Assembly (NCBI RefSeq): GCF_011682175.1
Contig: NZ_WHJG01000007.1
Location: 62,001-126,000 of the forward strand
Length of the DNA stretch: 64,000 nucleotides
From: Massilia frigida
GTDB lineage: Bacteria > Pseudomonadota > Gammaproteobacteria > Burkholderiales > Burkholderiaceae_D
Direction of reading: 5' to 3'
The notes beneath the pieces were generated by a model. That model saw only the letters and a list, made by a program, of their open reading frames with translations. It did no database searches and was not told the origin of the DNA. The translations under genes were made by a program, and so were the position numbers. This document shows positions 1 to 64,000 of this stretch, piece by piece. The first letter of the stretch is position 1. Each line of letters starts with the position of its first letter.

Positions 1-2
1 CC

Positions 3-641
3 CACGTGGAAGACCCGGCGTCCAGCCCGCTGTTCCAGCGTTACCCCTTGGTGCTGGAAGAGCCTAAACTGTTGGCGTTTATTGTCGATAATTTCCGTTT
101 GATGGCCATGGGAAAAATCAATGCCCATGAGCTTGAAGGCGTACTGGAGCAGGAACTGGAAGCCATTCACGAAGAGCTGGTGCAGCCCTCCAAGTCGCTG
201 CACAAGATTGCCGAAGCCATGCCCGGATTCGGCATCCTGGCGGCGGTGCTCGGTATCGTGCTGGCGATGAACTCGGTAGCCGAGGGCGCCGATGCGGGCG
301 CGATCTCGGCCAAAGTGGGCGCCGCGATGGTCGGTACCTTCCTCGGCATTTTCTTTTGCTACGGCGTACTCGACCCGATCAGCAACATGATGAAGCAACT
401 GGTGAACCAGGAAGCGTCGAACATGGAATGCGTCAAAGTCGTGCTGGTCACCCACGTGGCCGGCAAACCGGCCCTGCTGGCCATCGATGCCGGCCGCCGC
501 CTGGTGCAATTGAACATCAAGCCAAGCTTCGCCCAGCTGGAAAGCTGGATCAACGCGATGGGCGGCGAAGGCGAGGATTCGCCATCGCCGAAACGCCGCG
601 CCACCGACCGTGCAGGAGAGCCGCGTGCAAAAGCAGCATGA
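3..641 (+). CDS. motA: Flagellar motor stator protein MotA/LafT (5' end missing)
   Basis: C-terminal part of a MotA-family proton-channel stator subunit of the inner membrane; the gene starts upstream of the window and the reading frame is open from base 3. The conserved cytoplasmic loop and the last two membrane segments are visible: AMPGFGILAAVLGIV around the first conserved proline and GTFLGIFFCYGVLDPI around the second, the two prolines known from E. coli MotA. The GTG at 6 is only an internal Val codon. It overlaps motB by 17 bases, so the two stator subunits are translationally coupled. Position next to flgMN rather than next to chemotaxis genes fits a LafT-type stator of a secondary flagellum; that paralogue assignment is inference. 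Confidence 0.9.
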   Translation, partial: HVEDPASSPLFQRYPLVLEEPKLLAFIVDNFRLMAMGKINAHELEGVLEQELEAIHEELVQPSKSLHKIAEAMPGFGILAAVLGIVLAMNSVAEGADAGAISAKVGAAMVGTFLGIFFCYGVLDPISNMMKQLVNQEASNMECVKVVLVTHVAGKPALLAIDAGRRLVQLNIKPSFAQLESWINAMGGEGEDSPSPKRRATDRAGEPRAKAA

Positions 642-1581
642 CAAGCATGACAAGCACGACGCCGCGATCATCGTGCGCGGCCGTGGCAAGGCGCACGAGG
701 ACGACCACGGCGGCGCCTGGAAAGTCGCGTTCGCCGACTTTTGCCTGGCGCTGCTGGCCTTGTTCCTGGTGCTGTGGCTGATGGCGGCGCGCGACCAGCA
801 AACCATGAAAGCCATGGTGCGCGAGCAAAACGGCAGCTACGCCGATGGCCAGGGCAACAAGCCGGAAATCGGCGGCGGCCCGCGCGGCAGCCTGATCGAG
901 CGTTTCGCCATGCCGCACAGCGGCACCTCCTCGCAAAAGGAAAACGGCGGCGAAGGCCCGAAAGTGCGCTACGACTCGCCGGCCGAACTGGCCGTGCTGT
1001 CGCGCAAGCTGGGCACCATGAGCGTGGATGCGGGTTTGTCGAACAACCTGGAAGCCGTGATCACCCCGTACGGCTTGCGCGTCACCCTGCACGACACCGA
1101 CCGCCAGGGCATGTTTTTGCTGGGCAGCGCCATGCCGACCGACCGCTTCGGGCGCCTGATGCGCGAGATGGGTCCCTTGTTTGCAAAAATGGAAAACCAG
1201 ATGCTGATCGTCGGCCACACCGATTCGCGCAAGTATGCGGGTGACCAGGATGGCAACTCCAACTGGACCTTGTCGAATGCGCGCGCGATGGCGGCCCGCT
1301 CCCAGTTGCTGGCCGGTTCCATGAATCCGGACAGCGTGCTGCAAGTGGTCGGGATGGCCGACCGTGCCCCCTTCGAGCCGGAAAATACCGGCGCGGCCGT
1401 GAACCGCCGCATCGAACTGCTGATCCTGACCCACAGCCAGGCCAATACCGTGGCCGCCATGTTCGGCGTGCCGGGCAAGAACGAGGTCGGCGCCGACACG
1501 GCGGCCGGCACCAAAGGTTCGGTCGAGGAACTGCGTAACAAACTCAAGAACGTCAAGGGCGCCGGCGCCCAGGGCAAATAA
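625..1581 (+). CDS. motB: Flagellar motor stator protein MotB/LafU
   Basis: 318-residue MotB-family protein that pairs with MotA and anchors the stator to peptidoglycan. One N-terminal membrane helix carries the channel aspartate (Asp38 in AWKVAFADFCLALLALF); a C-terminal OmpA-like domain (about 170-290) shows IVGHTDSRKY and NRRIELLIL. Two GTG starts are possible, 610 and 625; 625 is preferred because AGGAG lies six bases upstream. No ATG is available near the N-terminus. It overlaps the end of motA and is followed after 35 bases by flgM. Confidence 0.92.
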   Translation: MQKQHDKHDKHDAAIIVRGRGKAHEDDHGGAWKVAFADFCLALLALFLVLWLMAARDQQTMKAMVREQNGSYADGQGNKPEIGGGPRGSLIERFAMPHSGTSSQKENGGEGPKVRYDSPAELAVLSRKLGTMSVDAGLSNNLEAVITPYGLRVTLHDTDRQGMFLLGSAMPTDRFGRLMREMGPLFAKMENQMLIVGHTDSRKYAGDQDGNSNWTLSNARAMAARSQLLAGSMNPDSVLQVVGMADRAPFEPENTGAAVNRRIELLILTHSQANTVAAMFGVPGKNEVGADTAAGTKGSVEELRNKLKNVKGAGAQGK

Positions 1582-1616
1582 TCATGACGATCCAATCCAA
1601 AAGCCGAGGTCCACGC

Positions 1617-1910
1617 ATGAAAATCTCTTCTGGCGGTGCCTCCGCCGACGCCTCGGCGGTGCAGCGCAGCAGCGCCGCGCCCGCGCCCGAGGCCAAGACC
1701 CCGGTAAGCGGCGGCGCCGGCGTGGCCGCCAGCGCCGCCGCCCTGCAATCGGAAGTGCTGCAGCCGGCCATGGCGGCCCTGGCAGCCATGCCCGAGATCG
1801 ACCACGAACGCGTAGCGCAATTGCGCGACGCGCTGGCCAAGGGCGAATTGCCGTTCGACCCGGCGCGCCTGGCCGGCCTGATCACGCGCTTCCACGGAGG
1901 CCAGCGATGA
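1617..1910 (+). CDS. flgM: Anti-sigma-28 factor FlgM
   Basis: 97-residue FlgM-like protein, which in flagellar systems binds FliA (sigma 28) until the hook is complete and is then exported. The Ala/Ser-rich N-terminal half looks disordered, as in known FlgM; the C-terminal part VAQLRDALAKGELPFDPARLAGLI matches the sigma-binding helices, with the usual xI/LRxAI-xxGxYxxDPxxIA pattern. An ATG at 1584 in the same frame lacks a ribosome site; ATG 1617 gives the usual MKI start with AGG about nine bases before it. The stop overlaps the flgN start by four bases. Confidence 0.85.
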   Translation: MKISSGGASADASAVQRSSAAPAPEAKTPVSGGAGVAASAAALQSEVLQPAMAALAAMPEIDHERVAQLRDALAKGELPFDPARLAGLITRFHGGQR

Positions 1911-2335
1911 GCCGCATGACGCGCGAGCAGGCACTCGGCAAGCTGAGCGCCGGCGTTAGCGCCGACCTGGACGCTTGCCAGGCCATCCTCGCGCTGCTGG
2001 CGCGCCAGTTCGACGCCGCCCTGCGCCACCGCAGCGCCGAGCTGGCCGACCTGGCCGAACAGCTCACGCCGCTGCTGGACGCGATGGAACAGCGCCGCGT
2101 GCAGCGCGTCTCGCTGGTGCGCGCCCTGTGCGGCGCGGCCGCCGGCATGGCCACCCTGATCGCCGGCGTGGCCGCGGCGCAAGGCGAGCAGCTCGCCGCC
2201 GACTGGCAAGCGCTGGAGCAACTGGTACTTGAATGCAAACGTTTGAATGTTCGCAACAGCGCCTTGCTGACCGAACAATTTTCCATCATGCAGCGTGTGC
2301 TGCACGGAGAGGAGACCTTGTATGAGGCACGCTGA
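1907..2335 (+). CDS. flgN: Flagellar export chaperone FlgN
   Basis: 142-residue, mostly helical cytoplasmic protein of the FlgN family, the export chaperone for the hook-junction proteins FlgK and FlgL. The C-terminal region with CKRLNVRNSALL followed by QRVLHGEETLYEAR matches the family's substrate-binding end (LNxxNxxLI). The start has GGAGG eight bases upstream and overlaps flgM by four bases; its end overlaps the following glucosaminidase gene by 14 bases. Its substrates FlgK and FlgL are encoded at 10432-12724. Confidence 0.85.
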   Translation: MSRMTREQALGKLSAGVSADLDACQAILALLARQFDAALRHRSAELADLAEQLTPLLDAMEQRRVQRVSLVRALCGAAAGMATLIAGVAAAQGEQLAADWQALEQLVLECKRLNVRNSALLTEQFSIMQRVLHGEETLYEAR

Positions 2336-3053
2336 TTTCCATACCGCCAGCATCGCGCCCACCGCGCCAGCCCAGTCCACGCGCCCGATGGCGGCCGTGG
2401 GCGGCGGCGCCGGTTTCGGCGGCGTCTACAGCGCGATGCAGAACGAGATTGCCGATTTCATCAGCCAGGGTAGTGCCGACAGCGGCGCCTCCATGCTGAG
2501 CCCGCAGGGCCGCATGCTGCAGGCGCGCCTGCAAGATGCCGAGGCAGCGCCGGCCAGCGCCGCTGTCGGCGCCGCCTTTGCCGACGGTTCCGAACAAAAA
2601 GCCTTCCTGGAACAGATCGCGCCGTGGGCCCGCCAGGCCGGCGAACGCCTGGGCGTGGCGCCGCAACTGGTATCGGCCCATGCCGCGCTGGAATCGGGCT
2701 GGGGCCAGCGTCCGCTGCGCCAGGCCGAAGGCGCCAGCACCCACAACCTGTTCGGCATCAAGGCCGGTCCCAACTGGCAGGGCGAGGTGGCCGACAATGC
2801 CACCACCGAATACGAACACGGCACGGCCGTGAAGAAAACCGAACGCTTCCGCAGCTACCCGGACCAGGGCGCCGCTTTCCGCGACTACGCCCAGGTGCTG
2901 CTGGACAATCCGCGCTACGCTGGCGCGATCGGCACCGGCACCGATGCGCGCGCCTTTGCCCAGGGCCTGGCCAAGGGCGGCTACGCCACCGATCCGGCCT
3001 ACGCCGCCAAGCTGACCAAGCTGGCCGCGCGCTTGCAGGGAGCGTCGGAGTGA
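2322..3053 (+). CDS. Stand-alone flagellar glucosaminidase (FlgJ C-terminal-domain type)
   Basis: 243-residue protein: an N-terminal low-complexity stretch (1-90) and a glucosaminidase domain (about 92-235) of the family found at the C-terminus of FlgJ in many beta/gamma-proteobacteria. The catalytic Glu124 lies in SAHAALESGWGQ; LFGIKAG, YEHG and FRSYP motifs follow. No Sec signal peptide and no FlgJ rod domain is present, although the region NEIADFISQG around 41-50 could be an interaction segment. ATG 2322 is chosen because GGAGAGGAG lies just upstream; an upstream GTG at 2295 has no such site. Its likely job is to open peptidoglycan for the rod, as the separate muramidase partner of the short FlgJ at 9975. 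Export route is unknown. Confidence 0.82.
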   Translation: MRHADFHTASIAPTAPAQSTRPMAAVGGGAGFGGVYSAMQNEIADFISQGSADSGASMLSPQGRMLQARLQDAEAAPASAAVGAAFADGSEQKAFLEQIAPWARQAGERLGVAPQLVSAHAALESGWGQRPLRQAEGASTHNLFGIKAGPNWQGEVADNATTEYEHGTAVKKTERFRSYPDQGAAFRDYAQVLLDNPRYAGAIGTGTDARAFAQGLAKGGYATDPAYAAKLTKLAARLQGASE

Positions 3054-3054
3054 A

Positions 3055-3795
3055 CTACGGCTGCGCCGAGCGCGGCAGCTCGACCGGTTCGACTGTGCCG
3101 GGGGCGATCACGCGCATGCGCACCACCCGGCCATTGGCCAGGTTGCGCACCCGCACCAGCGCATGGAGTGCGCCGGCGTCGAGCGCTTCGCCGGCGGTGC
3201 TGATCTCGATCGCCTCGAAACGCGCCAGCATCACCACCGGTTCGCCGCGCTTGACCAACAGCGGTGCGCTCAACTGCGCCTGGCGCAGCACTTCGCCGGC
3301 CCGCAGCGAGCGCCGCGTGGCTTGCCCGGTGGCCGCTTCGGCCGAACTGATGGCATCGCTTAATGTGGTGACATCGCGCCGCTCCAGCGTGACATCCTGC
3401 GCCGTCAGCAATTGCCCGGCCGCGAGCGGCGCGGCGGCGACCGCCACCAGCGCGCTGACCGAGGCGCGCAGCACATATTCATATTTCCATCCGCCGGCAT
3501 CCGGACACAGCACGGCAAAGCGCATGCGCGCCGGCGTGCGCGTGTCGACCGCTTCGATCTCGACCGGCTTGGCGCAGGGCGGCGCGGCGCGCGGCGTTGC
3601 CACATTGACAGTAAATTGCGCTTCCGCCAAGCCAGCCGTTTCCGCCTGGCGCGCCAGCTGTTCGCGCGCGGCCTGCTCCAGCCTGGCCGTGATCGCATTT
3701 TCTGCCGCATTTATGTTGCCCCCGGCTAATGAAATCAGCGCAGCGGCCGTTAATGGCAGGAACAAGGCGCTGGTGGCGCGACGGACTTCAAGCAT
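3055..3795 (-). CDS. flgA: Flagellar P-ring assembly chaperone FlgA
   Basis: 246-residue periplasmic protein with a signal peptide (hydrophobic stretch ALFLPLTAAALISLAGG) and a C-terminal SAF/FlgA domain: PLAAGQLLTAQDVTLERRDV, then GQATRRSLRAGEVLRQAQL and LVKRGEPVVMLARF. FlgA helps FlgI assemble into the P ring. The frame also has a GTG three codons upstream; ATG at 3795 is the simplest start. It converges on the glucosaminidase gene with one base between stops and diverges from flgB, a common flagellar arrangement except that flgMN here run toward it rather than with it. Confidence 0.9.
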   Translation of the reverse strand: MLEVRRATSALFLPLTAAALISLAGGNINAAENAITARLEQAAREQLARQAETAGLAEAQFTVNVATPRAAPPCAKPVEIEAVDTRTPARMRFAVLCPDAGGWKYEYVLRASVSALVAVAAAPLAAGQLLTAQDVTLERRDVTTLSDAISSAEAATGQATRRSLRAGEVLRQAQLSAPLLVKRGEPVVMLARFEAIEISTAGEALDAGALHALVRVRNLANGRVVRMRVIAPGTVEPVELPRSAQP

Positions 3796-3806
3796 AAGTA
3801 GCACCC

Positions 3807-3822
3807 TGGCAAACGTTGCGCA
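3807..3822 (+). promoter_or_regulatory. Candidate sigma-54 promoter for the flgB operon
   Basis: TGGCA at 3807-3811 and GCA at 3820-3822 put the invariant GG and GC doublets exactly ten bases apart, as in -24/-12 promoters; the bases before the -12 GC (GC instead of TT) depart from consensus. It lies about 70 bases upstream of the flgB start, in the divergent flgA-flgB gap, where RpoN/FleQ-type control of hook-basal-body genes is usual. A site call by eye only. Confidence 0.4.
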
Positions 3823-3893
3823 CGACGCAAGGAACGCCGCACAGCCTCATTCTAACCAGATTCACACTGCAGTTCATTCACGGAGGAAGCTTC

Positions 3894-4259
3894 ATGTCGA
3901 TTGATTTCCAAAAGGCACTTGGTGTGCACGCCGACACGCTGCATGTGCGCGCCGACCGCACCCGCGTACTGGCAGCCAATATCGCCAACGAAAACACGCC
4001 AGGATTCACCGCCCGCGACGTCGACTTCGGCGCCATGCTGCAGCAGCGCATCGAAACCGAGTCGGACATGCCTGGTTTGGGCGCCGACGACCAGGACGCC
4101 TTGTACCGCGTCCCGTACCACCCCACCGCCGACGGCAATACAGTCGAAATCGGCGTCGAACAAGCCGCGTTCTCGCAAAACGCATCCGATTTCCAGACCA
4201 GCCTGACCTTCGTGAATATGCGCCTCAAGGGTTTGGCCAAAGCCATCGCAGGACAATAA
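3894..4259 (+). CDS. flgB: Flagellar proximal rod protein FlgB
   Basis: 121-residue rod subunit, first gene of the hook-basal-body operon. The flagellar rod signature region ANIANENTPGFTARDVDF (about 24-41) is intact and the C-terminal helix TSLTFVNMRLKGLAKAIAGQ is typical. ATG 3894 is chosen from GGAGGAAG just upstream; a longer reading from 3816 would run through the likely promoter and lacks a ribosome site. flgC follows after two bases. Confidence 0.95.
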   Translation: MSIDFQKALGVHADTLHVRADRTRVLAANIANENTPGFTARDVDFGAMLQQRIETESDMPGLGADDQDALYRVPYHPTADGNTVEIGVEQAAFSQNASDFQTSLTFVNMRLKGLAKAIAGQ

Positions 4260-4261
4260 TC

Positions 4262-4681
4262 ATGAGCTTTAAAGATATCTCCCAAATTGCAGGTTCGGCC
4301 ATGGCGGCGCAGTCGGTGCGCTTGAATACCATCGCCAGCAACCTGGCCAACGCCGATTCGGTGTCCGGCTCGGAAGGCGAAACCTACCGTGCCCGCAAAC
4401 CCGTGTTCGCCGCCATGCTCGACAGCGGTTCCGGCAAGCTCGGCGCCGGCAGCCGGGTCCAGGTACTCGACGTGGTCGAATCGGCCGAACCGCTGCGCAA
4501 GGCCTACGAACCGGGCAATCCGGTAGCGAATGCCGATGGCATGGTGTTCTACCCGAACGTCAACCAGGTGGCCGAGATGACCGACATGATGTCGGCCTCG
4601 CGTGCCTTTGAAACCAATGTGGAAGTCCTGGGACGCATCAAGTCGATGCAAGCGGGCCTGCTGCGACTCGGCGAAGGCTGA
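4262..4681 (+). CDS. flgC: Flagellar proximal rod protein FlgC
   Basis: 139-residue rod protein. It has the N-terminal rod motif ASNLANADSVSG and the C-terminal MTDMMSASRAFETNVEVLGRIKSMQAGLLRLG, both diagnostic of FlgC. Normal length for the family. Two bases after flgB and four bases before flgD, so clearly one transcript. Confidence 0.95.
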   Translation: MSFKDISQIAGSAMAAQSVRLNTIASNLANADSVSGSEGETYRARKPVFAAMLDSGSGKLGAGSRVQVLDVVESAEPLRKAYEPGNPVANADGMVFYPNVNQVAEMTDMMSASRAFETNVEVLGRIKSMQAGLLRLGEG

Positions 4682-4685
4682 TCCC

Positions 4686-5381
4686 ATGCTCACCAATAAC
4701 CTCAACGGCGCCAATAACCAGGCTGCCGGCAATGCCAACACCATCGTAGGCCAAGCCCCGGCCAGCGAAACGGCGGACATGTTCACCAAATTGCTGGTGG
4801 CGCAGATCCGCAACCAGGATCCCCTGGAGCCAAGCGATCCCTCGCAGTTCGTCAACCAGCTCTCGCAGCTGAGCCAGACCGAGGCGATGCAAAGCCTCGC
4901 CAAGCTCAACAGCGCCAGCGCCAGCGTGCTCGAAAGCATCCAGACCCTGGCCCTGGGCGCCCAGGTCGGCTCCGACATCACCGTCAGCACCAACAGCGTG
5001 CGCCTGGACGGCAAGCCGCTCAAGGCCAGCATCACCCTCCCCGCGGCCAGCGCCACCAACACCGTGACCCTGACCGGTGCCGATGGCGTGAAACACGACG
5101 TGCAGCTCGGTTCGCGCGGTTCGGGTCCGCAAGCGTTTTCCATCGATCCGGTCGCGCTTGGCCTGGCGCCAGGGAAATACGATATCAAAGTACAAACGAG
5201 CGCCGGGGCGCAGGGCGCCATCGAAGTCATCGGCCGCCTGGACAGCGTGCGCATGTCGGCCGGTGGCGGTGTGGTCCTCAAGGTGGCAGGAATCGGCGAT
5301 GTTGCGCCCTCGTCCGTCACTGGCTTCAACGGCAAGTCCGGCGCATCGCTGGCGGCCGCCAACTCCTCCACCGCAAATTAA
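4686..5381 (+). CDS. flgD: Flagellar hook-cap (scaffold) protein FlgD
   Basis: 231-residue hook-assembly cap. The N-terminal conserved block MFTKLLVAQIRNQDPLEPSDPSQ followed by FVNQLSQLSQTEAM is the FlgD signature; the C-terminal half contains the FlgD Ig-like and Tudor-like region (about 75-215). A longer frame from 4602 overlaps flgC and is not used; ATG 4686 gives the expected start MLTNN. FlgD allows polymerisation of FlgE, encoded next. Confidence 0.93.
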   Translation: MLTNNLNGANNQAAGNANTIVGQAPASETADMFTKLLVAQIRNQDPLEPSDPSQFVNQLSQLSQTEAMQSLAKLNSASASVLESIQTLALGAQVGSDITVSTNSVRLDGKPLKASITLPAASATNTVTLTGADGVKHDVQLGSRGSGPQAFSIDPVALGLAPGKYDIKVQTSAGAQGAIEVIGRLDSVRMSAGGGVVLKVAGIGDVAPSSVTGFNGKSGASLAAANSSTAN

Positions 5382-5392
5382 AGGATTACATC

Positions 5393-6580
5393 ATGAGTTT
5401 CGAAATCGCATTGTCGGGTATCCAGTCGATCAACACCCAGCTTGAAGCAGTCAGTAACAATATCGCCAACGCCGGCACCTACGGCTTCAAGAGCACCCGC
5501 GCCAACTTTTCGGCCATGTACGCCGGTTCCCAGGCCACCGGCGTGGAAGTCGGTTCGATGACCCAGAGCATCGGCCTGAACGGTGGCGTCACCACCACCG
5601 GGCGCAGCCTCGACGCCGCCATCGATGGGCGCGGCTTTTTCGTCAGCCGCGACAGCCAGGGTATCGTCAACTACAGCCGCGTCGGCATTTTTTCGGCCAA
5701 CAAGGATGGCTTCCTGGTCGACAGCAACGGCCGCTCGGTGCAGGGCTACGCCGCGATCAAGGGCAGCGCCGCGCTCGGCGTGATGGGCAATATCGAAGTG
5801 CCGACCGGCCAGATCCCGGCCGTCGCCAGCACCAAGGTCAACTACGTCGGCAACCTGTCCAACGATTGGGTGACCCCGGCCGGCGCCTTCGACCCAGCCA
5901 ACGCCACCACCTACAATATGGCCAAGCAATCGGTGGTCTACGATTCGCTCGGCAGCCAGCACACCCTGTCGCAGTATTTCATCAAGGGCGCCGGCACCAC
6001 CATGACGGTGCACTACGCGGTCGACGGCGGCGCCCCGCTGGCCACCACCACCACCCTGACCTTCAGCAACCTGGGCCAGCTGCCGCCGGTGCCGCCGGTG
6101 ACCACCCTGAACATCACCCCGACCAACGGCGCGGCCGCGATCACGCTGGACGTGAACTATACTGGCACCACCCAGTTCGCCGGCGAAGCCATCACCACCA
6201 CCAACAGCACCGACGGCTATGCCTCCGGCACCTTCATCGGCGTCGAAATGGGTACCGACGGTTCGGTCCTGGCCAAGTACAGCAACGAGCAGCAGCAAGT
6301 GGTCGGTACCGTGGCGATCGCCACCTTCGCCGATGAAGGATCGCTGACCGCCATGAGCGACACCAGCTGGACCGCCAGTTCGGCCTCCGGCGCGGCCCTG
6401 TACGGCACCCCGGGCAGCGGCCTGGCTGGCAAGCTCAATACCGGCGCCCTGGAACGCTCGAATGTTGACATTACGTCAGAGTTGGTCGGCCTGATGACGT
6501 CACAGCGCAACTATCAAGCCAATTCCAAGGTGATTTCAACAGAAAATCAGATGATCCAGTCCTTGATGCAGGCACTATAG
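5393..6580 (+). CDS. flgE: Flagellar hook protein FlgE
   Basis: 395-residue hook subunit. N-terminal rod/hook motif NNIANAGTYGFKSTRANF (about 23-40) and C-terminal ERSNVDITSELVGLMTSQ with NYQANSKVISTENQM are intact. The central variable part (about 135-290) is rich in Thr/Gly/Ala and has a DUF1533-free, Ig-like look typical of the hook outer domain. AAGGA lies seven bases upstream of the start. Confidence 0.94.
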   Translation: MSFEIALSGIQSINTQLEAVSNNIANAGTYGFKSTRANFSAMYAGSQATGVEVGSMTQSIGLNGGVTTTGRSLDAAIDGRGFFVSRDSQGIVNYSRVGIFSANKDGFLVDSNGRSVQGYAAIKGSAALGVMGNIEVPTGQIPAVASTKVNYVGNLSNDWVTPAGAFDPANATTYNMAKQSVVYDSLGSQHTLSQYFIKGAGTTMTVHYAVDGGAPLATTTTLTFSNLGQLPPVPPVTTLNITPTNGAAAITLDVNYTGTTQFAGEAITTTNSTDGYASGTFIGVEMGTDGSVLAKYSNEQQQVVGTVAIATFADEGSLTAMSDTSWTASSASGAALYGTPGSGLAGKLNTGALERSNVDITSELVGLMTSQRNYQANSKVISTENQMIQSLMQAL

Positions 6581-6618
6581 TATCCGTACGGAAATAATGA
6601 ATGACGTGAGGGAGCAAC

Positions 6619-7344
6619 ATGGATAAATTGATCTTTACAGCACTGAGCGGCGCCGAACGCGCGCTGAAAGCCCAGCAGGTCCACGCCAACAACCTGGCCA
6701 ACATGGACACCACCGGCTTTCGCGCCAACCTGGAGTTATCGGCCACGCAAGCGCTGGGCGGCGCGGGTTTCGACGACCGCCACTATGTGCGGATGCAGTC
6801 CGATGCCGTGTCGGGCCGCTCCGGTCCGATCAAGGAAACCGGGCGCGACCTCGACGTGGCGATCACCGGCAACGGTTACCTGACGGTCCAGTGGCAGGGT
6901 GGCGAAGCCTATACCCGCGCCGGCGCCATCAATATCGATGCCGATGGCGCACTGTCGGTCAACGGCCATCCGCTGCTGGGCGAAGGCGGCCCGGTGGTGC
7001 TGCCGCCGCATAACGCGGTGACCATCGGCGCGGACGGCTCGGTGTCGGTGCTGGCGCCGGGCACGACCGACATGCAAGTGATCGACAAGCTACGCCTGGT
7101 CAACGCCGAAGCCGGCGAAGTGACCAAGAACGAAGGCGGGCTGATCGTCTCGCGCAGCGGCCAGCCGCTGGCGGCCGATGACAAGGTGACGGTGCGCGGG
7201 CGCCATCTGGAAGGCAGCAATGTGTCGGCGGTCGAAGAAATGGTCGCCACCATGAGCCTGAACCGCAGCTTCGAGCTCCAGATGAAGCTGCTCAAGGCCA
7301 GCGACAACATGAACGAAGTGGGCAACCGCCTGCTCGGCGCCTGA
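6619..7344 (+). CDS. flgF: Flagellar distal/proximal rod protein FlgF
   Basis: 241-residue rod protein with NNLANMDTTGFRANL near the N-terminus, the FlgE/F/G central motif DLDVAITGNGYLTVQ, and the C-terminal LEGSNVSAVEEMVATMSLNR. Length and motifs are those of FlgF (FlgG differs by its longer C-terminus). GAGGGAG precedes the start. It sits between flgE and flgG in canonical order. Confidence 0.94.
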   Translation: MDKLIFTALSGAERALKAQQVHANNLANMDTTGFRANLELSATQALGGAGFDDRHYVRMQSDAVSGRSGPIKETGRDLDVAITGNGYLTVQWQGGEAYTRAGAINIDADGALSVNGHPLLGEGGPVVLPPHNAVTIGADGSVSVLAPGTTDMQVIDKLRLVNAEAGEVTKNEGGLIVSRSGQPLAADDKVTVRGRHLEGSNVSAVEEMVATMSLNRSFELQMKLLKASDNMNEVGNRLLGA

Positions 7345-7374
7345 CGCGCCCCCAACACGTAAAAGGAAAAGATC

Positions 7375-8163
7375 ATGAATCCAGCAATGTGGATCAGCAA
7401 AACCGGGGTGCAAGCCCAGGACGCCAAACTGCAGGCGATCGCCAACAACCTGGCCAACGTCAACACCGTCGGCTTCAAGCGCGACCGCGTCGTGTTCGAG
7501 GACTTGTTCTACCAGGTCGACCAGCAGCCGGGCGCCCAGCGCGCCGACAATACCCTGTCGCCATCGGGCGTGCAGCTCGGTAACGGCACCCACTTGCTGG
7601 GCACCCAGAAAGTATTCACCAACGGCAGCCTGCAAACCACCAGCCAGCCGCTCGACGTGGCCATTTCCGGCAATGGCTTCCTGCAAGTGCGGCGCCCCAA
7701 CGGCGACCCGGCCTACACCCGCGCCGGCCAGTTGCAGGTGGACGCCACCGGCACCCTGGTCAATGCCCAGGGCTTGCCGCTGGTGCCGCAGATTACGGTC
7801 CCGAACAATGCCACCGCGATCACCATCGGTGAAAACGGCATGGTCTCGGCGACGATTGCCGGCAGCACCACGCCGTCGGAACTGGGCCAGCTGACCTTGT
7901 CGAACTTCGTCAACCCGACCGGCCTCTTGGCACTCGGCGAAAACCTGTTCTCGGAAACGCCGGCCAGCGGCGCCGCCGCCGAAGGGCGTCCGGGCGATGG
8001 CGCTTTCGGCAAGCTCAAGCAGGGCGCGCTGGAAGGCTCGAACGTGCAAGTGGTCGAGGAAATGGTCGACATGATCGCCGCCCAGCGCACCTACGAGATG
8101 AACACCAAGGTGCTCTCGGCCGCCGACAACATGCTGCAGTACCTGGCCCAGGCGGCGCGCTGA
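7375..8163 (+). CDS. flgG: Flagellar distal rod protein FlgG
   Basis: 262-residue distal rod subunit, the exact usual FlgG length. MWISKTGVQAQDAKL, NNLANVNTVGFKRDRVVFED, LDVAISGNGFLQV and the C-terminal EGSNVQVVEEMVDMIAAQR are all diagnostic. AAAAGGAAAAG precedes the start. The stop TGA overlaps the flgH start (TGATG), so FlgH is translationally coupled. Confidence 0.96.
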   Translation: MNPAMWISKTGVQAQDAKLQAIANNLANVNTVGFKRDRVVFEDLFYQVDQQPGAQRADNTLSPSGVQLGNGTHLLGTQKVFTNGSLQTTSQPLDVAISGNGFLQVRRPNGDPAYTRAGQLQVDATGTLVNAQGLPLVPQITVPNNATAITIGENGMVSATIAGSTTPSELGQLTLSNFVNPTGLLALGENLFSETPASGAAAEGRPGDGAFGKLKQGALEGSNVQVVEEMVDMIAAQRTYEMNTKVLSAADNMLQYLAQAAR

Positions 8164-8819
8164 TGAAAGCCGGCGCCGCCACGCTCGCCTTGGTGTTGCT
8201 GGCCGGCTGCGCCAGCAGCGTCCAGCCGCCGCCGCGCGCGATGGCCGACGAAAGCGCGCCCCTGCCGCGCGCGCAAACGCGCGGCGGCCTGTCGGGTGGC
8301 GTGTTCAACGCCGACGCCGTGCCATTGACCTCCGACAGCCGCGCCTTCCGCACCGGCGACGTGGTCACCGTGATCCTGCAGGAAACCACCCAGGCCAGCA
8401 AGCGCGCCGGCACCAGCATCAGCAAGGAATCGAGCGTGGGCGTGACCGCGCCCGGCTTGCTGGGCAAGAAATTTCCCAAGGCCGCGATCGACCTGTCGGC
8501 CGAACGCGGCTTCGAGGGCGACGCCACCAGCACCCAGCAAAACGCCCTGTCCGGCGCGCTGACCGTGATCGTGCAGGAAGTGCTGCCCAACGGCTTGCTG
8601 CGCGTGGCCGGCGAAAAAAGCCTGACCCTGAACCAGGGCGAAGAATTCGTGCGCCTCAAGGGCTTCTTGCGCGCCGCCGACATCGACGCCGACAACCAGG
8701 TCTCGTCGCTGCGCGTGGCCAATGCCCAGATCAGTTATTCGGGCCGCGGCGCCCTCGCCAATGCCAACGAACCCGGCTGGCTGACCCGTTTCTTCCTCGG
8801 CCCCTGGATGCCGTTCTGA
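8163..8819 (+). CDS. flgH: Flagellar L-ring lipoprotein FlgH
   Basis: 218-residue outer-membrane lipoprotein forming the L ring. A lipoprotein signal with lipobox LAGC (Cys at about residue 16) starts the protein. FRTGDVVTVILQETTQASKRA, GLLRVAGEKSLTLNQGEEFVRLKG and the C-terminal ANEPGWLTRFFLGPWMPF are the FlgH core. Lipidation would require an Lgt enzyme; the Lgt-family gene at 13916 is too divergent to assume it is that enzyme. Confidence 0.95.
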   Translation: MKAGAATLALVLLAGCASSVQPPPRAMADESAPLPRAQTRGGLSGGVFNADAVPLTSDSRAFRTGDVVTVILQETTQASKRAGTSISKESSVGVTAPGLLGKKFPKAAIDLSAERGFEGDATSTQQNALSGALTVIVQEVLPNGLLRVAGEKSLTLNQGEEFVRLKGFLRAADIDADNQVSSLRVANAQISYSGRGALANANEPGWLTRFFLGPWMPF

Positions 8820-8852
8820 GCGCTCTCGCCAGCGCCGTTTTGAGGTAATCAC

Positions 8853-9962
8853 ATGATCCAAGCCCGTCTCTTCACCCTCGCCCTGACTCTGCTGGTCTGC
8901 TTTGCCCTGCCGGCCTCGGCCGCGCAAACGCTGCGCAACCTGGTCAGTGTCGAAGGCGTGCGCGAGAACCCGCTGGTCGGCTACGGCCTGGTGGTCGGCC
9001 TGAACGGCAGCGGCGACAGCAGCCAGGTCAAGTTTTCCAGCCAGTCGGTGGTCAATATGCTCAAGCAGTTCGGCGTCAAGCTGCCGGACGGCGCCGAAGC
9101 GAAAAACAAGAACGTGGCCGCGGTCATGGTCAGCGCCGTCTTCCCGCCCGGCTACCGGCGCGGCCAGCCGATCGACGTCACGGTGTCCTCGCTGGGCGAC
9201 GCCAAGAGCTTGCGCGGCGGCGTGCTGCTGCTCACGCAAATGCGCGCGGCCGACAATGAAGTGTATGCCCTGGCCCAGGGCAATGTGGTGGTCGGCGGCC
9301 TGAACGCGACCGGCGCCAGCGGCTCGAGCGTCACCGTCAACACCCCGACCGGCGGACGGATTCCCAACGGCGCCCATATCGAACGCGAAATCGGCAGCGA
9401 TTTCTCGACCCGCGCCGAAGTCATGCTGCGCCTGAAAACGCCGCACTTCGAGACCGCCACCAATGTCGTCGAAGCCATCAACCGCCGCTTCGGGCCCTTG
9501 GCCACCACGGCCGACGGCGCCAGCATCCAGGTGATCGCCCCGGCCAACCCGACCGAGCGCGTGGCCTTCATGGCCAAGCTGCAAGCCTTGTCGGTCGACG
9601 TCGGCAGCGACGTGCCGAAAGTGGTGTTCAATTCGCGCACCGGCACGGTGGTGATCGCCGAAGGCGTGCGCGTCAAGGCGGCCGCCGTCACCCACGGTTC
9701 GCTCAAGGTGGTGATTTCCGAAAGCTCGGCCGTGAGCCAGCCCGGCCCCTTGTCGGGCGGACGCACCGCCGTCACCCCGCAATCGAAGCTGTCGGTCGAC
9801 CAGGGCGCCGGGCGCGCCATGTTCAAGTGGCCCGCCAGCGCCAAGCTGCAAACCATCATCGACATCGTCAACAGCCTGGGCGCCACCCCCGACGACATCA
9901 TGGCGATCCTGCAAGCGCTCGACCAGGCCGGCGCCATCGAAGGCGAACTGGTCGTCATTTAA
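8853..9962 (+). CDS. flgI: Flagellar P-ring protein FlgI
   Basis: 369-residue periplasmic P-ring subunit with a Sec signal peptide ([19 protein letters not shown], residues 5-23). [50 protein letters not shown] and the C-terminal [15 protein letters not shown] are conserved family blocks. Usual length. Its assembly chaperone FlgA is encoded at 3055-3795. flgJ follows after 12 bases. Confidence 0.96.
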
Positions 9963-9974
9963 GGAATTGCTGCC

Positions 9975-10358
9975 ATGAATCCACTCGACCTGACCACCAA
10001 GCTCAACCGCGCCGGCATGGGCCCCGGCCAGGAGGCCGCTGTCGCCCCGGCCGCCGACCCGGTGTTCGTGGCCAAAGCCACCAAGGCCGCCATCGAATTC
10101 GAAAGTTTTTTTATCGGCAATATGCTGCAGCAAATGCGCAACGGCACCCGCGCCATGGCCGAGGACGAGAGCGTGTTCAAGGACCCGGTCAACCGCGACA
10201 TGCAAGACATGGCCGACAAGCTGATGGCCGGGCAAATGGCGCACCAGCGCGCCTTCGGCGTGGCCGACGCCATCCTGCGCCAATTATTGCCGGCGGTCGC
10301 GGCGCCGGCAGCGGGCCCGCTGCCCATGCCGCTGCAAACTTCCCGCCAAAAAATTTAA
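9975..10358 (+). CDS. flgJ: Rod-binding protein FlgJ, single-domain form
   Basis: 127-residue protein holding only the FlgJ rod-binding domain (about 25-100): AAIEFESFFIGNMLQQMR, then DPVNRDMQDMADKLMAGQMA. The C-terminal glucosaminidase domain present in typical beta- and gamma-proteobacterial FlgJ (about 310-330 residues) is absent; the sequence ends in a Pro/Ala tail and a true stop with no downstream remnant. The enzymatic part is apparently supplied by the separate gene at 2322-3053. It lies in the canonical flgI-flgJ-flgK position. Confidence 0.9.
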   Translation: MNPLDLTTKLNRAGMGPGQEAAVAPAADPVFVAKATKAAIEFESFFIGNMLQQMRNGTRAMAEDESVFKDPVNRDMQDMADKLMAGQMAHQRAFGVADAILRQLLPAVAAPAAGPLPMPLQTSRQKI

Positions 10359-10431
10359 TGGAAGCAAGTAAACGGTCGCCTTGTCAGTATGACGGCCCAT
10401 CTTGCCGGCCCATCGAGAAAGAAGTGACACC

Positions 10432-11802
10432 ATGAGCATCATGAACAACGCCCTCAGCGGCGCCCTGGCTTCCCAACTCGCGCTCCAGACCACCAGCCAA
10501 AACATTGCAAACCTGCAAACCAAGGGCTACACGCGCCAGTCGGCACTGCTGACCGCGGTCGGTCCGCAGACGGGCACGCGGTCGGCCGGCGGCGGGGTGG
10601 CGGTCAATTCCCTGCTGCGTTTTTCGGATGGCTACAAGAACCAGCAACTGTGGCGCGCCGCTTCCGGCGTCGGCCAGTATTCCCAGACCCAGCCCTACCT
10701 GACCCAGCTCGAACGGGTCATGGGCGACAACGACGCCGGCCTGAGCAACGGGGTCGACAAATTCTTCCAGGCGCTCAACGCGGTGGCCGGGGTCGACCCC
10801 ACCTCGACCCCGCTGCGCCAGCAAGTACTGACCGCCGCCAGCGCCATGGCGCAGCGCTTCAACAGCATGAACAATGTCTACAACGGCCAGCTGCAATCCT
10901 TGCGCGACCAGCGCGGCGCGATTGTTGCGTCGGCCAACGCCTCGATCCAGACCATCGCCGACCTGAACCGCCAGATTGGCCTGGCCACCGCCTCCGGCAG
11001 CAGCACCTCGACCCTGGTCGACGCGCGCGACCTGGCCATCGACGCCCTGTCCACCCAGGTCGGCCTGGAAGTGACCGACCAGCCCGACGGCACGCGCAGC
11101 ATTTCGCTCAAGACCGGCCAGGCGCTGGTGATCGGCAACGTCGCCGCCACCCTGGTGGCCGAAGGCGGCGCGGCGCAAAACCTGCGGGTCGACTTCGCCG
11201 GTTCCTCGTTCCAGCTCGACAAGACGGCGGTCGGCGCCCAGCTCGGCGGCCTCGGCTTGTACGAACGCGACATCTTGCTGCCGATGCAGCAAGGCGTGTC
11301 CGACCTGGCCCAGCAGCTGGCGCAAAAGGTCAACACCCAGCTGGCGGCCGGCTACACCATGAACGGCACGGCCGGCGGCCCGCTGTTCGTGTTCACCCCG
11401 GGCAGCCCCTCGAACATGCTGCAGGTCACGGCCGGCTACCAGACCGCCGACCTCGCGTTTTCGGGCGATAATACCCCTGGCGACAGCGGCAACCTGCAAA
11501 AAATGATCGACATCAAGAAGCAGCCGGTCATCATCGGCACGCTCGGTTCGGTCATGATCAGCGACGCCGATTCCCAGCTGGTCGGCAAGCTGGCCGTCGA
11601 CAGCCAGCAAAACCGGGTGGCCCTGGCCACCGCCGAAACCATGCGCAACCATGCGATGGATGACTGGACCTCGACCAGCGGCGTCAACAAGGATGAAGAA
11701 GCGGTCAATCTGGTCGAGTACCAGAATATGTACCAGGCGAACATGAAAGTGATGTCAGTAGCCAATTCGCTGTTCGATGCGACGTTGGCCATGATGGGTT
11801 AA
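10432..11802 (+). CDS. flgK: Hook-filament junction protein FlgK (HAP1)
   Basis: 456-residue hook-associated protein 1. N-terminal ALSGALASQLALQTTSQNIA followed by NLQTKGYTRQS and the C-terminal VNLVEYQNMYQANMKVMSVA are the conserved terminal helices. ATG 10432 (MSIMNNALS) is used; the frame opens at 10402 without a ribosome site. At 456 residues it is on the short side of the family, the variable middle domains being compact. Exported with the FlgN chaperone. flgL starts ten bases downstream. Confidence 0.93.
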   Translation: MSIMNNALSGALASQLALQTTSQNIANLQTKGYTRQSALLTAVGPQTGTRSAGGGVAVNSLLRFSDGYKNQQLWRAASGVGQYSQTQPYLTQLERVMGDNDAGLSNGVDKFFQALNAVAGVDPTSTPLRQQVLTAASAMAQRFNSMNNVYNGQLQSLRDQRGAIVASANASIQTIADLNRQIGLATASGSSTSTLVDARDLAIDALSTQVGLEVTDQPDGTRSISLKTGQALVIGNVAATLVAEGGAAQNLRVDFAGSSFQLDKTAVGAQLGGLGLYERDILLPMQQGVSDLAQQLAQKVNTQLAAGYTMNGTAGGPLFVFTPGSPSNMLQVTAGYQTADLAFSGDNTPGDSGNLQKMIDIKKQPVIIGTLGSVMISDADSQLVGKLAVDSQQNRVALATAETMRNHAMDDWTSTSGVNKDEEAVNLVEYQNMYQANMKVMSVANSLFDATLAMMG

Positions 11803-11812
11803 GGAGAAACGT

Positions 11813-12724
11813 ATGCGGATTGCCACCAGCCAATATCAAGCGACGATGAATATCTCGCTCCAGCAAAACCAGGAGCGCATCAGCTACGTGAACCAGCAGA
11901 TGGCGAGCCGTACCCGGATCCTGCTGCCGTCCGACGACCCGGTCGACACGGTGCGCATGTCGCGCCTGCACCGCGAAGAGTCCGCCGTTGGCCAGTACCG
12001 CGACAATATCGCCGCGCTCAAGATCCGCCTGACCAAGAACGAAGCCTACCTCGGCAGCATGGTGAACGACATGATGCAAGGGCGCGACCTGCTGGTCTGG
12101 TCGTCCGACGGCGGCAACGCCCCGGCCGACCTGGCCGCCATGGTCTCGCCCCTGACCGCCCTGCGCGAAAGCCTGCTCTACAGCGCCAACTCGATCGACC
12201 AGGAAGGGCGCTATGTGTTTTCCGGCACCCAGACCGGCACCGCCCCGATCGCCTACAACGCGGCCGCCGCAATCGGTTCGCGCTACAGCTACGCCGGCAA
12301 CACCAACGACCAGACGGTGGTGGTCGGCAATGGCATCACCCAGGTTGCGAACGGCAATATGAGCGGCATCGAAACCATGCTCAACCAGCTCGACATGACC
12401 CTGGCCGCGCTCAGCGCGCCGGGCGCCAGCGCCAATGATCCGGCCACCCGGGCCACCCTGGCGGCCAACCTGGACGGCTTCGACACCGCGCTCGAGCTCA
12501 TTTCCGGCAAGATCGCCGTGCTGGGCGGCTCGCAAAACATCCTCAGCACGCTCGACGAAAACCACAGCAATGTGAGTTTGTCGAACCAGATGGCGCTGAC
12601 CGACATCGGCCAGCTCGACTACGGCCTCGCCGCGACCGAGCTGAGCGGCTACACCAGCGCGCTGGAAGCGACCTACAAGGCCTATGCCAAGATAGGCAAC
12701 CTGTCCCTGTTCGCGGCACTCTGA
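11813..12724 (+). CDS. flgL: Hook-filament junction protein FlgL (HAP3)
   Basis: 303-residue flagellin-like hook-associated protein 3. N-terminal MRIATSQYQATMNISLQQNQ and the motif ILLPSDDPVDTVRMSRL are typical; the C-terminal helix has SLSNQMALTDIGQLDYGLAATELSG-like flagellin-family periodicity. AAGGAGAAA precedes the start. The next gene starts four bases after its stop, so it belongs to the same transcript. Confidence 0.92.
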   Translation: MRIATSQYQATMNISLQQNQERISYVNQQMASRTRILLPSDDPVDTVRMSRLHREESAVGQYRDNIAALKIRLTKNEAYLGSMVNDMMQGRDLLVWSSDGGNAPADLAAMVSPLTALRESLLYSANSIDQEGRYVFSGTQTGTAPIAYNAAAAIGSRYSYAGNTNDQTVVVGNGITQVANGNMSGIETMLNQLDMTLAALSAPGASANDPATRATLAANLDGFDTALELISGKIAVLGGSQNILSTLDENHSNVSLSNQMALTDIGQLDYGLAATELSGYTSALEATYKAYAKIGNLSLFAAL

Positions 12725-12728
12725 CGCC

Positions 12729-13742
12729 ATGGAAGCGATCCGTCCCACCACCGGCAGTACCAGCGGCCCGGCCGGCGCCAACGGCAGCGGCGTGCGCAGC
12801 GAGGCGGCCCCGGGCGCCACGCCAGGGGGGCGTCCGCCCCAGCTGACCCCGGTGGCGCCGGCACGCAGCACCCCCGCCCCGCTGCGGCGCGGCCTGGCCA
12901 GCGTCGACCACCAGCTGCAGGGCGACGTCGCCAGCGCCCAGCAAGCGCTCGATTTCCTGGAACAGGTGGCCGGCCAGCTGCAAGCGCTCAAGGGCGAGCT
13001 GAGCGCCAAACTCAGCTCGCGCCGTGGCGACAGCGGCGCCATCGAAGCCCACCTGCGCCAGCTTGGCGCGACCATGGACAAGCGGCGCCAGGCCAGCGGC
13101 GGCAGTGTCGACGCGCGCCTGAGCTTCAGCAGTCCGGCGCCGGCCAGCCAGCGCTTCCGCATCAAGGGCCTGAACCTCGACATGCTCACCGCCGGGGCCG
13201 GCCAAACCCTGTCGTTTTCGGTGGGCGGCAACACCCAGCCGCTGACGGTGACGGTGGATCCCTCCATGACGCGCGACGACATCGTGGTGCGCTTCGACCG
13301 CGCGCTGGCCCCGGCCAATATGCGCGTGAGCGCCGACGGCAGCGGCGCGCTGGTCTTCAGCACGCCCGAGACGGCCTGGCCGATGGTACGCGATTCGCTC
13401 TCGATCCAGGGGGTGGGGCGGGTCGCGGTGGAAGCCGATACCGACGTCGTCATGCCACAGCAATGGGGCGCCAGCAACGCCGACGCCCTGCGCCAGAGTT
13501 TGCATGAAGTCGTGCAAGCGCTCGCGCAAGTGCAGCGCTCGCAGGATGCGGCCAGCCAGGCGCTCAGTGCGGCGGCCAGCCGCGCCGCCGTCGACCAGGC
13601 GCCGCCGGCCGACATTGAAGTGATGGCCCAGGATTTCGCCGACACCGCCAGCACCCCGAACTACGAATCGCTGCTGGCGCTGACCTCGGCGCTGGTCGGC
13701 ATCAGCCGCGAGCGCGTCCTCGCCCTGCTCGGCCTGCACTAA
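12729..13742 (+). CDS. Hook-associated/LafW-like flagellar protein
   Basis: 337-residue protein, last gene of the flg operon, four bases after flgL. I do not recognise a named family with certainty. Visible: a Pro/Gly-rich N-terminus (1-50), a helical segment (about 55-110), a beta-rich middle (SFSVGGNTQPLTVTVDPSM and DIVVRFDRALAPANMRVSADG, about 150-205) that resembles the flagellin IN-type motif of hook-associated proteins, and a C-terminal helix ending NYESLLALTSALVGISRERV, similar to the C-terminal end of FlgK/FlgL proteins. No signal peptide. In Flag-2/lateral loci the gene after lfgL is lafW, described as a hook-associated protein; position and features fit that, as inference. Confidence 0.6.
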   Translation: MEAIRPTTGSTSGPAGANGSGVRSEAAPGATPGGRPPQLTPVAPARSTPAPLRRGLASVDHQLQGDVASAQQALDFLEQVAGQLQALKGELSAKLSSRRGDSGAIEAHLRQLGATMDKRRQASGGSVDARLSFSSPAPASQRFRIKGLNLDMLTAGAGQTLSFSVGGNTQPLTVTVDPSMTRDDIVVRFDRALAPANMRVSADGSGALVFSTPETAWPMVRDSLSIQGVGRVAVEADTDVVMPQQWGASNADALRQSLHEVVQALAQVQRSQDAASQALSAAASRAAVDQAPPADIEVMAQDFADTASTPNYESLLALTSALVGISRERVLALLGLH

Positions 13743-13749
13743 GCAGCCC

Positions 13750-13867
13750 ACCGGGGTCTGACCTCTGATTAGAGCCCACCGGGGTCTGACCTCTGATTAG
13801 CAACAATGCTAATTCGTCCGACTCCGGCCTGATTTTCCCTACAACCGGGGTCAGAGCTCTAATTTGC
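13750..13867. repeat. GGGGTC palindromic repeat array, left of the lgt-like gene (three forward copies)
   Basis: Two near-identical copies of CCGGGGTCTGACCTCTGATT lie 28 bases apart (13751 and 13779), and a third variant with CCGGGGTCAGAGCTCT starts at 13845 and continues into AATTTGCAACATTGCAAA. They sit between the end of the flagellar operon and the lgt-like stop. The same family recurs in opposite orientation at 14847-14947 and in a second array at 32226-32660. Confidence 0.9.
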
Positions 13868-13915
13868 AACATTGCAAATATCGCTCAGCTCCCGGTGTGG
13901 CGATGTTGCATTCAG

Positions 13916-14833
13916 CTAAAACGCCTCAGGTGCCTGGAGCGCGCTGCTGCGACGGCTTAACAGCAGGACGCCGACCGCGCCCGCCAGCGCCAGCACCAGC
14001 GCCACGATCTCGGCCTGGCTGGCCTGAACACTCCCCAGGGCGAATTTCGGATTGACCCGGATCTGCTCGATCAGCAGCCGCTCCAGCCCCGCCAGCACCA
14101 GGTACACCGAAAACAGCCAGCCGCTTTTGAACTGGTGCTTGCGCAGCTTCCACAGCAGCGCGAAGCAAGCCAGCGCCATCACCGTCTCGTACACCGACGT
14201 CGGATACACGCCCGGCGCCGCCAGCACCTCACCGAAAATATTGTTGTCGTAGGTCTGCGCCCAAAACCAGGTCGGCAGCCACTCGGGTTTCAGCGCCATG
14301 TTCGCCGCCGTGCCCCAGTCGCCGTCGCCGGACACCTGGCAGCCGACGCGGCCGAGCGCGTAACCGAGCATCATGGCCGGCGCCACTGCGTCGAGCAGCG
14401 GGCGGATCGGCAACTTCCAGCGGCGCACGCAAATCACCCCGGCCACCGTGCCAAGGATGAGCCCGCCGAACACGCTCAGGCCGGAACGGCTGAAAATCAT
14501 GCTCCACGGATCGGCCATAAACTGATCGGTATGCTCCAGGATGTGGAACAGGCGCGCGCCGACCACGCCCACCAATACCACCACAAAGGCGAGATCATTG
14601 ACGATCTCCTGCGGCGGCACCGCCACCTCGCTCACCACGCCATCGTCACCCTTGACGCGCTTATGTGCCGGACCGATGCGGCCGGCCGCGTACAGCCGGG
14701 CCAGCTCGCGCTTGAGGCACTCGGCGCCGGCCATGATGGCGCACGCCACCAGCAAGCCGAAGGTGGCGATCGGCAACGGCAGGTCGATGCCGGTCAGGTC
14801 CCTGATGACATCGCTTAAATACGGATACGACAT
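13916..14833 (-). CDS. Divergent prolipoprotein diacylglyceryl transferase (Lgt) family protein
   Basis: 305-residue polytopic membrane protein with about seven membrane segments. Lgt-family landmarks are VGVVGARLFHILEH, SGLSVFGGLILGTVAG and GYALGRVGCQVSGDGDWG, with a C-terminal LERLLIEQIRVNPKF. Compared with E. coli Lgt, the HGG histidine position is Phe (SVFGG), the arginine of GRxG is kept, but the N of GNFINGE is Cys and the downstream Glu is Asp. It is therefore a divergent branch, and transferase activity is not assured. ATG 14833 is used; extension to 14893 would translate the repeat array. It is surrounded on both sides by inverted copies of the GGGGTC repeat. A normal lgt may exist elsewhere. 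Confidence 0.72.
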   Translation of the reverse strand: MSYPYLSDVIRDLTGIDLPLPIATFGLLVACAIMAGAECLKRELARLYAAGRIGPAHKRVKGDDGVVSEVAVPPQEIVNDLAFVVVLVGVVGARLFHILEHTDQFMADPWSMIFSRSGLSVFGGLILGTVAGVICVRRWKLPIRPLLDAVAPAMMLGYALGRVGCQVSGDGDWGTAANMALKPEWLPTWFWAQTYDNNIFGEVLAAPGVYPTSVYETVMALACFALLWKLRKHQFKSGWLFSVYLVLAGLERLLIEQIRVNPKFALGSVQASQAEIVALVLALAGAVGVLLLSRRSSALQAPEAF

Positions 14834-14846
14834 GCCTATTCTTTCT

Positions 14847-14947
14847 GCAATGTTTCGAGTCAGAGCTCTGACCCCGATGAAGGAATGTTTCAAGTCAGAG
14901 CTCTGACCCCAATGAAGAAATGTTTCGAGTCAGAGGTCAGACCCCGG
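14847..14947. repeat. GGGGTC palindromic repeat array, right of the lgt-like gene (three reverse copies)
   Basis: Three units start at 14847, 14883 and 14917, each with TGTTTC(G/A)AGTCAGAG followed by CTCTGACCCC or GTCAGACCCC. The core GTCAGAGCTCTGAC is a perfect 14-base palindrome. Orientation is opposite to the array at 13750-13867, so the lgt-like gene sits between inverted arrays, immediately upstream of its own start codon. Confidence 0.9.
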
Positions 14948-14973
14948 TGGTGCCGGGTTGTGCTGAAAGCCGA

Positions 14974-15026
14974 AACGCCTTCCGCCAGGCCAGCATCGTG
15001 TCGATGCAAGCCCAGGGGAAGGCGTT
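14974..15026. repeat. Long interrupted hairpin downstream of typA
   Basis: Outer arms AACGCCTTCC (14974-14983) and GGAAGGCGTT (15017-15026) are perfectly complementary, and an inner hairpin GCATCG-TGT-CGATGC is centred between them; the nine bases between the two stems pair only partly. It lies 37 bases after the typA stop on the minus strand. It could stabilise or terminate the typA transcript, but no T-run follows, so it is not a standard intrinsic terminator. Confidence 0.6.
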
Positions 15027-15062
15027 GTCGCTACGGAATGCGAGGCACTCCGTGGGCGTCAA

Positions 15063-16898
15063 TTACGCGGAATCGCGGCCAGCTTTTTTACGCTCGTGCT
15101 CTTTCAGGTAGCGCTTGCGCAGGCGGATCGATTTTGGCGTGATTTCGACCAGTTCGTCGTCGGCGATGAATTCCACCGCGTATTCGAGCGACATCTGGAT
15201 CGGCGGTACCAGGCGCACCGCTTCATCGGTACCCGACGAACGCACGTTGGTCAGCTGCTTGCCCTTGATCGGGTTGACGACCAGGTCGTTGTCACGCGAG
15301 TGAATGCCGATGATCATGCCTTCGTACACTGGGTCGTTGTGCACCACGAACATACGGCCGCGGTCTTGCAGTTTCCAGATCGCGTAAGCAACCGCCGCGC
15401 CGTCGTCTTGCGAGATCAGCACGCCGTTGCGACGGCCAGCCATTTCGCCTTTCGAGTTGTCGACCGGTGCGTATTCGTCGAATACGTGGCTCATCAGGCC
15501 GGTGCCGCGGGTCAGGGTCATGAATTCGCCCTGGAAGCCGATCAGGCCACGCGCAGGAATCTTGTATTCGAGACGAACACGGCCCTTGCCATCCGATTCC
15601 ATGTTTTGCAGGTCGCCACGACGACGGCCCAGTTCTTCCATGACGCCGCCCTGGTTGGCTTCTTCAACGTCAACCGACAGTTGCTCGAACGGCTCGTGGC
15701 GCACGCCATCAACCATTTTGAACACCACGCGTGGACGCGATACGGCCAGCTCGAAGCCTTCGCGGCGCATGTTTTCGATCAGAATCGTCAGGTGCAGCTC
15801 ACCGCGGCCCGAGACTTCAAAAATCGTGTCGTCGTCGGTCGGCGCTACGCGCAGGGCAACGTTGGCTTTCAGTTCGCGGTCCAGACGGTCGCGCAGCTGG
15901 CGGCTGGTGACGAACTTGCCTTCGCGGCCGGCCAGTGGCGAGTTGTTGACCATGAAGTTCATGGTCAGGGTCGGCTCGTCGACGGTCAGCATCGGCAGCG
16001 CGTCCGGGGTGTCCGGCTGGCAGATGGTCGAACCGATGCCGATTTCGTCGATACCGTTGATCAGCACGATGTCGCCGGCGACGGCTTCGTCAACCAGCAC
16101 GCGCTCCAGGCCCTTGAAGTTCAGCACCTGGTTGATGCGGCCCTTGATCGGGGTCGAATCAGGACCGTTCAGGACGATGACGTCCTGGCCGGACTTGATG
16201 CGGCCGCGCGAGATACGGCCAATGCCGATCTTGCCGACGTACGAGGAGTAATCGAGCGAGGTCACTTGCATCTGCAGCGGGCCGTCCGGATTGTCGTCAC
16301 GCACAGGAACGTGCTTGAGGATGGCTTCGAACAGCGGGGTCATGTCGCCTTCGCGCACTTCCGCATCGAGGCTGGCGTAGCCGTTCAGGGCCGATGCGAA
16401 CACGACCGGGAAGTCGAGCTGTTCGTCGGTGGCGCCCAGTTTGTCGAACAGTTCGAACGTCTGGTTGATCGCCCATTCAGCGCGTGCGCCCGGACGGTCG
16501 ATCTTGTTGACGACCACGATAGGCTTCAGACCCAGCGCCAGCGCTTTACGCGTCACGAAGCGGGTCTGCGGCATCGGGCCTTCTTGCGCATCGACCAGCA
16601 GCAGCACCGAGTCAACCATCGACAGCACGCGCTCGACTTCGCCGCCGAAGTCGGCGTGGCCTGGGGTGTCGACGATGTTGATGTGGGTGCCGTTGTATTC
16701 AACCGCGCAGTTCTTCGACAGAATCGTAATGCCACGTTCTTTTTCGAGGTCGTTCGAATCCATTACGCGGGTTTCGACTGCCTGGTTTTCACGGAAGGTA
16801 CCGGATTGGCGCAGCAGCTTGTCCACGAGCGTGGTTTTGCCGTGGTCAACGTGGGCGATGATAGCGATGTTACGAATTGCGCGTTTTGAATTTGACAT
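15063..16898 (-). CDS. typA: Ribosome-associated GTPase TypA/BipA
   Basis: 611-residue translational GTPase of the EF-G family that binds the 70S ribosome and supports 50S assembly and stress growth. Switch/P-loop [11 protein letters not shown] starts at residue 14, [22 protein letters not shown] and [14 protein letters not shown] (NKID) follow; then domain II, the EF-G domain III and V, and the TypA-specific C-terminal domain (about 490-600) with [15 protein letters not shown]. Full family length. Transcribed alone on the minus strand from a possible extended -10 promoter near 16970. Confidence 0.97.
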
Positions 16899-16966
16899 GG
16901 TCGTAAGGAACGGAAATGTACGTGGTGTACGAAGGTGTACGGTGCTGCTTAAATCAGGAACCGACT

Positions 16967-16975
16967 AGTATAGCA
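16967..16975 (-). promoter_or_regulatory. Possible extended -10 promoter of typA
   Basis: On the minus strand the bases read TGCTATACT, a TATACT -10 element with the TGn extension, about 70 bases upstream of the typA start. No good -35 box is seen at normal spacing. Short GTGTACG direct repeats lie between this site and the start codon. Confidence 0.45.
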
Positions 16976-17180
16976 TGCTAAACCGGCGTATTGCGCACCA
17001 CCAATTTGAAAAGCCCTGCAATTTCAATGGCTTGCTGCTTTTTTCACCACAGGCATGCACCGCTCCGGTGCAATTGTGACTGCTTTTCGTGTCAGCAGCA
17101 TGACAAGCTCACCGCGCCGCGATTGCCGAGTCGCGCCGATGCGTCGCATCATCGCCCTCTCTTTACCAAATGGAATCATG

Positions 17181-17687
17181 ATGAGCGATCACGCCGGCAG
17201 CGACACCACCAACGATGGCTGGGACGCCATCGACGCCAGCCTGGCGCGGCTGTATCCCGGCCAGCAGCCGCGCCACGTGGGAACGGTGCTGCGCGCGAGC
17301 ATGGGCGGGGGCGATCCGCTGGACGGCATCAGCGTCTATCGCAGCACGCAGGGCCTGCCGCACTGGCATTACGTCACCTACGGCCTGTCGGAACTGTACG
17401 GCAAGGAGTCGGGCGACCCGGACGACAGCGGCTATGGCCTGGAACTGACCTTGCGCCTGCTCGCCCTGCCCGGCGAGACCGAAGCGCCGTCGTGGCCGTT
17501 CAATTTTCTGCACAACCTGGCGCGCTACGTTTTCCGCACCGGCAACGTGTTCGCGGACGGCCACTGGATGACCGCCAACGGCCCGATCGCGCTCGGTACA
17601 CCTACCGACATCTGCTCCATGGCGTTTGCCAGCGACCCGGAATTGCCCGCCATCGATACGGTCAACGGCCGGGTCGAATTCCTGTAG
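17181..17687 (+). CDS. SUFU-domain protein, apparently truncated
   Basis: 168-residue protein with the suppressor-of-fused domain fold signature: WDAIDASLARLYPGQQPRHVG at the start (as WxxIDxxLxxLYPxQxPxHxG), then DPLDGISVYRS, HWHYVTYGLSELY, GYGLELTLRL and WPFNFLHNLARYVF. Cellular role in bacteria is not established; such genes are sometimes linked to contact-dependent toxins or immunity. The frame ends at TAG right after GRVEFL; the following codons VVGLTIG still resemble the family continuation (FLQ-VVGLT) before a second stop at 17709-17711, so the C-terminal part has probably been lost. ATG 17178 or 17181 are both possible. Confidence 0.72.
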   Translation: MSDHAGSDTTNDGWDAIDASLARLYPGQQPRHVGTVLRASMGGGDPLDGISVYRSTQGLPHWHYVTYGLSELYGKESGDPDDSGYGLELTLRLLALPGETEAPSWPFNFLHNLARYVFRTGNVFADGHWMTANGPIALGTPTDICSMAFASDPELPAIDTVNGRVEFL

Positions 17688-17722
17688 GTCGTCGGCCTGA
17701 CGATCGGCTAAGGCCCGTCCCG

Positions 17723-18466
17723 CTATTCGTACAAGGTGCCGATCGCCAGCGGGCGCGTGGCGGCCGTCACCTTGGCCCCGGCCGGCAAGTCGGCAAAGCG
17801 CACCGTCACCACCTGGTACAGGCCCATCGAGCCATCCTCGAACGGATGGGCTTCGGCCGGCGCCAGCATGCGCGGCGGCGCACCGCCCACCTCCAGCGCA
17901 ACCTCGGGCGCCGAACCGGCCGGATACACGATCTTGATGCCGGCGCACCGCTTGCCGAACAGGCGCATGCGGTAGCCCGAGGCACGCTGGGCCGCCAGCA
18001 ATTGCTCGCAGGCGTCGCGCAGCAGGCTGGCCTCGTACACGCCGTCGTCGCGCTCGCGGATGCTATAGCGCCCGCTGAAATAGTAATTGCCCTTTTGCCG
18101 GTTCAGGGTGATCACGGCATCGTCTTCGTAAGCCTTCTTTTCCATCGGCAGTTCGGCCCGGCCGATGGCGTCGACCGCCACCTCGAAGCGGGTGCGTGCA
18201 CCCGCCACGCTCAGGCGCAGGCCCTCGAGCGGCACCTCGGGACGCTGCGGCCGCACCTGCAAATGGGCCTGGATCAGGGGCCGCGTGCGCACGAACGGGG
18301 CGAAGAAGGCGGCCGCCTTGTAGGCATGGCGGTAGCCGATCCATTCGGAATCGCGCTGCGCGTTGATCTCCACCGTCACGACGGAATCGGCAACGACAGT
18401 ATCGGCGGCCGGCACGGCGGTCGGCAGGCAGGCGGCAAGCAAGAGCAATTTCGTCAGCGTTTTCAT
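17723..18466 (-). CDS. Secreted protein of unknown function
   Basis: 247-residue protein with a clear Sec signal peptide (MKTLTKLLLLAACLPTAVPA, cleavage near AVPAAD). The mature part of about 225 residues has no membrane helix and no family I recognise; it is rich in beta-like stretches and has two cysteines (DACEQ and KRCAG) that could form a disulphide. A longer frame to 18655 exists but the signal peptide decides the start. It converges on the SUFU-domain gene, with 35 bases between the stops, and diverges from the histidine-kinase gene. Confidence 0.6.
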   Translation of the reverse strand: MKTLTKLLLLAACLPTAVPAADTVVADSVVTVEINAQRDSEWIGYRHAYKAAAFFAPFVRTRPLIQAHLQVRPQRPEVPLEGLRLSVAGARTRFEVAVDAIGRAELPMEKKAYEDDAVITLNRQKGNYYFSGRYSIRERDDGVYEASLLRDACEQLLAAQRASGYRMRLFGKRCAGIKIVYPAGSAPEVALEVGGAPPRMLAPAEAHPFEDGSMGLYQVVTVRFADLPAGAKVTAATRPLAIGTLYE

Positions 18467-18632
18467 CGGTGGCAATACAGAAAGTGGGACTGCCATTCTA
18501 GTCCAGGGCGGGCGCGCCGCCATGTGCCACAAGATAGAGGCGCCGCATGACTTCCGGCACTGACCCGCGCCGCGCCGCGTCACGTAGAATTGCCACCTCG
18601 ACAGCAAGCGCTCCCGGCGCTCACAAAGCGCC

Positions 18633-19883
18633 ATGACGACATCCCGATTCGACAAACTATTCCCCCGCGCCGTATGGCCGCTGGCCTGCCTGGTGGTGAC
18701 GGGGCCGGGCTGCGCGCTGCTGTGGAGCTACCAGGTCGACTTCGACGCGCTCCATAGCGCGGCCGGCCGCCTGGCCAGCATCGTCGCCAACCACTTCACC
18801 ACGCCGCCATCGGCGCTGAGCGCCGGCACCGACCGCAGGGAATTGACCGCCCTGCTGGTGCGCCTGCTGCGCACCGGCTGCGCCATCGGCTTTGCCGCGC
18901 TGGCCTGGCTGCGCGCCAGCGGGCCGGCCTGGCCAGCCGTGCTGCGCTCGCCGGCGGCGCTGGGGCTGCAACTGGTGCTGGCAGTGGTCGGCGACATGGG
19001 CCTGGTCTATGTCTTCACCGCCCAGCTCGGCACACTGCCGCTGCGCAGCGCGCTGCGCTGGCTGGCGGCGGCGGCCCTGGTTTCGTCGGGCGCAACCCTG
19101 CTGGTGATCCTGGACCTGCCCATGTCCGACGCTCGCTTCATCATGGCTTGCATGCTCGCGGCAGGCGAAGCGATGATCATGGCCGTCGTCACGACGGTGG
19201 TGCATGTGGCCCTGGGCGAACGGCGCGCGCGCGTCGCATTGGCCGCGGCGCACGCGCAACTGCAGGCGACCCAGGCCCTGCTGGGCGAAGCGGTGCGCGC
19301 CAGCGAACGCATGCGCCTGGCGCGCGACCTGCACGACATGGCCGGCCATCACCTGACCGCGCTCAAGCTGCACCTGGACCTGGCCAAGCGCCAGGCCGGC
19401 GACGCGGCCCCGGCCGCGCTGGCCACGGCCAGCAGTCTCGCCGCCACCCTGCTGGCCGACGTGCGCCTGCTGGTCAGCAGCGAACGCGGCGGATGCGATA
19501 TCGATATGCGCCTGGCGCTGGAAACCCTGTGCGCCGGCATTCCGGCGCCGCGCATCGAGCTATGCATCGGCGAACGGCTCGGGATCGATTCGGCGGCGGT
19601 CGCGCATGCGCTGTTCTGCGCGGTGCAGGAAGCGGTCAGCAACGCCATCCGCCACGCCGGCGCGGCCGTCATGACGGTCGCCTTGCGGCGCGACGCCGGC
19701 GGCGAGCTGCTGCTCGACATCGCCGACGATGGCCGTGGCAGCGGCGGCGCGGCCGAAGGCAATGGCTTGCGCGGCATGCGCGAACGCCTGGCCCAGCTGG
19801 GCGGCAGCCTGCACGCCGCGAATGGCGCGCGGCATGGCTTCGCGCTCGGCATCCGCCTGCCGGCATCGGGAGCGGCGGCATGA
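18633..19883 (+). CDS. NarL/DesK-type sensor histidine kinase
   Basis: 416-residue membrane sensor kinase. Four to five hydrophobic segments (about 15-195) form the sensor part without a recognisable periplasmic domain. The HisKA_3 dimerisation box RMRLARDLHDMAGHHLTALK carries the phospho-acceptor His234; the ATPase part has QEAVSNAIRHAG (N box, Asn337) and DIADDGRGSGG with GLRGMRERL. The stop overlaps the start of the response regulator (ATGA), so the pair is co-translated. The signal is unknown; an outer-membrane MipA-like gene directly follows the pair. Confidence 0.9.
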   Translation: MTTSRFDKLFPRAVWPLACLVVTGPGCALLWSYQVDFDALHSAAGRLASIVANHFTTPPSALSAGTDRRELTALLVRLLRTGCAIGFAALAWLRASGPAWPAVLRSPAALGLQLVLAVVGDMGLVYVFTAQLGTLPLRSALRWLAAAALVSSGATLLVILDLPMSDARFIMACMLAAGEAMIMAVVTTVVHVALGERRARVALAAAHAQLQATQALLGEAVRASERMRLARDLHDMAGHHLTALKLHLDLAKRQAGDAAPAALATASSLAATLLADVRLLVSSERGGCDIDMRLALETLCAGIPAPRIELCIGERLGIDSAAVAHALFCAVQEAVSNAIRHAGAAVMTVALRRDAGGELLLDIADDGRGSGGAAEGNGLRGMRERLAQLGGSLHAANGARHGFALGIRLPASGAAA

Positions 19884-20515
19884 TCCGCGTGGTGCTGGTG
19901 GACGACCAGATGCTGGTGCGCAGCGGCATCCGCGGCTTGCTCGACCTGACCGCCGACATTCGCGTGGTGGCCGAAGCGGCCAATGGCGACGAAGCCGTGG
20001 GCGTGATCGCGCAGGCCCAGGCCGATGTGCTGCTGCTGGACGTGCGCATGCCGCTGTGTTCGGGCATCGAGCTGCTGCGCAGGCAGCAGGGCTTGCTGCC
20101 GCCCACCATCCTCCTGACCACCTTCGACGATGACGAAGCGCTGTTCGACGGCATGCGCGCCGGCGCGCGCGGCTTCCTGCTCAAGGATATTTCGCTCGAA
20201 CGCCTGGCCGAGGGCATCCGCAGCGTCGCCGCCGGCGCCACCCTGTTCCGCCCGGGACTGACCGAACGCACGCGCGCCGCCTACGAACAGGCTGGCGGCA
20301 CGCGCATACCGGCCGAGGGCGGCGCGCGCCTGACCGCGCGCGAAACCGAAATCCTGGCGCTGATGGCGGCCGGCTTGAACAATAGCGAAATCGGTGCCGC
20401 GCTGGGGCCGAGCGAAGGCACCATCAAGAATCACGTTTCAAACATCCTTGCCAAACTGGCCGTGCGCGACCGCGTACGCGCGGTGCTGCGCGGGCTCGAA
20501 CTCGGCTACATCTGA
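19880..20515 (+). CDS. LuxR/NarL-family response regulator
   Basis: 211-residue regulator: receiver domain (1-120) with acidic pair D8/D9, phospho-acceptor Asp54 in VLLLDVRMP, Thr in LLTTFDDD and Lys in FLLKD; then a LuxR-type helix-turn-helix (about 148-205) LTARETEILALMAAGLNNSE with GTIKNHVSNILAKL. Starts inside the kinase stop codon. Its partner is the kinase at 18633. Likely targets are not visible, though the downstream MipA-like gene after 23 bases may be in the same transcript. Confidence 0.93.
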   Translation: MIRVVLVDDQMLVRSGIRGLLDLTADIRVVAEAANGDEAVGVIAQAQADVLLLDVRMPLCSGIELLRRQQGLLPPTILLTTFDDDEALFDGMRAGARGFLLKDISLERLAEGIRSVAAGATLFRPGLTERTRAAYEQAGGTRIPAEGGARLTARETEILALMAAGLNNSEIGAALGPSEGTIKNHVSNILAKLAVRDRVRAVLRGLELGYI

Positions 20516-20538
20516 CCAACGCACTTCCACAGGAAACC

Positions 20539-21333
20539 ATGACCATCCCAACCCGGGCGCGCGCCCGCGCCAGCTTCGCCTCCATCGCCACGTTCACGAC
20601 CCTGGGCGCTTGCTGCCTGCCGGCGGCGGCGCAGTCGCCGACCACCCAGATGCCGGAAGGAACCACGGATGTCGACATCAGCCTGATCGCCGCGCTGGTG
20701 CAGGCGAAAGAGGGCCGCAGCGGGATGAAAGCGATCGTGCTGCCGAGTATTTCAGCCCAGTGGAGCAACGGCATCTTTGCCGAGCCGGGCGAAGTCGGCA
20801 TGCAGCTGTCGGAAGATCCCATGCTCAAGTACGGCCCCCTGCTCACCTATGGCGCGCGCTCGCACCGTGGCGACGACAAGGACAGCAAATTCCAGCTCGG
20901 GATCGAGGCGGGGGCGTTTGCCAGTTACCGGCTGGCGCACAATATCGGCTTCCATTCAAACGTGCTGTACGGAGGAAGCGATGACCACGGCGGCGTGCGC
21001 CTCAATCTGGGTGCCAATTACAGCATGCGGCTCGGTACCCACCAGTCGCTCAATGCCGGCGTGGGGATGAACGTGGTCAACCACAGCTACATGCAATCGT
21101 ATTTCGGCATCTCGCCCGCGCAGGCCGCGCGCAGCGGCAAGCCGGTGTACCGGGCCGGGGGCGGGGTCAAGGACGCCTATCTGTCGCTGCGCTGGAATAT
21201 CGACCTGAGCACCAAGTACGCGCTCAGCAGCGGCATGGTCGCCTCGCGCCTGATGGGCAATGCGCTCGACAGCCCGCTGGTGGATACCCGCAGCAGTACC
21301 GCCGTGTTCACGGTCTTGACCTATCACTGGTGA
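20539..21333 (+). CDS. MipA/OmpV-family outer-membrane protein
   Basis: 264-residue protein with a signal peptide (SFASIATFTTLGACCLPAAAQS) and a beta-barrel pattern of alternating residues ending in an aromatic residue (VFTVLTYHW). MKYGPLLTYGARSHRGDD, FASYRLAHNIGFHSNVLYGGS and SYMQSYFGISPAQAARSG match the MipA/OmpV family; the last block is a strong family signature. In E. coli MipA links MltA and PBP1B; OmpV-type members have other roles. It follows the two-component pair in the same direction. Confidence 0.85.
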   Translation: MTIPTRARARASFASIATFTTLGACCLPAAAQSPTTQMPEGTTDVDISLIAALVQAKEGRSGMKAIVLPSISAQWSNGIFAEPGEVGMQLSEDPMLKYGPLLTYGARSHRGDDKDSKFQLGIEAGAFASYRLAHNIGFHSNVLYGGSDDHGGVRLNLGANYSMRLGTHQSLNAGVGMNVVNHSYMQSYFGISPAQAARSGKPVYRAGGGVKDAYLSLRWNIDLSTKYALSSGMVASRLMGNALDSPLVDTRSSTAVFTVLTYHW

Positions 21334-21394
21334 TGTCGTGAAGCGGGGGGACGGCCGTGTGCGACGCGCTCACCCCGTCGCGCGGGCGACGCGG

Positions 21395-21889
21395 CTAATA
21401 CGGCCGCTGCCGGCTTGCCTTGTACAGCCGCCAGGCGGCCACCGCGCCCCCGAGCAGCGCCAGCCCCAGGCATGCCAGATGCAACTCGTTCACCGACACC
21501 AGGTCGAGCAAGCCATTGCTGCTCGACAGCGGCCGCCACGGATGCATATCGCTGTGCATGATGGCGTCGAGCATGATGTGCGACAGCGTGCCGAGGAACG
21601 CCCCCATGCACGAGGCCAGCCAGCTGATCGGCTGATGGGCGATCTTCAGCAGGCGCAGCACCAACTCGCTGACCGGTTTGCCAGTCAGCGCGGCCGCGCT
21701 CCCGATCAGCAGCGCGCCAGCCAGGGTATGGGTCGGACCGTGCAGGATGTCGGCGCCCTGGATCAGGCCCACCAGCGGCTCGATATCGATCAGCACTTGC
21801 GCGCCGCCGAACACCATGAAGCTGAAATGGCGCCCGCCCACGGCCTTCATGGCCGCGCCGGGACCCAAGTGGAAGGGTGTGAACGGCAT
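21395..21889 (-). CDS. YdjM/DUF4184-like membrane-bound metal-dependent hydrolase
   Basis: 164-residue membrane protein with four predicted helices. MPFTPFHLGPG, GPTHTLAGALL and LSHIMLDAIMHSDMHPWRP carry the histidine/aspartate set typical of the YdjM-like putative metal-dependent hydrolases; enzymatic activity of the family is unproven. The start codon directly follows the truB stop on the minus strand, so it is probably the last gene of the rimP-truB transcript. Confidence 0.7.
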   Translation of the reverse strand: MPFTPFHLGPGAAMKAVGGRHFSFMVFGGAQVLIDIEPLVGLIQGADILHGPTHTLAGALLIGSAAALTGKPVSELVLRLLKIAHQPISWLASCMGAFLGTLSHIMLDAIMHSDMHPWRPLSSSNGLLDLVSVNELHLACLGLALLGGAVAAWRLYKASRQRPY

Positions 21890-22813
21890 TTACGCGTGCA
21901 CGGCCGCGATCAGGCGCTCGGGCGCCAGGATCGCATATTCCTGCAAGTTCGCCGTGCCCAGCAGGCGGGTCTCGTGATACACCCGCACCCGGCCCAGGCT
22001 ATCCGGCAAGGCAAGCGCTTCCTTGCCGAGCGCCAGGCGCTGGCCCTGCAGGAAGCGCTTGGCCAGTTCCTCGCTCAGCTGCACCGCCGGGAAACTCGAC
22101 AGCAAGGCATCCACCGGCGCCAGCAGGCTGAGCGGTTCCGCATGGGCCTGCAAGGCTTCCAGGGTCACCATGCCATCGATGGTCAGTGCGCCGACCTGGG
22201 TGCGGCGCAGCTGGATCAGGTGCGCGCCGCAGCCGAGCGCGTGGCCGATGTCTTCGCCCAGCACGCGGATATAGGTGCCCTTGCTGCAAGTAACCGCTAA
22301 CTTCAGCAGCGGCGTTTCAAACGAGATCAGTTCCAGCTTGAGGATGGTGACCGGGCGCGCTTCGCGTTCGAGCGTGATGCCTTCGCGTGCGTACTCGTAA
22401 TAGGCCTTGCCGTCGCGCTTGAGCGCCGAATACATCGGCGGCACTTGCATGATCGGGCCGCGGAACTGCGGCAGCACGGCTTCGATCTGGGCCAGGGTGA
22501 CGTCGACGTCGCGCATGTCGATCGCTTCGCCTTCAGTGTCGCCGGTGGTCGTGGTGATGCCCAGGTGGACCGTGGTTTCATAGGTCTTGTCGGCTTCGAG
22601 CAAGTCTTGCGAAAACTTGGTCGCTTCGCCGAAGCACAGCGGCAGCAAGCCGGTGGCAAACGGGTCGAGCGTGCCGGTGTGGCCGGCTTTCTTGGCGTTG
22701 AGCACGCGCTTGGCCTTGATCAGCGCGTCATTGGACGACAGGCCGACCGGTTTGTCGAGCAGCAGCACGCCGTCGACCAGGTCGCGCACGCGTTTGATAT
22801 GGGCTTGTTTCAT
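21890..22813 (-). CDS. truB: tRNA pseudouridine-55 synthase TruB
   Basis: 307-residue enzyme that makes pseudouridine 55 in the T-loop of tRNAs. [39 protein letters not shown] with catalytic Asp50, the KTY box ([12 protein letters not shown]) and [15 protein letters not shown] are all present; a C-terminal PUA-like region follows (about 245-307). Normal length. Six bases downstream of rbfA in the usual nusA-infB-rbfA-truB order. Confidence 0.97.
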
Positions 22814-22819
22814 GCCGCG

Positions 22820-23287
22820 TTATTCGGTGTCGGGCTTGCTGGCGGTAGCCGCCGTATCTTCAGGCACCGGAACCGGGTCCGGAACCGGATCCGGAACCGG
22901 GTCCGGCTCGGCATCGGCCGCGCGGGTGGCATTGGCCTGGTCGATCAGCAGCGACATTTCCATGCCGCGCGAGGTCGAGGTGTCGTGCACGAAGTGCAGC
23001 ATCGGCAAGGTATGGATGTGCAGGCGCTTGCCCAGCTGGTTGCGGATGAAGCCGGCTGCGGCGCCGAGGCCGTCGACCGTGTTCTTGATCGTTTCCTTGT
23101 CGTCCTTGAACATGGTAAAGAACACCTTGGCGTGGGCGTAGTCGGGGGTGATCTGGACTTCGGTGATGGTGATCATGCCGATGCGCGGGTCTTTCAGACC
23201 GTACGCGACGATTTCAGCCAGGTCGCGCTGGATCTGGTCAGCCACGCGCAAGCCGCGGGCGGGAATGGTTTTGCTGTGTTTAGCCAT
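22820..23287 (-). CDS. rbfA: Ribosome-binding factor RbfA with a Pro/Asp repeat tail
   Basis: 155-residue cold-shock and 30S maturation factor. The KH-like domain (about 1-125) shows [39 protein letters not shown] and [20 protein letters not shown]. The C-terminal extension (about 128-155) is acidic with repeated DPVP units, encoded by three perfect or near-perfect 12-base repeats at 22869-22904; it is longer than E. coli RbfA (about 133). Lies between infB and truB, but is separated from infB by a strong palindrome. Confidence 0.95.
22869..22906. repeat. 12-base tandem repeat in the rbfA tail
   Basis: Three tandem units of GGAACCGG(G/A)TCC encode the repeated Pro-Val-Pro-Asp segment of the RbfA C-terminus. 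The in-frame 12-base period means copy number could change without frameshift. Confidence 0.85.
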
Positions 23288-23371
23288 GTTCGTATACTAC
23301 TCTTTATGATTTTGTAAGGTGGAAAAGCGCAGCGCCGGGGTCGGCGTCATGGCCTAAAACCACAAACTTAA

Positions 23372-23407
23372 AAACCGTCATTCCCGCGCAGGCGGGAATG
23401 ACGGTTT
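23372..23407. repeat. Palindrome between infB and rbfA (REP-like, terminator-like on the minus strand)
   Basis: Perfect 16-base arms AAACCGTCATTCCCGC and its complement around a four-base loop GCAG. The minus-strand copy is followed by TTTTTAAG, so it could act as a partial intrinsic terminator between infB and rbfA. The inner TTCCCGCGCAGGCGGGAA core is of the kind widely dispersed in beta-proteobacterial genomes, and the related core appears at 28731-28803. Confidence 0.85.
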
Positions 23408-23493
23408 GGGAGGCGGTGGCCGGAATAGCGTCAGCTGGCGGCCACCGGTTCGGCGCCCGTTTCCAGGGCGCCGCACCGTTGTGCATCCAACGA

Positions 23494-26331
23494 TTACAGC
23501 GTACGGGCGATCTCTTGAACTTCGAACACTTCGAGGACGTCGCCGACTTCGATATCGTTGTAGTTCTTGAGCGACAGGCCGCACTCCAGACCGGCGCGCA
23601 CTTCTTTCGCGTCGTCCTTGAAGCGCTTGAGCGAGTCGATCTCGCCAGTCCACACCACGATGTTGTTGCGCAGCAGGCGAACCGAGGACGAACGCTTGAC
23701 CACGCCATCGGTGACCAGGCAACCGGCAATCGCGCCGACTTTCGAGACCAGGATCACCTGGCGAATCTCGACCTGGCCGGTGATGTGCTCGCGCTTCTCC
23801 GGTGCCAGCATGCCCGACAACGCCGCCTTGATCTCGTCGATCGCATCGTAAATGATGTTGTAGTAGCGAATGTCCACACCATTCGACTCGGCCAGCTTGC
23901 GCGCCTGGGCGTCAGCACGGGTGTTAAAGCCGATGATGACCGCTTTCGATGCGACCGCCAGATTGACGTCCGATTCCGTAATGCCGCCGACCGCCGCGTG
24001 CACAACCTGTACCCGCACTTCGGACGTCGACAGTTTTTGCAGCGAGCCAACCAGCGCTTCCTGCGAACCCTGCACGTCGGTCTTGACGATGACAGGCAGA
24101 TTCTTGACTTCGCCTTCGCCCATGTTGTCGAACATGTTTTCCAGTTTCGCCGCTTGCTGCTTGGCCAGTTTGACGTCGCGGAACTTACCTTGACGGAACA
24201 GACCAATTTCACGCGCTTTACGCTCGTCGGCCATGACCATGACTTCTTCACCGGCCACCGGCACTTCGGTCAGACCCTGGATTTCGACCGGGATCGACGG
24301 ACCAGCTTCGCTGATCGCCTTGCCGTTCTCGTCCAGCATGGCGCGCACGCGGCCATACGAGGAACCAGCCAGGATCACGTCGCCGCGACGCAGGGTACCG
24401 GACTGCACCAGGATCGTCGCAACAGGACCACGGCCCTTGTCCAGACGTCCCTCGACCACCAGGCCACGCGCTGGCGCGTCGACCGGGGCTTTGAGTTCCA
24501 GCACTTCGGCTTGCAGCAGAACCTGCTCCAGCAGCGCATCGATGCCTTCGCCGGTCTTGGCCGACACCGGCACGAATGGCGATTCGCCACCGTATTCTTC
24601 CGGCACGACTTGTTCAGCAACCAGTTCCTGCTTGACGCGGTCCAGATTCGCACCCGGCTTGTCGATCTTGTTGATCGCCACCACCAGCGGTACGCCGGCA
24701 GCTTTTGCGTGAGCAATTGCTTCCTTCGTCTGCGGCATCACGCCATCGTCGGCGGCAACCACCAGAATCACGATGTCAGTCGCTTTCGCTCCCCTTGCAC
24801 GCATGGCCGTAAACGCTTCGTGACCCGGGGTGTCGAGGAAGGTGATGATGCCGCGCGGCGTTTCGACGTGGTAAGCGCCGATGTGCTGCGTGATCCCGCC
24901 CGCTTCGCCCGACGCCACTTTGGCACGCCGAATGTAATCGAGCAGCGAGGTCTTGCCATGGTCGACGTGACCCATGACGGTGACCACCGGTGCGCGCGAG
25001 ACGGCTTCGAAGTGGGCGTGTTCGCCCTGGTCGGCCAGCAGTGCTTCCGGATCGTCGAGTTCAGCCGCAAATGCCTTGTGGCCCATCTCTTCCACCAGGA
25101 TCATCGCCGTTTCCTGGTCCAGCACCTGGTTAATGGTGCACATCTGGCCCAGCTTCATCAGCTGCTTGATCACTTCCGATGCCTTCACGGACATCTTGTG
25201 CGCCAGTTCGGCGACCGTGATGGTCTCAGGAACGTGAACGTCCTTGATGACCGCTTCGGTCGGCGCCTGGAAATTGGTTTCGCGGTCATCGCTGTGCGAT
25301 GGACGACGGCCCTTGGCGCCACCGCGCCAGCTGTCGCGGCCACCCGGCGAACCGGTGTTGCCACGTGGCTTGATCGAGCCCGGCGCGCCGCGTTTTTTCG
25401 CGTCGTCCGACCAGGTCGACGAGACATTGGCCGACTTGATCGACTTCTTGTCCGCCGTAACCGGCTTCTTGTCGCCCGGCTTGTCGCCCGGCTTCTTGTC
25501 GGCTGGCTTGTGCAGCGTGCCTTCGGGCGGCTTCGGCTTGATCGCGGCCACTGGTGGCGCAACCGGTTCCGGCGCCTTGATCGCGCGCCGCGGCGCATTC
25601 ATCATGGCCTTGATCTGCGCGACTTCGTCGGCCACGGCCTTGCGGGCGCGGTCGTTCGCTTCGGCGCGGGCAGCAGCTTCCTGCGCGGCGACAGCAGCCT
25701 TTTTCTTGGCTTCGTCGGCGGCAGCTTTCTTCGCTTCGTCGGCGGCAGCCTGGTCGGCACCAGCGGCGGCGGCGGCAGCAGCAGCGGCTACGCGCTTCGC
25801 TTCGGCATCCGCTTCTTTCTTGGCGTCGGTCTCGGCCTGCTTGACCTGGGCTTCTTTTTCGGCGTCGAGCTTGGCAAGGCGCTCCTGCTTTTCACGCAGG
25901 TCGGCTTCCTGGCGCGCGATCAGCTCTTGCTGGCGGCGTGCTTCTTCCTCGCGACGCGCCACTTCGGCTGCGTCGATCACCGGTGCAACGGGCGCTACGG
26001 CCACTGGCGCTGGCGCCGGTGCCGGATCGTCGCGCTGCACGAAGGTGCGCTTCTTGCGCACTTCGACCTGGATCGTGCGCGACTTGCCAGTGGCGTCAGC
26101 CTGCTTGATCTCGGTGGTTTCTTTGCGCGTCAGCGTGATTTTCTTCTTCTCGGTGTCGGTCGCCGTGCCGTGGGTACGGCGCAGGTGATCCAACAACTTA
26201 TCCTTATCATCTTTCGACAATGGATCTGACGTCGAACTTTTATCGACGCCGGCAGAACGCAGCTGCGTCAGCAGCAAATCTGCAGGCATCTTCAGTTCGG
26301 TGGCAAATTGGGCTACGTTGTTACTCGCCAT
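23494..26331 (-). CDS. infB: Translation initiation factor IF-2
   Basis: 945-residue IF-2, the GTPase that brings initiator tRNA to the 30S subunit. The N-terminal IF2_N domain (1-55, [19 protein letters not shown]) is followed by a long Ala/Lys/Glu-rich charged linker (about 90-370), a second IF2_N-like domain (about 375-430), the G domain from about 445 ([44 protein letters not shown]) and the C-terminal domains up to [19 protein letters not shown]. Full length. nusA lies 47 bases upstream in the same direction. Confidence 0.98.
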
Positions 26332-26378
26332 TCAGTCCTCTTTTCTTTGTGTCGAGACAGATGATAAGGTTACTCAAA

Positions 26379-28429
<2,051 letters not shown>

Positions 28430-28478
28430 ACAAGTTCTCCAGATCACGGTCCCGCAGGACCACTAAAAACGATTTACC

Positions 28479-28507
28479 AAAAAAAAAATGGGCATCTGCC
28501 CATCTTC
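28479..28507 (-). terminator. Attenuator-like intrinsic terminator in the rimP leader
   Basis: Read on the minus strand: stem AAGATGGGC, loop AGAT, stem GCCCATTTT, running into a tract of about ten T. It lies about 50 bases upstream of the rimP start and about 70 bases downstream of the promoter at 28576-28604, so it is inside the leader. A second small hairpin GGTCC-TGCG-GGACC (28448-28461) sits next to the ribosome site. Confidence 0.75.
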
Positions 28508-28575
28508 CTATACTCCCGACCAGATGAAAGTACTTGCACCAGTCTGTGGTGGGAAGAACTTTTATTAGGCTGCAG

Positions 28576-28604
28576 ATTATAACCTGTTATCGGGCCGTTC
28601 GCAA
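28576..28604 (-). promoter_or_regulatory. Sigma-70 promoter of the rimP-nusA-infB operon
   Basis: On the minus strand TTGCGA and a perfect TATAAT are separated by exactly 17 bases. Transcription would begin near 28569, giving a leader of about 140 bases before the TTG start of rimP. This is the best-looking promoter in the window. Confidence 0.8.
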
Positions 28605-28908
28605 TCCGATGACGGGCAAATGAACAGGCATACAACACTTATCAATCTTAAAACAAAAGCCGCGCCAGGAGTGCCGCGCGGAGATCCGTGCGCGCGCCGG
28701 GGGGATACAAAACAACACCCTCCGTCGTTTCCGCGCAGGCGGGAACCCAAGTTCTCGGTGCCGTCACTGGCTTCAGAGCAAACTTGGGTTCCCGCCTGCG
28801 CGGGAAGTCGGTTCTGGCAATGCCAGAGCCGACGAGATAACGGTGTACGCGAGCAATGCGGGCAACGCGGGCGCCAACGGTAACCGCAACGCGCGCTTAG
28901 GGAAAAAA
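28605..28908. other. Gap between rimP promoter and rluB end
   Basis: About 300 bases with no convincing gene. The only structure seen is the 23-base inverted repeat listed separately. No tRNA cloverleaf was recognised here, unlike enterobacteria where a tRNA precedes rimP. Confidence 0.6.
28731..28803. repeat. 23-base perfect inverted repeat
   Basis: Arms at 28731-28753 and 28781-28803 are perfectly complementary over 23 bases with a 27-base loop; each contains CGCGCAGGCGGGAACCC or its complement. The core is related to the palindrome at 23372-23407. It lies between the rimP promoter and the end of rluB and may act as a barrier to read-through or be a small REP-type element. Confidence 0.85.
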
Positions 28909-31023
28909 TTAACCCCGGCGACCGCGACGCGGCATGCCGTGATCGGCGCTACGCGGGCCTTGCGGACCCTGCGGACGGCGATTAGCGCCGCCGGCATTGC
29001 CGAAACCGAAGGTCGTTTGCAGCGGATCCGGCTGACGCGGCCCCTTGGCCCCGCCACCATTACCGCCATTACCACCATTGCCACCGCCCGGACGGCCGCT
29101 GCGCGGCTGCGCATCGCCCTGCGGACGCGCCGAACGCGGCTGTCCATCACCCTGCGGGCGACCCTGGCCCTGGCCACGGCTCTGGCCATCGAAGCCGCCG
29201 GCACCGCGTGGCTGGCCGCCCATGCCGCCGCCCGCACCACCCGGACGCCCCTGCGGACGGCCACCGGCGCCGCGTCCCGCACCGCCACGTCCATTTGGCG
29301 GACCAAACGGATCGGCATTGCGGTTGGCGTCGACGCGGTCGATGCGGTTGCCATCGGAACGCTTGTCCTCGTCCGTGCGCGGCTTGGCATCGCTGCGGCC
29401 TTTCGGACCGCGCGCGTCACCGCCGGCGCCTTTTTTCTCGACGCCGAACGCGGCCAGCAGGTCGCGCACGGTGTTTTCTTCCATCTCATCCCAGCGACCG
29501 CGCTTGAGGTTGCTTGGCAGGGTCATGATGCCGTAGCGGGTACGGATCAGGCGCGAGACGGTCAGGCCGATCGCCTCGAACATGCGGCGCACCTCGCGGT
29601 TGCGGCCTTCGCCGATGACCACGCGGTACCATTTGTTGATGCCTTCACCGCCGCCATCGGCGATCTTGGTGAACGAGGCCACGCCGTCGTCGAGCTCGAC
29701 GCCGGCCAGCAGCTTCTGGCGCATGCCCTCTTCCAGCTCGCCCAGGGTACGCACCGCGTATTCGCGGTCGATGTTGTAGCGCGGGTGCATCAAGCGGTTG
29801 GCCAGGTCACCCGAGGTCGTGAACAGCAGCAAGCCTTCGGTATTGAAGTCGAGGCGGCCGACGGCCAGCCATTTGCCGGCTTTCATGGTCGGCAGGCGGT
29901 CGAATACCGATGGACGGCCTTCCGGATCGTCATGGCTGACGATTTCGCCGGCCGGCTTGTGGTACACCAGCACGCGTGGCGGCTTGCTGGTGACCTTGCG
30001 GTGAATCAGCTTGCCGTTGATGCGCACGGCGTCGGTCGGCAGGATGCGCTGGCCGATGTGGGCCGGCTCGCCATTGACCGAGACGCGCCCGGCGACGATC
30101 AGGTCTTCCATGTCGCGGCGCGAACCGAGACCGGCTTCGGCCAGCACCTTGTGCAGCTTCGGCGCGTCGTCGTCGGAGGTCAGGTCGCGGCGCACCTGCT
30201 TGACTGGCTGCGCGCGGCCGCCGTCGTTGGCGTCGAAGGCGTCCGAGGTCACGTACGAAAACGCGGCATCGGCATCGCTCATCTTGTTCTTGCCGTGGTG
30301 CTGCAAGCCAGGATTGCCTTTTTTGTTCTTTTTCACGCGCGGCTTGGCGTCCAGGCTGCGCTCCGGGCGCGGACCGCGCTCGGGGCGGGCAACCGGCTCG
30401 GCCGGTGCTTCGGCGACGACTTCCGGCTCGCCCGATTCGGCGCGCTCCATCTGGATACGGGCTTCGCGCTGGCCGCGCAGTTCGCGCATCTGGCGCGGGC
30501 CGCGTGGCGGACGTGGACCACGGTCCTGGTTCGCAGGAGCGGAGCCGTCGGCGGCTGGGGCGGCGGCACCGGCGGCGGGCGCTGGCGCGGCATCGGCGAC
30601 GGCCGCTTTCGGCGCGCGCGGCTTGCGGGCGGCCGGGGCTGGCGCGGCGCTTGCTGGCATACCGGCGGCGGGCGTACCGGCGGCGGGCATACCGGCGGCG
30701 GGCGTACCGGCGGCGGGCGCGGCGCTCACGGACGCAGCGGCTGGGGCGCTGGCGGCTGCCGGAGCGGACTCGGCCGCTTCAACGGCAACAAGCTTCTTGG
30801 CGCGCGGCTTGGCGGCAGGCTTGGCTGGCGCCTCGGCGGGCGCGGCGGCCTCGACGTCGGCGACGGCTTTTTTAGCGGCGGCGCGCTTCGGTTTCGGCGC
30901 GTCGATGCCGGCGGCGGCGTCCGCCTCTATCTGTGCCTTGGTGCGGCGTTTTGGCTTTGCTACGGCCTCATCCATGCCTGCTACGTCGGCGGTACTTGTC
31001 TCTGTCGGTTTAGTTGGATTCAT
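28909..31023 (-). CDS. rluB: 23S rRNA pseudouridine synthase RluB with long disordered tails
   Basis: 704-residue RluB-type enzyme; the catalytic body (about 280-525) comprises an S4 domain ([21 protein letters not shown]) and the RsuA/RluB synthase with [19 protein letters not shown] (catalytic Asp), RTLGELEEG and [15 protein letters not shown]. It is far longer than E. coli RluB (about 290): the N-terminal tail (about 1-270) is Ala/Pro/Lys-rich with [10 protein letters not shown] repeats and the C-terminal tail (about 530-704) is Arg/Gly/Gln-rich, of RNA-binding low-complexity type. ATG 31023 is used; it overlaps the scpB end by 14 bases. Confidence 0.93.
30657..30716. repeat. 15-base tandem repeat in rluB
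   Basis: Four units of GC(A/G)TACCGGCGGCGG encode alternating AAGMP and AAGTP pentapeptides in the N-terminal tail of RluB. In-frame period, so copy number may vary between strains. Confidence 0.9.
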
Positions 31024-31813
31024 TATTCGTTTCTTGGTTGTGCTGACCTGGCGCAGCGTCAACCGTTATTTCTGGCGCAGGGTCGTGAATGAGGACTTCA
31101 GGAGATGAAGTATCGGAGCCGGCCGCATCCGCGACGGCGGGAGGAAATTCCTCCTGCGCGTCGCCGCTACCTGCACCATCGTCGTTTGCGGCCTCCGAGG
31201 CCGCCGCTTTATCAAAATTTTCCTGCAAGGCTGCCTCGAGTGCTTCCATTTCGAGACCGCCCCGCATGTCGCTGATTTGCTGCAATGGCGGCAGCTGGGA
31301 CAGCGAATTCAAGCCCAAATCGTCGAGGAACTGCTTGGTCGTGCCCAGCAAGGCCGGGCGCCCGATCACTTCACGGTGGCCGATGGCATCGATCCAGCCG
31401 CGGTCTTCCAGCATCTTGATCGTCTGCGAATTGACGGCAACGCCACGTATTTCTTCGATATCGCCGCGTGTGACTGGCTGGCGGTAAGCGATGATCGCCA
31501 ACGTTTCCAGGGTGGCGCGCGAATATTTCTGCGGCTTTTCCGGGCTCAGGCGATCGAGATACTGCTTCATTTCCGGGCGGCTCTGGAAGCGCCAGCCGCT
31601 GGCCAGGCTGACGATTTCGATGCCGCGTTCGCTCCAGTCGCGGCGCAATTCTTCCAGCATGATCTTGATGGTATCGGCACCGACCCCGGCGCCCATCGGG
31701 CGGCCATGGTCATCGACATCGACGAACAGCTTCTTCATGCCATGAATCGACATGGGCTCGCGCGCACAGAGCAAAGCGGTTTCGAGGACCCGTTTGGCCT
31801 CATCAGTATTCAT
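31010..31813 (-). CDS. scpB: Segregation and condensation protein ScpB
   Basis: 267-residue SMC-complex kleisin-associated subunit. Two winged-helix domains (about 1-85 and 88-170) with [28 protein letters not shown] and [21 protein letters not shown] are characteristic. A C-terminal acidic, Ala/Glu/Asp-rich tail (about 195-267) extends beyond the family core. ATG 31813 is chosen ([17 protein letters not shown]); the longer frame has no support. scpA is not adjacent in this window. It overlaps rluB by 14 bases and is probably co-transcribed with it. Confidence 0.93.
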
Positions 31814-32225
31814 AACGATGTCGTATGCGGATATTGCAATTAGGTCTGCAGAGAAAAAATCAAACAAATACCACTCAACGCATGGCAGCGAGCGTCACAG
31901 AATGACACCATCTTGCAGAGAAACACGTTGAAACTGGAATCCGTCGCCCGGGACGAAGCGCGCTGGGCGGGAATGTTACTGGTGGCGAGATGCGAACCCT
32001 GCCACACGGTTACCTGCATACCTGGCGAGGCTAAACCGTTGATTTTCAAGAGAAACGCTGGTTCGCCGCAGCGGCAAGGAGGCCAAGCTCCGGGCGCGCA
32101 CTACACGAACGATCGACATCGTTTCCTCCAACTGCGGCCATTGTACCTGATAAAAGCGCGAAAAGGACAAGCATGGGCGTCAGAATCCCCTGCAAATGCC
32201 CTGCACCAAATTGGCCAGCACCCCA
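31814..32225. other. Intergenic region upstream of scpB
   Basis: About 410 bases with no open frame that looks like a gene on either strand. It must hold the scpB-rluB promoter on the minus strand, but I could not identify convincing boxes. It ends at the repeat array. Confidence 0.5.
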
Positions 32226-32660
32226 AACCGGGGTCAGAGCTCTGACTAGCAATTAATTGCCCCCCCAGATTCAAAACACGCTTCAACCGGGGTCTGACCT
32301 CTGATTACACGCTTCAACCGGGGTCTGACCTCTGATTAGAAATTAGTTGCCGGGCGAATAGCAGATAACGGTGCTGCCCAGATCCTGCCCTGCCTCCGCT
32401 CTATGAAGGCGATGCCCCACCACCGAAATTCTCAAGTACGACCAGGCCGAAATCCCGATTATCACGCCAGATTTCGCAATTAGTTGCTAATCAGAGGTCA
32501 GACCCCGGCGCTGATCACGCCAGATTTCGCAATTAGTTGCTAATCAGAGGTCAGACCCCGGCGCTGAGATTTCGCAATTAGTTGCTAATCAGAGGTCAGA
32601 CCCCGGTGCTGAAGAATTGCTTCACATGCAACTAATTTCTAGTTAGAGCTCTGACCCCGG
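32226..32660. repeat. Second GGGGTC palindromic repeat array (three forward, four reverse 33-base units)
   Basis: Forward units start at 32228, 32287 and 32318; reverse units occupy 32476-32508, 32529-32561, 32574-32606 and 32628-32660. The 33-base unit has two parts: GCAATTAGTTGC (a small hairpin GCAA/TTGC) and TAATCAGAGGTCAGACCCCGG. Outer ends of the array are always the CCGGGG side. The 125 bases between the two orientations (32351-32475) hold no recognisable gene. It lies between the scpB upstream region and the end of glk. Confidence 0.92.
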
Positions 32661-32705
32661 TTGTAGGAATTCGTGAGGGACCCGGTTTCGTTCGTGGGAA
32701 ATTAC

Positions 32706-33731
32706 CTAGCTGCCGAGCTTTTCGGCGAGGATGGCGGAGACGCCAAGAAAGGCGGGGTACTCGGCCGTGATGACAAAGGTCGGCACTTGCGCCAGATAAT
32801 TGACGAAGCGCCCTTTCTGCTCGAAGCGGCTGCGGAAGGATGACCGCGCAAAGCGCTCGCCCAGCCGCGGCACGATCCCGCCACCTATATAGATACCGCC
32901 CTGCGCACCGAGCGTGACCGCGAGATTGCCCGCCACCGTGCCCAGCATGCCGCAGAAGGCGTCGATCGCCTGGTCGCACAAAGCGCATTCCCCCGCCAGC
33001 GCGCGCCGCGAGATCTCGGGCGCGTCCAGCTCCTGCGCCACCCGCCCCGTATAGTGCGCCAGCGCGCGGTAGATCAGCTCGATACCGTCGCCCGACAGCA
33101 GACGCTCGGCCGACACGTGCTCGTACTGGCGCCACGCGAACTGCAAAATCGCCACTTCGGTCTCGTTGGCCGGCGAAAACGTCACGTGCCCGCCTTCGCT
33201 GAGCAGCGCGGTCCAGCCGTCGTCCGACGGAATCAGCCCCGACACGCCCAGCCCGGTCCCGGCTCCGACCAGCCCCAGCGGCGTCTGCGCACGCGCCACG
33301 CCGCCGCCGATCTGCTGTTTCTGGCTAGCTGCCAGGTGCGGCAAGGCACGCGCCAGCGCGGTGAAGTCATTGACCACTTCCAGCGTCTCGAAGCCGCACT
33401 CGCGCCGCAAGGCGGCAATCGAGAATTCCCAATGATGGTTGGTCATCCGCACCAGGTCACCCGTGATCGGATTGGCAATCGCCAGCGCCGCGTGACGCAA
33501 GGCGCCCACGCCGGCGGCAAGCACCTTCGGCGAGCCCAGATAGGCACGCAGGGCATCGGCCAGAGTCGGATAGTCGGCACAGGGCAGCACCTCGATCAGC
33601 CCGGTCTGCCCGGGCGCCGTCTCCAGCGCGAAGCGGGCGTTGGTGCCGCCGATGTCGGCCAGGAGGCGCGGCCCGTCGGCATAGGCGGGGGACGGGGAAG
33701 CTGAAGATGGCGCGGTAGCGTGCTGAGTCAT
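32706..33731 (-). CDS. glk: Glucokinase
   Basis: 341-residue bacterial glucokinase (Glk family, not ROK), phosphorylating glucose to glucose-6-phosphate. Phosphate-binding [14 protein letters not shown] near residue 23, [41 protein letters not shown] and the C-terminal [17 protein letters not shown] are diagnostic. An N-terminal extension of about 20 residues rich in Ser/Pro/Ala precedes the fold. Monocistronic, with the repeat array about 45 bases behind its stop. Confidence 0.95.
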
Positions 33732-33909
33732 GGTGGCAAGTGTTCTATGGACTCGCCAAGCTTAATGGATCACATGCCCGAGGTGCAAGCTTTCTTTGTA
33801 GTTTTAGTACATTAGAACGATAAATTCTTGCGGCAAGGCGAGTTCCGGCAACGCTGCCCGTAGTATAGCTACGCGCAGCAGGGTCAAAACGAAAGGAAAT
33901 GGGACCGAA

Positions 33910-34857
33910 TCAGCCGGCGTGGGCAGTCTGCGGGTCGCTCGCGCCGCTGTGGTGGGCGTTCCATGCGTCAAGTCCACCATGCAGGGGCCGGGCCCGGTGG
34001 TAGCCCTTGGAAATCAGTTCCTTGGCGACCTGGGCCGCCGTGACGTCGTTCGGGCAGCTGCAGTAGACGACGATGTGGCGCTCCTTGTCGAGCAGCGCCA
34101 TGACGCTGTCGGGCGTGCAAGCGTTATAGATCAGCGCGCCAGGCACGGCTTGTTCGAGCTGCTGGGCGGTGACGCTGCGCGCGTCGATGATGATCGGATG
34201 CTGCCCGCCGTGGATCAGCTGGACCAGCTCGCTCATGCTGATGCGCTCGATCTGCATGCCCTGGCGGAAGCGGCGCCGCTCGATGTACTTGTACAAGACG
34301 AACAGGGCAAGCAAACTCAGCAAGACCATCAGCGCGCTGCTGCCCATGTCTTCGAGCATGACCAGTACTTTGTCGACGCTGTTGTGGAAGATGACGCCGA
34401 TGGCAATCCCGGTGCCGCTCCACAGCAGGCTGCCAGTCATGCTGAAGGCCAAAAAGCGCGGCGTGCTCACGCCCAGCGCGCCGGACATGGGCGAGGCGAT
34501 GATATTGAAGCCCGGAATGAATTTGGCGACCATCAGCGATTTGGGACCGAAGCGCTTGAAGCGGTCTTCGGTCTGGCTGACGCAGTAGTCGGGCGAGAGC
34601 GAGATTTTGCACAGCAGCCGCAGGATGCGCTTGCCGTAGAAGCGCCCGGCGTTGAACCAGAACACATCGCTGATCAGGCAGGCGCCGATGCTGACGGCGA
34701 GGCACACCGGCAAGCTGATCTCGCCACCCGCGGCCAGCGCACCGGCCACGATCAGGATGGGGAAAGCGGGAATCGGCAAGCCGATTTGCTCGACCAGCAC
34801 GATGGCAAACACGATGAGCACACCGTAGACCTGAAGCAATTCGATAAGATTGGGCAT
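33910..34857 (-). CDS. DedA-family membrane protein fused to a rhodanese domain
   Basis: 315-residue fusion. Residues about 1-200 are a DedA/SNARE-associated membrane domain with several helices and the family motif region RFKRFGPKSLMVAKFIPGFNIIASPMSGAL. Residues about 205-300 are a rhodanese domain, cytoplasmic or periplasmic depending on topology, with IIIDARSVTAQQLEQAVPGA and the active-loop cysteines in HIVVYCSCPNDVTAAQVA. DedA proteins act in undecaprenyl-phosphate and phospholipid recycling and membrane homeostasis; the rhodanese fusion suggests coupling to sulfur or redox chemistry, which is inference. It follows the ABC transporter genes at 78 bases. Confidence 0.9.
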   Translation of the reverse strand: MPNLIELLQVYGVLIVFAIVLVEQIGLPIPAFPILIVAGALAAGGEISLPVCLAVSIGACLISDVFWFNAGRFYGKRILRLLCKISLSPDYCVSQTEDRFKRFGPKSLMVAKFIPGFNIIASPMSGALGVSTPRFLAFSMTGSLLWSGTGIAIGVIFHNSVDKVLVMLEDMGSSALMVLLSLLALFVLYKYIERRRFRQGMQIERISMSELVQLIHGGQHPIIIDARSVTAQQLEQAVPGALIYNACTPDSVMALLDKERHIVVYCSCPNDVTAAQVAKELISKGYHRARPLHGGLDAWNAHHSGASDPQTAHAG

Positions 34858-34935
34858 GCCGCTATCTTAGCCGAAAATGCGCCGGAAATCGCCCGCTGCC
34901 CGCATTGCCGCAAGCGCGCCCCGGCATGCGCATAT

Positions 34936-36612
34936 TTACGCGCCCGGGATCGCCCCCAGCAAGACCCTGGTGTAGGCGTGCTGCGGATTGCGGTACAGCT
35001 CGTCCGAATCGGCCATCTCCACCACGCTGCCGGCACGCATCACCATGACCCGGTCGGCCATGTACTTCACCACCGACAGGTCGTGCGAAATAAAGATGTA
35101 GCTCATGCGGTATTCATCTTGCAGGTCCTGCAGCAGATTGAGTACCTGCGCCTGCACCGAAACGTCGAGCGCCGACACCGATTCGTCGCACACCAGGATT
35201 TCCGGACGCAGGGTCAGGCAGCGCGCAATCGCGATGCGCTGCCGCTGCCCGCCCGAAAATTCGTGCGGATAGCGCTGCATCGCCTGCGTCGGCAAACCCA
35301 CCTTGTCGAGTAGTTGCAGCGCCATGGCCGTGCGTTCGCCGTCGCCCGCGCCGATCTGGTGAATGCGCATCGGTTCGAGCAGGATCTGCCCCACCGTGAA
35401 ACGCGGATTGAGCGCGGCATACGGGTTTTGAAACACGATCTGGATGCGCCGCTTGTAGGCCATGAATTCGCGCGCCGGCATGCCGATCAGGTCCTTGCCG
35501 TCGAAGATCGCCGTGCCGCCGCTGGCCTGGTGCAGCCGCAGCAGGGTCAGTCCGAGCGTGCTCTTGCCCGAGCCCGACTCGCCCACCACGCCCAGCGTCT
35601 TGCCGCGCGCCAGGGTAAACGAGACGTCGCTCACGGCGCGCAGTTCGCGCTTGCCGAACAGTCCCTCGCGCGCGTAAAAACTTTTGCTCAGGTTGCGCAC
35701 GACCAGGACTTCCTCGTCGCCGGCCGCGTAACCGCGCACGCGCTGGGGACCGGCGGCCTGCTCTTGCACTTCCAACCGATCGTCCAGATAGTCGCCGAGT
35801 ACCGGCAGGCGCAGCGGACGCTGGTCCAGCCGCGGGCGGCAGTGCAGCAGCGCGCGCGTGTAGGGATCTGCCGGCCGCTCCAGCACCTGGCGCGCCAGGC
35901 CCTGCTCGCGCACCTCGCCATGGCGCATCACGATGACGTGGTCGGCGATCTCGCCGACCAGCCCCAGGTCGTGCGTGATGAACAGCACCGACATGGCGCG
36001 CCGCTGTTGCAGGCGGGCGATGAGCGCGATGATCTGCTTCTGGATGGTGACGTCGAGCGCGGTGGTCGGCTCGTCGGCGATCAGCAAGGCCGGCTCGCAC
36101 GCGATCGCCATGGCGATCATCACGCGCTGCTGCTGGCCGCCCGACAGGTGAGCGGGATAGGCGTCGATCTTGAGCGCCGGATCCGGCATGCCCACTTCAT
36201 CGAGCAAGGCCAGCGTGCGCGCCCTCGCCTGCTGCGCGCTCATGCCCATGTGCAGGCGCAGCACTTCGCCGATCTGGTAGCCGACCGTCAGCACGGGATT
36301 GAGCGAGGACATCGGTTCCTGGAAGATCATCGCGATCTCCTTGCCGCACAGGCGGCGCCGCTCCCTGGCCGGCAGCGCCAGCAATTCACGTCCGTCGAAC
36401 ACGATGCGCGAGGCCGGATCGATCAGCGTCGTTTCCGGCGCCAGCAAACCCATTACCGCCAGCGAGCTGACCGACTTGCCGCTGCCCGATTCGCCCACCA
36501 GCGCCACGGTGGCATTGCGCGGCAGCGCGAACGAGACGCCGCGCACCGCCTCGACCGTGGTGTGCTGGTCGACGCGGAAGGCAATGCGCAGATTGTCTAC
36601 TTGAAGCAGCAT
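34936..36612 (-). CDS. yejF: Peptide ABC transporter ATPase, fused double-domain (YejF type)
   Basis: 558-residue protein with two complete ABC ATPase domains: the first (about 1-260) with [17 protein letters not shown] and [19 protein letters not shown] then [14 protein letters not shown], the second (about 310-550) with [18 protein letters not shown] and [17 protein letters not shown]. Oligopeptide_HPY-type ends ([28 protein letters not shown]) place it in the oligopeptide/microcin C uptake group; both domains keep Walker A, signature and Walker B. Starts nine bases after the permease gene. Confidence 0.92.
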
Positions 36613-36621
36613 GCGGGCCTT

Positions 36622-37629
36622 CTACTTGAGTTTCGGATCGAGCGCGTCGCGCAGCGCATCGGTCAACAGCGAAAACGCCGTCACCAGCAGCGCCATGGCG
36701 GTCGCGGCGGCGGTCAGTTGCCACCATTTGCCGAGGATCAGTTCGTTCTGCGCTTCGTTCAGCATGCTGCCCCACGACACCACGCCGACCGGCACGCCGA
36801 AGCCGAGAAAACTCAGGATCACTTCGGCCTTGATGAAGCCGACCGCCAGGATCGATAGCTGCACCAGCGCCACATGGCTGATGTTGGGAAAAATATGCGA
36901 GAACATCTTGCGCCAGTGCGAGGCGCCGATGGCGTCGGCCGCCATCACGTATTCGCGCCCCTTGTGCTTCATGTACTCGGCGCGGATCAGGCGGTACGGC
37001 CCGGTCCAGCCGGTCAGCCCGAGTATGAGCACGATGGTCGCCACGCCCTTGTGCTGCAACACGGCGGCCACCGCCAGGATCATCAGGATCGGGGGAATCG
37101 AGGTGAACACGCTGTAGAACCAGTTGAACAGGTCGTCGACCACGCCGCCGAAGTAGCCGGAGAATGCGCCGAACAAGGTCCCCAGCGCGACCGCCAGCAG
37201 CGCCGCCGCCAGTCCCACCACGATCGAGGTTTCGCCGCCCTTGATGGTTTTGAGCAGGACGTCGTGCCCCCATTTGTCGGCCCCGAACGCCAGCGTGGGC
37301 AGGCGCGCTGGCGGTGGCGCGGTAATCGCGGCGCCCTGCGCTGCGATGATGGCGGCGATGTCGCCGGCCAGCGGATCGAACGGGTTGGGCGGCGGCGCCG
37401 TGCGCGCCACGCCGGCACCCTCGTGCGTCAAGGCATCGGGGCCGATGAACGATGGCGGCGCATACGTGACGCCCACCTCCTCTTCCCAGCCGGCGGCGAC
37501 CAGGCCCATGGAGGACAGCGCCAGCATGGCCAGGAACAGCGCCACCACGGCCAGCGACAGCATCGCCACGCGGTCGGCGCGCAGGCGCCGCATGGCCAGG
37601 GTCCACAGGCCCGCCGGTGCGCCCGTCAT
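36622..37629 (-). CDS. yejE: Peptide ABC transporter permease (YejE type)
   Basis: 335-residue inner-membrane permease with an N-terminal helix (RVAMLSLAVVALFLAMLAL), a long periplasmic segment (about 45-130) and a C-terminal permease core with EYVMAADAIGASHWRKMFSHIFPN (the EAA loop that contacts the ATPase). The long periplasmic insert is typical of YejE compared with DppC/OppC. The true start is ATG 37629, overlapping the yejB stop; an upstream extension overlaps yejB and is a shadow. Confidence 0.9.
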   Translation of the reverse strand: MTGAPAGLWTLAMRRLRADRVAMLSLAVVALFLAMLALSSMGLVAAGWEEEVGVTYAPPSFIGPDALTHEGAGVARTAPPPNPFDPLAGDIAAIIAAQGAAITAPPPARLPTLAFGADKWGHDVLLKTIKGGETSIVVGLAAALLAVALGTLFGAFSGYFGGVVDDLFNWFYSVFTSIPPILMILAVAAVLQHKGVATIVLILGLTGWTGPYRLIRAEYMKHKGREYVMAADAIGASHWRKMFSHIFPNISHVALVQLSILAVGFIKAEVILSFLGFGVPVGVVSWGSMLNEAQNELILGKWWQLTAAATAMALLVTAFSLLTDALRDALDPKLK

Positions 37630-38567
37630 CACGCGAGCTGCACGCGCGGATCGACCGCCTGGTACAGCAGGTCGGCCAGCAAATTGAACAGCATGGTGGC
37701 AGCGGCCACGTACACGGTAATCGCTTTGATCACCGGAAAATCGCTGCGCTCGACCGCGAGAATGACTTCGCGCCCGATGCCGGGAATGCCGAAAAACCGC
37801 TCCAGCAAAAATGCGCCGATCAGCAGCGCCGGCAGGTTCGCCATCACGTGCGTGATGATGGGAATGGCGGCATTGCGCAGCACATGCACCCACATGATGC
37901 GCCGTTCGGACAGTCCCTTGGCGCGCGCCGTGCGCACATAGTCCTGCTGCACTTCGTCGAGCACGAAACTGCGGTACAGGCGCAGGGTCGGCGCGATCGA
38001 CACGGCCAGCCCGATCAGCACCGGCAGCGCCGCATAGCGCAGCAGGTTCTCGCCCAGCCCGGCGCCCCAGCCCTGCACCGGAAACAGGCCCATCTTGTAG
38101 GCCAGGCCGTACTGGAAGGCGATGATGTACACCAGGATGCTGACCGACATGCCGACCGTGCAGGCAATCATCACCGCGCGGTCGGTCAGCGAGCCGCGCA
38201 CGAAGGCCACGGCCAGCGCCAGCGCGATGCCGGTCGCGGTTTCGAGCACGGTCAGGGGAATGAGCACCGTCAGCGACGGCCCCAGCCGGCTGGCGATGAT
38301 GCGCGAGACCGGCTCGCCGGTGCTCCAGGCATTGCCGAAGTCAAAGGTGAGAATCTGCCTGACGAACATCCACAGCTGCACATGCATCGGCTGGTCGGTG
38401 CCGAGCTGGCGCCGGATGTTGTCGATCTCGGCGGCATCGGACATCTTGCCGGCGAGCAGATACGCGGGATCGCCGCCAACCCAGTTAAACAAGATAAACA
38501 CCAGCAGCACGACGCCCGCCATGGTGGGCAGCATCTGCCACAGGCGGCGCAGGATATAGGCAAGCAT
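37629..38567 (-). CDS. yejB: Peptide ABC transporter permease (YejB type)
   Basis: 312-residue inner-membrane permease: MLAYILRRLWQMLPTMAGVV start, then FDFGNAWSTGEPVSRIIASRLGPSL, the EAA loop DYVRTARAKGLSERRIMWVHVLRNA and FFGIPGIGREVILAVERSDFPV. First gene of a yejB-yejE-yejF transcript (minus strand). No substrate-binding protein (yejA) is adjacent in this window, so it must be encoded elsewhere or shared. ATG 38567 is used; the upstream part of the frame is not protein-like. Confidence 0.92.
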   Translation of the reverse strand: MLAYILRRLWQMLPTMAGVVLLVFILFNWVGGDPAYLLAGKMSDAAEIDNIRRQLGTDQPMHVQLWMFVRQILTFDFGNAWSTGEPVSRIIASRLGPSLTVLIPLTVLETATGIALALAVAFVRGSLTDRAVMIACTVGMSVSILVYIIAFQYGLAYKMGLFPVQGWGAGLGENLLRYAALPVLIGLAVSIAPTLRLYRSFVLDEVQQDYVRTARAKGLSERRIMWVHVLRNAAIPIITHVMANLPALLIGAFLLERFFGIPGIGREVILAVERSDFPVIKAITVYVAAATMLFNLLADLLYQAVDPRVQLA

Positions 38568-38995
38568 GGATGTGGCGCGGTCTTTCCTGGTCGTGGTGCG
38601 GTTCGGTTGCGGCAGTGCGCAGGCCATCACGATAGCGCATTTCAGGGGCGCGCGGTCATGACAGGCGAACAATATCCGGGCGCGCCTTGCCTTCGCCGCA
38701 ACCCTGCCGACACAGGCCGACGACAGACTACGCCCACAAATTCAAGTACAAAATTGTAGCGTCGGGGAACTGTTGTTTCGCTGCCAAAATGAACGGTGTG
38801 TACATTGACAGTCAGACACTCAGGTGTTGATATATGTGCGCTTGGAAAATGTTCTCACCAACTATTTCCCAAGAAAACGGGAGACTGCATGTGTTTTTTG
38901 CCAATTTCAGCAAGCCTGTGCTGGGAATAGTGCAAAAAGCGAAATAGGCATGCAGATATAGACGTCTTTAACATTGATACCCTCTGGAGTTACAC
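38568..38995. other. Divergent regulatory region between yejB and a TonB receptor gene
   Basis: About 430 bases, AT-rich in its second half (from about 38760), with no gene. It must hold promoters for yejBEF to the left and the receptor to the right; a ribosome site CTGGAG lies nine bases before the receptor ATG. No clear operator or riboswitch fold was recognised. Confidence 0.5.
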
Positions 38996-41791
38996 ATGTT
39001 TAGAAAAACCGCAATTGCGCACGCCGTCTCTCTGGCGATCGCTTCGGCAGCACTTTCCGTGGCCGCGCCGGCCATGGCACAGGACGCAGTAACAGGTCCG
39101 ATTCAACGCGTCGAAGTCACCGGTTCCAGCATCAAGCGCGCCAGCGCCGAAACCGCTTCTCCAGTCCAAGTCATTACTGCGCAAGACATGGCCAAGTCCG
39201 GCAAGGGCACGGTCGCGGAATACCTCCAGACCCTGACCGCCGATGGCGCAGGTTCCCTGCCGACAGGCTTCGGCAACGGCTTTGCCGCCGGTTCGACCGC
39301 GATTTCGCTGCGCGGCCTCGGCGCCACCTCGACCCTGGTGCTGCTCAACGGCCGCCGCATGGCGCCGTTCGCCCGCGCCGATGATGGCCAGAAGAGCTTT
39401 ACCGACCTGTCGACCATTCCGATGGAAGCGGTCGAGCGCATTGAAGTGCTGAAAGACGGCGCCTCCTCGACCTATGGCGCGGACGCGATTGCGGGCGTGG
39501 TGAACATCATCCTGCGCAAGGATTTTACGGGCATCATCGCCAAGGGTACGATCGGCCAGTCCAAATACAAGGACGGCGAAATGGCCAAGGGCTCGCTGAC
39601 CTGGGGCAAGGGCAACCTGGAAGCCGACGGTTACAACGTGCTGGTCAACGCCGAGTACTACACCAACAACGAACTGAAGAACAAAGACCGCGCCAACCGT
39701 GGCTGGATCGGCCACGGCGACCTGCGCCCATACGGCTATGCGATGGATACCCAGTTCGCGTCCGGCTACCTGTCCGGCAGCAACAACACCGGCGCCAGCC
39801 CGGCCGGTTCGATCCGCAACCCGGCCAACAATACCTACGTCTCGCTGCCCGGCTGCGGCGCCCTGTCGAAGACCGCCAACAGCGATCCGCAAGGCGGCTG
39901 CCTGTGGCACCACGACCAGTTCCGCTCGATGCAGCCGCAGGTCGATGGCTTGAACCTGTACACGCGCGCCACCAAGAAACTGGGCCAAGACCTGCAAGTC
40001 TACGGCGAAATCGGTTACTCGAAACGCGATACCTCGTTCACCCTGGTGCCGGGCGAAATCACGCGCACCTATGCCGGTCCGCCGACGGCTGCCAATCCGA
40101 CCGGCGTGACCAACTGGGGTTCGGGCGCCGGCACCACCATGCAGCTGGCCGCCAACCACCCGCAAAACCCGTACGGCGTGCCGGTACGGGTGCGCTATTC
40201 GGCCTTCGACGTGGGTCCCAGCGAGCGTTCGGTCAACAATGAATTCAACCGCCTGGTGGTGGGCCTGAAGGGCGCCGGCATGGGCTGGGATTTCGACACG
40301 TCCTACGTGCATTCGGAATCGAAACTCGACCTCATGTACAGCAATATGCTGAACCTGCGCGTGGTCAAGGATGCGCTGGGCAATCCGGCCAGCTCCTACT
40401 TCCCGTACTACCTCGGCGAGCAGGCCGGCAAGAACCCGGCCTCGCTGTACGCGGCCATGGTGCGCACCGCCACCTCGCATTCGACCACCCAGCTCGACAT
40501 CGTCGACTTCAAGGCCTCGCGCGAGCTGTTCCAGCTGCCGGGCGGGGCCATGGGCCTGGCCGTGGGCGGCGAACACCGCCGCGAAAAACTCGACAATCCA
40601 TCGTTGTCGGGCACCGAGGATGGCAGCATCAATTCCTCGTACGTGGCCGCCAAGGGCGAAGAGAAGATTTCGGCCGTATTCCTCGAAGTGGCGGCGCCGG
40701 TACTGAAATCGGTGGAATTGTCGGCCGCGCTGCGTTACGACAAGTACACCAACTTCTCCTCGACCACGCCGAAATTCGGCGCCAAGTGGACCCCGGTCAA
40801 GAGCTTCGCCCTGCGCGGCACCTATTCGGAAGGCTTCCGCGCGCCGGGCGCCGCTGAAGCGAGCGCCTCGTCGCGTTCGACCGGCACCGCCACCACGCGC
40901 GATCCAGTCCGTTGCCCTGGCGGCACGCCGGCAGCCGGCGGCGGCAGCGCCACCGATTGCTTGATCTCGCTGGCCGCAGTCAAGGTCGGCAATCCGGCCC
41001 TCAAGCCGGAAACCTCGAAAGGCATGACGCTGGGCATGGTCTGGGATCCGCTGAACGATACCAGCCTGTCGGTCGACCTGTGGAAGATCAAGCGCAGCGA
41101 CGAGATCAATCCGCTGCCGTACAACGAAGCGGCGGCCCTGCCGACCGCTGTGCGCGCGGATAACAACCTGGTGGTCGGCGGCGTGGCGATTCCGAACACT
41201 GGCACCATCCTGATCTCGAACGCGCCGTACCGCAATTCGAGCTTTACCGAGATCAAGGGCGTCGACCTGGACGTCAAGCAAAAGTTCCGTCTCGGCGACT
41301 ATGGCCGTGCCAACCTGGGCCTGACCTGGACCTACATCGATTCCTGGATCCGTGCCGAGTCGGCTGCCGTCAAGTACCAGTACGCCGGCACCCACGGCAA
41401 CTGCGACACCTCCAACTGCGCCGGTACGCCGAAACAGAAGGTCAGCTTCGTGGCAGGCTGGGACTGGCAAGACCTGAACCTGACTGCCACCACCAACTAC
41501 CGCTCGAAGATGAAGAACGTGCAGTACGAGGGCGACATCTGCGCATCCAAATTCGCCAACGGCACCCCGGCGCCGAACGCGGAATGCACGCTCGCTTCGT
41601 TCACCTCGACCGACCTGTCGGTGCGCTACAACCTGTCGAAGAACTTCCAGCTGTTCGGTTCGATCAACAATGTGTTCGACAAGATCGCACCGCTCGATGC
41701 ACTGACCTACGGCGGCATGAGCTACAACCCGATGGACGCCAGCGGCGCCATCGGCCGTTATTTCAAGGCCGGCGCGCGCTACCAGTTCTAG
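38996..41791 (+). CDS. TonB-dependent receptor, type A
   Basis: 931-residue outer-membrane active-transport receptor. Signal peptide (about 1-28, ending AMAQD), plug domain (about 38-165) with VEVTGSSIKRASAETASPVQ, SLRGLGATSTLVLLNGRR and VERIEVLKDGASSTYGADAIAGVVNIILRKD, then a barrel of about 750 residues ending in ARYQF (C-terminal Phe). Barrel landmarks: FALRGTYSEGFRAPG, DPVRCPGG, YAGTHGNCDTSNCAGTP and NVFDKIAPLDALTYGG. The substrate cannot be named. A close paralogue is at 51037. The neighbouring type-B receptor gene follows in the same direction after a terminator. Confidence 0.93.
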   Translation: MFRKTAIAHAVSLAIASAALSVAAPAMAQDAVTGPIQRVEVTGSSIKRASAETASPVQVITAQDMAKSGKGTVAEYLQTLTADGAGSLPTGFGNGFAAGSTAISLRGLGATSTLVLLNGRRMAPFARADDGQKSFTDLSTIPMEAVERIEVLKDGASSTYGADAIAGVVNIILRKDFTGIIAKGTIGQSKYKDGEMAKGSLTWGKGNLEADGYNVLVNAEYYTNNELKNKDRANRGWIGHGDLRPYGYAMDTQFASGYLSGSNNTGASPAGSIRNPANNTYVSLPGCGALSKTANSDPQGGCLWHHDQFRSMQPQVDGLNLYTRATKKLGQDLQVYGEIGYSKRDTSFTLVPGEITRTYAGPPTAANPTGVTNWGSGAGTTMQLAANHPQNPYGVPVRVRYSAFDVGPSERSVNNEFNRLVVGLKGAGMGWDFDTSYVHSESKLDLMYSNMLNLRVVKDALGNPASSYFPYYLGEQAGKNPASLYAAMVRTATSHSTTQLDIVDFKASRELFQLPGGAMGLAVGGEHRREKLDNPSLSGTEDGSINSSYVAAKGEEKISAVFLEVAAPVLKSVELSAALRYDKYTNFSSTTPKFGAKWTPVKSFALRGTYSEGFRAPGAAEASASSRSTGTATTRDPVRCPGGTPAAGGGSATDCLISLAAVKVGNPALKPETSKGMTLGMVWDPLNDTSLSVDLWKIKRSDEINPLPYNEAAALPTAVRADNNLVVGGVAIPNTGTILISNAPYRNSSFTEIKGVDLDVKQKFRLGDYGRANLGLTWTYIDSWIRAESAAVKYQYAGTHGNCDTSNCAGTPKQKVSFVAGWDWQDLNLTATTNYRSKMKNVQYEGDICASKFANGTPAPNAECTLASFTSTDLSVRYNLSKNFQLFGSINNVFDKIAPLDALTYGGMSYNPMDASGAIGRYFKAGARYQF

Positions 41792-41818
41792 TCTGAACCG
41801 GCAGCGAACGCATGACGG

Positions 41819-41847
41819 AAGGGCGACGCGCAGGCGTCGCCCTTTTT
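41819..41847 (+). terminator. Intrinsic terminator after the type A receptor
   Basis: Arms AAGGGCGACGC and GCGTCGCCCTT around a four-base loop GCAG, followed by T5. It lies 28 bases after the stop, so the following receptor gene most likely has its own promoter. Confidence 0.85.
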
Positions 41848-42076
41848 CATTGCCCTGTCCTGCAAGTATGTATATGTACGCGCACACGCATTGTCGCGTC
41901 GCGGCGGTTGCTGCCTACAGGAACATGATTGCTGACTGGAAGCTTACTTTGTAAATCAAGCTAAACAATTTAGCCATTTCCGTTGTATTTTGATCAAACG
42001 GAATCTTGCACGATTGACACCCGCAGCACCTGATGATTCTATAGTCCCCTCTCACTTTTGGATGGAGTTGAACAGC

Positions 42077-44695
42077 ATGATGAAGCCAACCGTATTATCC
42101 CTGTCGTTGGGCGCGATCTTCGCTGCCGGCGGCGGACTCGCAGGCGCGGCGTTCGCACAGGATGGCCAGCCAATGCAGCGCGTCGAGATCACCGGATCGT
42201 CGATCAAGCGCATGCAAAGCGAAACCGCCACGCCGCTGAGCGTCATCAAGGCCGACGAATTCATCAAGCAGGGATTGACCACGGCCCAGGAAGCGCTGTC
42301 GCGCATTCCATCGAACCAGACCACCATGGGCAGCGGCAACGTGGTTGGCGGCAATAGCAGCGGCTTGCCGACCGGCGGCCAGGCCAGCGCCGATTTGCGC
42401 GGCCTGGGCGGCGACAAGACCCTGGTGCTGCTCAACGGCCGGCGCCTCGCCAACCACCCGTACGACAGCTCCAGCGTCGACCTGAACATGATTCCCCTGT
42501 CCGCCCTGGACCGCGTCGAAGTGCTGCGCGACGGCGCTTCCGCGATCTACGGCACCGACGCCATCGGCGGCGTGATCAACTTCATCACCAAGCGCTCGGT
42601 CACCACCACCACCATCACCGGCGAACTGGTGCGCCCACGCAAGGAAGGCGGCGACGAAGAGCGGGTCAACCTGTCCAGCGGCTTCGGCAACCTCGACAAG
42701 GATGGCTTCAACGTCTTCGGCGTGGTCGACTGGCACAAGCAGGAATCGATCAATTCGCAGCAGCGCGAATTCTCGAAAACCGGCATCGTCCCGAGCCGCG
42801 GCCTGAACCTCACTTCCGGCACCACCTTCCCCGGCAACTTCTACGATGCCGGCGCCGACAAGTCGGGCAATCCGGGCTGGGCCAGCGGTTGCAATCCGCC
42901 ATTCTCGGTACCGAACGCGGACGGCATCTGCCGCCAGGATTACACGCGCCAGATCGACAGCATGCCCGACCAGAAACAACTGGCGGTCTTCGCGCGCGGC
43001 AGCATGAAGCTGGGCGCCGACCACCTGGCCAGCCTGGAATTCCTGCATTCGCAAAACGACGTGACCTCGCGCACGGCACCACCGCCGCAGACCGGGCTGA
43101 TCATGCCCAACACCAGCAAGTACTATCCGAAGAGCGGCGTGTCGGGCCAGCCGCTGTCGATCAACTGGCGTCCGCTTGAATCGGGCCAGCGCACCATCGA
43201 TTCGCAGGGCAAGGCCGACCGCGTCGTGTTCGGCATGGAAGGCTTGCTGGCGGGCTGGGATTACAAGGGCGGCCTGTCGCACTCGATGTCGAAGTCGAGC
43301 GAAGACTTCATGGGCGGCTATGTGGCCGATGCCGCGTTCGCGGCCGGCGTGGCCAATGGCATCCTCAACCCGTTCGCGCTGCAAGACGCGGCCGGCAAGA
43401 CTTACCTTGAAAGCACCGCCCTGCGCGGGCGCGTGCAAAGCGCCGAAGTCAAGAACACCGCCTTCGACTTCAAGGCCAGCCGCGACCTGATGGCGATGGG
43501 CGGCGGCCAGATGGCGGTGGCGGTCGGCACCGAAATCCGGCGCGAGACAGCCGACTTCAACGTCAACCGCGCGATCGCTTCGCAGGCATCGAGCTCGGGC
43601 CTGTCCGGTTCGCTGTCGAAAACCGGCTCGCGCAATATCCAGGCCCTGTTCACCGAACTGAACCTGCCGTTCACCAAGGAACTGGAAGTGCAGCTGGCGG
43701 CCCGTTACGACCGCTACAGCGACGTCGGCAACACCACCAACCCGAAAATCGGCCTGCGCTACCAGCCGATGCCGCAACTGCTGGTGCGCGGCTCGGCCAG
43801 CACCGGTTTCCGCGCCCCGACCCTGTTCGAGAAAAACGGTCCGCCATCGCGCAACGATACCAACGATAGCTACAGCGATCCGATCCTGTGCCCGGGCGGC
43901 AAGGCGCAGCCAGGTTCGAACCCGCTGCGCGACTGCAACCTGCAACAGTTCAAGCTGCAGGGCGGCAATGTCAACCTGAAACCGGAAAAATCGAAGTCCT
44001 TTTCCTTCGGCGCCGTGGTCGAGCCGATCCCGAGCGTGACCTTCGCGGCCGACTACTGGAACATCCAGCTCAAGGACAAGATCGCCGCCCTGCCCGAGCA
44101 AACGATCTACGGCAACTACGCCAAGTACAAGGCGCTGTTCCTGCGTAATCCGGACGGTTCGCCGAACGCGATCGAAGACTTCCTCAACAACCTGGGCGAA
44201 GTCAAGACCGATGGCGTCGATCTCAGCCTGACCCTGCGCCTGCCGCGCACCAGCGCCGGCAACTTCACCGTGACGGTGGACGGCACCTACGTGCACAAGT
44301 ACGATTACCAGAACGAGCGCAGTGGCGAGTTCATCCACAACGTGGGCCGCTACGCCGACATGGCGCCGGTGTTCCGCTGGCAGCACACGGCCGCGCTGAA
44401 CTGGTCCAATGGCCCGTGGGGCGTGAACCTGTCGCAATCGTTCAAGTCCGCGTACCAGGACCAGGATCAGGTCGATCCGGAGTTCAAGCACAAGGTCGAG
44501 GCGTACAGCCTGTTGAACCTGTCGGGCAGCTACAGCGGCATCAAGGGCCTGACCCTGACCGCCGGCCTGAAGAACCTGCTGGACGAACAGCCGCCGTTCT
44601 CGAACCAGGGCACCCTGTTCCAGAAGGGCTACGATCCACGCTTCAGCGACCCGATCGGGCGCGCCGTGTACCTGCGCGCCAGCTACGCGTTTTAA
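42077..44695 (+). CDS. TonB-dependent receptor, type B
   Basis: 872-residue outer-membrane receptor. ATG 42077 (MMKPTVLSLSLG) is chosen because GGAG is nine bases upstream; the frame opens at 41990 without support. Signal peptide ends AFAQD; plug (about 35-165) with VEITGSSIKRMQSETATPLSV and VEVLRDGASAIYGTDAIGGVINFITK; barrel ends LRASYAF. Landmarks: STGFRAPTLFEKNGPPS, ILCPGGKAQPGSNP, DYWNIQLKDKIAALPEQTIYGNY, YDYQNERSGEF. Its closest relative in the window is the receptor at 53926. No cargo can be inferred from sequence. Confidence 0.93.
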   Translation: MMKPTVLSLSLGAIFAAGGGLAGAAFAQDGQPMQRVEITGSSIKRMQSETATPLSVIKADEFIKQGLTTAQEALSRIPSNQTTMGSGNVVGGNSSGLPTGGQASADLRGLGGDKTLVLLNGRRLANHPYDSSSVDLNMIPLSALDRVEVLRDGASAIYGTDAIGGVINFITKRSVTTTTITGELVRPRKEGGDEERVNLSSGFGNLDKDGFNVFGVVDWHKQESINSQQREFSKTGIVPSRGLNLTSGTTFPGNFYDAGADKSGNPGWASGCNPPFSVPNADGICRQDYTRQIDSMPDQKQLAVFARGSMKLGADHLASLEFLHSQNDVTSRTAPPPQTGLIMPNTSKYYPKSGVSGQPLSINWRPLESGQRTIDSQGKADRVVFGMEGLLAGWDYKGGLSHSMSKSSEDFMGGYVADAAFAAGVANGILNPFALQDAAGKTYLESTALRGRVQSAEVKNTAFDFKASRDLMAMGGGQMAVAVGTEIRRETADFNVNRAIASQASSSGLSGSLSKTGSRNIQALFTELNLPFTKELEVQLAARYDRYSDVGNTTNPKIGLRYQPMPQLLVRGSASTGFRAPTLFEKNGPPSRNDTNDSYSDPILCPGGKAQPGSNPLRDCNLQQFKLQGGNVNLKPEKSKSFSFGAVVEPIPSVTFAADYWNIQLKDKIAALPEQTIYGNYAKYKALFLRNPDGSPNAIEDFLNNLGEVKTDGVDLSLTLRLPRTSAGNFTVTVDGTYVHKYDYQNERSGEFIHNVGRYADMAPVFRWQHTAALNWSNGPWGVNLSQSFKSAYQDQDQVDPEFKHKVEAYSLLNLSGSYSGIKGLTLTAGLKNLLDEQPPFSNQGTLFQKGYDPRFSDPIGRAVYLRASYAF

Positions 44696-44710
44696 GCGTT
44701 TTCAGCTGAC

Positions 44711-44740
44711 AAAAAACCGCCGCGTTCGGCGGTTTTTTTT
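44711..44740. terminator. Bidirectional intrinsic terminator between the type B receptor and mqsA
   Basis: Perfect 12-base arms AAAAAACCGCCG / CGGCGGTTTTTT with loop CGTT and T-runs on both strands. It serves both the plus-strand receptor (ending 44695) and the minus-strand antitoxin gene (ending 44759). Confidence 0.92.
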
Positions 44741-44758
44741 TCGTCCTTGCGTAAGGCA

Positions 44759-45274
44759 TTACTCATGCGTGACGATCACGCGGCCGGGCGCCGGGGCAGT
44801 GCGTGTGCCAGCCGTCATGGTTTTCTCGTCCTCGCGGCGCTCCTTCCACAGCGGGACCGTGACATTGGCACGCTCCGCCAGCGTCTTGAGAATATCCGGG
44901 CGGGCAATCGCGAGTTCGATCAACAGCCGGGTCGAGGTATCCGGATATGAATCCTCGTTCTCATAGCGCGAAAATGCGATCACGCCTTTGCCGAATATCT
45001 TCGATGCCTGTTGCTGGGTCAAGCCATGGCGCTTACGCAGTGCCAGGTATTCCTCCCCCATCAACAGTCCTTCGTACGCCGGCTTGCGGGCGGCAAGCCG
45101 GCGCAGATTTTCCGCGTGCTGCGCGGACAAGGTGCACACAGCGCCGCACACGGTGCACGTCGATTGCAGAAGCTCCACGCTGACCGTATTCTTGTTGGGG
45201 AAAAATTCGCGGCGAAAAACCGTCTCGTGCAAGGCGCCCTGTTTGCAAACCCGGCAGCTTATGCTTGTCTTCAT
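44759..45274 (-). CDS. mqsA: MqsA-like antitoxin (zinc ribbon plus HTH)
   Basis: 171-residue MqsA-type protein. The N-terminal zinc-binding part carries two CxxC pairs (Cys7/Cys10 and Cys40/Cys43). The C-terminal HTH_3-like domain (about 75-140) has LALRKRHGLTQQQASKIFGKG followed by IAFSRYENEDSYPDTSTRLL. It is longer than E. coli MqsA (131 residues) by a basic C-terminal tail. ATG 45274 has GGAG seven bases upstream; another ATG at 45295 is less likely. It lies directly downstream of a broken toxin gene, so it is now an orphan antitoxin. Confidence 0.85.
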   Translation of the reverse strand: MKTSISCRVCKQGALHETVFRREFFPNKNTVSVELLQSTCTVCGAVCTLSAQHAENLRRLAARKPAYEGLLMGEEYLALRKRHGLTQQQASKIFGKGVIAFSRYENEDSYPDTSTRLLIELAIARPDILKTLAERANVTVPLWKERREDEKTMTAGTRTAPAPGRVIVTHE

Positions 45275-45295
45275 GGCAGTTCTCCGTGCATTCAT

Positions 45296-45691
45296 TTATA
45301 GATGGCAGGAAACGAGCACCAGCATCAGCTCGCCATGGTCGCCCAATGAAAATTTCAAATAGATGGACAGGCCACGAGGATTTCTTTCGCCTCACACTTC
45401 GTCAAAGGGCAAGTGCTAGACATCGCATGGGAACATCTCGCCTCCATCAACTTCGCACCACTCGGACTTGTTGTAGTCACCCTTGGGTTGGCGTCCGCGA
45501 CGAAGCGCGCACAGCATACGGCCGACTTGGGCATGGTCCCAGCTGTACTTCTCCAGATCGCTACGGCATTTGCGCGTAGCTACCCACATATGCTCGTCGT
45601 TCTCGAGGTCCAGGCTTGCATCAGCAATATGCTGTCGCAGCTTCCCCAGCTCAATCAATGGCCCCTCCGCGATTGTTCGCCGGCATTTCAC
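45296..45691 (-). pseudogene. MqsR-like toxin gene broken by two in-frame stops
   Basis: A single frame from ATG 45691 to TAA 45296 (131 codons) is interrupted by TAG at 45416-45418, right after MFPCDV, and by TGA at about 45392. Protein-like sequence continues in the same frame after both: HLPFDEV, then GERNPRGLSIYLKFSLGDHG and ELMLVLVSCHL. With Tyr and Arg restored (TAC and CGA differ by one base from the stops) this would read CDVYHLPFDEVRGERN. The DVY...YLKF pattern recalls MqsR (DVYRP...YLKI), and toxin-before-antitoxin order fits. Family assignment is moderate; the double nonsense state is read directly. Confidence 0.7.
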
Positions 45692-45738
45692 AAATCCACG
45701 GAGAAGGCTCGCCTTGGCGGCCCATCAGAGCGACATAT

Positions 45739-45755
45739 TTTATCGCCATGATAAA
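45739..45755. promoter_or_regulatory. Possible operator upstream of the toxin-antitoxin pair
   Basis: Inverted repeat TTTATC-GCCAT-GATAAA about 50 bases upstream of the toxin start. MqsA-type antitoxins autoregulate through palindromes upstream of the operon; no match to the E. coli MqsA site is seen, so this is a weak candidate. Confidence 0.3.
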
Positions 45756-45956
45756 TTTTAGTCGAACGTGCGCAAGAACCAGGGGATGGCACAGGATATT
45801 TCTGGCGCACTGCAGCGGCATCGCGTCGACCGGACCGACGACGGCACGCCAAAAAATTCACGCGGGAAGATACATCAAACGAGGGCCACTTGACGCTCGA
45901 GCTCAGCAGCGAAACGACGTCTCGCCATGAGGCGTGCGTCCGGGCAGGCGCACATG

Positions 45957-45995
45957 AAAAAACCCCGCCGGACAGAGCGTCCGGCGGGGTTTTTT
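45957..45995. terminator. Strong bidirectional terminator after the minus-strand receptor
   Basis: Perfect 17-base arms AAAAAACCCCGCCGGAC and GTCCGGCGGGGTTTTTT with loop AGAGC. It lies 65 bases after the receptor stop on the minus strand. Confidence 0.9.
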
Positions 45996-46060
45996 ACGTC
46001 ATACAAGTTTCTTACAAGAGTACGCGATGGCTGTCTGTCAACCGCCGCGCACCCCGGCAA

Positions 46061-48904
46061 TTACAGGAACTTGTAGTTCAGACGTGCATAGAACGTGCGA
46101 CCCAGCGGGTTGGTGAACGTCGCATCGTAACCGACCTGGAAGTTGGCGCCGTTACGCGACGATGGTGGATCTTCGTCCGCGATGTTCTTGATACCGAAGG
46201 TCATGCTCACGTTTTTCATCGGTTTCCAGCCCAGCGTTGCGTCAAACGTCGAATAGGCATCGACCTTGCGCACCAGCGGGTAGGTAGCACTGATCAGCGA
46301 TGGATCGGTGTAGTCTTCGTAGCCTTTGGTGTAGTTATGCGTCACCGAAGCGTTCCACTGGCCGATGCCGTAGGTCATGCTCAGCATGTGGCGGAATTTC
46401 GGGGTTGGACCGAAATCCTTGAACGAACCCAGATCGCTCACTTCCGGCGAACCTTCGTACTGGTAGCCGTGCTTGGTGTACTTGGTCGCATCGTAGTTCG
46501 CGCCCACGGTACCCATATCGCCCATCTTCTGGCGATAGTTCAGGTTCAAGTCGACACCAGCGGCGTAGAACTTGCCGGTGTTGACGCGTGGCAGGGCCAC
46601 GTACGCCAGCGGGAAATCCTTGTTGGTGCTGCCGCGGATAGGATCTTTTTCCGATCCTGGCAAGCCTGGAGCGATCGACGGATCATAGCGGTAGTACTGG
46701 TTGATGTTGCCAGCCGGATCACCGAGTACCGTGTTTTCCGACATCGCATTGATCGACTTGTCGATTTTCACGTTCCAGTAGTCGAGCGAACCGCTGATGG
46801 TCGCGGTTGGCTGGAACACCAGACCCAGGGTGAACTGTTTCGATTTTTCCGGTTTCAGATCCGGAGTGCCGCTGTTCTGGGTGGTCAGCTGGACCGAGCA
46901 CTCATCCTGCAGTTCGCCCACTGGGTTGATGCTGTTGACAGGCACGCCGTTCGGGCAACGCACCGGGTCGTGGAAGTTCGACGAGGTGTTGTTCAGCGCC
47001 TTCGGATTCAGGTTGTCGACCAGGGTCGGTGCGCGGAAGCCGCGCGCCACCGCACCGCGCGCCATGATCACGGTGCTTGGACGATAGGTGAAGCCGACTT
47101 TCGGGCTCAGGTTGTCGAACTCGGTACCGAAACCGTTTTTGTATTTGTCGTAGCGCGCAGCAAGGTTCAATTCCACGCTCTTAACGACTGGAATCACCAC
47201 TTCGCTGAACAGTCCGAACACTTTACGGTCGCCGATCACGCCAGGAATTTCACCGGCACCACCGACTTCGTCACCGGACGACAGAACTGGCGAGGAGACC
47301 TGGGTCAGCGTTTCCTTGCGGAAGGAAGTACCAACCGAGAAGCCAACCGCGCCAGCAGGCATGGTGAACAGCTCTTTGGAGACGCGGAAGTCGAACTCTT
47401 TCGACACCGAGGTACCGCCGTTTTCAAAGCCGCTCAGCTGCGAACCGAGCAAGGCTGCCAGGCTGGCCGCATCCTGGGTGCCGAACACATTGATCTCGCC
47501 GGAATCGACCAGCGGTTTCAGTTTGGCATAGCTGAACTTGCCTGGACCGAACTGGATCTCGACTTCGTTCTTGCCGTAGGTCAGTGCGGTATCGTAATCC
47601 CAGCCCGCCATATTGCCTTTGGCGCCAACCACGATACGGGTGTTCTCGGTCTTGGTCAGGTCGTTGCGGCCGCCGCCGGCGACGGTGCGCCAGGTGCCGG
47701 ACATTGGGCCGGTCGGGGTCACATCCATATCGGCCGCGAGCGTGGTTTCAGCCGTGGTGACGGAGCCGTTCGGCATTTTGTAGCCAGCCGGCAGGATCAG
47801 GCCCTTCGGCAGCTTGATGGTCTTCGGATAGAAACGGCCATTCGCCGGATACGTCATGGGCTTGGTGTACGGGGCCGGCGAGGCGGCCGCGATCATCTTG
47901 TCGCGGGTGTACGCCGCTTCGGCGAACAGCTCGTGGTTTTCATTGATCTTGAATACGCCGCGCGTGACGAGGTTGTCGTGCTTGGCTTCAGGAACCAGAT
48001 CGATGTACTTGACGTAGTCGGTGCCGCAGCCTTTTTCGCTGTTGACGACCAGGCTGAATTCATCGTTCTTGCAGCCGTTGTAGCGGTACGGATTGACGCC
48101 CACGTACTTGTTGCCGAGGGTATCGCTGAAATTCAGGTTGGGCACGCCGTTACGCGGCGACGACTTGTTGATGCCCAGGTCTTCACGCACCGAGGTGGTC
48201 GAGAAGCTGCGGTCGGAAGCGCGCAGCTTGTCGTTTTCTTCGTGGTTGGCGCTGAACAGGATGTTGAAACGGTCGGTCGCGATGTCGCCGAAGCCGCCGG
48301 TCAGGTTAAAGCTGGTGGTATTGCCGCCGCCCTGGTCGACGTGGGTCTTGTAGGCCGATACTTCCATCCCTTTGTAGTCTTTTTTGAGGATGAAGTTGAT
48401 CACGCCCGCCACCGCATCGGCGCCGTACACAGCCGAGGCGCCGTCGCGCAGCACTTCGATGCGTTCGATGGCCGACAGCGGAATCGAGTTCAAGTCGACC
48501 GGGTTGTTGCCGACCGCATAGTTCGCCACCCGGCGGCCGTTCAGCAGCACCAGGGTGTAGCGGGCGCCCAGGGCGCGCAGGTTGGCGGTCGATGGCACGC
48601 CGGAGGCGCCCACGTTGTTGGCGGACACGCCGCCACCGAAGTTACCCGGGATCAGATTGACCAGATCCTGGGCCGAAGTGGCGCCGGTGCGCTCGATATC
48701 TTCGCGCTTGATAATGGTGATCGGCATTGCGGTTTCAGCGGCCAGGCGTTTGATCGACGAGCCGGTGATCTCGACGCGCTGCATCGAATTGTCCTGGGAA
48801 GCGGTCTGCGCCACGGCAGGCAGTGCTGCGAGGCCAAGGCCGACGGCGATACCGCCCGAAAAAACCAGGCGCAATGAACGCGATAAAACGGTTTCCGTCA
48901 TCAT
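46061..48904 (-). CDS. TonB-dependent receptor, type C
   Basis: 947-residue outer-membrane receptor on the opposite strand to the other four. Signal peptide (FSGGIAVGLGLAALPAVAQT), plug (about 42-165) with VEITGSSIKRLAAETAMPIT, NLRALGARYTLVLLNGRRVANY and VERIEVLRDGASAVYGADAVAG-type motif (here AIERIEVLRDGAS), barrel ending LNYKFL. Landmarks: VARGFRAPTLVDNLNPKALNN, VRCPNGVPVNS, NIADEDPPSSRNGANFQVGYD. The start MMTETV has AAGGGA upstream. It belongs to the same broad group as types A and B but is not a close duplicate of any other in the window. Confidence 0.92.
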   Translation of the reverse strand: MMTETVLSRSLRLVFSGGIAVGLGLAALPAVAQTASQDNSMQRVEITGSSIKRLAAETAMPITIIKREDIERTGATSAQDLVNLIPGNFGGGVSANNVGASGVPSTANLRALGARYTLVLLNGRRVANYAVGNNPVDLNSIPLSAIERIEVLRDGASAVYGADAVAGVINFILKKDYKGMEVSAYKTHVDQGGGNTTSFNLTGGFGDIATDRFNILFSANHEENDKLRASDRSFSTTSVREDLGINKSSPRNGVPNLNFSDTLGNKYVGVNPYRYNGCKNDEFSLVVNSEKGCGTDYVKYIDLVPEAKHDNLVTRGVFKINENHELFAEAAYTRDKMIAAASPAPYTKPMTYPANGRFYPKTIKLPKGLILPAGYKMPNGSVTTAETTLAADMDVTPTGPMSGTWRTVAGGGRNDLTKTENTRIVVGAKGNMAGWDYDTALTYGKNEVEIQFGPGKFSYAKLKPLVDSGEINVFGTQDAASLAALLGSQLSGFENGGTSVSKEFDFRVSKELFTMPAGAVGFSVGTSFRKETLTQVSSPVLSSGDEVGGAGEIPGVIGDRKVFGLFSEVVIPVVKSVELNLAARYDKYKNGFGTEFDNLSPKVGFTYRPSTVIMARGAVARGFRAPTLVDNLNPKALNNTSSNFHDPVRCPNGVPVNSINPVGELQDECSVQLTTQNSGTPDLKPEKSKQFTLGLVFQPTATISGSLDYWNVKIDKSINAMSENTVLGDPAGNINQYYRYDPSIAPGLPGSEKDPIRGSTNKDFPLAYVALPRVNTGKFYAAGVDLNLNYRQKMGDMGTVGANYDATKYTKHGYQYEGSPEVSDLGSFKDFGPTPKFRHMLSMTYGIGQWNASVTHNYTKGYEDYTDPSLISATYPLVRKVDAYSTFDATLGWKPMKNVSMTFGIKNIADEDPPSSRNGANFQVGYDATFTNPLGRTFYARLNYKFL

Positions 48905-49468
48905 GTGTGAATCCCTTGATTTATAAAATATTAGTATTAACACCATCTTTTGGATGATGCATCAATTTAAGTAGCGAACCTTGCGGTGGCCGGGTCCGGA
49001 TTGCGGAGTCCTTCCGGTGCAAGGTACAACCAGCCGAGCTCTTGGTAGCGCTGTCTCCCTCGGCTGAACTTCTTCACTTCGCTTAAAGCGACTTGTCGAT
49101 TGGCGTTCGACATCTATGCCTTTTTGCCAATCAAGCCCAAGATAGAAACATATGGGAATATTTGATGTCAATGGTAAATACGGAATATGTATATAAACAA
49201 CAGGATTGGTGTCGTATGCACGATTGCGCGGCATTTTTTTGCGTGCAAGCAGAGAAATTGTGATTGAATAAAGGTAATTGATTGCCGTGGTTTGCAATGC
49301 GCAGCCATGCCCACTCGTCGCGCAAGCCAATCCGATGCTGTTTGAAGCGCGCCTTGCCAGGTATGGCGCCGTTCGATATGCTGGCGCGCACGCCGGCCAC
49401 GCCGGCGGCGGCGCGCCGGGAAATCAGCGCAGTGCCGGAGCAGCCCCGCGCACCATGTCAGCGAACGG
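48905..49468. other. Intergenic region upstream of the type C receptor
   Basis: About 560 bases; AT-rich around 48905-48960 and 49130-49280, consistent with promoter DNA for the minus-strand receptor. No open frame looks like a gene and no terminator of aroG was recognised at its right end. Confidence 0.5.
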
Positions 49469-50530
49469 TTACAGGTCCTGGCGCAAGCGGCGCTCGCGCA
49501 CGGCCGCGGCCAGGCCTTCCAGCACCGCCACGCTGCTGTCCCAATCGATGCAGCCATCGGTGATCGACTGGCCATACACCAGTTCCTTGCCCGGCACCAG
49601 ATCCTGGCGCCCCGCCACCAGATGCGATTCCACCATCACGCCGACGATGCGTTCGTCGCCGCCGGCCACCTGGGCCGCGATGTCGGCGCACACCGGTATC
49701 TGGTTCTCCGGCTTCTTGGAGCTGTTGGCATGCGAAGCATCGATCATCAGGCGCGCCGCCAGGCCGAGTGCCGAGATCTGCTGGCATGCCAGTTCCACGC
49801 TGGCGGCGTCATAGTTGGGCGTCTTGCCACCACGCAGGATGACGTGGCAATCCTCATTGCCGTTGGTCGAGACGATCGCCGAATGCCCGCCCTTGGTCAC
49901 CGACAGGAAATGGTGCGGATGCGAGGCCGCCTTGATCGCTTCGACCGCGATCTTGATGTTGCCGTCAGTCCCATTCTTGAAGCCCACCGGACAGGACAGC
50001 CCGGACGCCAGTTCGCGGTGCACCTGCGACTCGGTGGTGCGCGCGCCGATCGCGCCCCAGCTGATCAGGTCGGCGATGTACTGCGGACTGATCACGTCCA
50101 GGTACTCGGTCCCGGCCGGCAAGCCCAGCTCGTTGATGTCGCGCAGCAGTTCGCGCGCCATGCGCAGCCCGTCGTTGATGCGGAAGCTGTTATCCATGTA
50201 CGGATCGTTGATCAAGCCCTTCCAGCCGACCGTGGTGCGCGGCTTTTCGAAGTACACGCGCATGACGATTTCCAGCTCGCCCTTGAAGCGTTCGCGCTCG
50301 CCCACCAGGCGGTGCGCGTATTCCATGGCGGCACGGGTATCGTGGATCGAGCACGGGCCGATCACCACCATCAGGCGGTCGTCCTGGCCGTGCAGGATGC
50401 GGTGCAGCGCCACGCGCGAGGAGCTGGCGGTCTGCTCGGCGCGCTCGCCGCAGGCAAACTCGCGGATCAGGTGGGAGGGTGGCGTCAGTTCCTTCATTTC
50501 GCGGATGCGTAGATCGTCGGTGCGTGGCAT
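49469..50530 (-). CDS. aroG: 3-deoxy-7-phosphoheptulonate (DAHP) synthase, class I
   Basis: 353-residue AroF/G/H-type enzyme catalysing the first step of aromatic amino acid synthesis (PEP plus erythrose-4-phosphate). VVIGPCSIHDTRAAMEYA, MRVYFEKPRTTVGWKGL, INDPYMDNSF, GARTTESQVHREL, PVGFKNGTDG, ILRGGKTPNYD and MIDASHANSSKKPENQ are the family blocks. ATG 50530 has GGAG seven bases upstream and gives MPRTDDLRIREMKEL. Upstream lie an intrinsic terminator and a Phe/Tyr-rich leader peptide, so expression is probably attenuated by aromatic amino-acid supply in addition to enzyme feedback. Confidence 0.96.
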   Translation of the reverse strand: MPRTDDLRIREMKELTPPSHLIREFACGERAEQTASSSRVALHRILHGQDDRLMVVIGPCSIHDTRAAMEYAHRLVGERERFKGELEIVMRVYFEKPRTTVGWKGLINDPYMDNSFRINDGLRMARELLRDINELGLPAGTEYLDVISPQYIADLISWGAIGARTTESQVHRELASGLSCPVGFKNGTDGNIKIAVEAIKAASHPHHFLSVTKGGHSAIVSTNGNEDCHVILRGGKTPNYDAASVELACQQISALGLAARLMIDASHANSSKKPENQIPVCADIAAQVAGGDERIVGVMVESHLVAGRQDLVPGKELVYGQSITDGCIDWDSSVAVLEGLAAAVRERRLRQDL

Positions 50531-50580
50531 GGTGTTCTCCGTGGCTAGGTGTTTCAAACTGGATTCAAAATGGTCGGGCT

Positions 50581-50610
50581 AAAAAAAAACCGCCATGACT
50601 GGCGGTTTTT
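50581..50610 (-). terminator. Attenuator terminator of the aroG leader
   Basis: On the minus strand: arm AAAACCGCC, loop AGTCAT, arm GGCGGTTTT, then further T's (nine-T tract). It lies 43 bases downstream of the leader peptide stop and about 50 bases before the aroG start. The leader-peptide segment GGCGGT (50660-50665) is complementary to the ACCGCC of the first arm, giving an alternative antiterminator pairing. Confidence 0.85.
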
Positions 50611-50652
50611 CTGGATATTGCAAGATCTCGTCGTTGCTACGTGAACCTGCCG

Positions 50653-50721
50653 CTACTCCACCGCCTTTGGGTTGGAATTGCTAAAGTAAAAGTAGCAGGT
50701 AAAGAAAACGACGTTGTGCAT
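50653..50721 (-). CDS. aroG leader peptide (Phe/Tyr attenuation)
   Basis: A 22-codon open frame, ATG at 50721 to TAG at 50653, whose residues 4-14 read VVFFTCYFYFS: four Phe and two Tyr within eight codons (6, 7, 10-13). It is immediately followed by an intrinsic terminator and then aroG on the same strand. This is the layout of E. coli pheL-type control: ribosome stalling at aromatic codons would free GGCGGT to pair with the terminator arm and allow read-through into aroG. Ribosome site is weak (GGA about nine bases upstream). Too short to be found by length-based gene calling. Confidence 0.8.
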   Translation of the reverse strand: MHNVVFFTCYFYFSNSNPKAVE

Positions 50722-51036
50722 GGCAAGAATCCAAAAGTGATGCAACGACTATATCAACAATTCCTGCAAATTGGCAAGCTGTTTTATCGGCGCCCGTCAA
50801 GACAAGACGCTACAAGCGGTTGCGCCTTCCCCACAATGGGCACGCCGATGCCTGTCACCTTTGATCCAGATCAGTCGTGGCGGCGCCTCCGGTGCAAAAC
50901 TCGGTGCATCGCGTCCCCATCGAAGCTTGCGCCAGATCAAACCACGGTCAACTTTTCCAAATAGATAGATTGAGCTGAATCATGGTCATGTCGGCGCGCA
51001 GCGGGCGGGGCAGTCAATCGTTTTCCGGAGTCCGCA
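50722..51036. other. Divergent region between the aroG leader and a TonB receptor
   Basis: About 315 bases, no gene seen. Promoters for aroG (minus) and the type A' receptor (plus) must lie here; none could be assigned with confidence. Confidence 0.45.
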
Positions 51037-53886
51037 ATGAACGCATCGCGCATATCGTGCTCGCTCAGGCGCCTGGTCGCCGGCGGCGGCGGGGCCAGTC
51101 TGGCCCTGCTTCCGTTCGCCGTCCAGGCGCAAGCCCCGGCCCCGCCCGGCCCCATGCCGCGGGTGGAAATCACCGGCACCCATATCCCGCGCGCCACGGC
51201 CGAAACCGCGGCCGCCGTCATCACCCTGAACCGCAACGATATCGAACGGTCCGGCAAAACCACGGTGGCCGAACTGCTGCAAACCCTGGCCGTCGACAAC
51301 CAGGGCTCGGTGCCGTCCAGTTTCGGCGGCGGCTTTGCCAGCGGCGCCTCCGGCATCTCGCTGCGCGGCCTGGGCGCCGCCTCCACCCTGGTCCTGCTCA
51401 ACGGGCGCAGGGTGGCGCCCTATGGCCTGGCCGACGATGGCCAGAAAATGTTTTCCGACCTGAACATCATCCCGGCCGACGCCGTCGAGCGCATCGACGT
51501 GCTCAAGGATGGCGCCTCGGCCATCTACGGCTCGGACGCGATCGCCGGCGTGGTCAACGTGATCCTGCGGCGCGACTTCCACGGCACCACGCTGCGCGCC
51601 AGCTTCGGCCAGTCGCGCGAGCGCGACGGCAACGATGGGGTCGCCTCGCTCACCTGGGGCGGCGGCGACCTGGAGGCCGACCGCTACAACGTGCTGGCCA
51701 GCCTCGAGTACGGGCGGCGCGGCGCGATCTGGAACCGCGAGCGCGCCGGGCGCGGCCACATCGGGCGCGGCGACCTGCGCGACTGGGGCTTCAGCGCCCA
51801 GGAGTCGCTCGGCGGCACCGGCGCCATCACCGCCAGCAATACCGCCGGCAGCGCCATCAACGGCAACGTGCGCAATCCCGCTACGCTCGATTACGATAAC
51901 CGCGGCAACCTGGCCGGGGCCGGTTTTACGCGCACCTTTCCGGGCGCCGCCTGCGCCGGCTTCACGTCCCATCCGCAGGGCGACCCCGGCGGCGGCTGCC
52001 TGATCGATGCCGCGCAACGCTACAACCAGATCCAGCCGAGCCAGGAACGGATCAACTTTTTCGGGCGCGCCACCTTCCAGGCCACGCCGCGGGTGCAGGC
52101 CTACGCCGAGCTCAATCTGTACCGCAGCGTATCGGCCTCCTCCTCCACGCCCTCGGCGGTCAGCGGCGCGGTCGGCTATCCGGGCGGGCCGGTCAACAGT
52201 GCCGCCGTGGCGCTGGGCCCGGCCCATCCCGACAATCCCTACTTCGGTACGGCGGCGCGGCTGCGCTACATGGCCGCCGATATCGACCCGCGCATGAGCC
52301 AGATCGATTCCGATTTCGTGCGCCTGCTGGCCGGCGCCAAGGCCACGCTCGGGCCGTGGGAGGTCGATACCGCCCTGCTGTTCTCGCAAAACCAGGTCAG
52401 CAACGAACGCAGCGGATATCCGCAGCGCGACGTCGCGTTCGCGCTGCTCAATCCGAGCCCGGCCAACGTGGCGGCGGCCAGCGCCAATCCGGCCTATGCC
52501 GCGCTGGCGCCGGGCAGCGTGTGGCGCATCGCCGAAAACGCCGCCCTGAACCCGCCGGCCCTGTACGCGGCGCTGGCGCCGGCCAGGACCAACGATGCCA
52601 GGAGCCGCATCGCGCAGGCCGACCTGCGCGCCTCGCGCCAGCTGGCCGAGCTGCCCGGCGGCGCGCTCGGAGTCGCCATCGGCGCCGACTTCCGGCACGA
52701 ATCGGCCGAGCTGGCCCCCACCCCCGGTACCGAGCGCGGCAACGTCATCGGCCTCGGTTACTCGGCCTACAAGGGTAGCCGCAACGTGGCCGCGCTGTAC
52801 GGCGAGGTGCTCGCGCCCGTGCACCCGGCGCTCGAACTGTCGGCCGCGCTGCGCGCCGACCGCTACACCGACGCCGGCGACTCGTACACGCCCAAGTTCG
52901 GCGTCAAATGGACGCCGCTACGCACTTTCGCCTTGCGCGGCACGTATGCGCGCGGTTTTCGCGCGCCCAGCACGGCCGAAAACGGGGTCGGCGGCCTGGC
53001 CGCGTATTCCACCGCGGTCGACCCGCTGCGCTGCAGCCTGGGCGTCGAGATCGCCTGCAACCCGGCCCAGGTCGCCATCATCACCTCGCCCAATCCCGCC
53101 TTGTCGCCCGAAAAATCGCGCAGCGTCAATGTCGGCATGGTGTGGGACCCGTACCGGCGCACCACGGTCTCGCTCGACCTGTGGGAAATCAAGCGCAAGA
53201 ACGACATCAACCAGGAACAGAGCGACGCCGCCATCCTGGCCGGCCGCATCGCGCGCGACCCGAGCGGCGCCACCCGGCCCGGCGACCCCGGCCCGATCGC
53301 GGCGGTGCTGGCCAGCTACGTCAATTCGGCGCGCACCCAGGTGCGCGGCGCCGACCTCGACCTGCGCCAGCGCTTCGACTTCGGACCGGGCAGCGGCGAA
53401 GCGAGCATGGATGCCAGGTGGACCCACCTGTTCAAGTGGCAGCGTACCGAGCAGGACGGCAGCATGCGCGACTACGCCGGCACCCACGGCAACTGCGACG
53501 TCACCAACTGCATCGGCACGCCCGACGACCGGGTCAATTTCAGGCTGTCGTGGGAGCGCGCGGCCTGGCGCGTATCGGCCAACGTGAACTACCGCGGCGC
53601 CATCAAGAATACCCTGTTCAAGAACGACCCCGCCGCTTGCGCCAGCCACTTCGCCGACGGCAATCCGGCCCCGGTCGACTGCGAACTGCCTTCCTTCACC
53701 ACGGTCGACCTGAGCTTGCGCTGGAAGCCGGCGCCACGCATCGAAGTATTCGGCTCGGCGCAAAACATCTTCGACCAGCTCGCCCCGCTCGATCCGCTGA
53801 CCTACGGCGCCACTGCCTATAACCCGCTCGACCATGCGGGCGCCGTGGGGCGCTTTTTCACGGCGGGCGTGCGCTACACCTTTTAG
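51037..53886 (+). CDS. TonB-dependent receptor, type A' (paralogue of 38996)
   Basis: 949-residue outer-membrane receptor. Signal peptide (LVAGGGGASLALLPFAVQAQA), plug (about 42-170) with VEITGTHIPRATAETAAAV, SLRGLGAASTLVLLNGRR and RIDVLKDGASAIYGSDAIAGV, barrel ending VRYTF. It shares the type A landmarks FALRGTYARGFRAPS, YAGTHGNCDVTNCIGTP and NIFDQLAPLDPLTYGATAYNPLD-type end with the receptor at 38996, but diverges in the external loops. GC content is visibly higher than in the 38996 copy, with more CGC/GCC codons. Confidence 0.93.
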   Translation: MNASRISCSLRRLVAGGGGASLALLPFAVQAQAPAPPGPMPRVEITGTHIPRATAETAAAVITLNRNDIERSGKTTVAELLQTLAVDNQGSVPSSFGGGFASGASGISLRGLGAASTLVLLNGRRVAPYGLADDGQKMFSDLNIIPADAVERIDVLKDGASAIYGSDAIAGVVNVILRRDFHGTTLRASFGQSRERDGNDGVASLTWGGGDLEADRYNVLASLEYGRRGAIWNRERAGRGHIGRGDLRDWGFSAQESLGGTGAITASNTAGSAINGNVRNPATLDYDNRGNLAGAGFTRTFPGAACAGFTSHPQGDPGGGCLIDAAQRYNQIQPSQERINFFGRATFQATPRVQAYAELNLYRSVSASSSTPSAVSGAVGYPGGPVNSAAVALGPAHPDNPYFGTAARLRYMAADIDPRMSQIDSDFVRLLAGAKATLGPWEVDTALLFSQNQVSNERSGYPQRDVAFALLNPSPANVAAASANPAYAALAPGSVWRIAENAALNPPALYAALAPARTNDARSRIAQADLRASRQLAELPGGALGVAIGADFRHESAELAPTPGTERGNVIGLGYSAYKGSRNVAALYGEVLAPVHPALELSAALRADRYTDAGDSYTPKFGVKWTPLRTFALRGTYARGFRAPSTAENGVGGLAAYSTAVDPLRCSLGVEIACNPAQVAIITSPNPALSPEKSRSVNVGMVWDPYRRTTVSLDLWEIKRKNDINQEQSDAAILAGRIARDPSGATRPGDPGPIAAVLASYVNSARTQVRGADLDLRQRFDFGPGSGEASMDARWTHLFKWQRTEQDGSMRDYAGTHGNCDVTNCIGTPDDRVNFRLSWERAAWRVSANVNYRGAIKNTLFKNDPAACASHFADGNPAPVDCELPSFTTVDLSLRWKPAPRIEVFGSAQNIFDQLAPLDPLTYGATAYNPLDHAGAVGRFFTAGVRYTF

Positions 53887-53925
53887 CAACCTCCTTTCAC
53901 TCACTGTTAACCACCGGAGCAATCC

Positions 53926-56592
53926 ATGATTGAAAAAGCCTTATCCGCCGCCATCGGCCGCGTGTGCGCCGGCGGCGCCCTCCTCGGCGCCGGCGTGCTG
54001 TCCCTGCCCGCACAGGCCCAGGCGCCCGCCGACGCCTCCCAGACCATGCAAAAAGTCGACATCGTCGGCACCTCGATCAGGCGGCGCCTGGAGGCGCAAA
54101 CCGCATTGCCGATCACCTCGCTGCGGGCCGAAGACTTCGCCAAGCAGGGCCTCTCGACCGCGCAGGAAGTGCTGGCCACGATCCCCATGAACCAGACCTC
54201 GACCGGCGCCAGCCAGTCGGTTGGCTCCGGCACCGGCGGGCGCGCCACGGCCAACCTGCGCGGCCTCGGTGGCGACAAGACCCTGGTGCTGCTCAACGGC
54301 CGGCGCCTGGCCAACCATCCCTTCTTTGCCGACACGGTCGACCTGAACATCATTCCCGTCGCCGCGCTCGACCGGGTCGAGGTGCTGCGCGACGGCGCCT
54401 CGGCCATCTACGGCAGCGATGCCATCGGCGGCGTGATCAACTTCGTCACCAAGCGCTCCTACCGCGGCCTGGAAGTGAGCGTGGAAGCGTACGAGCCGGT
54501 CGGCTCGGGCGGCGGCGACGCGCAGCGCGTCAACCTCATCGGCGGCTGGGGCGACCTGGCCACCGACGGCTACAACCTGCTCGGCATCGTCGACCTGCAC
54601 CGCCAATCCTCGCTGACGGCCACCGACCGCGACTTCGGGCGCACGGGCGTGCGCCCCGAGCGCGGCATGTACCAGACCAGCGGCACCACCTTCCCCGCCA
54701 ACTTCTATTCGGAGAACGACATCTCCGGCAATCCGAGCTTCGCCAGCGGTTGCCGTCCGCCCTACTCGATCCCCAACCGCACTGGCGCGGCGACCTGCCG
54801 CTTCGACTACACCCAGTTCGTCGACCTGATTCCACTGACCAAGCAGGAAACCTTCCTCGGCCGCTTCAGCAAGAAACTCGGCGCCGACCATAGCGCCACC
54901 CTGGAATACCTGCACAGCCGCAGCACCAACGAAGCGCGCGTGGCGCCGCCGCCGCTGGCCGGCATCGGCCTGACCATGACCAATACCAGCCCCTTCTATC
55001 CGGGCGCCGGCATCACCCCGGCCGTGGCCGGCCTCACCGGCGAGCCGCTCGACGTCAGCTGGCGGCCCCTGGTGACCGGCAAGCGCGAAGGCCTCGACGT
55101 GAGCCTGTCGGACCGCCTGCTGGCCAGCATGGAAGGCACGCTGGGCGGCTGGGACTACAACGCCGGCCTGTCGTACGCGGTGGGGCGGGCGCGCAGCGCG
55201 TTTACCAACGGCTACGTGATCGATGCGCGCCTGATCGAGGGCGTGGGCAACGGCTTGCTCAACCCGTTCGGCGAGCAGACTCCCGCCGGCAACGACTACC
55301 TGCGCCAGTCGCTGCTCCAGGGCGAATACTTGCGCGCCAAGATCAAGAGCGGCGCCATCGACTTCAAGGCCAGCCGCGAGCTGATGAACCTGCCCGCCGG
55401 CCCGCTCGGCTTCGCGCTGGGCGGCGAATTCCGGCGCGACGAAGCCGACTACCGCGTCGACCGCGCGCTGGCCAGCCAGGCGTCCAGTTCCGGCTACGCC
55501 GACGCCCAGGACCAGAGCGGCAGCCGCAACATCGGCGCCGTGTTCACCGAGTTCAACATCCCCGTCATCAAGGACCTTGAAGTCAACCTGGCCGCGCGCT
55601 ACGACGACTACACCGATTTCGGCCACAGCGTCAACCCCAAGGTGGCGCTGCGCTGGCAGCCCAGCAAGCAGGTACTGGTGCGCGGCTCGTTCAACAAGGG
55701 CTTCCGCGCCCCCACCCTGTACGATCTGCACGGGCCGCAAACCACCACCAACACCAGCAGCCCCTGGGATGATCCGGTGCTGTGTCCGGGCGGTACGGCG
55801 GCTCCGGGTGCCAATCCCAATCTCGCCTGCGACCAGCAGCAAAACCGGCGCCAGGGAGGCAACCCCGACGTCAAGCCGGAACGCTCGCGCACCTACAGCG
55901 CCGGGATCGTGCTCGAACCGACGCGCGACCTGACCTTGTCGCTCGACTACTGGGATATCCGGCTGAAGGACCAGATCAGCGCGCTGGCGGAGGAATCGAT
56001 CTTCGGCAACTACCAGAAATACCAGAACCTGTATTTCTACAATGCCGCCCGCACCCGGCTCGACTACGTGCTGACGATCACCCAGAACCTGGGCGAGGTC
56101 AAGACCCGCGGGGTCGACCTGGGACTGCTGTGGCGCCTTCAGCGCAGCCAGTGGGGCAATTTCACCGTGGGGGTCGATGGCACCTGGGTCGAGCGCTACG
56201 ACTACCAGAACGAGCGCAACGGGCCGTTCACCGTCAACGCGGGGCGCTATGCCGATGCCAGTCCGGTATTTCGCTGGCGACACAACGCCAGTCTGGGATG
56301 GACCCGGGGTCCCCTGAACATGACCCTGTCCAACCGCTACCTGTCCGGTTACGACGACCAGCCCGATGAAAACGGACTCGTGCCCGGCCGCGTGGGACAT
56401 TACTCCACCTGGAGCCTGGCAGGGACCTACACGGCCAAGCAGAAGGTCAGCGTGACCGCCGGCGTCAAGAACCTGCTCGACGACGACCCGCCCTTCACGG
56501 TCCAGAGTACGACCTTCCAGCAGGGCTACGATCCGCGCTACACGGATCCGCTCGGACGGACGTTTTACGTGAGGGCCACATACAAGTTCTGA
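53926..56592 (+). CDS. TonB-dependent receptor, type B' (paralogue of 42077)
   Basis: 888-residue outer-membrane receptor, 39 bases after type A'. Signal peptide ends SLPAQAQA; plug (about 38-165) with VDIVGTSIRRRLEAQTALPIT, NLRGLGGDKTLVLLNGRRLANHP and VLRDGASAIYGSDAIGGVINFVTK; barrel ending VRATYKF. Shared with 42077: GFRAPTLYDLHGP, VLCPGG, DYWDIRLKDQISALAEESIFGNYQ-type block, YDYQNERNGPF and FQQGYDPRYTDPLGR. The short gap to type A' suggests one transcript here, unlike the A-B pair, which is separated by a terminator. Confidence 0.93.
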   Translation: MIEKALSAAIGRVCAGGALLGAGVLSLPAQAQAPADASQTMQKVDIVGTSIRRRLEAQTALPITSLRAEDFAKQGLSTAQEVLATIPMNQTSTGASQSVGSGTGGRATANLRGLGGDKTLVLLNGRRLANHPFFADTVDLNIIPVAALDRVEVLRDGASAIYGSDAIGGVINFVTKRSYRGLEVSVEAYEPVGSGGGDAQRVNLIGGWGDLATDGYNLLGIVDLHRQSSLTATDRDFGRTGVRPERGMYQTSGTTFPANFYSENDISGNPSFASGCRPPYSIPNRTGAATCRFDYTQFVDLIPLTKQETFLGRFSKKLGADHSATLEYLHSRSTNEARVAPPPLAGIGLTMTNTSPFYPGAGITPAVAGLTGEPLDVSWRPLVTGKREGLDVSLSDRLLASMEGTLGGWDYNAGLSYAVGRARSAFTNGYVIDARLIEGVGNGLLNPFGEQTPAGNDYLRQSLLQGEYLRAKIKSGAIDFKASRELMNLPAGPLGFALGGEFRRDEADYRVDRALASQASSSGYADAQDQSGSRNIGAVFTEFNIPVIKDLEVNLAARYDDYTDFGHSVNPKVALRWQPSKQVLVRGSFNKGFRAPTLYDLHGPQTTTNTSSPWDDPVLCPGGTAAPGANPNLACDQQQNRRQGGNPDVKPERSRTYSAGIVLEPTRDLTLSLDYWDIRLKDQISALAEESIFGNYQKYQNLYFYNAARTRLDYVLTITQNLGEVKTRGVDLGLLWRLQRSQWGNFTVGVDGTWVERYDYQNERNGPFTVNAGRYADASPVFRWRHNASLGWTRGPLNMTLSNRYLSGYDDQPDENGLVPGRVGHYSTWSLAGTYTAKQKVSVTAGVKNLLDDDPPFTVQSTTFQQGYDPRYTDPLGRTFYVRATYKF

Positions 56593-56637
56593 GTCCGACG
56601 TATTGAATGCGGCCAGCGCGAATGCCAGCCGGAAAAA

Positions 56638-56671
56638 CACAAAGGGCGCACCAGAAAGTGCGCCCTTTGTG
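56638..56671. terminator. Hairpin between the type B' receptor and tldD
   Basis: Perfect 14-base arms CACAAAGGGCGCAC / GTGCGCCCTTTGTG with loop CAGAAA, lying between convergent stops at 56592 (plus) and 56714 (minus). It has only a short T-run, so it may end transcripts from both sides inefficiently. Confidence 0.7.
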
Positions 56672-56713
56672 AAACAGTGCCGGCAATGAAGGTGCCGACC
56701 GGCCCTGGAACGC

Positions 56714-58174
56714 TTACGCGGTACCGCCCACCGTCACGTCTTCGATGCGCAAGGTCGGCTGGCCCACGCCGACCGGCACGCTCTGGCCTTCCTTGCCGCA
56801 CACGCCCACGCCGGAATCGAGGCGCATGTCGTTGCCGATCATCGATACGCGGTTGAGCACGTCCGGACCATTGCCGATCAGGGTGGCACCCTTGACCGGA
56901 TAAGTGACCTTGCCGTTTTCGATCATGTAGGCTTCGCTGGCTGAAAACACGAACTTGCCGTTGGTGATATCGACCTGGCCGCCGCCGAAATTGACCGCGT
57001 ACAAACCGTTCTTGACCGAGGCCAGGATTTCTTCCGGGTCCTTGTCGCCGCCCAGCATATAGGTGTTGGTCATGCGCGGCATCGGCAGGTGCGCGAACGA
57101 TTCGCGCCGCGCATTGCCGGTCACCGGCATTTTCATCAGGCGCGCATTCATCGTATCCTGGATGTAGCCCTTCAGAATGCCATCTTCGATCAGGGTGGTG
57201 CACTGGGTCGGATTGCCTTCGTCATCCATGTTGAGCGAACCGCGGCGGTCGGCCAGGGTGCCGTCGTCGACCACGGTCACGCCCTTGGCGGCCACGCGTT
57301 CGCCAATGCGGCCCGAAAAGGCCGACGAACCCTTGCGGTTGAAGTCGCCTTCCAGCCCGTGTCCGATCGCTTCGTGCAGCAGCACGCCGGGCCAGCCCGG
57401 TCCGAGCACGATGGTCATCGGACCGGCCGGGGCCGGACGCGCATCGAGATTGACCACGGCCGCCTTGACCGCTTCTTCCGCGTAGCGCTCCAGCACCACG
57501 TCGTCGAAGTAACCATAGTTATAGCGCCCGCCGCCGCCGGACGAACCCATTTCGCGGCGTCCGTTCTGCTCGACGATGACCGTCACCGAGACCCGCACCA
57601 GCGGCCGGATATCGGCCGCCAGCACGCCATCGCTGCGCACCACCAGCACCACATCGTACTCGCCGGCCAGGCCCGCCATGACCTGCACCACGCGCGGATC
57701 TTTCGCGCGCGCCATTTTTTCCACGCGCTCGAGCAGCTTGACCTTGGCCGTCGCGTCAAGCGAAGCGAGCGGATCGTTGGGCAGGTAGAGCGAGCGTCCG
57801 CCCACCGGCGTCATCGAGGACGCCACCTTGATCTTGCCGGCCCCGGCGCGCGCGATGGTGCGCGTGGCCGCGGCCGCGTCCAGCAGGGCGCGTTCCGAAA
57901 TTTCATCGGAGTACGAAAAAGCGGTCTTGTCGCCGGACACGGCGCGCACGCCCACGCCCTGGTCGATCGAGAAACTGCCGGTCTTGACGATGCCTTCTTC
58001 CAGGCTCCAGCCTTCGCTCTTGGTAAACTGGAAATACAGGTCGGCGTAATCGACCTTGTGGGTGAACATCGTGCCCAGGGTGCGCAGGAGCTTGCCTTCA
58101 TCGAGGCCAAATGGCGTCAGCAGCACATCGCGCGCGACAGCCAGGGAGGAGAGATTCGGTTCGAACGGGGTCAT
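56714..58174 (-). CDS. tldD: Metalloprotease TldD
   Basis: 486-residue TldD, which with PmbA/TldE forms a peptidase that cleaves unfolded peptides and processes microcin B17 and CcdA in E. coli. The metal site [11 protein letters not shown] (about residues 263-273) is intact; [35 protein letters not shown] and [10 protein letters not shown] with [21 protein letters not shown] are conserved. Normal length. Last gene of the yhdP-nitrilase-tldD minus-strand group. Confidence 0.96.
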
Positions 58175-58232
58175 TTTGCGGGTCTTTCAGTGTGGATCAG
58201 CCATTGTGCCATAGTCGGCCCCTTGCGGTAGT

Positions 58233-59030
58233 TCACAGTTTGCGGTGCTTGAGCGCAGGCAAGCTTTCGCGTACCCCCGCCAGGAATGCGGCATCGAGCG
58301 CGCCGCTGACGATGCCTTCGCCCTCGTCCAGCACGGCCTTGACCTCGCCCCAGGGGTCGATCAGCATGCTGTGGCCGAAGGTGCGGCGCCCGTTGCGGTG
58401 GCTGCCGCCCTGGGCCGAGGCCAGCACATAGCACTGGTTTTCGATGGCGCGCGCGCGCAGCAGCACTTCCCAGTGCGCCAGGCCCGTGGTGTGGGTAAAC
58501 GCGGCGGTGACCACGATCAGCGCGCACTCGCCCATGGCCCGGTACAGCTCGGGAAAACGCAGGTCGTAGCAGACCGACAGGCCGACCCGCCCGAACGGCG
58601 CCTCGAAGGCCGCCACGGCCTCGCCCGGCACGATGGTGCGCGCCTCGTCGTAGCTTTCGGCGCCACGGGTAAAACCGAACAGGTGGATCTTGTCGTAGCG
58701 CTGCACCGGGCGGCCCTGCGGGTCGTACACCAGGGTGGTGTTCATCACCCGCCCGGCGTCGGGCGACACCAGCGGCAAGGTGCCGCCGATCAGCCAGATG
58801 CCGTGCTCGCGCGCGGCCTGCGCCATGCAGTCCTGGATCGGGCCCTGCCCGGGCGCCTCGGCATGGGCCACCTTGTCGGTGTCGCTCATGCCCATGATGG
58901 GCCAGTATTCCGGCAAGGTCACCAGGGTGGCGCCGCGCGCGGCCGCCTCGCTCACCAGCCGGCGCGCGCTGGCGATATTCTCGGCCACGTCGGGGGTGCT
59001 GATCATTTGTACTGCGGCCACGGTCGTCAT
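58233..59030 (-). CDS. Nitrilase-superfamily amidohydrolase (Nit1/Nit2-like)
   Basis: 265-residue carbon-nitrogen hydrolase with the complete catalytic triad: Glu41 (LVTLPEYW), Lys114 ([10 protein letters not shown]) and Cys154 ([14 protein letters not shown]). The RFPELYR context and length are those of Nit-type omega-amidases / deaminated-glutathione amidases, which repair side products of glutathione or amino-acid metabolism; exact substrate is inference. Between yhdP (30 bases) and tldD (58 bases), same strand. Confidence 0.9.
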
Positions 59031-59060
59031 GTCGTTCTCTCCAGTCGGTGTTGCTGCGCT

Positions 59061-62000
59061 TTATTTGGTCGCCGCCGCGCCGCCTTCGGGCAGCGGCGGC
59101 GGCGGCGGCCTCTTGGGCGAGCCCAGCTTGGTGATGACCGGCGCCTTCCACGGGCCGGTAATCTGCATTTCATAGGTCAGCGCGCGCATCACGGGGGCGC
59201 GCAAGAACAGTTGCGCGAGGAAACTGCCCAGCCCGACCACCGGATTGACCGCCAGCGCGTACACCAGCGGCCCGGTGCCGAGGTTAAATTCGGGGATCAC
59301 CACCACATGCAGGTTGGCCGACTCGTTGGCAATGTCGGCGGTGCCGGCCATGAGTACGGTGGCGGCCACGCCATGCATCTTCAGGTTGTCGGTGCGCACC
59401 ACGCCGCGCGTGATGCTGGCATTGGCGCTGATGCCGTCGAACGCCAGGCCTTCCGAAAACACATCGTGGAAATCCAGCTTGAGCAGGCGCGGCAGCATTT
59501 GCAGGCTCAGTACGCCCAGCAGCTTGGCCGCGCCCGGATCTTGCTTGAGGAATTGGCCGGATGCCACGCTCATGTCGATCTTGCCCGACAGGCTGGGAAT
59601 ATCGAGGGAATACGGCAAGCCATTCCAGGCGATATCGCCCGCCAGCTTGCCCTTGCCGCGGCGCAGCGTTTCCGGGAAACCGAAGCGGTCGAGCAGCTTG
59701 CCGGCATCCTCGATCTCCAGCGTGAAATTGAGGCTGGTATTGCTTTGCCCCTCCCCCGTCACCCACTTGCCGGTACTGCGCAGCACGCCGTCCGGATTGG
59801 CCAGCAGCAAGCGGTTGATTTGCCACTCGCGTCCGGTAGCAAGCTGGGCATTACTGGCGACCAATTCCAGCCGCCCGAGTTTCTTGTTGAACAGTTCGAA
59901 ATGCTCGGCCACGATATCGAGCGCGGGGATGGTGGCCGCCGCGCTCTTGCCGCTTTCGAGCAAGTCCTTGACCCCGGCTGCGGCCGATTCGGGGATGATC
60001 AGGGAGGCCAGGCGCGCCGTCACCTTGCCCAGGCCCTGGCCGCCGCTACCCTCGGCCCAGGCGATGTGGCCGGCCACCTGGCGCGCATCGATATTCGCCT
60101 GCCAGGTATCCTTCACGTGCGAGGCGCCCACCACCACGTTGTCGAGCTTGCGCTCGCTGATGATCAGTTCGCCCGCGCGCGCGGCCAGCACATCGGCCAC
60201 CACGTACTGCGCCAGGTCCATGCCGCCATCGACCGAGGCGTCGGCCGCCGAGGCGTCGGCCGCCACCGGTTCGGGCGCGGCGCGCGCCACCGAGGCGCCG
60301 ATCGTGATCCACTGGTCGACATTGAGCGACTTCATGTCGACATTGACCATCATGCCGCTGTCCGGGGCCGGGGCCGGCACATTCACGCCGATGCCGCCGC
60401 TCTCGACCCGCCACGCGCCCTTGCCGTGCTTGACCCGCTGGTAGCGCGCGCCCATGTTGGCGCCCAGCGCCACCCGGATTTCATCGCGCGCCACGGCCGG
60501 GTCGGTACTGGGCAGGCCGTTCAGGGTGAAATGCAGCGGCAAGACCTCGGGCGCCGCCTTGTTCAGGGGCGCCGGCAAGTCCACGCCCAGGCCGGCCAGG
60601 CTCGAATCGACCGTCACCAGCGCCTGGTGATCCTTGACCACCACCGAGCCGGTATAGTGCGCGCCGCCGGAAATGAGTCCCAGCACATGCTGCATGGCGG
60701 CCGAGGGATAGGTCTTGCGGATACCCTCGGCCGTGGCCGTGCCGCCCAGCTTGATCACGATGGCATTGTCGCGGCCGGTGCCGCCGGTCAGCGCCAGCGG
60801 CCCGCCCAGGAAGCTGGCGCCGACGCCGTTCAGGTTAATGCCGCGTTCATTGAATTCCAGCTTGCCGATGGCCGCCTGCAGCGGCGGCAAGGGGTCGAAC
60901 AGCACCACATCGTTGCCCATCAATTGCAAGCTGCCCTGCACCTTGGAGTCGATCAAGTGATTCAGCGGCAATTGCAGCTTGAGGGCCAGCTTGGCGTTGC
61001 CAGTCGCACGCGTGTGTTCGGTAAAGCGGCCGATCCAGTTCAGCACCGGGCTCGCTTCCATATAGCCGAGGAAATCCTGCATCGGCGCGGCGGCGTTGCC
61101 ATCGATTTCCAGCACGTGTTCCGGATCGGCCAGGTCGGCGATCACGGCCGTCACCGCGCTCAAGGCTACGCCCCGGGTACGCCCGGTGTCGCCCTTGATT
61201 TCCATGCGCGCGCGCTCGAACAAAAACGTGCCGTTGATCTGCTCGGCCTGCGGCCACACCGGCGCCACGCCATCGGGCGCGAAATGGCCGGGCGCGTAGT
61301 TCAGGCGCGCGTTTTCCAGGCGCCCGCCGACCCGGAACTCGCCCTTGCGCTCGCCCGGCGTATTGGTACGGAACGGAAAGTGGGCCAGGTCGCCGCGCAG
61401 GCGGAAGGTGGCGTCCAGGGCCACGCCATCTTCCAGCGCACCGGTCAGCCAGCCGCGCAAGTGTTCCGGGGTTTTCAGGGGCAGGTAGCGCCCGATGGTA
61501 TTGAGTGCGAATCCGCTGAGCGTGCCGCTGACATCGACGATGTCGGCCGGCTTGCCCGGCTGCGTACCCAGGCTCATCTGATGCGTGCCCGACAGCGAAC
61601 CGCTGAGCGCGCCCTGGACGAAGTTCAGGCTATCCAGGTCCACCAGCAATTTGTTGCCGGCCGCAAAAGTCCAGCGGGCACGGGCGTTGAACTGGTCGAA
61701 GGGCATGGCCGGATCGGCGAACCAGGCCGGCAATTGCAGCACCAGTTGCTGCGAAGCTAGGGTGATCGTGCCGCCCTGGTCGCTCGCGTCGAGCGTGCCC
61801 GACAGGTTTTCGATGCCGGGAATCGGTGGCACTGCGGCGCGCGCCGGCGTGCTGGCGCTCCTGGCCACGGCCAGCCGGGCCGGCTGGGCGCGCATGGTCA
61901 GCCCGTCAAGCTTGCCGCGCACGCGGTAGCTGGCGATCTCCGGGAACCTGCCCTGCCACTGGGCCGAAAAATCGCTCACGCGTCCGCTCACGCCAGCTTC

Positions 62001-63266
62001 GCTGAGCAACTGGCGCTGCACCGGTGTCAGCGGCAACTGGACGGCCAGCCGCGCCAGGGTTTCCAGGTCAAGTTGGCGGGCGCTCACTTTCACTTGTTCG
62101 GGGCGCTTGCCGCGCGCCGGCACATAGGATTCGGACAGGGTGGTCGGCGCCAGGCCCAGGCCGTCGGCGGTGAGCAGGGAAAAATCGGTGAGCGTCACTT
62201 CATGGCCCTGGGCGCCGAAGGCCGGGGCGCCGCGGTTGCTGCCGGAGGCAAAGGTTTCGCGCGCCGACAGGCGGCCGCGCACGCGTGTCAGTTCCAGCGC
62301 CGGCAAGTCGCGTCCCAGGCGCGCCGACACGCCGGCCAGCGCCACGTCGGCGGTAAAACCGGCCAGCTTGGCCCGGTCCAGGCTCAGCCAGGCGCGCACC
62401 GATCCCTGGCCCTGGCTGATTTTCACCGGATAATCGAGGTAGGGGGTCCAGGCCGACAGGTCGGTATCGGGCAGGTCGGCGTACAGCTCGCCCTTCCACT
62501 GGCCGATATCGGCCATGCGCGCCGCGAAACGCGGATGGGCAAAGTCGGCGCGCACGTCGAGCGGCCCGGCCAGGCTGGCCGGGGGCGTGGCGCGCAAGCC
62601 GAAGCGGTGGTGCTGCCAGCGGTTCTTGAGCACCATGTCGACGTTTTCCAGCGCCAGCACCGGGGCGCCGCGCAACTGGTCGGTCCACTGCACCCGCCCT
62701 TCGCGGATCACGATCCGGCGCTGCTTGAACACCCAGTCGGCGCCACTGCCATCGCCATCCGCATGGCGCTTGATGAGCATGCCCGCCACGAACAGCTGGC
62801 CGGCCGCGTCGCGCCGGATATCCAGGTCGGGACGAATGATGTCGAGCGAATAAAAGCGCGGTTCCAGGGTCGGCACGCTCCACCACGACAGGGTGGCCGA
62901 CACGCTCGGCAAGCTCAGCACCTGGCGCCCGCCCGGGTCGCGCACAATCACATCGCCCAGGAACAGGTTGGGGCGCAGGCCGTGCCAGGACGCGTAGATG
63001 CGGGTGATGCTCACCTCGCTGCCCAGGGCGCGGCTGGCGATGCGCTCGATATTGCCCTTGTAATAGTCGATATTCGGCAAAATCAGGTAGCGCAGCACCA
63101 AAAACACGATGGTGAAGATGAAATACACCAGCAGCGCCAGCTTGATGGTAAAGCCCAGCACATGGTGGGTGGCGCGGTTGCATACCCGATAGGCGGAGCG
63201 CAGCCGCCGCCAGCGCTCTGCGATGGGCAGGTGCTCGGCGGGCGTCTGTGCTTCCGGTGTGTGCAT
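59061..63266 (-). CDS. yhdP: YhdP-family AsmA-like inter-membrane protein
   Basis: 1401-residue protein with one N-terminal membrane helix (about 38-62, FTIKLALLVYFIFTIVFLVLRYL) and a very long periplasmic part of repeated beta-rich segments, the TamB/AsmA-like architecture. In E. coli YhdP bridges inner and outer membranes and helps move phospholipids. It starts at ATG 63266 (a TTG one codon upstream is ignored). C-terminal AsmA-like/DUF3971 blocks IPEFNLGTGPLVYALAVNPVVGLG and a Pro-rich tail. Full length for the beta-proteobacterial branch. Divergent from glnE. Confidence 0.92.
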   Translation of the reverse strand: MHTPEAQTPAEHLPIAERWRRLRSAYRVCNRATHHVLGFTIKLALLVYFIFTIVFLVLRYLILPNIDYYKGNIERIASRALGSEVSITRIYASWHGLRPNLFLGDVIVRDPGGRQVLSLPSVSATLSWWSVPTLEPRFYSLDIIRPDLDIRRDAAGQLFVAGMLIKRHADGDGSGADWVFKQRRIVIREGRVQWTDQLRGAPVLALENVDMVLKNRWQHHRFGLRATPPASLAGPLDVRADFAHPRFAARMADIGQWKGELYADLPDTDLSAWTPYLDYPVKISQGQGSVRAWLSLDRAKLAGFTADVALAGVSARLGRDLPALELTRVRGRLSARETFASGSNRGAPAFGAQGHEVTLTDFSLLTADGLGLAPTTLSESYVPARGKRPEQVKVSARQLDLETLARLAVQLPLTPVQRQLLSEAGVSGRVSDFSAQWQGRFPEIASYRVRGKLDGLTMRAQPARLAVARSASTPARAAVPPIPGIENLSGTLDASDQGGTITLASQQLVLQLPAWFADPAMPFDQFNARARWTFAAGNKLLVDLDSLNFVQGALSGSLSGTHQMSLGTQPGKPADIVDVSGTLSGFALNTIGRYLPLKTPEHLRGWLTGALEDGVALDATFRLRGDLAHFPFRTNTPGERKGEFRVGGRLENARLNYAPGHFAPDGVAPVWPQAEQINGTFLFERARMEIKGDTGRTRGVALSAVTAVIADLADPEHVLEIDGNAAAPMQDFLGYMEASPVLNWIGRFTEHTRATGNAKLALKLQLPLNHLIDSKVQGSLQLMGNDVVLFDPLPPLQAAIGKLEFNERGINLNGVGASFLGGPLALTGGTGRDNAIVIKLGGTATAEGIRKTYPSAAMQHVLGLISGGAHYTGSVVVKDHQALVTVDSSLAGLGVDLPAPLNKAAPEVLPLHFTLNGLPSTDPAVARDEIRVALGANMGARYQRVKHGKGAWRVESGGIGVNVPAPAPDSGMMVNVDMKSLNVDQWITIGASVARAAPEPVAADASAADASVDGGMDLAQYVVADVLAARAGELIISERKLDNVVVGASHVKDTWQANIDARQVAGHIAWAEGSGGQGLGKVTARLASLIIPESAAAGVKDLLESGKSAAATIPALDIVAEHFELFNKKLGRLELVASNAQLATGREWQINRLLLANPDGVLRSTGKWVTGEGQSNTSLNFTLEIEDAGKLLDRFGFPETLRRGKGKLAGDIAWNGLPYSLDIPSLSGKIDMSVASGQFLKQDPGAAKLLGVLSLQMLPRLLKLDFHDVFSEGLAFDGISANASITRGVVRTDNLKMHGVAATVLMAGTADIANESANLHVVVIPEFNLGTGPLVYALAVNPVVGLGSFLAQLFLRAPVMRALTYEMQITGPWKAPVITKLGSPKRPPPPPLPEGGAAATK

Positions 63267-63468
63267 CAATAAGCTGATAAAGGGTCCGCCGTGTAAATGT
63301 ATTGCAAGAAGGTAGCGCTTGCGTGAATGCCGCCCACTCCCTTACCATCGTCCTGATCCGCACCGCGGCGGGCCTTGCGCGGCGCGGCCCTTCGCGGCGC
63401 GGCCCAATTCTACCTTATACAGCCCTGGCTGAACCCGACTTTCACTCACCCCGACCCCACGCCAACCC

Positions 63469-64000
63469 ATGAACCGAGCTTCCCTGACACCGCTGTCGCG
63501 CTTTTACCAACGCTGGCTGGCGGCCGACCCCGGCCGGGCCGGCGCCGTCGCCACCCTGGGCGCGGCCGCCATCGACCAGCTCGACCTGGCGCACGCGCTG
63601 GCCAGCCAGCGCGCTGCCGACGGCGCCGCGCTGCCGCTGGGGCGCGCCATGCGGCGCCTGCGCAACCTGCTGGTGGCCGGCCTGATCGCGCGTGACCTCG
63701 ATGGCCGCGCCGAGCTGGCCGAAGTGGTCGCCAGCATGACCGGCTTCGCCGATTTCGCCATCCGCACCCATCTGGCGGCCCTGATGACCGAGCAAGTGGC
63801 CAGCCACGGCATGCCAGTCGGCTACGAATCGGGCTTGCCGCTAGAAATGATTGTGTTGGCCATGGGCAAGCAAGGCGGCGGCGAACTGAATGTCTCGTCC
63901 GACATCGACCTGATCTTCGTCTACCCGGAAGATGGCGACACCGCCGCCGGACCGGGCCAGCGCCCCCTGTCGAACCATGAATTTTTCGCGCGCCTGGGCA
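63469..64000 (+). CDS. glnE: Glutamine synthetase adenylyltransferase/deadenylase GlnE (3' end outside window)
   Basis: N-terminal 177 residues of GlnE, the bifunctional enzyme that adds and removes AMP on glutamine synthetase in response to PII. The nucleotidyltransferase signature [21 protein letters not shown] (Gly-Gly then Ser-Asp-x-Asp) is at about residues 133-153. ATG 63469 gives [17 protein letters not shown]; there is no Shine-Dalgarno sequence before it (C/A-rich leader), so initiation may be weak or leaderless. The gene runs off the window end. Confidence 0.9.

Follow-up and report, generated by a model that had tools for sequence, protein, structure and literature searches.

We propose that aroG, the gene for 3-deoxy-7-phosphoheptulonate (DAHP) synthase, is preceded in Massilia frigida by a leader that is very probably a ribosome-mediated transcription attenuator. 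The signal would best be read as charged tRNA-Phe and tRNA-Tyr, with Trp added in many lineages, and the leader would probably turn aroG on when Phe or Tyr run short. An earlier note on this DNA had suggested ribosome-stall attenuation with mutually exclusive folds; conservation, covariation and a folding model now support that suggestion, and the support includes the placement of the terminator between a promoter-like site and aroG, with no upstream gene for it to end. By the window we mean the whole stretch of 64,000 nucleotides that was analysed.

Organization of the aroG upstream region

All the features are carried by the minus strand of the window, in the 5′ to 3′ order promoter-like site, leader ORF, terminator and aroG:

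50748..50777, minus strand: sigma-70-type promoter-like site, TTGCCA-18-TATAGT (10/12 matches; mean in shuffles 0.4)
50653..50721, minus strand: leader ORF of 22 codons, MHNVVFFTCYFYFSNSNPKAVE, with ATG at 50721 and orthologous frames in relatives
50683..50706, minus strand: putative regulatory codons 6-13, FFTCYFYF (4 Phe, 2 Tyr), read from the frame
50695..50700, minus strand: region 1, ACCTGC, codons 8-9, partner of GCAGGT in distal region 2 (column pair 31/81)
50645..50665, minus strand: region 2, across the leader stop codon, GGCGGT (antiterminator arm) and GCAGGT (folding, pair counts)
50601..50610, minus strand: region 3, AAAAACCGCC, terminator 5′ arm, which also pairs with GGCGGT of region 2 (fold, pair counts)
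50581..50594, minus strand: region 4, GGCGGT and T-tract, terminator 3′ arm (fold, pair counts)
49469..50530, minus strand: aroG, DAHP synthase, the controlled gene, with ATG at 50530 (NCBIfam match)

The AroG product scores 581.4 bits against the NCBIfam AroG equivalog, whose cut-off is 568. The promoter-like site is reflected in the Oxalobacteraceae alignment by two column blocks, CTTGCCAA and, less marked, TATAGT, and from its position the transcript start is expected near 50741, some 20 bases 5′ of the leader ORF, which has a Shine-Dalgarno-like GGA in front of it at 50732-50730. The 22-codon frame with FFTCYFYF at codons 6-13 had already been described in the earlier note and is present on the minus strand at 50721-50653; it ends with the stop codon TAG (50655-50653) and has no Trp codons. 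Within its codons 19-21 (AAG GCG GTG) lies GGCGGT, at 50665-50660, which can pair, as had also been claimed, with ACCGCC of the terminator 5′ arm, the two being exactly complementary. The second segment of region 2, GCAGGT, is located after the leader stop (50650-50645) and is the partner of region 1.

The intrinsic terminator is formed by the RNA fold of the window locus and is situated between the leader ORF and the first structural gene, aroG. It covers 50610-50581 as a whole, with the 3′ arm GGCGGTTTTT at 50594-50585 and a T-tract that reaches 50581. The terminator of the earlier note is thus found, at a slightly different spacing: we counted 42 bases from the leader stop to the 5′ arm, where 43 had been given. 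A pattern scanner for terminators gave no listing at 50610-50581, probably because the A/T arms pair into the T-tract. The gene upstream of the region (51037-53886, plus strand), TonB-receptor-like by its look, is divergent from aroG. Since this neighbour runs the opposite way, there is no gene upstream whose transcript the terminator could end, and the possibility that it belongs to that gene was ruled out. Large genes that look like TonB-dependent receptors flank aroG on both sides, at 46061-48946 (minus), 51037-53886 (plus) and 53926-56592 (plus).

Conservation of the leader and the terminator

Genome contigs were scanned for AroG and the best 80 named loci, closest relatives only, were listed (L004-L083). 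The genus of the window contributed 14 further loci, an AroG match at threshold being obtained in 15 of its 17 genomes, own genome included. Together with the three loci of the own genome (L001-L003) the set amounts to 97 loci, two rows of which duplicate exactly the 300 upstream bases of another row. When the own-genome paralogs L002 and L003 are removed and the own locus is kept, 95 loci remain. The earlier proposal had been made dependent on the conservation of the small frame and the terminator in close relatives, and both were located before aroG in 93 of these 95 loci, among the matches listed, which belong to the Oxalobacteraceae and the Burkholderia group. The aromatic codons and the stems are conserved, as expected in that proposal, in Massilia, Janthinobacterium, Duganella and Herbaspirillum, the last being represented only by two metagenome-assembled genomes that bear the name (L033, L043). 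Named genera among the carriers also include Telluria, Rugamonas, Pseudoduganella, Collimonas, Herminiimonas, Noviherbaspirillum, Undibacterium, Oxalicibacterium, Paraburkholderia, Burkholderia, Caballeronia and Mycetohabitans.

A fixed scan, defined as a frame with at least 4 aromatic residues in 8 followed by a terminator, was positive in 93 of the 97 loci on the sense strand versus 0 of 97 on the opposite strand, among the matches listed. Two of the four loci that were missed, L002 and L003, are diverged DAHP synthase paralogs of the own genome before which the scan found no leader and terminator. The third, L028, is an Oxalobacteraceae metagenome-assembled genome with neither leader nor terminator; its AroG row is identical to that of another member of the family, L100, which has a small genome of 2.2 Mb and also lacks both elements. 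In the fourth, Candidatus Burkholderia humilis (L080), the terminator is present and no leader frame was called; by eye, its leader is out of register with those of its relatives while the terminator is kept, perhaps through decay of the switch. In Duganella sp. SG902 (L016) the leader frame runs past the usual stop to 26 codons, with the pairing segments kept.

The order was surveyed with 130 genomes, and AroG matches with an E value of 1e-130 or lower were obtained at 90 places in 81 of them. All of these except the window's own were examined (89 places, L098-L186), a few paralogs being included and the upstream stretch of L150, the second of two tandem genes, being imperfectly cut. Leader and terminator were detected at 26 of the 89 aroG-like loci in sense and at none in antisense, the carriers falling in 13 of 32 family codes. 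L167 is among the near misses: its frame has a stretch of 8 residues of which 7 are aromatic, and the terminator was not called. The class survey comprised 143 genomes, from which 49 loci of a longer list were examined (one of them, L215, with only 262 upstream bases); 2 of 49 were positive in sense and 0 of 49 in antisense. One of the two carriers, L213, is from the window's own order, so that outside the order 1 of 48 loci carries leader and terminator (L191).

These strand counts bear on the explanation by chance, by which a hydrophobic-looking frame would merely stand beside an ordinary terminator. Short frames are indeed common, and 17 frames of at least 20 codons overlap a 471-base stretch of this region; nevertheless, the same scan gave 93, 26 and 2 positives in sense against 0/97, 0/89 and 0/49 in antisense (the 97-locus set among the matches listed), and chance is refuted by the conservation observed, leaving it a negligible probability beside a conserved attenuator.

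Presence and absence were placed on an AroG tree of 74 rows made by a quick method, in which 33 of 70 inner branches are weak and L080 was scored as negative. Carriers are confined to one clade of 46 rows (support 99), with non-carriers among them, and the state must have changed at least 8 times on the tree, which does not tell gains from losses. In this sample the leader with terminator is nearly confined to the order and is patchy there, by loss or by repeated gain. On the same tree L191, the sole carrier outside the order, groups with rows of family code f4, either by lateral transfer or as a matter of taxonomy.

Aromatic codons of the leader peptide

After dropping near-duplicates, two alignments were made, A1 with 43 of 67 Oxalobacteraceae-type leaders and A2 with 16 of 26 Burkholderia-type leaders; in the rows L060 and L092 the ATG nearer to the aromatic run was taken as the start instead of the one chosen by the script. 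The leaders are short ORFs, predicted to be translated, with a cluster of codons for the end products of the pathway. Phe is present in all of them (67/67 Oxalobacteraceae-type, 26/26 Burkholderia-type and 26/26 order-survey leaders, the last set including three of the first two types) and Tyr in nearly all (65/67, 26/26 and 23/26, respectively), while Trp is found in 12/67, 26/26 and 15/26. The peptides of the order survey are very different from each other and have mainly the aromatic run in common.

In the 43 aligned Oxalobacteraceae leaders the F-[YW]-F core (columns 37-45) is kept in 41, 43 and 43, and the run has TAC (30), TAT (9) or TGG (4) as its last codon but one. Over the whole aromatic block of this family the third codon positions vary no more than the others (0.285, 0.315 and 0.308 for the three positions), perhaps because the same bases serve an RNA helix. 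The 16 Burkholderia-type leaders, with the consensus MSAKFYFYFFW..., vary within their seven aromatic codons in 4 columns, all of them third-position, T/C and synonymous, a pattern with a probability of 0.006 if positions were random.

For Phe, the 93 leaders have 330 TTT and 92 TTC codons, against 18 TTT and 96 TTC in four long genes of the window; this preference may reflect tuning for stalling or an A/T-rich leader.

Competing helices in the leader RNA

Three pairings compete in the leader RNA: region 1 with region 2, region 2 with region 3 (the antiterminator) and region 3 with region 4 (the terminator). The terminator helices are 96.5 and 97.3% paired across the alignment and show changes on both sides at 150/175 and 161/166. 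The five core pairs of the antiterminator are paired in 99.5% of cells and four of them are invariant; considering that these pairs hardly vary, covariation is uninformative here, neither for nor against. For region 1 with GCAGGT, the column pair 31/81 is U-A in 25 leaders, G-C in 9, C-G in 1, U-G in 1 and unpaired in 7 (n = 43), and, in the single register that was counted in the 43 leaders, only 65.9 and 77.5% of the pairs are formed. The region 1:2 helix appears in single-sequence folds; RNAalifold on A1 recovered the terminator, with the region 1:2 helix absent from the consensus. For the whole named structure, 0 of 500 shuffles reach its covariation score, a control which is inflated by the relatedness of the leaders. 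Leaders of the Burkholderia type have another segment as region 1, TCCGCC in codons 2-4, which plays this part in their consensus fold, and the pair 37/45 of a small hairpin in them is U-A in 8 leaders, C-G in 6 and C-A in 2. The CCGCC terminator and the aromatic run are common to the Oxalobacteraceae, Burkholderia-type and most order-survey leaders. The competing helix ACCTGC:GCAGGT and the spread to Burkholderia with Trp in the leader go beyond what the earlier note had described.

A riboswitch or another known RNA family was considered as well and discarded, no Rfam family reaching its gathering score in the window. With lenient settings only sub-threshold matches were obtained, among them Leu_leader and Phe_leader (RF01859), the latter with 23.8 bits versus a gathering score of 55. 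The RNA around TTTAGCNATTCCA...GGCGGTGGAG is strongly conserved in sequence in the Oxalobacteraceae, as it would be if the switch sensed a protein or a small-molecule ligand in the manner of a riboswitch, the ORF being incidental. However, besides the Rfam result, the leader RNA differs between the Oxalobacteraceae and the Burkholderia type and yet the aromatic codons persist, and the aromatic block of the latter changes only synonymously, which makes ligand sensing highly improbable compared with reading by a ribosome.

Modelled ribosome positions and proposed mechanism

We modelled the ribosome with its A site at each leader codon and 14 bases occluded ahead, folding the RNA downstream and stopping before region 4; the readout was how probable it is that region 3 has by then paired with upstream RNA. 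With the ribosome on the best aromatic codon this probability exceeded 0.5 in 93 of 93 leaders. In the window's own leader it came to about 0.9 with the ribosome on the aromatic codons, to 0.0 with it at the stop and to 0.22 with none. We also applied a strict test on three states (stall >0.7, no ribosome <0.3, stop <0.3), and 65 of 93 leaders passed it. Dinucleotide shuffles made from 19 leaders passed it in 7 of 950 cases, while 10 of those 19 leaders pass unshuffled; a stall value above 0.7, taken by itself, is not so rare by chance, occurring in 14% of shuffles. Among the 28 failures, 27 fail on the no-ribosome or the stop state, with extremes of 0.82 without ribosome (L070) and 0.54 at the stop (L044), and one, L039, fails on the stall state (0.60). 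In the order survey a stall at the middle aromatic codon gave >0.7 in 26 of 26 leaders; the stop state was <0.3 in 22 of 26, four being not clearly terminating.

It is from this folding model that we take an antiterminator which excludes the terminator and is favoured by a stall on the regulatory codons. In the mechanism that we propose, RNA polymerase would start some 20 bases ahead of the leader frame. With charged tRNA-Phe and tRNA-Tyr plentiful, the translating ribosome would reach the leader stop codon and cover region 2, the terminator 3:4 would form and transcription would end before aroG. With Phe or Tyr short, the ribosome would stall in FFTCYFYF and cover region 1, leaving GGCGGT of region 2 free to pair with ACCGCC of region 3; the terminator would not form and aroG would be transcribed. 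In the case of no translation the region 1:2 helix would hold region 2, and termination would be the default in the window's leader. The no-ribosome state was <0.3 in only 10 of 26 order-survey leaders (16 of 26 not clearly terminating); therefore default termination without translation is not general.

A leader RNA terminated constitutively, acting mainly as a small RNA or as the message of a functional small hydrophobic peptide while another promoter drives aroG, would agree with the short transcript of about 160 bases that should be made whatever the switch does, and with the S-x-S-x-P that is conserved after the aromatic run in Oxalobacteraceae peptides. That post-run stretch is nevertheless missing from the Burkholderia-type and most order-survey leaders, in which the aromatic run and the CCGCC terminator persist. 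Taking into account also that the position directly before aroG is retained and that the three-state folding result is above shuffles, we regard such a product as very unlikely and retain transcription attenuation.

Other aromatic genes of the genome

The conserved leader pattern occurs once in the own genome, with no second copy. The 9.4 kb before pheA, a stretch which includes gyrA-like and serC-like frames, and the 6.3 kb before trpE were both negative for an aromatic leader with terminator when the fixed scan was applied on both strands. Of the genes covered, therefore, it is the one at the entry of the pathway that has control of this kind.

Relation to known attenuators

The E. coli pheA and pheST leaders contain a Phe-sensing leader peptide with mutually exclusive terminator and antiterminator. 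The aroG leaders are alike in this arrangement and differ in the target genes and in mixing Phe, Tyr and often Trp codons. The E. coli ilvGMEDA leader is multivalent, with codons of several end products, the branched-chain amino acids; it resembles the aroG leaders in gathering such codons in one leader and differs in the pathway.

The pheA and pheST leaders are named in PMC11802643, and trp and pheA are named as the genes under RNA-level control in PMC5343134. The closest precedent is in Corynebacterium glutamicum, where the leader AroR, with Phe-Tyr-Phe, attenuates the aroF operon and responds to Phe, not Tyr (Neshat et al. 2014, as given in PMC11802643); the aroR leader was found by RNA-seq (PMC4046766). 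It shares with our system the leader peptide before a DAHP synthase gene and attenuation by ribosome stalling; unlike it, C. glutamicum is an actinobacterium and, in the description on which this comparison is based, only Phe-Tyr-Phe is reported. In the Pseudomonadota, attenuation of DAHP synthase genes has been predicted before the DAHP synthase-tyrA operon of Vibrio (PMC1173090, Table 7) and, as an aroF attenuator motif, in Shewanella (PMC2659441, Table 3), where Camakaris et al. 1980 is cited for E. coli aroF-tyrA as an "attenuator sensing tyr-tRNA". These are likewise DAHP synthase genes; unlike ours they are of the aroF type, with tyrA in Vibrio, and in the descriptions on which this comparison is based no leader peptide of the aroG type is shown for them. 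An attenuator was also predicted before the gyrA-serC-pheA-tyrA supraoperon of Bordetella parapertussis (PMC1173090, Table 7), again with aromatic genes of a member of the Burkholderiales; it does not concern aroG, and the window's genome has no aromatic leader in the pheA stretch scanned above.

The earlier note had seen in the attenuation of DAHP synthase a different control point for this group. As regards the enzyme, aroR-aroF came before; as regards aroG of the Burkholderiales, no description of an attenuator was found in the literature searched, supplementary tables, most subscription papers and preprints being outside its reach. The principle and a DAHP synthase precedent are thus known, and the widespread Burkholderiales version before aroG appears to be undescribed in that literature. 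The 82 short 5′UTRs reported for B. cenocepacia in Table S3 of PMC5688073 may include that of aroG.

Meaning for the Burkholderiales

A more ambitious reading, which we offer only tentatively and consider rather doubtful, is that of an ancestral, multivalent attenuator of the Burkholderiales which would read the supply of Phe and Tyr together, with Trp added in the Burkholderia group and in several further families, and which would be the main gene-level control of shikimate entry in place of the separate TyrR/TrpR repressors of the enteric isozymes. Leaders of 22 codons fall below the usual limits of gene callers, and the attenuator therefore matters for annotation. It could serve as a system for asking how one leader weighs several amino acids, and it is of relevance to the engineering of aromatic production in these bacteria. 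If the model holds, the first committed enzyme of aromatic synthesis would be under a switch coupled to translation in a large group of bacteria associated with soil and plants.
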